Shown here one piece after another: positions 1-64,000 of a stretch of DNA of 64,000 nt (positions are counted from its first letter, which is position 1; the number at the start of each line of letters is the position of its first letter). A model generated the notes under the pieces. That model saw only the letters and a list, made by a program, of their open reading frames with translations. It had not been told where the DNA came from and did no database searches. Both the position numbers and the translations under genes were made by a program. Source of the stretch: Owenia fusiformis (lineage: Eukaryota > Annelida > Polychaeta > Sabellida > Oweniidae); NCBI GenBank assembly GCA_903813345.2, contig CAIIXF020000002.1, positions 17,305,467-17,369,466 of the forward strand, given 5' to 3'.

Positions 1-256
1 ATACAAGACCTGCAATTTTTCAATTCGATCAAATATAAATGTATATGCATATGTTATATGTATGTATATGACTCATTTAATTATTTTTACTATATCATTT
101 ATTTTATTCCATTGATTTTTTCCTCATATCACCCCATATAGAGGTTTTAGAGAGTATCATGAATTTAACTAAAAACCTAACTACTAAATGATGAATATTT
201 GCTATATTATGATTTCAATAAAAGTAAATGATTAATTATAAAATAGAGTAATATAC

Positions 257-326
257 CGGGTATGGTGCATGCAAGTGCAATCGCCGGCAGAATCAAGATT
301 ATGTATGCAATTACTGTCTTCGCCAT
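257..326 (-). CDS. First coding exon of an unidentified secreted protein (gene continues off the left edge)
   Basis: Read on the minus strand, an ATG at 326 opens a 23-codon frame that ends one base into a codon at an intron starting GTATAT (256-251). The peptide has a Lys at position 3, a run of hydrophobic residues (Val, Ile, Ala, Leu, Pro) at about 5-19, and an ALA-type cleavage site before a Cys: the pattern of a secretory signal peptide. TATA-like stretches lie on the minus strand about 30-60 bases upstream. The next exon must be at lower coordinates, partly or wholly outside the window, so the mature protein is unknown. The length is short enough for chance, but signal peptide, start codon and splice donor together make a real exon plausible. 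Confidence 0.45.
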
Positions 327-394
327 TCTTCTTTTGTTTCACTGCTTCTAATTAAATATATAATGAGAGCACATATATAAACATTACTAAACTG

Positions 395-950
395 TACACA
401 AGGTGAGCCAAAAAAGGTTATGCAAACAAATGTTAATAACTCAGTCATCCAGACCCATCCAGCATGAGTTTTCCTCATATTTAGCGCACTTAATATTTGT
501 TCATTGATCTTTTATTGTATAAAGTTTCACTGGTCTATTCTAAATAGTCATGATTGCATGGCAACTTTACAAAACGTTCTCCAAATATCGAAACATGTCA
601 AAATCACCCAATATCAACCCCTAGAACCATATCTTTGGGGCTATTTCAAAGAGAATGTCTACACAATCAACCCTAGAGGCATCGGAGAATTGAAACAACA
701 GATCCGAAGGAAAATAAGAGCCATTGCACAAGATATCTGTGAGTGTGTAGTCAGATGCGTTCAAGTTGCCTCCAGAGACGAGACCGCATTTTGAGCATGT
801 TTTGTAAAATGGCCATAAAACCGTGTCCATTTGAAACTTTAGTGGAATGAAAGAACAATGAACAAGTTCCAATAAATTGTACCGAATATGGCGTTCAATG
901 CTAGATGACAGCATTATTAACATTTGTTACATTTTTGGCTTACCCTGTAT
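395..950. mobile_element. Non-autonomous DNA transposon with long inverted ends
   Basis: The left end (reading ACACAAGGTGAGCCAAAAA) and the reverse complement of the right end (TACAGGGTAAGCCAAAAAT) are similar, and the similarity continues inward for roughly 150 bases with scattered mismatches. There is no transposase; the short frames inside are by-products of the inverted structure. The diverged arms suggest an old copy. The ACAGGGT-type tip recalls the element at 57978-58968. Confidence 0.6.
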
Positions 951-2095
951 ATACTGCATATAATTACAATATGTTTAATATTTGAATCGGTCGAAATGGG
1001 CATTTGGAGGTGCCCCAACCAATAATTTGCAATTGTAAAATTAAAGAATATAACTATTAAGAATATGGCAAGAATTTCAAGCAAACTTACCTTTGTATGT
1101 TGAAGAGTATGCGCTTCTATATGCTCGTTCCTTTGAGTCGAGTAACAATGGATTGCGGACACGGGTTTATAAATGCCAGAGACATGGATGTGGTTAAACA
1201 CGATGCAAATGCACATTTTCAAATAATGGATGGCAATGGCTTTTAATGTTTTTGTGGAATCACACGCAGCAATTAGTATTTACCCTCCTCACCATAAGTT
1301 TGCCAACTGAAAGTCCACTTTTGGGTCACTTATCGAAGCCTGTTTATGATTGGAGGTCACAAAACTTCTAAAAACTGTTATATATTGTAAACAGAACAAA
1401 ATTAAGATTCAAACATCAAAATGCTTTGATATGATATCCACTGTCCCTGTTGCCAAACTTATGGAAAGGAGTGTATATCGCTTTTACCCCTAGAACACTA
1501 AACTTATAAGAAATTAAAAAACAACCATGCAGCGCTTATATACAGTGATCACAATGATAACGTTCTTTGATAGAGCGTATATATGAATATATGTTATTAG
1601 AGCGAAAGAACTTGAAGCATTTTGTTAAATGAAAACATATCTTGAAAGGAGCAATTCGCTATTATCACATGGAAAATATATCAAGATATGCTCTCGCAAT
1701 ACCAAGAAATGAGATGTCCAAAAGAAGAATGGAGATATGCTCTGTTGCGGATCAAATGATTTCCTGATTATACAGAGGTGCATGAAAGACATATTTTTTA
1801 TTCAGATTTAGACAGACATTTTAAGTAAAGAAAATGTGGAATAACTTCCAAGAGTAAAGGTTATACTTTCACAAAACCATAATTGAATTGTCCAATTCAG
1901 TTGAACCACAATTGCAAAAACAAACTTTTAGTTGCAATTAATTCATCCACAATTAATGTATTTTAACCATAAAATAAAATACTGTACTTGTAGATAATTG
2001 ACATTTTATGTTGTATGGTCTGAATATATCTAGCTGACTTAGCAGCAAAACAATTACAGGATTGTCTATCAATTCATGCTAACAAAAATGAATAA
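951..2095. other. Intergenic, no gene seen
   Basis: AT-rich sequence without a convincing exon. A short imperfect inverted repeat (about 1283-1310 against 1447-1475, around CCATAAGTTTGCCAAC) may be the remnant of a small inverted-repeat element. Confidence 0.4.
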
Positions 2096-2787
2096 AAGGT
2101 CCATGTGCAGTATGGCAAGTGCTTTTAGACAGTCATATCTTTCACTATGAGTATTTTCTGGGTATAAATACCGTGTTTTTAAAACAATATGTTTTCTTTA
2201 AAGTGAAGTGCCCATGCTAGTAAAATATCAATCCAACTCTCTGAAAAATTATGGATTAGGACCCCACCTTGTCACTTTTAAAAAAATGTAAGACGTATTT
2301 TCTAAAAAGAGGATCTTGTTTTTCTCAATTAAAATGCATCAAAAGTTTCTTCTGCACTATATTAATAACTTCTGAAAAGGGGATGCGTATTGAATTGCGA
2401 TAAAGTTAAAAAGCACATTTCCATGTTATTTTCCCATAGGGAAAACTCATGCTATCCATTGTTTTCAGCATGATTTTGGTCATCGAAGATTGATATCTTC
2501 AAAACTAGACTTTCAATACCATTCTACTTTTGAAGATGTTTTAGACCCCTTGTTGAATAATGTTTTCATGCAATAAAAATCAGAAAAAAGATCCTGTTTT
2601 GAGCAAATAAGTTCAACCCTATTTATACTTTTTCGAATTGTTCGATTCATATTTTTATCATCATGGGGACTTCATTTGAAAGAAAACATATTGTTTTAAT
2701 AAAAACCACTGTATTTATGCCCAGAAAGTACTCATGGTGAAAGATATGACCGTCAAAAATCACTTGCCATACTGCACATGGACCTTT
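2096..2787. mobile_element. Inverted-repeat DNA element, about 690 bp
   Basis: AAAGGTCCATGTGCAGTATG at the left is mirrored by CATACTGCACATGGACCTTT at the right. The arms stay alike for about 125 bases, including a TTTCTGGGNATAAATAC segment. No coding capacity is seen, so it is non-autonomous. Superfamily is not assignable because no clear target-site duplication could be read. Confidence 0.7.
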
Positions 2788-2824
2788 CGGTATAAGTCAT
2801 CAGGCTGGAATTCCAGTAAAATTA

Positions 2825-2966
2825 CTTAGGTGGGTAGGTGGGTTTATTCAATGAGCGCTTCTCACAGTTGGGGACCCAAACGCCGCTGAAAGCACACGGA
2901 ATACCCTGACAACGAATACCGTTATCACAAATGGTGGACGTACAGTAACCGTCGCTTCAACTCTTA
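2825..2966. repeat. Dispersed repeat fragment related to 57.0-57.5 kb
   Basis: The part from about 2900 (GGAATACCCTGACAACG to CGTCGCTTCAA) is the reverse complement, with differences, of the segments at 57034-57100 and 57435-57502. A dispersed family with one degraded member here. Confidence 0.5.
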
Positions 2967-4735
2967 GTGAATAATTACTTTTTCATACAGAATAACACAA
3001 TAACATGAATGTAATTTGAGTATTGTTTTTAAGATTTATTGGCAATTTATTTAACTAAATGGCACAAGTTTTCTTCGTATAACACAATAACTATTCATGT
3101 CAAATTTACATAATTCTACGCAGTTTTTATTCAGTTCTCCTACTTATAATGCATATATTTGATAGATTATGTTTAACACGCATATTTGCATAAAAATTAT
3201 CAGTAAGTCATTTAATCTAATGGCACGTTTAATATAAAAATAAACATTCATCATTTTTAATTGCAGTTTCAATTTAACCTATAAACATTTTAATTTCTAT
3301 TTCTTTAACGTTTCGGCAGATTACAATACTGCTCATTGCAGCGTCCAAAAAGTTTTGTAATCTACAAGAATACATTTGATTAATCACCATATGTGAACAT
3401 ACATTTACCACATGTACACTGTGGACCCTTAATAATTAAATTCAAACCAGAAATGTGTAGGTATAAGGATACATAAGCCTTACCAAAAGTCAGTCTCTTT
3501 TATACTTATCTTGTTTTCTATAATCATCGCCAGTGATGAAAAAGTAAAAAAAGAAAAAAACATGGACTTGGGCAAGGCTAAGGATACATGGTTGTCAGTC
3601 CTTTTCTACAGCTGAATTCTCCAACATTTTATATTTTGCTATGGATTGTGGTAAATATATCAGCAAAGTTGAGAAGATGGCTCAGCCACATAGACGGGTG
3701 ATTTAATTCAGTGGATGCATATTTACTTTACTACTTTATTATACTGTATAAGTGGTATTTAATCCAGTAGTTAATTTTCCCATTTTTATCATTTACTTAA
3801 TTTTAACTCTCTTAGTGACAAGAAACTGCTCATTGGATAACATTATAAAGATAATATTTCGAACGTTTAATTTTCCAAACCTGGCAAAAATTAGGCAATA
3901 GGCAAATTAAATGATTAGGCAAAATTACCACTAATACAGTATTTTCATATCATGATGCCACAAATGCTTACAATGTCTTGTCCTGCATGCCCTGGTTGAA
4001 ATTGCTTTCATAAAGATATTATTTGCATAACAGCTCAACTATGACAATAACTATGATCAACTATTCAAGTGTTGGCAATCACCAAAAAGAGTGAGTAAAA
4101 AAAGTGAGTCTTACTTTCTACTAGCACTCTACTTACAAAATTTACTGTGTTCTAGTTATTGGATCAAAACCATAAAGTTATTGTATAACCTGTGTTAGTG
4201 GCACACTTTTGGTACCTTTAAGTGTTCTATTTTGGAGGTGTTTATTTACACTTGATTAATTTGTACCTGGTGAAGGGTGTACTACTTACAAATGTGTTCC
4301 ACTAAACAAGTTCCACACTGATTGGAAGACATGATGTCAATACTACAGTTTTGTTATTCACCCTGGACATAAGTGAAACTTCTTCACATCTCATACTACT
4401 GTCCATTGGTTTAAAAATGCATTGCACTGACTTTGATATTTTATACTTATTACACTTGCACTCCCTTTGACAATTTCATAAAAAGCTTGTTAAAGAACTA
4501 GATATAGAAAAACAGATGCAAAAATAAATGGTCTTTTCTCTAAAACAAAAACGGTGTGTTAATTTCTATACAGTTCAGTCTATAAAATTATTATTTCCAA
4601 AACGTGTTTTTTTTAAAGATTGAGTGGAATGAATAATGTTTGATAATCTAAAATTGAAACAGATCGATATTTAGCATACTATTTGCCTTTCTGATTCCTG
4701 TAGTTCTATGTTATTTGAGTATTGTAACTTAAATC
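2967..4735. other. Flank downstream of GNPDA, no gene seen
   Basis: AT-rich DNA between an old repeat and the presumed GNPDA 3' end. No exon, RNA gene or strong repeat structure was found. Confidence 0.4.
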
Positions 4736-4739
4736 ATTT

Positions 4740-4745
4740 TTTTAT
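4740..4745 (-). terminator. Candidate polyadenylation signal of GNPDA
   Basis: On the minus strand this reads AATAAA, about 190 bases after the GNPDA stop codon. It is the first canonical hexamer I found downstream of the stop, so it is the likely 3'-end signal. A variant AATAAG lies a little closer to the stop. Confidence 0.5.
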
Positions 4746-4935
4746 TCATTAAAAACTAGAGATCTAATTGAATTGCTTCATGAAGTCCAAGATCATACTT
4801 CTTATCAGAATTTCTAAATTTAATCCTTATTCATCATTGAAGAGCATATCATTACTTTCACTCTATTAAAACATGTCATAAAAAATGTCATATTTTCAAT
4901 TCATACATGCTGCTTGATGAAAACTCGACCTTGCA

Positions 4936-5205
4936 TCAAATTTTAGGTTTCTTTGCGGGGGATGGTTGACCAATATTTGCATCTACTACAGCTGGTTCTT
5001 CTACAAGCTTATTATGCAACTCCATCAAACCTTTGAAGTATTTAACAGTCTTTACTCGAAGTTCATCAGTGGCGTGTTCGTCACAGACAAATATTGTATG
5101 TGGGTGCTGTTGGAAGGCGGAGACTGTCCACATGTGATTGACACCTTCTTCTATGGCCTTGTGGAGAGCAAATGCTTTATGGGAGCCTGTGATCAGAATC
5201 ATTAC
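4936..5205 (-). CDS. GNPDA: GNPDA coding exon 5 (terminal)
   Basis: Encodes residues 199-287, from [12 protein letters not shown] to the lysine-rich end KKPKI and TGA. Acceptor TTCTGTTCCAG precedes GTAATG. Its first 122 bases were copied repeatedly into the intron just upstream. Only this copy continues into [11 protein letters not shown] and the rest of the C-terminus, so it is the only one able to complete the enzyme. Confidence 0.95.
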
Positions 5206-8200
5206 CTGGAACAGAATACAGGGTGTTTCAGAAAAACAAGGCAAATATAGAGTGTAGGTGCTGTTGGAAGGCGGAGACTGTCCACATGTGATGGACACCC
5301 TCTTCTATGGCCTTGTGGATAGCGAATGCTTTATGTGAGCCTGTGATCAGAATCATTACCTGGAACAGAATACAGGGTGTTTCAGAAAAACAAGACAAAT
5401 ATCATATGTGGGTGCTGTTGGAAGGCGGAGACTGTCCACATGTGATTGACACCTTCCTCTATGGCCTTGTGGAGAGCGAATGCTTTATGTGACCCTGTGA
5501 TCAGAATCATTACCTGGAACAGAATACAGGGTGTTTCAGAAAAACAAGGCAAATATAGAGTGTAGGTGCTGTTGGAAGGCGGAGACTGTCCACATGTGAT
5601 GGACACCCTCTTCTATGGCCTTGTGGAGAGTGAATGCTTTATGTGAGCCTGTGATCAGAATCATTACCTGGAACAGAATACAGGGTGTTTCAGAAAAACA
5701 AGGCAAATATAGAGTGTAGGTGCTGTTGGAAGGCGGAGACTGTCCACATGTGATGGACACCCTCTTCTATGGCCTTGTGGAGAGCGAATGCTTTATGTGA
5801 GCCTGTGATCAGAATCATTACCTGGAACAGAATACAGGGTGTTTCAGAAAAACAAGGCAAATATAGAGTGTAGGTGCTGTTGGAAGGCGGAGACTGTCCA
5901 CATGTGATGGACACCCTCTTCTATGGCCTTGTGGAGAGCGAATGCTTTATGTGAGCCTGTGATCAGAATCATTACCTGGAACAGAATACAGGGTGTTTCA
6001 GAAAAACAAGACAAATATCATATGTGGGTGCTGTTGGAAGGCGGAGACTGTCCACATGTGATTGACACCTTCCTCTATGGCCTTGTGGAGAGCGAATGCT
6101 TTATGTGACCCTGTGATCAGAATCATTACCTGGAACAGAATACGGGGTGTTTCAGAAAAACAAGGCAAATATAGAGTGTAGGTGCTGTTGGAAGGCGGAG
6201 ACTGTCCACATGTGATGGACACCCTCTTCTATGGCCTTGTGGAGAGCGAATGCTTTATGTGAGCCTGTGATCAGAATCATTACCTGGAACAGAATACAGG
6301 GTGTTTCAGAAAAACAAGGCAAATATAGAGTGTAGGTGCTGTTGGAAGGCGGAGACTGTCCACATGTGATGGACACCCTCTTCTATGGCCTTATGGAGAG
6401 CGAATGCTTTATGTGAGCCTGTGATCAGAATCATCACCTGAAACAGAACATCTTAAAATCTGGAGCAATTTCATAATAATTTTATATATTCATTTAAGCA
6501 GGGTTAACGTTCCACTCAATGTACCATAGAAACTGCAGTTTTGGTTACGAAAAAAATACAAAATCAATATTAGCGATTCAAATATGCCATCTATCTGAAA
6601 ACTGAAAAGTCAAAAGCAAATAAATTAAAGAACTTATCAAGCATGGATATTGATATCATATTCATTTTTGAAACATAGATGGGTCCTTGACAGACACATA
6701 ACATATCCCATTAGCCCACTGTATGAACCAAAAATTACGAGGCAAAAACAAAGTAGCCTTACATGTACATCAAGTTTCTTAACCCCCTTCATACAATCTA
6801 CTTTTCTATGTGGTAGCAAGATGTTTAGATTAGGCTTACAACAGGAAAAGGTAAGACTAACACAAAGCAACTTAAGCAATCTCACTGTACCTCAACATTG
6901 TAAAACAAGGCATTGACATACAAAATGTCACCATCTGCCATTCCTTGTAACAAATGCCGACCGCTCAATACCAGTTACTGACAGTCTGATGCTGACTGCA
7001 GAACTGTATCCACAAAAAGTTGGAAGAGTTTAACAATATGTCACCACTTTTTCATAATGACTCACCTCATCTGCATCCATGACTGTTTGAACACCAACAG
7101 TTAATGCCATTGTGGGCACCTTGGACAAATCTCCATCAAAGAACCTTGCATTTGCCATCACTGTGTCATGTGCCAGGGACTTGACTCTGGTACGGGATAC
7201 AAGACTTGAACCAGGCTCATTGAATGCAATATGACCATCTGGTCCAATACCTGCAATGAAAAACAGAACCTAGTAGGTATCTTAATAATCCAGCACTACT
7301 GAGAAGAATTTGTGCACATAGGTGAATAATATATGTGAATAAAACAATGGTGGTTGAACCAGGCTTGTAGAAAGCAATATGACCATTTGGTCCTATACCT
7401 AGAATGAAAATCAGTTTAAAGTGGCTATTTTGACAGTCTTTCTAGCGAAACTTCTGTACATAGGGCATAAATTATAAATAATGGCATGCATGGTTAATTA
7501 TGAATTCTGCTATTACAGTACATTGAAACCATAACATTCTCCTCATGCTTTTAATCATGAAAGTCAAAAGATAAAATCCAGCTTGTTGATTGGCTAATTA
7601 TGCTGACCTTGACACCATTTAATGGATAGGGGTGTGTCCCCATTGACCACTCAACAGGAAGTTAACTCAAACATAGAAAGAATGCTGCTTGTTCTTACCT
7701 CCAACAAACAGTCTAATTCCTCCAGCAAGTTTGATCTTTTCTTCAAAACTGTCACACTCTTTCTGTAGATCCTTAGCATTGCCATCCAGAATATGGGCAT
7801 TTTCTGGATTGATATCAATATGTTTGAAGAAGTTGTTCCACATAAAGGCATGGTAACTTTCTGGATGGTCCCTTGGAATATCTGCAAAGTAGAGTTATGT
7901 CTTTGAGAATTGTTTGTTAAACACAAGATCAAATTGAAAAAGTTTTTTCACAAGTTTTTCCATTAAGTCCCCCATTCACATGTATAAATTCACTTATCGT
8001 ATGCTCACCCATGCTAAATTTACCCACCAACACTAACTTCCCTATATACTACCCATTTTAAATCTATTCACCTACATTAAGTCACATACACGCTCATCCA
8101 TGTTAAATCTACTCAACTACACACATATCAAGTATATTCAGCTACACACCTATATTAAACATACTCAAGAGTCAATACATACTCATCCATGATTAATTTA

Positions 8201-9939
8201 CTCCCCTACATACTCATCCATGTTAGATGTACTCACCTACATACATATCCATGTTAAATGTACTCACCTACATACTCATCTTTGTTAAATGTATTAACCT
8301 CCATACTCATCCATGTTAAATGTACTCACCTACATACTCATACATGTTAAAGTTACTCACCTACATACTCATCCATATTAAATGTGCTCACCTACATACT
8401 CATCCATGTTAAATGTACTCACCTACATACTCATCCATGTTAAATATACTCACCTACATACTCATCCATGTTAAATGTACTCACCTACATACTCATCCAT
8501 GTTAAATGTATTAACCTCCATACTCATCCATGTTAAATGTACTCACCTTCATAATGTACTCACCTACATACTCATCCATTGCTTTATACAGTAAGGTTTT
8601 ATATCGAATCATTTAAAGTTTGAAACTATAGTATACAGTATAAGACATGAAGACCTTGTTTTTTAAACAGCCAGTTTTTCATACAAGTTAAAGTTACTCA
8701 CCTACATACTCATCCATCTTAAATGTACTCACCTACATACTCATCCATGTTAAATGTCTTGACATATTTGAAAGAGAGTTTTCCCTCCTTGTAGAATTTA
8801 ATCAACTCTTTGTATGTCCCAAGGGGTGTGCTACCTGGAATAAAACATGAACATATAATAAATCATTTGGAAGTTTTCATTTTCACCTTCCACAGTTAAG
8901 CCATATCAAAATCCAACATCAAATTGGGTTTACCTACAGGTGTACTCATTTTTACACAGAGTGTTTAAAAATCAAAGATAGTATGTTGCTTTATACAGTA
9001 AGGTTTTATATCGAATCATTTAAAGTTTGAAACTATAGTATACAGTATAAGACATGAAGACTTTGTTTTTTAAACAGCCAGTTTTTGACTGCATTAACAA
9101 GGATGCCTTATGAATTGACCACTGATGTTATCATGGCCTTTTAATCACTTAAAAGCCCATTCATTAATATTTTCTTTCAAGCAATCAAAAATTGATTTTT
9201 ATTTTATAAATGAAAACTGGTATTATTTATATTTCAATACATATGTAATTATGCATGCTTTAATCATATTGATTTTCATTTACTTTTCACAGCTTGTATT
9301 GCAATAATTTCGAAATCAAAAAAATTGTTGGAACATTTGCATTTTATTGCATGTTAGCTGAATGCAGAACATCTCAACATAGAAGGAAGTGAAAATGTTG
9401 AAAGCAATATTCTCATACACTTGCCAATTCAAAGTCTAAACATTGAAAAAATAATTTGAGAAATCTGATCAAGAAGTAAATGGTGAAAGGTACATCATGC
9501 ATTTCAATATGCAAAAACATTTAAAACAATTAACTAAGGTTTTAAAGAATTTTAACATAATGCATCAATGGAGATTTGGCCTAAACTTTTTTTTTAGAAA
9601 AGTTGAAAAAGTTATTTACATAACACAACTGTATAAATTAAAGTTATCTTTGTGGAAAATCGTTCAAATATAACATTAAAAAGTAGGAATGTAAATCAAG
9701 TCATTAAGAGGTTTAATATGCAAATCTCTTGAAAAATCTCAGAGAATAAGCGATATTTCAAAGCCATATAGAAACTCCTCTATTTTAATATGGGGCTAGG
9801 TACTATTGCACTAACCTGTAGGGAGTCCAAGAGTGAAGAGTCTGTCCTTGTCTGGATTGAAAGCATTGATCTTCTTTCGGATGTATTTAGCTGCCCACAA
9901 ACTAACATCATCATATTTGTCTAGGATAACTAGTCTCAT
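4936..9939 (-). CDS. GNPDA: Glucosamine-6-phosphate isomerase (deaminase), complete gene, five coding exons
   Basis: Converts glucosamine 6-phosphate to fructose 6-phosphate plus ammonia, linking amino-sugar breakdown to glycolysis in the cytosol. Coding exons in order are 9939-9816, 8834-8733, 7881-7699, 7250-7066 and 5205-4936. All introns are GT-AG and the phases (1,1,1,0) fit, giving 287 aa, against 289 in human GNPDA1. Family motifs are intact: the LGLPTGSTPLG phosphate loop (37-47), general-base Asp72 in NMDEYV, Asp141, His143 and Glu148 in [14 protein letters not shown], Arg158 and Lys160 (allosteric-site positions in bacterial NagB), then [11 protein letters not shown] and [14 protein letters not shown]. 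The N-terminus (MRLVILD) is nearest GNPDA2-type proteins; it is probably the single invertebrate co-ortholog of GNPDA1/2. An acceptor-like tract ends directly at the ATG, so a non-coding 5' exon should lie upstream. Introns carry repeats derived from its own exon edges. Confidence 0.97.
5206..6437 (-). repeat. Eight tandem 154-bp partial copies of GNPDA exon 5 with splice acceptor
   Basis: Acceptor junctions recur at 5359, 5513, 5667, 5821, 5975, 6129, 6283 and 6437, exactly 154 bases apart, continuing from the real one at 5205. Each unit holds about 122 bases of exon (VMILITG to SIFA or MIFV) and about 32 bases of intron side, then a new acceptor. Two unit types differ by linked changes: type B keeps VNHMW and HPHMIFV, type A has VHHMW and HLHSIFA. 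From low to high coordinate the order is A B A A A B A A, so a four-unit block (616 bp) was duplicated later. After the exon part each unit reads LFF then TGA. The outermost copy's intron side differs (CTGAAACAGAACATC), marking the original edge. Confidence 0.95.
6438..7065 (-). other. GNPDA intron 4, unique part
   Basis: Between exon 4 and the exon-5-derived array. Short open frames on both strands at 6637-6916 show no family features and no splice context. Nothing else recognised. Confidence 0.5.
7066..7250 (-). CDS. GNPDA: GNPDA coding exon 4
   Basis: Encodes the active-site block [16 protein letters not shown] (Asp141, His143, Glu148) and [10 protein letters not shown], then [10 protein letters not shown] and MDADE. 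Acceptor CATTGCAG at the high end, donor GTGAGT at the low end. Starts in phase 1 and ends in phase 0. Confidence 0.97.
7351..7414 (-). pseudogene. Decayed partial copy of GNPDA exon 4 start with acceptor
   Basis: On the minus strand, TTTTCATTCTAG then GTATAGGACCAAATGG mirrors the real exon 4 acceptor and start (TTTTCATTGCAG, GTATTGGACC). About 48 bases of exon and 16 of intron are copied. The translation reads GIGPNGH and AFYKPGS: the catalytic Asp141 is Asn, and the Asn-Glu pair at 147-148 is Tyr-Lys. It could not replace exon 4. It is older than the exon 5 array, judging from divergence. Confidence 0.85.
7699..7881 (-). CDS. GNPDA: GNPDA coding exon 3
   Basis: Encodes [15 protein letters not shown], then [20 protein letters not shown] and a helical stretch to GGIRLFVGG. 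Acceptor ACTTTGCAG, donor GTAAGA. Phase 1 at both ends. Confidence 0.97.
7990..8580 (-). repeat. 31-bp minisatellite made of GNPDA exon 2 end plus splice donor
   Basis: About 13 clear 31-bp units lie at 8176-8580 and decayed ones continue towards 7990. On the minus strand the unit reads ATGGATGAGTATGTAG then GTGAGTACATTTAAC. The first half is the last 16 bases of exon 2 (codons Met71 to Val75 plus one base, including catalytic Asp72). The second half begins with a full GTGAGT donor. Many units keep both parts. The unit length is not a multiple of three. One and a half further units lie at 8686-8732, joined to the real exon end at 8733. Confidence 0.93.
8579..8679. repeat. 101-bp direct repeat, copy inside the minisatellite
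   Basis: Nearly identical to 8986-9086. It interrupts the 31-bp array between two units, so it was copied into the array after the array had formed. Starts TTGCTTTATACAGTAAGG. Confidence 0.9.
8733..8834 (-). CDS. GNPDA: GNPDA coding exon 2
   Basis: Encodes [15 protein letters not shown] and [13 protein letters not shown], with the catalytic Asp72 four codons before the donor GTGAGT. Acceptor TTTATTCCAG. Phase 1 at both ends. Its 3' edge seeded the minisatellite just downstream. Confidence 0.97.
8986..9086. repeat. 101-bp direct repeat, upstream copy
   Basis: The partner of 8579-8679, on the other side of exon 2, 407 bases away. Nearly identical, so recent. Function unknown. Confidence 0.9.
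9087..9815 (-). other. GNPDA intron 1, nothing recognised
   Basis: AT-rich intron; the short plus-strand frame at 9125-9307 is low-complexity and unlikely to be coding. Confidence 0.5.
9816..9939 (-). CDS. GNPDA: GNPDA coding exon 1 (start codon)
   Basis: ATG at 9939 opens [20 protein letters not shown] and runs to LFTLGLPT plus one base of Gly42; donor GTTAGT. The bases directly before the ATG are CCCCTCCCCTTATATTTGTAG, a good acceptor, so the exon probably begins at or next to the ATG and the 5' UTR lies in an exon further upstream. Confidence 0.95.
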
Positions 9940-11833
9940 CTACAAATATAAGGGGAGGGGACTACTTTTATTTGAATCTGAATCAAAAAGGATAACTATG
10001 TGTAGTCAGCAGACACACCTAAAAAATACATGGGGATTTATTCATGGAGATGAGATATCAATTAGGATTTATAAGAAGTCTCATCTTGTAACACAAGGGT
10101 ACATGGGGTTATACTCATTTAGGATAACTTTTTTTCAACACTATTGTGGTGGGTCATCACTTTTTTCTGCCAATAAATATGTTGATACTGAATTAGCATA
10201 TGTAATCAATGGACACAGCTCACTGTATTCTTGTTAAGCAAATTCCATCTTAAGGCCAGTTGTACGGTGGGTATTGCGATCAGATCACTGCCATAAGACC
10301 ATGCTTTACAATAAATTATTATGGGAATGCTTTGACACAAGAAAATGTAAATGCTTTTTAAAAGACCACGCAATGATTTGACCTCCTTTGTATTTATGAC
10401 CTACATTGTGATATGCATATTGATTTGTCTATTAAAAATCAGATTGTTGTATTCAAATCGATAATAAACTCTTTCATACAATTAAAGCAATCATCACTTA
10501 AAATTAAAATATCTTTAGAGAGTTTACAGACATTGTATACAAAACAGTTCCAAAAATGGCAAAGTATGAAATACACTGGATGAGCTAAGATTTCTCCTTA
10601 CCAAACTTTGTGGCAGAAATTATATTCTCAAACTTTCATTTATTGCCAACTAACAATATTCAAGGACTAAGTCTACATCATAAAACCATGCCAAATATAT
10701 CATGAAAATCATTTTATTACTGACCTTTTCAAATCCATCATCCATTTTTGCAAACGGAGTGAATACAATATCTCTTAACACATAGATTTCAATCCATAGT
10801 GTAGTAAAACATACAAGTGCTGTGTTTTATTGCTTTGGACTTTAAAACAATCAATATTTTTTATTTGTTTTTGTGAAACAACATGTCAAGGTAACATTAA
10901 CCGATGTCAGGTAAGAAAATGTTCTTTAAATCTTATATAAGAAAGTATAAGCATAAAAAAATCTGGTACAAAGGGGGGAGGGGTGGTTGTGAGGTAGACC
11001 AGAATTTGAAAAATGGTCCAAATTTAAAAAATATATATATACCCTGATTTTTTTCAAAAAGACCCATTTTTCCAAAAATATACTTTTGCCACCCTTCTCC
11101 TTATCAATTCCAAGACCTCTCCCTAATAATAGAGTCTAAGATTGCTCAAATAAACACTTTAATTTGGAGCACATATGTTCCGTAATTATGTGCACTTTAT
11201 TTTTTTTATGTCACTGTAAACAATAAATATGAATTTTCAGTAAACACTTTACAAATAGGTGACATTTATTATACACCTGTGACCTCACAATGAGTTAATA
11301 TTTGAAATACCCACAATTAATGATTAAACCCACAAGACACTATTAAATGAGTCCAAGGAGATAAATGTAATCTAATGCCAGTACTCAGCATATCAGTTGA
11401 CATTGAATTTTAGGAGGTGTGTTGAGCAATGTGATCTCATAAAATGCCAACCAAAGTTTAGCACAAGTGATGAATGTCAAGTGATATATGAGTAATGATC
11501 AATTGAAAAGTTCACAAATGACAATTAAAACATATGATAATGTCACTAAGAGGGCATCTTTAAAATCACAAACTGAATGTTTTAAGATATTGTAAGAAAA
11601 CAAGCACTCACTTTTCTATTTAAATACAAAAAAATACAAAAAACACAGTTACTAGACAGTACATGTACTACATGTAGATAATTCTGAAGATCAAAATGTG
11701 ACATTTGAGTAAAATATTTTTTTATTATCATGTATGTCTCACATCAATATGTTATCAAGAGCTCTACAATAGTTTATATTTAACTTTCTGGTGGTCTCGT
11801 TACCAGCCAGGTTTCGGGTCGGAAATTGGTGAA
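9940..11833. other. Probable GNPDA 5' intron, no exon located
   Basis: No coding exon seen. Contains a pyrimidine-rich acceptor next to 9939 and AT-rich sequence. The non-coding first exon of GNPDA must lie here or further right, but cannot be placed from sequence alone. Confidence 0.4.
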
Positions 11834-12050
11834 TACAGTAAAACCTGTCTGATCCAAATGCTTCTCAGACCGAACAAAAATGTTCGGATTAGCAGGTGCT
11901 CACATTTCAAGGTTTTATAAACATGTCAGTCATCAATGGGAGATTTACAATGTTTGGGACTGAGAAAAAGTGTTCATAATGACTCATGAGAGGTGTTTAG
12001 ATTAGAGAGGTGTTCAGTTATACAGGTTTCATTTATTCACTGTATACTGT
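11834..12050. mobile_element. Pogo/Tigger-like MITE remnant
   Basis: Begins TACAGTAAAACCTGTCT, the end shared with copies at 27883-28054 and 42685-43607. Inside it has the same theme of complementary GTGTTC/GAACAC words, and an eroded ACAGGTTT end near 12020. TA-flanked CAGTAAAACC ends are typical of pogo-like Tc1/mariner elements. Confidence 0.5.
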
Positions 12051-12171
12051 ATGCACAATCAACACAGGAAAGGACCAAAAAAGTAGAGAACACATCAATG
12101 AGAAAAAGAAAACATCTAAGAGTACAAAAGTCATTAGGAAAAAAAACCAACTATCCCAACTCATGATCTAG

Positions 12172-12555
12172 AGTCCATTTCACTGCTTCATTTCGTCAGT
12201 AGAACGGCAAAAATAAGAAATTGGGAGACCATTGTGCAATAATATATGGAAAAGTATATTCATAATGTACATGAATGACATTTGTATATTTCAGATTTTT
12301 TAGTTTTTTGTGCAATAAGCCTGTGCCATCCTGTAATTTGAAGAATTTCAGCCATGTTAATCTTATTGAAAATAACATGGCAGAGAAACATCCAAATATA
12401 AGAGGCCACACACTTTATAAGCCAAACTAGAAGCAATCCAAGATATACAAATGTCATTCATGTACATATATACTTTTCCATATATTATTGCCCAATGGTC
12501 TCCCAATTTCTTATATTTGCCGTTCTACTGACGAAATGAAGCAGTGAAATGGACT
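12172..12555. mobile_element. Hairpin MITE, 384 bp
   Basis: AGTCCATTTCACTGCTTCAT at the left is mirrored by the reverse complement at 12536-12555. The arms match for about 110 bases, including the segment that reads CCCAATTTCTTATATTTGCC. No coding capacity. No clear target duplication. Confidence 0.75.
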
Positions 12556-12904
12556 TTAATGTGAATGGAAAAAATGTGTAATATCCCCTTCCCGACAATC
12601 CAAGTACCATTATCAAAATCAGAGGATATAATGTACTGGAAGATATTTTTATCATCAATGTTAGACATTCTACAGAAGTAAAATGTTGTGGACATATTAT
12701 TTTCTAGTTATCATTTCCCATGATCTCCTTTTCACACGTAAGCCTTTATCTATTGAAAGTACATGAATATATGTACATCAGTCCATGGTACAAGTATATC
12801 AATTGTTTATCTGTACCTAGGTGCATTCATGCACCGTCTGGGTCTCTGAGGATTGTGTTGGCCCCTAATGCAAGTCCATACGACAATCCAACGCATTAGA
12901 GCAG

Positions 12905-13472
12905 GCGGTGTTCACTTATCCCGTACCAGGACTATAGTCCTGCAGTGAGAGCATTCTTTTGCCTGTACGATTACAACATGGGAGAATTTTCTACGCTTCT
13001 TACACTTAAGATACCTATTTCAATAGATTCCTTGGTATTTTAGCATTCTATTCTTGTAGTTGAATCCACAATTGTCTGGGTTTATCGGCGGAACAAAGAA
13101 ATTTTCGTTTTTAATCGCAATATTTGCGTGTAATATTTAACTTATTTCAACCGTCAAATTCCTCCATTTTTGGTGCTTCTGGGCCACTTCCGGGTCAGTC
13201 AAACAGGGAATCCCCTTTTAAATCCAACCGCCATCTCGGAAAGTGATGGAATATCTCTCGATGAAAAAGAACAATGTTCCCGTTCTGCCGATATACCCAG
13301 ACAATTGTGGATTCAACTACACGAAAAGAATGCTAAAATACCCAGGAATCAATTGAAGTAGGTATCTTAAGTGTAAGGGGCGTAGATAATTCTCCCATGT
13401 TGTAATCGTACAGGCAAAAGAATGCTCTCACTGCAGGACTATAGTCCTGGCACGGGATAAGTGTTCACCATC
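12905..13472. mobile_element. Foldback element with about 195-bp inverted arms
   Basis: Arms at about 12907-13100 and 13270-13471 are near-identical reverse complements. Each contains the perfect 16-base palindrome CAGGACTATAGTCCTG close to its outer end, followed by CAGTGAGAGCATTC. The central loop of about 170 bases has no gene. A stray end (CTATAGTCCTGGCCCGGGAT) occurs near 17547, so the family is dispersed. Confidence 0.8.
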
Positions 13473-13498
13473 TAATCTGTACCCCACTAATAGAGACC

Positions 13499-15323
13499 CT
13501 ATCTGTTGCAAGACTAACGCCTGGCGTAACCGTCACCATGTTATTCGGTGTTTTTTAAGTAGCGCAAGGATCCTGCCATGACCGTGGTAATGTTATCGTG
13601 AAAGCCTGGTATAACCGCGACAATGCTGTATTATATTAAAATGCCTGCCATGACCGTGGTAGGGTAATCGTGTAAGCCTGGCGCGACCGCAACCTTTATA
13701 TGACATTAATGACCTTCATGTTTCGCCCAATGCTGTTGGTATTTTTTATGAATAAATCTTATTAATTGATCATTATAGAAAGTATATGCTTTCGAATCGA
13801 AGCTCCTTGCATGAGAGTAGAGATATAGTTTGTTCGCAAATTATTTATGAGTAAAAATTAGGTTTTTGTTGTGAAATTAATACACATTTTTAGTAGTCTT
13901 TATTTACATATTTAAGGTAGTTAAACACGAAGAAAAATTGTCATTACAGTGTTCTCATGCTACTTTAAATACAACCACGGTCATGAGAGGCCTTGCAACT
14001 ATTGTCACGGTCATACAGGGCTTTAACATTACCACGGTCATGACAGGCCTTGCAATATAATGTAGCATTGTCACGGTCATGACAGGCCTTGCAAGCATTG
14101 TCACGGTCATATCAGGCTTTAACATTACCACGGTCATGACAGGCCTTATAAGCATTGTCATGGTCATATTAGGCTTTAACATTACCACGGTCATGACAGG
14201 CCTTGCAATAATTCATGATTAGGACTGCTATAACCGTGACAATGTTTATAGCAAAGCCGGGCATGACCGTGACAATGTCATATAGTACTGCAAGGCCTGG
14301 CATGGCCGTGACCATGTAATACAGTATTGCAAGGCCTGCCATGACAGTGACAATGTAATGTTTATGATAGGACTGCCATAACCGTGACAATGTGTATTGT
14401 AAAGCCTGGCATGACCGTGACAAGGTAATATAGTATTGCAAGGCCTGCCATGACCGTGACAATGTAATATAGTACTGCAAGGCCTGGCATGACCGTGACA
14501 ATGTAATATAGTATTGCAAGGCTTGGTATGACCGCCGTGGCAGTGTAATGTAGTATTGCAAGTTCAGGTATGAGAGTGGTGATGTAGAAATTTATGATTA
14601 TGACTACTGCTATAACCGTGACACTGTGTATTACAAAGGCTGGCATGACAGTGACAAGGTAATATAGTATTGCAAGGCCTGCCATGACCGTGACAATGTA
14701 ATATAGTATTTCAAGGCCACATATGTGGGTGGTCATGTAGAAATTTAGGCTTAGTCCGTGATAATGTATTGCAATGACTAGTACTAGGGCACTGTAAATA
14801 TGAATCATATTAGTGTCAGAAATATCCTTAAACAATTTTAAGTGATCGTCATTATAATGATACGATACAATTAAACAGTTTAACACTATATGATCATGGT
14901 GTTTAACTACCTTAATTATGTTAATATCAAAATTACTACTAGACATTATATTCACATTATTTCCGCATATTCTAAAATAATTAATCATTTACACAGAATA
15001 AGACAAGTTATTTGTGTCACGCTAATAAACAATTTAGACCGGAGACATAAAATATACAAATATTTAAAAGTGGATAGTAAACAAATCGCTTAACAAACAA
15101 CAATAAAAAATTCTTAAATTAAAGGTAAATGCTACGGCCGCGCCAGGCTTCCACGATAACACTCACGGTCATGACAGGCCTTGCAATATAATACAGCGTT
15201 GTCACGGTTATACCAGGCTTACAAAATAACACTGCCACGGTCATGGCAGGATCCTTGCGCTACTTAAAAAACACCGAATAACATGGTGATGGTTACACCA
15301 GGCGTTAGTCTTGCAATAGATAG
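13499..15323. mobile_element. Giant foldback element with tandem repeats in both arms
   Basis: Outer inverted repeats at about 13499-13720 and 15134-15323 match closely (TTGCAAGACTAACGCCTGG at the tips). Inside, about 7-8 units (13980-14210) and about 14 units (14220-14730) of a roughly 40-bp repeat carry the motif CATGACCGTGACAATG in opposite orientations. A further inner pair (GGTAGTTAAACAC near 13915, GTGTTTAACTACC near 14899) completes the mirror layout. Open frames here are repeat translations. No transposase. Confidence 0.85.
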
Positions 15324-15712
15324 CATGTGCACTAATATTGTTTACTGTTGGACCTCATTGTTCTGATCCTAAAAGGAGGGTTATGACTAATTACATCTTA
15401 CTCCCAAGGCTGCAAGTGTAATAGTTCATCTAGCCTAGGTCTTCAAAGTTGAAAGCTGAAAGTGAAACTTCTGAGTGCTGTTCAAAAAATGAGTCAACTT
15501 TTGGATCACCGAATTTCCTAATTGCCATCAAGCTAGCAAGGATCACAAAACGATAAACAACAATTTAAGAGATTCAAGAGTTAGAATAATATAAAATTAT
15601 AGGGTTAGTTATTGTTCGTATGTTACAAATAAAATTACAAACCTTGACTATTTTGATATGAGTTTCTTGTTTTCTGTTCTGGAAACTTTTTGTGGCGTCT
15701 CATGATTTGAAG
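15324..15712 (+). promoter_or_regulatory. Presumed promoter and 5' UTR region of ZCCHC10
   Basis: Lies directly before the ZCCHC10 start codon and between divergent genes, so it should contain the ZCCHC10 promoter and perhaps part of a shared one. I see no clear TATA box or named element; assignment is from position only. Confidence 0.35.
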
Positions 15713-50092
<34,380 letters not shown>

Positions 50093-50212
50093 TATTTGAT
50101 ATACTAAGCTGTATTCTCCATATATATATAACATATAAATTCCAAATTCCAAACATTACACAACCATAGCAACAAAATCTGAAGAGCAAACATTAGAAAT
50201 ATGAAGAGAGGA

Positions 50213-50453
50213 CAAGGAGGATTGGCTCCCAGAATTGAAGTCAATATTTTCCACAAATGAAAACGCCTAAATGTCGTTATTTTCTGAAATTATAACCAAA
50301 TTGGAATTTTTCGTTTGGAAATAAGACCAAAATTTATGATTCAAATGTTGAAATGAACAAAATGGTGGCTGTTGGAATCTGAACTTTGTAGCACACCATC
50401 CCCATATATTGGATAGAATATCAATGTTGCTCTCTGGGATCCAATCCTCCTCG
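50213..50453. mobile_element. Mutator-like MITE, copy 3 (241 bp, 9-bp target duplication)
   Basis: Starts CAAGGAGGATTGGCTCCCAG and ends GGATCCAATCCTCCTCG, flanked by AAGAGAGGA (50204-50212 and 50454-50462). It lies about 120 bases after the ZCCHC10 stop and may be part of its 3' UTR. Confidence 0.85.
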
Positions 50454-50901
50454 AAGAGAGGACTAAGATGTAGAACTGAATGAAACAATCAAGCATAGCA
50501 AAGGGTGGAAAATGAAAAACATGATATATTTTGTGAAAGGAATAGATCTTTCTGGTAAATCGTGTCAACTACTATAGTTATTATTCATTCTTACACTGTC
50601 AGGACATAGAATGAACATTAATTTGCTCATTTTTAAAACCATGGACCTGCAAAGTATGTCTAGCCAATATACTCAATTTTGTTAACTAGAAGGGGTCAGA
50701 TTTATTGGAAAGGTCTATTCCATGATCTGGATGTACAACTTCATGTAGAAGTTTGTTGAGACAAAATGGACCAGTGTTTGTCTGTTATAATATTATAATT
50801 ATTTAGATTACCTCATAATAGCAAAGTTGCTAATTACAAAATTAATACTTCTCAAAGGAGAACATATATGTACATCGCATTACTCAACTATATTTTTGTA
50901 A

Positions 50902-50907
50902 ATTAAA
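50902..50907 (+). terminator. Candidate ZCCHC10 polyadenylation signal (ATTAAA)
   Basis: First common variant hexamer noticed after the stop codon, 810 bases downstream. Canonical AATAAA signals occur only later, at 53568-53625, so the true site is uncertain. Confidence 0.3.
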
Positions 50908-51009
50908 GATTGGATGTAATCGGAGGTATGGAAAGTTGAACAGGAATTATGATCTCTGAAATATTTATTCTCCTCCTATAATGTAAATGTTTATTTAATA
51001 GGAAATATC

Positions 51010-52960
51010 AGGGCCGTCAGATGGGGGGGGGGGGGGTGCGATGGGTGCGACCGCACCCCCCTTTGTCACCACCCAAAAAAAATTTGAAAATTTTTTTTTT
51101 TTTTAAATATTTTTTTTTGTCATTTTTTTTCATTGACTCATACACTTTGAAAGTACCCAGAAAGCACCAAATAGCATCTTAAAATTATAAAATTTTCTAG
51201 GGGTATTAACCACCCGTCACACCCCCCACAAAACAATGGAAAAGTTCTAAATTTATTTTAGAGTTTTGTCTCAGACACTTTTAAAGTGCCCAGATATCAT
51301 CAAATAGCTCCTTGAAATAGTTAGTGTTTCTGGGGGACTTACTCCCCCTCTTGCATCTTGCACTTGCATAACCCCCCCCCCCCCCCTCTGGCAGCCCCCC
51401 TTGACCCCCCCCAAAAAAAAATTGTGATTTTCTCAAATTCTTTAATTGACTCATACACTTTGAAAGTGCCCAGAAAGCACCAAATAGCGTCGTAAAATTG
51501 TAAAATTTTCTAGGGGTATTAACCACCTTTCACACCCCCCACAAAACAATGGAAAAGTTCTAAATTTATTTTAGAGTTTTGTCTCAGACACTTTAAAAGT
51601 GCCCAGATATCATCAAATAGCTCCTTGAAATAGTTAGTGTTTCTGGGGGACTTACTCCCCCTCATGCATCTTGCACTTGCATAACCCCCCCCCCCCCCCT
51701 CCTTGACCCCCCCAAAAAAATTGTGATTTTCTCAAATTCTTTAATTGACTCATACACTTTGAAAGTGCCCAGAAAGCACCAAATAGCGTCGTAAAATTGT
51801 AAAATTTTCTAGGGGGAGTGGGCCACCCCTCACACCCCAAACAAAACAATGGAAAAGTTCTGAATTTGTCTTATGTATTGTCTCAGACACTTTTAAATTG
51901 CCCAGACATCATCAAATAGCTCCTTGATAAAGTTAATGATTCTGGAAGACTAACACTTACTCGCCCTCTGGCATCCCCACTCCACCTCCCCCTCTGGCAG
52001 CCCCCCTCCCTTAACACCCCCCCCCCCCCCAAAAAAAAAAAATTGAGATTTTTTTTATTGACTCATACCCTCTGAAAGTGCCCTGAAAGCACCAAATAGC
52101 ATCTTAAAATAGTAAAATTTTCTTGGGAAATAGGCACTTTTAGGCACAGACACTTTTAAAGTGCCCAAACTTCATCGAATACCACCTTGATATTGTAAAT
52201 TTAGATATGGGTGACAAACACTCGCTCCCCCTCTGGCACCCGAGCGCCACCTCCCCCTCTGGCACCCCCCCCCTTTGACACCCCCCAAATTTGAAAAAAA
52301 TTGTGATTGTTTTTCAATGTTTTTATTGACTAATACACTTTAAAAGTGCCCAGAAGCACCAAATATCATCTTTAAATTGTAAAATTTTCTAGGAGAGTTA
52401 GCTACCCCTCACATCCCCCACAAAACAAAAGAAAATATTCTGAATTTCATGTATTGTCTCAGACATTTTTTAAGTGCCCAGACATCATCAAATAGCACCT
52501 TGATATGGTCAATGTTTCTGGGGGACAACCCATTGCTCCCCTACTGGCACCCCACCCCACTTCACCCTCTCATCCTCTTTGACACCCCCAAAAGAATTTG
52601 AAAAATTTCACATTTTTCTTATTGATTTACCAGATGGTTGCAAATTCGCTCCAAATACAACCAAATTTCAAAATTTCCTGGGGGAGAACCCCCAGACCTC
52701 CCTGAATGCTCGGTTTTTTATTCACTCAACTCTTATTCTTGTGGTGGTGGCGTACTACTTAGAAACTTACACTTTGTAAGTGCCCAGAAAGCACCAAATA
52801 GCATCTCAAAACTGTAAAATTTTCTAGGGGGAGTGGACCACTCCTCACACCCCCCACAAAACAATTGGAACGTTTGGAAGTTGCCATGCATTTGTTAATT
52901 CCAAACCAATATAGGGAGTAACTGACCCCCCCCCCCCTCTGTCTTACGCGATTTGATTTA
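51010..52960. repeat. About 300-bp tandem array with C-runs, about six units
   Basis: Units share CACTTTGAAAGTGCCCAGAA, GCACCAAATAGC, TGTAAAATTTTCTAGGGG, ACACCCCCCACAAAACAA and TCAAATAGCTCCTTGA, each with a run of C followed by A-runs. Spacing is about 266-315 bases. Related single units lie at 56690 and 59935. The ends are near a GGGTGCGACCGCACCCCC palindrome at 51037. Confidence 0.85.
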
Positions 52961-54498
52961 CGCGGCAAAAAAATGACAATTTTTTTATTCTCTTTAGTAA
53001 GCTAAAAACCGCACCCCCCTTGGAGAAAAGTGTCTTACGGGCCTGAATATATGGATATGTTGATCAAGATTTGTAATATCATTTGACAACGTTGTAGACT
53101 ATGATTAAAATAACAAAATTTGAGTCATGATACTAAAATTTCTAAGGCATGCTCTAGTTTTGTATAAAATTGTGTTTCATGTTATATCATAAAATCTAGT
53201 GCTCATTCAGTTCTGCCATCTTTTATCTGTAAATATAGCTTTTAGTTTGGTTTTAATTATCTCTGTGGAAAGAGGATGTATCAATTCATTTTTCTCCTGT
53301 CTTTTTGTTCAACCTTGAAAGTATTTATTGAGAAAATATTGAGCATTCAGCATTGAAATTCAGATTATTGAAATTTAAAGTTGTTGCTATAGTTACCTTA
53401 CTTAGTATAGACCTTAATAGCCTATAGTAAATGCAAGGAATTTCCTTTTAAATCAAGAGAAATAGTTTTTCATTTTTATGAGAAAAAAAGTAAAAAAGAT
53501 AAATGGTTTGGAAACCACATTTCTTTCTAGTTTTGTATGTAGATTTTGAAAATATTGAAAATTTAATAATAAAGATCTAGACTATTGTGAAAGCAATTAT
53601 GTTTGTAAAGTAAAATAAAAATAAATTGCATTGCACTCCAATAACATTACTCAATCTGGTTGATTCTTCATTAGGAATTTGATCTGAAATGAAACATAAA
53701 ATTCAGGGAAAATGTACAATCCTCTGATTTTCAAGAGATTAAAAAATCAGTATGATATTATCCAGAACTCATGATACCGTGAGCTTGTTTGGCGGTATGG
53801 TGGCACCTCGAGATATTTCATCTATGACGTTATAATCGTATCTGACCAACCTCGAGATATCTCTGGATGCTCTCCAATAATTGCCACATGATTTGTACCA
53901 ATAATCTTTCCAAATATTGTAGGGGCTGCTAGGGGACCATGGTTGGGTGCAATTGAAATATATTGTCATTGGCGTCACAATGGCATAAAACAGCACAGAG
54001 GGTGCTGATATAGTCCATGTTATGCAGATATGAAAACATGCAATTTTGCTTAATTTTTCATCAATATGGCCAGTCACCATGTGAAAATCTCCAAAATAGC
54101 TTTGGCCAGCAATGTATTATGGAACCTTGTGGTATATTCAGCTCAAGTGGATCCTCAAATACTCACATTATGTTGAGTTCTGGTTAGTACTGTAATTGAG
54201 AAAAAAACATTTATCTAAAGGTTGCCAAACTTTTGATGGGGGGGGGTATAATATATTCAATGAAGCAAGCTAATTGAAATTGAAGTAGAAATTGAAAGCT
54301 TTTTATGTCACCACCACTGTCCCACTGTCACCCCCACAAGTGATGACACCACTGTAACCACCACAAGTGGTGACATATTGTTATATTCTCCAACTTTTCT
54401 GTGGATGGGGTTTGGCATCTGTAACAAATGGTGTCTGTAACAAATGGTGTCTGTAACAAATGGCAGGCTGTGACATTTTGCATGTTATGCCTTGTCTA
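52961..54498. other. Intergenic, no gene seen
   Basis: Contains clustered AATAAA hexamers at 53568, 53614 and 53620, which may end a transcript. A 103-codon minus frame at 53769-54080 has no recognisable features; CCAGAACTCA at 53763 and TGAGTTCTGG at 54174 hint at a small inverted-repeat element around it. Confidence 0.35.
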
Positions 54499-54502
54499 TA
54501 TA

Positions 54503-55508
54503 CGAGGGGTGATCAATAAGTAATGGATGCTTTTTTACACAGATATTTTTTAGAGACCAATCCCTTTGATTTTCCTACCAGTGATACGTCATTCAATTAT
54601 CTATCAATTCTGAAGATTTGAAGACAAAATATATAATACATGTTGATATATCCTTATTTCCGTGAAGGAGGTACAGGTACCCCGGGACCGACATTAACGT
54701 CACATATTCAGTTTTTAGCCAGTTTGACAAATTTCAGTTAGATTTGAACTTTTTATATACAACAAGTGTTGTGTTTGAAATTATTTGCTGTATGGTAACA
54801 CATAAACAGAAAGTATTGTAATGTCAGAGTACCTGTCAGAGCACCTGTCAGAGCACCTGTCCACAGATTTCAAAATGTTCAGAAAACAATATCCCTGGAC
54901 CTCAAAATTGAGCTCTTGGCCAATGCACCATATTGTCCAGATCTGCTCACATGTGACTTATTTATTTCTATACTACTAATTTCTATAGAGAAAGGACGCG
55001 GGTTTATTGCCATTGATGAAATAAAACAACCCGTGCAACTGCATCTTGCTACCATGTCAGAGAATGGATTCAGCCTTGTCTCGCAATCTTGAGCTAAGAG
55101 GATGAGGAATTTTGTACATGTAGCACTTGATGGAACCTATGTAGAGGGCCCTGTGGAATGAACGTGGCATGAATACCACATAGTGATGATAAAATATTCA
55201 AAATCAACTATGGAATAACAAAATGCGGTAACTCATGACCATAATGGTTTGTTTTGTTCAGCCTGCATCCAACTGCATTGCAAGATAAACAAGCTAAAAT
55301 AGCTTCAGAATGTTTGATGTCATGTCGGTCCCGGGGTACCTACACATCCTTCAAGGAAATAAAGATACAAAATGTATTACATGTTTTTTTCAAATCTTCA
55401 GAGTTGACAGATAATTAAATGATGTATCACTGGTAAGAAAATTGAAGGGATTGGTCTATAAAAAGCATCTGTGTAAAAAAGCGTCCATTACTTATTGATC
55501 ACCCCTCG
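54503..55508. mobile_element. Mariner-type transposon with about 190-bp inverted ends
   Basis: TA then CGAGGGGTGATCAATAAGTA at the left and TACTTATTGATCACCCCTCG then TA at the right: a mariner-like terminal sequence with TA target sites at 54501-54502 and 55509-55510. The arms run inward to GGTACCCCGGGACCGACA at about 54677 and its complement near 55325. The interior holds a dead transposase. Confidence 0.88.
54922..55157 (+). pseudogene. Mariner transposase C-terminal fragment, inactivated
   Basis: Reading from 54922, NAPYCPDLLTCDLF matches the mariner block around the third catalytic Asp (usual form YSPDLAPCDFFLF). It continues GRGFIAIDEIKQPVQ, then a stop inside the frame, then AKRMRNFVHVALDGTYVEG, the usual mariner end. 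The N-terminal DNA-binding part and first two catalytic residues are absent, so it cannot encode an active enzyme. Confidence 0.8.
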
Positions 55509-55510
55509 TA

Positions 55511-56689
55511 CTTATGAGAATCTTACTAGAGATGCTGAAAACAAAATCTTATAGAACTCGCTAAAAGCAGCATTTTTATTTTAGAAGTAGCAAGATACAA
55601 AAGGGGGTTTCTTTGTCGTAAAATTAGGTCAGTGGCTTTGTCCAACTGTTTTACAGAAAAAGAAGTTTAATTAGCAATGAGCTAGGCGACCTATCAAACT
55701 TAGGGTGTTATAAAATATTCATGTGGTTTCCTCAATATCTTTGGTTTTGCGTGCAAAATTTTGCATTTATTATTCAGTTTTCTCCATTGGGATTAGTAAT
55801 ACTGTAAAACACTGATCATTCACAATGATAAACAATTTTTTTTTGATGTTTCTAAATTGTGAAATGTTTTAATATTGATGAATACAATTCTATATATACC
55901 TAAAATACTGTACATATACACTTAGTACAATTAACAAAGTATCCTTGAGTATTACATTTTATTTCCTAAAAATCAACTTGATTTGGTAAAATTATGGTTT
56001 TGCGATAAGAAAAATGGATTGGTTGCTGCATGTAAACTCTGTGTTGTATGAATTAGGTTGGTAGATGCTTTAGATATAGTGATTATTAAATAACAAAGGT
56101 GTTATCTGAAATCGGAGAGGATTTTAACTTTAAGGATACTCTTTAACTTTAAGGATATTCTTCAATTCAAGGACATTTCTTAACAAGGGAATATAATAAA
56201 ATCTGGCTTTATTTCACCTCGGAATGGACATAAACAAATTTTTCAACTAACATCTTTATGCTTGCTGCCCAAGATGCCTAAGTATGGATTAATGACATAT
56301 TCATAATGGCAATGAAAAGCAAAATGGAAATGAGATTTAAATGCGAATGCTGACAACAAAAATTATTATTTTAAGTGACATCATATATAATCTAGTTGCT
56401 GAAGAAAGAAGAAACTAGAAAACATAAAAAATGACCGAACAAGTATCCAATTAGTACATAAAATCAAAACATTGATGACCAAACAATTGCTAAATAGGAA
56501 GCAATACTAAATGAGTAAACAATGATTACTAAATAAATATTCAAATGTGAACAGTATTAAATACCAGTAATTGTTTAGCGCCTGAAAGATGATGATAATT
56601 AAAATGTTTGTAAAAATATCAACATTTTTCTTACTAATAGATGGCATAAATGGTAAGTTTTTTTTTTGATAGTTATTATACGATATACG
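55511..56689. other. Intergenic, no gene seen
   Basis: AT-rich; a small direct repeat (AACTTTAAGGATA at 56128 and 56147). Nothing else. Confidence 0.35.
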
Positions 56690-56900
56690 TGGCCAGACAT
56701 CATCAATAGCTTCTTGATATAGTCAATGTTTCTGGGGGACTAAAAGTTGCCCCCCTCTGGTACCCTCACTCCACCCCCCTCGGGCAACCCCCCCCCCTTG
56801 GACACCCCCCCAAAGAAAATTGAAAAAAAATCATATCTTATCTTTTTTATTGACTCATACACTTTGAAAGTGTCCAGAAAGCATATTTGGTAATTACACT
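56690..56900. repeat. Single partial unit of the C-run repeat family
   Basis: Shares CATCAATAGCTTCTTGATAT, GTTTCTGGGGGACTAA, the C-runs and CACTTTGAAAGTGTCCAGAA with 51010-52960. Confidence 0.7.
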
Positions 56901-57033
56901 GTCCGTTGTCCGGTATCTCATTTTGATTGAACATTATTAACTGTACAATGAGTATGAAGACACTTGGATTGATTGTTGTTCAGAAGGTTAGTGTACGTGC
57001 TCTTTTAAACATACGGTTCATGAAAATTTAATT

Positions 57034-57505
57034 GAAGCGACAGTTGTCCGCCATTTGTGACAACGGTATCTGACTTTACCGTTGTCAGGCTATTCCGAGG
57101 TGATCCTATACAACTCTTGAGAACGATGTACAACTCCCGGATAGCGTACACAACTCCTGGGTAGCGTATACAACTCTTCAACTTGATATATGACGTCATA
57201 CTTTGGGTGGGATAACAAAATATATACAAAACAAAATGACTGATATCTGTTGCCTTTCTAAATTACTCAAATTCAGATTCCGTTGTCATTGACGATATCG
57301 AAGACGCTTGTGGCGATTCACGACCCGATTTGATCGAAATTGGGATTTCATATGAAACATCATCTACAAGAGCTTAATAATGCACAGAATTAGCGACGAT
57401 AAAATCCCACGAAATGAGGACCAAGTGATTAAACAGTTGAAGGGACGGTTATGTCCGCCATTTGTGACAACGGTATCTGACTTTACCGTTGTCAGGCTAT
57501 TCCGG
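57034..57505. repeat. Direct repeats with a perfect 10-bp hairpin
   Basis: 57034-57100 and 57435-57502 are near-identical. Each contains GACAACGGTA and its complement TACCGTTGTC around a short loop, followed by AGGCTATTCCG. The pair, 402 bases apart, may be the ends of one element. An inverted relative is at about 2900. Confidence 0.7.
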
Positions 57506-57977
57506 TGTGAGGATGAGTGTTAGTTTAATGATATTGCAGTTATACAATGCTATTGCATAGAGGTTATTTACTGAGACGGATTCAATATTGATTTTATTCC
57601 CAGAGACAATATGATATTTCCCGAGGGCCCGGGGGAATCTGGGATTATTGTAACCCTATCAATTTACCTTTTTGGGCCCTAAATCCTATCACCTTTGGTC
57701 ACCTTTTTACAGTCGGAGAGAGCAAATCCAAAGAGATAAGCTCACAAATTTCACAGTTACAGTTAAACTGTTTTAGTTATATTTTGATAAACAGTGGTAA
57801 CGTACATCTACTAGTTTAAACTGGTACTGGTGCAAAGATGGATGACAGATAATTTCCAATAGCTCGTCATGTTTACCGAGAACGAGAGCTGTTTGTCCAC
57901 CATTTTGAATGATACTAAATGGAGTCAGGGTCATCAAGCTATGCAACAGTGGTTTATGAAAATAGATTGGGTAACTA
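57506..57977. other. Intergenic, no gene seen
   Basis: Includes a short dispersed segment near 57600 (ATATGATATTTCCCGAGGGC) resembling 46090. No exon recognised. Confidence 0.35.
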
Positions 57978-58968
57978 TACAATGCGTATCAAAAAAAACG
58001 CAACAGATTGTTATCTCGGAAAAGCACAAAACTAGTGATAACAGCATTGATTTTCATTCAATGCACCATGTGTCTCCTCTTTACAATGATATATCATTCA
58101 TTGATATTTGGCCATGGTTGGGTGAGTAATCATTCCATTTGCAAAGTGGGCCAAAATTAGCTTTGGGCCAAGTTATAAACATCGCAAAAGTCAGTGTACG
58201 GAGCCAGATGCAATATTGGAAGAAAACATAACATCAATGCTGACTGCACCCTTTTCATCCAATGTACCAAAAAGCCAAATTACTCCTCTTTGCAATGAAA
58301 TATCATTCATTCACAGGGAGTCATCTCTGGCCGAATAATCATTAATTTTGCAAAATGGGGCAAAATTCAGCTCGGACTAAAGTTTTAAACATTGCAAAAG
58401 TCAGTACAAGGTGCATAGGGGCTATTGGAAGAAGGTGTGTCAGGTGTGGCATAGACAGTAAAGTATTCATACTCATACTCTTGCAAGAATATATCCTATA
58501 CCCATCCAAATTGCCACCACTTCCTTGCACATAAAGATGCGCTCTTCTATCCACGTCATGCATGGTTCAGCCCTGACTCATCTGTGGGTTAAAGCAGAGA
58601 AAAGCAGCCCATGGGCAATTCTTTTTTCGAGGTTTCGCAATATCTGGTGGAGGAATTGTGAGCACAGATGCTCCTGAGATAGCTCCAAAAGAAAACGTCA
58701 CAACAATTCAAGTCAGGGGAACTTGCATTGGCACTTAGCCCTTGCACTGATTTTTTCAAAATCTAAAACTTGGCCAAGAGCCGATTTTGACCCACTGTGC
58801 TAATGAAAGGATTTTTCACCCAACCATTACCCCATGTGAATGAATGACATATCATTGCAAAGAGGAGAGACGTGGCTTTATGGCACTTTGAATGAAATTG
58901 ATGTTGTCATCACTAGTTTTGTGATTTTACAAAATAACTACTTGTTGCGTTTTTTTATACACCCTGTA
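57978..58968. mobile_element. Inverted-repeat DNA element, about 1 kb, ACAGGGTGT-type end
   Basis: TACAATGCGTATCAAAAAAA at the left and the complement of TTTTTTTATACACCCTGTA at the right. The arms are similar for about 200 bases, with ATATCATTCATT and CACTAGTTTTGTG pairs. No transposase. Confidence 0.7.
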
Positions 58969-59194
58969 TAGCTTGCCATGTTAAAGGCGATTGAACTATG
59001 TTATAGAAATTAGAACAACTTCCAGTACATTATGATATTTGAAAATACATATAAAGAATCTTCGCCCGTAGGACGTGTATTTTGAATGCCTTGAGAAGAA
59101 CGCAAATGGCTAATGGCCCGGTGTTGCAATAGTAGCATTTAAAAATCTGTTCCTCTCGAGATTTATGGTCTTCTGAAATTATACTATTAATTGG

Positions 59195-59487
59195 TGTTGC
59201 TGCATCATTGCTCAAATCTAGAAGAGTGTTGTTGCATCTTCGGTTTGGTGTTGTTGCATCAATAGTGAGGAACTAAACCGTGAACTTATTGCTTCTTGAT
59301 GATGCACGGTATACTAATGACAGTTTCTTTAAATATAGATCATGCGCTAACTGCACGTGTATGGTTATTGAGAAACTCGTCCTAGAAATGGGTTTAAATT
59401 AGGGAAACAAAATACCGTACGAAAATCTATCACTGGAAGTCTGGCCATCTTGATGCAACAACACGGTGTCGTTGCATCACGATGGCC
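59195..59487. repeat. Cluster of TGTTGCATC words with a 22-bp hairpin
   Basis: GTTGTTGCATC-like words recur at 59199, 59228 and 59246. At 59443-59487, GGCCATCTTGATGCAACAAC and its near-complement GTCGTTGCATCACGATGGCC form a tight hairpin. Possibly the end of an unrecognised element. Confidence 0.5.
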
Positions 59488-59934
59488 GCTGAATAGAAAA
59501 AAGTAGTATTCAAAAATAAATGTAGTCCCAACAATTGTGATCATGACGAGTCAGTAAGCTAGTATGTAGGCACAGTTGTAATCTTTTTGCAATGACAACA
59601 TGCCATTTATTCTGAAAATGCGTTTATTTGGGTTATCTGAAGGAAAATTTCGAGTCAAGTGGCGTATTAATTTTGCCTTCATTTTTGTGAATTTCAATTT
59701 GTGTCTGCAGAGAGAGGGGGTGGTGTCACAATTGACCAATTATTTCAAAAAGTAGATGGTTGGCCCCTATTGAGTTTAGTGTCAGGATGTAACTTAGACA
59801 TAGCTTTAGAACCTCAGATAGGCCAGTGAGGCCACATAAATCCATAACTCGAGATAAAAAGTCAGGCGTTTGCCCTTTTGCCCATTGACTAGTATGGTGA
59901 CGTGAATTAGGGCAGTTTTGCCGATACTCTACAG

Positions 59935-60720
59935 TGTCCCTGATAAAGTCGAATGTTTCTAGGGGACTAACCCTTGCTTACCCTCTGGAATCCCCACACC
60001 ACCCTACCTTCTCATCTGGCACCCCCTCCCCTTTGACACCCCCCCCCTAAAAAACAAAATAAAACTGAAAAAATATGATTTTATCAAATTTTTTATTGCC
60101 AAGAAAGCACCAAATAGCATCTTATTCTTAAAATTGTAAAATTTTCTAGGGAAGTAGTCCACCCCTCACATCCACTACAAAACAATTGACAAAGATTCTG
60201 AATTTATTTCATGTATTGTCTCAGATACTTTTAAATTGCCCGGCCTTCATCAAATAACACCTTGATATGGTCAATGTTTCTGGGGGAAGGATGGGGGACA
60301 AACACTTGCCCCCCTCTGGCACCCCAACCCCACCTCCCCCTCTGGCAACCCCCTTTGACACCCCCAAAATTTGAAAAAAGTTTTTCAATTTTTTCAAAAG
60401 TGCCCAGAAAGCACCAAATATCATCTTTAAATTGAAAATTTTCTAGGAGAGTTGGCCACCCCTCACATTCCCAACAAAATAATTGAAAAATTCTGAATTT
60501 CTGTGTAAGACATTTTTAAAGTCTCCAGATATCATCAAATAACACCTTGATACGGTCAATTTTTCTTGGGGACAGATATGGGGGAGAAACACTTGCTCCC
60601 CATCTGGCACCCCCACCCCACGTCACCCTCTCATCCTCTTTGACACCCCCCAAAAAAAGAAAGAATTTGAAATTCACAGTTTTATTGACCAGAAAGCACC
60701 AAATAGCATCTCAAAAGTTA
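59935..60720. repeat. C-run repeat family, two to three degenerate units
   Basis: Repeats AGAAAGCACCAAATAGCATC, TGTAAAATTTTCTAGGG, ACAAAACAATTGA and CCTTGATATGGTCAATGTTT in the same order and orientation as 51010-52960. Confidence 0.8.
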
Positions 60721-61781
60721 TGACGTGCACTGACCTTGGGACAATTCGGGAAATACGGGCTGATCTAAGCTTTAAGCGTTAATTTCTGCCTTATCTAAAA
60801 AGCTAACTTTGTGTTTTGTTTACCATTTTGAAGTATTTTTTCTTCAAAAATTTGATGGGATCCAACATATTTTTAAAGTTAAATATACCCCGACATCGTC
60901 GAATACGCTGTAAGACGTAACACTGTATTTACGCTTACAGAGCTCCAAAGAGAAAATCCAAATAAAATTTCACAATTTATTCTATGGGACATGCGCATTT
61001 GTGATGTCAAAATTGCTTAACGGCTTTAGTTCAAATTGTCTTATATGAACGTAACGCTTTTAAAATTTCAAAATTGTGTAAGATTTTGAAGGCGAATGGG
61101 ATGAGCAATAACTTTCATTTAACCTTCTAATTTAGGTCTGCTTCGAAAGAAAAATTAACTGCACAATGTTGTCATGGCGAAATTTACAAAACAACAACCA
61201 GTTTGTTTATTTTGCAAATTATATTAAAATAAGAGCTGGTTTTCGACACTTGAAAAAAATGTGACGCATCGATTTTTACCACAAATTCCAAACATATCAG
61301 TTTTTACTGACGCCCCAAGTGGATTTCTTGGCCGTTTTTCAAAATTCAAAAACATTTTAGAAATATTGTCCTCGAGATCTTGCCACCCTGTGAATTTTGT
61401 CATGATTAGATAAGGATAAAGTATTTTTAGTCCTACGGCCTGCTAAGGCCATTTGTGTCCAAAACACCTAGATTCAATTTGATTCTAGATTCTTGTAGGG
61501 TAAGACATCTAAAAAAAAACTTGCAAAGCATGCTCAAAAGTGCTGAGTCAGCAAATTTTATCATTTTCGAGTTGGAGTTTGACCATATGCTTGAAACTAT
61601 TTAATATCTCATTTGAGGATGTTGCAATTATAATGAAACATTGTTACTATATCAATAAGGCATGTATGAAGAATTCCTGAAAGTTTGGGTCTTATCCAAC
61701 AAAATTTGGTAGAGATATGGGATAATTTGTCCTTAAAAGTACATAGTAATTTCTCTTCAAAATTGCTTATTCAGTCGATAG
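60721..61781. other. Intergenic, no gene seen
   Basis: AT-rich sequence with no exon recognised. Confidence 0.35.
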
Positions 61782-63209
61782 TTTTTTTTTTTTTTTTTTT
61801 ATTAATCATCTTTATTATATTCCATAAAATACAGCTGTACAAACTTAAACAATTGCCAAAGTCTAGTGACATTGTCGGCAATTTTGAGTGAAATCCAAAG
61901 GAATGTTATTAAATTTTTACATAATAAGTTATTTTTATGTCATGTTATTGTTAAAATAGATGAAAGAAAAAGTCAATAAAATATCATCACACTACACTCG
62001 TATATCACAAAGATGTGTAAGGTTTTTTCCCTTGGCCAGAGGGATTTCAGTTGTAACATGTTGTAATCGATTACATGTCCAAAAGATCTAGACCCTGGTG
62101 GATATAATATGCTACTATGTTCATTAGTTTCTCATTGACATCTACTGGAAATTTATTATCTCCAAAAAGTAAGAACTGGGATTGATCATGCATATTAAGT
62201 CCATCATAGTGGGTACGGATCCCTATCGTCTCCAGTCCTGCAAGTAGTGTTGTTCTCTGTTCTGTCAGCAGAGGGCATTTCAACAGGAAATGTAAAGTTG
62301 TCTGGTTTATATTGTCACATAATTTAGGATTAGCAACCCGTTCAAAGTTGTGTGCATGGAGGTGAGCTTGCAAGAGAAGTCCGGACCTGAGTCGGTTTAG
62401 AGGAATTTCTAGGTAGCGAGGCATGGCATTTTTTAGTTTTGACGTTGATAGGGTAGAAGCATGGCTTCCATCGCCTCTTACTATTCTTTTAAATCTTGAA
62501 ATTGGCTGACCAATTCTATAATCTGGTGGAAGGTTATTCCAAAGGGCCATACCTTTAAAAATTGTAGATTTCTTAGCCAAAGCGCTTGTTTGAAGGGGAA
62601 TCTTATAGTCCCTATGGCTCCTTAATGAGCGCACTTGTATATCATTCTCATAGGACCTGACAAGATTACAAATGAAAGGAGGAAAGTTATTGTATCTTGC
62701 TTTAAAAATAAATATTTTGAGATGTTCCTCTCTTCTAGAGGATAATGTTTTCCAGTTTATTGATGAGAGAACTTTATTAGTGTTCGAGCCATGGATTGCT
62801 CCAGAGACTAGACATGCTGCTCTATAATGTAACCGTTCAAGAGATTGCAATTTGGTATCTGATGCACTATTGTATATGATGTCACAATAGTCAAAATGAG
62901 GGAGTATGTACGCATTATATAAAGTTTCAAGGTGCTTGCTTGACAAGATCTTGCAGAGTTTCTTCATGGGCCTCATCAGGCTTATTACTTTGTTAATTAA
63001 TTGATCAATGTGAGCGTTGAAGTTTAGGTGCTGGTCAAGAGTAAGTCCGAGGTGTTTATGAGTATTACATCTAGGGACTATTTCCCCGTTCATTTTCAGA
63101 GGAGGAGGTTCAATATTAATGTTTCTATGTCCAGTGAATATCAAATCAGCGCTTTTCTGTGCTTTAAATAACATTTTCCAAGTTGCAGCCCAATCATACC
63201 TGCCAACCT
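61782..63209 (-). mobile_element. 5'-truncated LINE with poly(A) tail
   Basis: A poly(A) tract (T-run 61782-61800 on the plus strand) follows AATAAA-like signals and a 3' UTR of about 270 bases; the coding part ends at 62071. The 5' end breaks near 63200 inside the reverse transcriptase. It is a different family from the LINE at 36673, which has a simple-repeat tail. Confidence 0.85.
62071..63209 (-). CDS. LINE ORF2 C-terminal region (end of reverse transcriptase to stop)
   Basis: The frame enters with YDWAATWKMLFKAQKSADLI, the segment just after the catalytic FADD block. It continues HKHLGLTLDQHLNFNAHID (thumb), ILPHFDYCDIIYNSASDTKL, a helical domain with WNNLPPDYRI, and a late Cys/His segment (CDNINQTTLHFLLKCPLLTE) typical of LINE C-terminal tails. 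About 379 codons are open with no frameshift. The catalytic motifs, endonuclease and ORF1 are missing, so it is inactive although well preserved. Confidence 0.88.
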
Positions 63210-63480
63210 ACCGTATTTTTACGGGAATCTACCGTAAATTTTTCGTTTTTCCGTAAAAAAATGACAAACTACCGTAAAAAAATACCATCTTTTTCCCGTA
63301 AAAACGCCCGTAAAAAAATCTACCGTATTTTTTTCGAAATCTACCGTAAATTTTTTTTTTAAAACTCGTTTATTCCATGAGAACGGCCCTAAAATCTACC
63401 GTAAATTTTCGAAAATCTACCGTATTTCTGCTAAAATCAACAGTATTTTGGTTCAAACTACCGTAAAATTTCCCGTTATT
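63200..63480. repeat. TACCGTA-rich short repeat cluster
   Basis: About eight CTACCGTAAATTTT or CTACCGTATTTT words in 280 bases, with inverted TTTTACGG words, directly next to the LINE 5' break (CCTGCCAACCTACCG). Confidence 0.7.
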
Positions 63481-63705
63481 GTTGGGAAATGCTGAAAAAT
63501 TGAAGTCTTCCTGTACTGTCCCTGTAATATTTCTTCACCAACCCGAATATAAATAGGTATCGGCAGGTCTGTGGTTATCAGGTTATTTCGCATTTATCTA
63601 AGTAAGCTTGCGTGTAAGCTTGCGTCCAAACACCAACTACCACGAGCTAGAAAGAATTCGTTCTGCCATGATTTTTGTAGTTAACCAAACCCTTTTGTAC
63701 ACAGA

Positions 63706-64000
63706 TATGAGCGTAGCGCCTATTACGCAAAATACGCACAGGCGTACCAAATGAATTTGAAAAAAATAAAAAATTGTTAAAATGCATTAATTTATTTGCG
63801 AATTTATTGATACTTCCTACCGTGTCTTTATTTTTACGATTGTCAACATTTAAAGTTGATAAAAACGCTTAGATTCCATCAAATAACGTACTTGAAAAAA
63901 TATTTCCCGGGGAAGCAAATCGGCTACGCAATCAGGCATCCCCGTGTGTGCGTACCGACTCAAAATATTGTTTTAGCGTATGAAATATGCGTAGTTTGAT
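63706..64000. repeat. Dispersed repeat, GGCGTAGCGCC family, copy 2 (cut by window end)
   Basis: Matches 33779-34088 closely from GCGTAGCGCCTATTACGCAA to CCCCGTGTGTGCGTACCGAC, without the extra C/G-rich stretch. Confidence 0.8.

Follow-up and report, generated by a model that had tools for sequence, protein, structure and literature searches.

How does a gene come to carry, at the start of an intron, a run of copies of the preceding exon's end, each with a splice donor of its own, and what would these copies do to its message? The question is raised by a locus of the annelid Owenia fusiformis, which we analysed within a window of 64,000 nucleotides (contig CAIIXF020000002.1; window positions are counted from its first letter). 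On the minus strand, in-silico splicing recovers a glucosamine-6-phosphate deaminase (GNPDA) gene of five coding exons, where exon 1 with its ATG start (9939-9816), exon 2 (8834-8733, followed by a phase 1 intron), exon 3 (7881-7699), exon 4 (7250-7066) and the last exon (5205-4936) join into an uninterrupted 287-aa protein that matches human GNPDA1 at E=4.9e-150 (1ne7). A search of the genome for the corresponding family (Glucosamine_iso, PF01182) did not recover the window's own GNPDA gene, so that family searches here can evidently miss genes with short exons; its other matches lie at C6:1453735-1454403 (L001) and C6:9,502,395-9,504,598, one of them in an open frame of 544 aa.

The 31-bp repeat at the end of exon 2

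Read on the minus strand, the repeat unit is ACATTTAACATGGATGAGTATGTAG|GTGAGT, or 25 exonic nucleotides plus GTGAGT to make 31 bp, and it is repeated into the start of intron 2. The series opens at 8757-8727 with the true exon end: the last 25 nt of exon 2 (8757-8733) supply the exonic part of this copy, and after them come the first six intron bases (8727..8732) of the authentic donor TAG|GTGAGT; TRF and a minus-strand reading of this copy thus confirm the description, in an earlier note on this DNA, of a unit that carries the same junction as exon 2. The array spans 7990-8757, with good units to ~8200 and a decayed tail beyond: TRF returns 31-bp arrays at 8688-8757 (2.3 copies, 92% matches) and 8176-8553 (12.2 copies, 89%), and when the unit is tiled from 8757 to 8080, 17 windows differ from it at 12 positions or fewer, three of them, the exon copy included, without any mismatch. 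It is an interrupted array and not one continuous ladder, as a 101-bp insert at 8679-8579 differs by a single mismatch over its 101 bp (99% identity) from a segment of intron 1 at 9086-8986. In our view, template switching or conversion explains this pasted intron-1 segment more readily than slippage alone.

The earlier note had further proposed that the exon seeded the repeat, and searches of the 498-Mb genome bear this out: the 22-mer core ATGGATGAGTATGTAGGTGAGT occurs seven times, always at the GNPDA locus (its reversed control, 0), and a three-unit DNA query, in a search that skips simple repeats and very common words, gives eight matches, again all at the GNPDA locus, with the exonic part lying in a gene that matches GNPDA1. 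A copy unrelated to GNPDA, which by the note would have spoken against seeding by the exon, was thus looked for and not found. The repeat region includes MDEY, presumably catalytic residues of the enzyme. The reverse order of events, in which the minisatellite came first or is unrelated, so that the exon merely borders it or has borrowed its sequence, draws some support from the abundance of minisatellites in the window (35 TRF rows, some overlapping), but the exonic copy is coding sequence of a conserved enzyme and the unit is found nowhere else; we return to it with the control arrays below.

That the intact units carry strong donors, also part of the earlier reading, agrees with predicted pairing to U1, computed with ViennaRNA as a duplex with the 5' end of U1. 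The authentic exon-2 donor is predicted to pair at -12.0 kcal/mol, and intact ladder donors equal it, ten intronic sites lying at -12.0 to -12.5 and one at -9.5 kcal/mol; two donor sites of the decayed tail reach -10.0 and -9.3 kcal/mol. Counting those of the array, ~0.26% of the window's 6616 GT sites attain -12.0 kcal/mol, and minus-strand sites at -11.9 or better number 11 within the 31-bp array and four in the remaining window.

Translation past the authentic donor shows what use of these sites would entail. The codons across it read GTA GGT GAG TAC ATT TAA, and since this TAA (8721-8719), located in the first intronic unit, precedes every ladder donor, every tested ladder choice truncates GNPDA: each of the 11 alternative donors tested, from 8701 to 8236, leads to a stop at codon 80 and a protein that ends after 79 residues, including the four donors that preserve the frame by adding 186, 279, 372 or 465 nt. 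The suggestion that three added units would restore the frame is therefore ruled out. With it falls the broader idea that donor choice along the ladder yields GNPDA proteins with extra repeated residues, for which the arithmetic is inviting (31 x 3 = 93, a multiple of three) but which, with the stop upstream of all ladder donors, we give next to no chance; as a protein diversifier, the ladder is rejected for GNPDA by translation. Messages with a premature stop and introns still downstream are expected targets of nonsense-mediated decay.

Acceptor copies at the last exon and at exon 4

The last exon carries an acceptor ladder. Here TRF reports a 154-bp array (5088..6448) whose unit comprises the acceptor and the first part of the exon, resulting in nine acceptors at a 154-bp step, each followed by the start of the last exon (exon starts at 6437, 6283, 6129, 5975, 5821, 5667, 5513, 5359 and 5205). 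Only the most downstream of the nine, at 5205, gives the full 287-aa protein, whereas all eight upstream acceptors lead to an in-frame stop and a 241-aa product ending in ALFF or VLFF. Identity among the nine copies is 90-100% over 112 exonic nucleotides. Units 3 and 7 have the same sequence there and match the remaining upstream units at 90-92% and the last one at 95%, a pattern suggesting that a block of the array may have been duplicated.

Two other readings of this array were considered and set aside. Where mutually exclusive exons lie in tandem, every copy can serve as an exon and brings its own acceptor, open frame and donor; the 154-bp ladder resembles such arrays in that an exon start is repeated in tandem ahead of the last exon, but all eight upstream copies reach a stop in frame and the unit closes with the following acceptor, not with a donor, so that it was rejected as an array of this kind. 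For self-correction by re-splicing, the candidate is a GAG|GTAATG site regenerated on joining to exon 4, and we make no claim for it, as it is predicted to pair only weakly with U1 (at -6.7 kcal/mol, a value that places it among the best 4% of GT sites in the window). As a separate observation, the stop of the 241-aa products lies in the last exon, and these messages might for that reason escape decay.

A third boundary is affected at exon 4, where a decayed second copy of the acceptor and exon start is found at 7354-7414, with an exon-like part that begins 148 bp ahead of exon 4, at 7398; the two copies are 85% identical over 61 bp and 76% over 85 bp, and the pseudo-exon has no Pfam match. 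Boundary duplications are thus present in three of the four coding introns of GNPDA, and to judge by their divergence they are of different ages, the exon-4 copy probably being the older. Of all splice sites tried, none but the authentic ones yields the 287-aa GNPDA, and from this open frame we infer that the authentic sites are the ones used.

It is important to note that all copy numbers come from one assembly and may be wrong. Could the arrays themselves be an artefact, in which noisy long reads or the joining of haplotypes created false tandem copies? Reliance on a single assembly leaves some room for this, as does the precedent of a comparable array in amphioxus that was reported as aberrantly assembled in the draft genome (PMC3087553). 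Nevertheless, the units differ from one another and have higher-order structure, as in units 3 and 7 of the 154-bp array, the 31-bp array has the intron-1 insert inside it, and similar arrays with different periods occur at other genes, all of which makes an assembly artefact very unlikely.

Arrays beside exons elsewhere in the genome

Genome-wide, we searched for three AGGTGAGT motifs spaced by 22-52 nt, which gave 356 matches against 134 for the reversed motif. The 100 matches listed of the 356 make up six arrays, all within the initial 19.4 Mb of contig 1, if two blocks that have one unit in common and lie 1.1 kb from each other are taken as one. By their upstream flanks, five of the six start at a donor that closes an open frame extending back to a T-rich AG acceptor; L019, the remaining one, has no clear exon fit. 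The same spaced search with AGGTAAGT shows no excess by match number (324 matches against 347 for its reverse), a measure in which matches per array vary widely, and the bare 8-mer (19,109 occurrences against 33,902 reversed) gave no usable estimate of real donors. Here the 100 matches listed fall at 14 places, of which 13 were examined, the fourteenth carrying the unit of L053 about 1.1 kb away, and 12 of the 13 arrays start at an apparent exon, L045 being the exception. Altogether, 17 of the 19 donor-motif arrays sampled begin where an apparent exon has its donor, L045 and L019 being the two that do not fit; L052 and L053, both counted, are near-identical.

The depth of copying varies between these loci. 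At 12 of the 16 measured besides GNPDA, 15-53 nt next to the donor are shared with the exon; the unit of L016 shares 11 exonic nucleotides (by eye), and L018, L050 and L052 share only 9, 10 and 5 nt. Arrays that repeat at least 11 exonic nucleotides thus number 13 of 19, and four of 19 merely begin at the exon's donor (L018, L050, L052 and L053); at the first three of these, the array may start from a donor without having copied the exon. Of the 17 exons, seven have firm protein support, namely Rieske (3.4e-8, L018), Muted (5.9e-15, L043), NIF phosphatase (4.9e-6, L044), UGDH (1.5e-10, and 2e-18 in PDB, L046), Ig I-set (1.7e-6, L054), NCS-1 (2e-10 in PDB, L055) and a KIAA0895-like protein (2e-7, L047), two have weak matches, to ABCC5 (0.01, L049) and to an ion-channel entry (0.02, L050), and eight have none, the searches covering all of these except L052 and L053.

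Adjacency to exons was compared with that of arrays of a control motif, TGAGTGGA, which is the reverse of AGGTGAGT and has TGAGT in common with donors. The 100 listed of its 134 matches form 16 arrays, and the control sample comprises 15, the sixteenth being left out as a donor array already counted. Two of the 15 start at an exon's donor, L058 beside a TSP_1 exon (Pfam 1.5e-15) and L065 beside an exon with no Pfam match; in both the donor is of a different sequence and fewer than 11 exonic nucleotides are shared. Two more lie close to an exon whose sequence they do not repeat, L061 at 39 nt past the donor of a DHODH exon (Pfam 1.1e-15) and L063 at 31 nt past that of an aldehyde-dehydrogenase-like exon (Pfam 0.0014, below the cut-off). 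Donor-motif and control arrays accordingly differ in starting at an exon's donor (17/19 versus 2/15, Fisher p=1.2e-5, or 16/19 versus 2/15, p=7e-5, with the ambiguous L017 set aside), in repeating at least 11 exonic nucleotides (13/19 versus 0/15, Fisher p=3.9e-5) and in lying within 40 nt of an exon end (17/19 versus 4/15, p=2.9e-4), where the p-values serve as a guide, exon adjacency having been judged by eye by one unblinded reader, with the edges of four control arrays (L060, L066, L069 and L070) read less thoroughly and the edge taken there perhaps not the true one. What the comparison shows is a derivation of most strong-donor arrays from real exon ends; it does not show boundaries to be hot spots. 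For the possibility that the minisatellite preceded its exon, the four control arrays near exon ends, two of which do not repeat the exon, count in its favour, but the 13 sampled arrays that repeat their own neighbouring exon, together with the confinement of the GNPDA unit to its locus, leave it extremely improbable.

When GNPDA and the 16 other tabulated loci are read past the authentic donor, a stop appears within 26 codons in 15 of these 17 cases and two stay open. One of the latter is L017, where a 33-bp donor array from ~2900 (C1:5,412,399 on) is open for 160 codons with the repeat VSPNAHSFDTE, and which could be either a coding minisatellite or a ladder that lengthens its protein by steps of 11 residues; the other, L051, has a 42-bp unit and is open through the 75 codons examined. 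Lengthening of a protein by a ladder, rejected for GNPDA, might thus occur at these two loci, as read from their open frames. The same tabulation bears on whether the GNPDA ladder could be a regulatory device, in which an adjustable fraction of transcripts would be spliced from ladder donors, be destroyed by nonsense-mediated decay and so set the level of GNPDA, with copy number as the dial. Intact ladder donors as strong as the authentic one and a premature stop from every one tested are what such a device would need, but the same structure is found at unrelated genes, the two open cases run in frame far past the donor, and the distal units decay freely; we therefore regard regulation as unlikely.

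Acceptor ladders likewise recur. An exon of UGDH (L046, 654-1886) is preceded by six acceptor copies at a 130-bp step, the last being the exon's own, and followed by a 45-bp donor ladder. A genome-wide acceptor pattern gave 1552 matches against 275 for its control, a ratio not used because many of the matches listed resemble dispersed T-rich repeats; of four arrays picked from it by eye, two are acceptor ladders of ~40-43 bp ending at the exon start, at SMUG1 (L072; PDB 2.5e-34) and at a Sushi exon (L071; 4.2e-4), one is a donor ladder (L073) and one, L074, is without a clear exon. In L073 (~500-810, C1:20,247,310 on), the unit consists of an acceptor-like TTTTCAG, 26 exonic nucleotides and a donor, and the array would represent a run of potential micro-exons copied from the exon end. 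Two AGGTAAGT places were examined in addition to the sample of 19: at L075 an exon, by eye tetraspanin-like (Pfam only 0.058), is flanked, like that of UGDH, by an acceptor and a donor ladder, and at L076 no exon was seen.

Mirages and the origin of the arrays

The features assembled above recall the 'mirages' described in amphioxus in Adh3, the globins BflGb6 and BflGb9, troponin C and PGBD5, whose units measure 10-160 bp, whose regular splicing is reportedly undisturbed and whose origin is called unclear (PMC3087553, PMC3902484). The GNPDA gene contains minisatellite-like tandem repeats (31 and 154 bp), their units span an exon-intron boundary and include its splice signal (25 nt plus GTGAGT in one, acceptor and exon start in the other), and both kinds of boundary are involved, with a donor ladder at exon 2, an acceptor ladder at exon 5 and a two-copy acceptor at exon 4. 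We consider it probable that the GNPDA arrays are splice-boundary minisatellites of the mirage kind, generated by tandem duplication across the boundaries and hidden by use of the outermost site. The element shared with amphioxus is the tandem unit spanning an exon boundary; the annelid case differs in its host, in the combination within one gene of donor and acceptor arrays at different exons with an older duplicate, and in the many genes affected within a small sample of the genome. The host genome has the look of a protostome, with 12 chromosome-scale contigs of 32-62 Mb, where amphioxus has about 19 chromosome pairs, and one bantam-like microRNA locus (E=9.3e-8, 53 bits, below the 61-bit cut-off), bantam not being known outside protostomes; searches of this genome for COX1 and for the GFP family gave nothing, the latter telling little because no control genome gave a match either. 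In what could be searched of the open-licence literature, no report of mirages outside amphioxus was found (the word in PMC10015627 denotes a transposon).

Two further systems invite comparison. Tandem duplication across an intron-exon boundary can supply the extra splice signals for intron gain, as described in PMC4974935, whereas at GNPDA the extra copies appear inside an existing intron, are many and not two, and show no new intron. The earthworm metallothionein gene, also from an annelid and also with intronic tandem repeats and duplicated exon pieces, has minisatellites in intron 1 and exon-4 duplications absent from the transcript, with a mean monomer of 178-181 bp; the accessible portion of PMC12783039 does not mention a splice boundary within the repeats.

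In light of these results, we propose that a local tandem duplication would first have taken in a short stretch across the boundary of exon 2 and intron 2, and that slippage, unequal exchange or template switching would then have amplified the unit and, on one occasion, inserted 101 bp of intron 1. The variants among the units and the insert support this second step, although the process itself is deduced from its products, and the same two features may be read as indirect signs, in one assembly, of instability in array length. The transcript would still be spliced from the outermost, authentic donor and the extra copies would stay intronic, while use of any ladder donor would include the TAA and, beyond the truncation seen in silico, probably expose the message to decay; the last exon would be the mirror image of this arrangement. 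As long as the outermost site stays in use, the extra copies remain intronic and duplications across a boundary can be tolerated, and such tolerance would in turn account for a functional donor that is the most upstream, a functional acceptor that is the most downstream and distal units that decay in GNPDA. We therefore view the arrays as mainly tolerated by-products of DNA duplication, which would at the same time be a standing source of mis-splicing and possibly of new introns.

More tentatively, splice boundaries could be preferred birthplaces of minisatellites in some animal genomes, protostomes and amphioxus among them, through a process tied to the boundary itself, such as the repair by template switching of DNA breaks linked to transcription or splicing; we hold this to be possible but, on balance, doubtful. 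If true, many genes would contain competing donor or acceptor ladders, a supply of new introns, micro-exons and in-frame extensions. If mirages occur at many annelid genes as well, animal genomes would have produced them repeatedly in their evolution and they would no longer be a lancelet curiosity, and each array would offer a natural experiment on the choice among identical sites, with about a dozen near-equal donors of which only the first is harmless. The open arrays with 33- and 42-bp units and the 26-nt micro-exon array of L073 would furthermore be intermediates on a tandem-duplication route to new introns.

Two other features of the window were recorded in passing. A further 31-bp minisatellite (AGGTGAAATGTACAGGGGTGAGACATCCAAG) lies at 23013-23225, with no exon beside it by eye, and long open frames on the minus strand at 36773-38245 and 62071-63207 resemble, by eye only, a LINE-type reverse transcriptase and the end of a related element.
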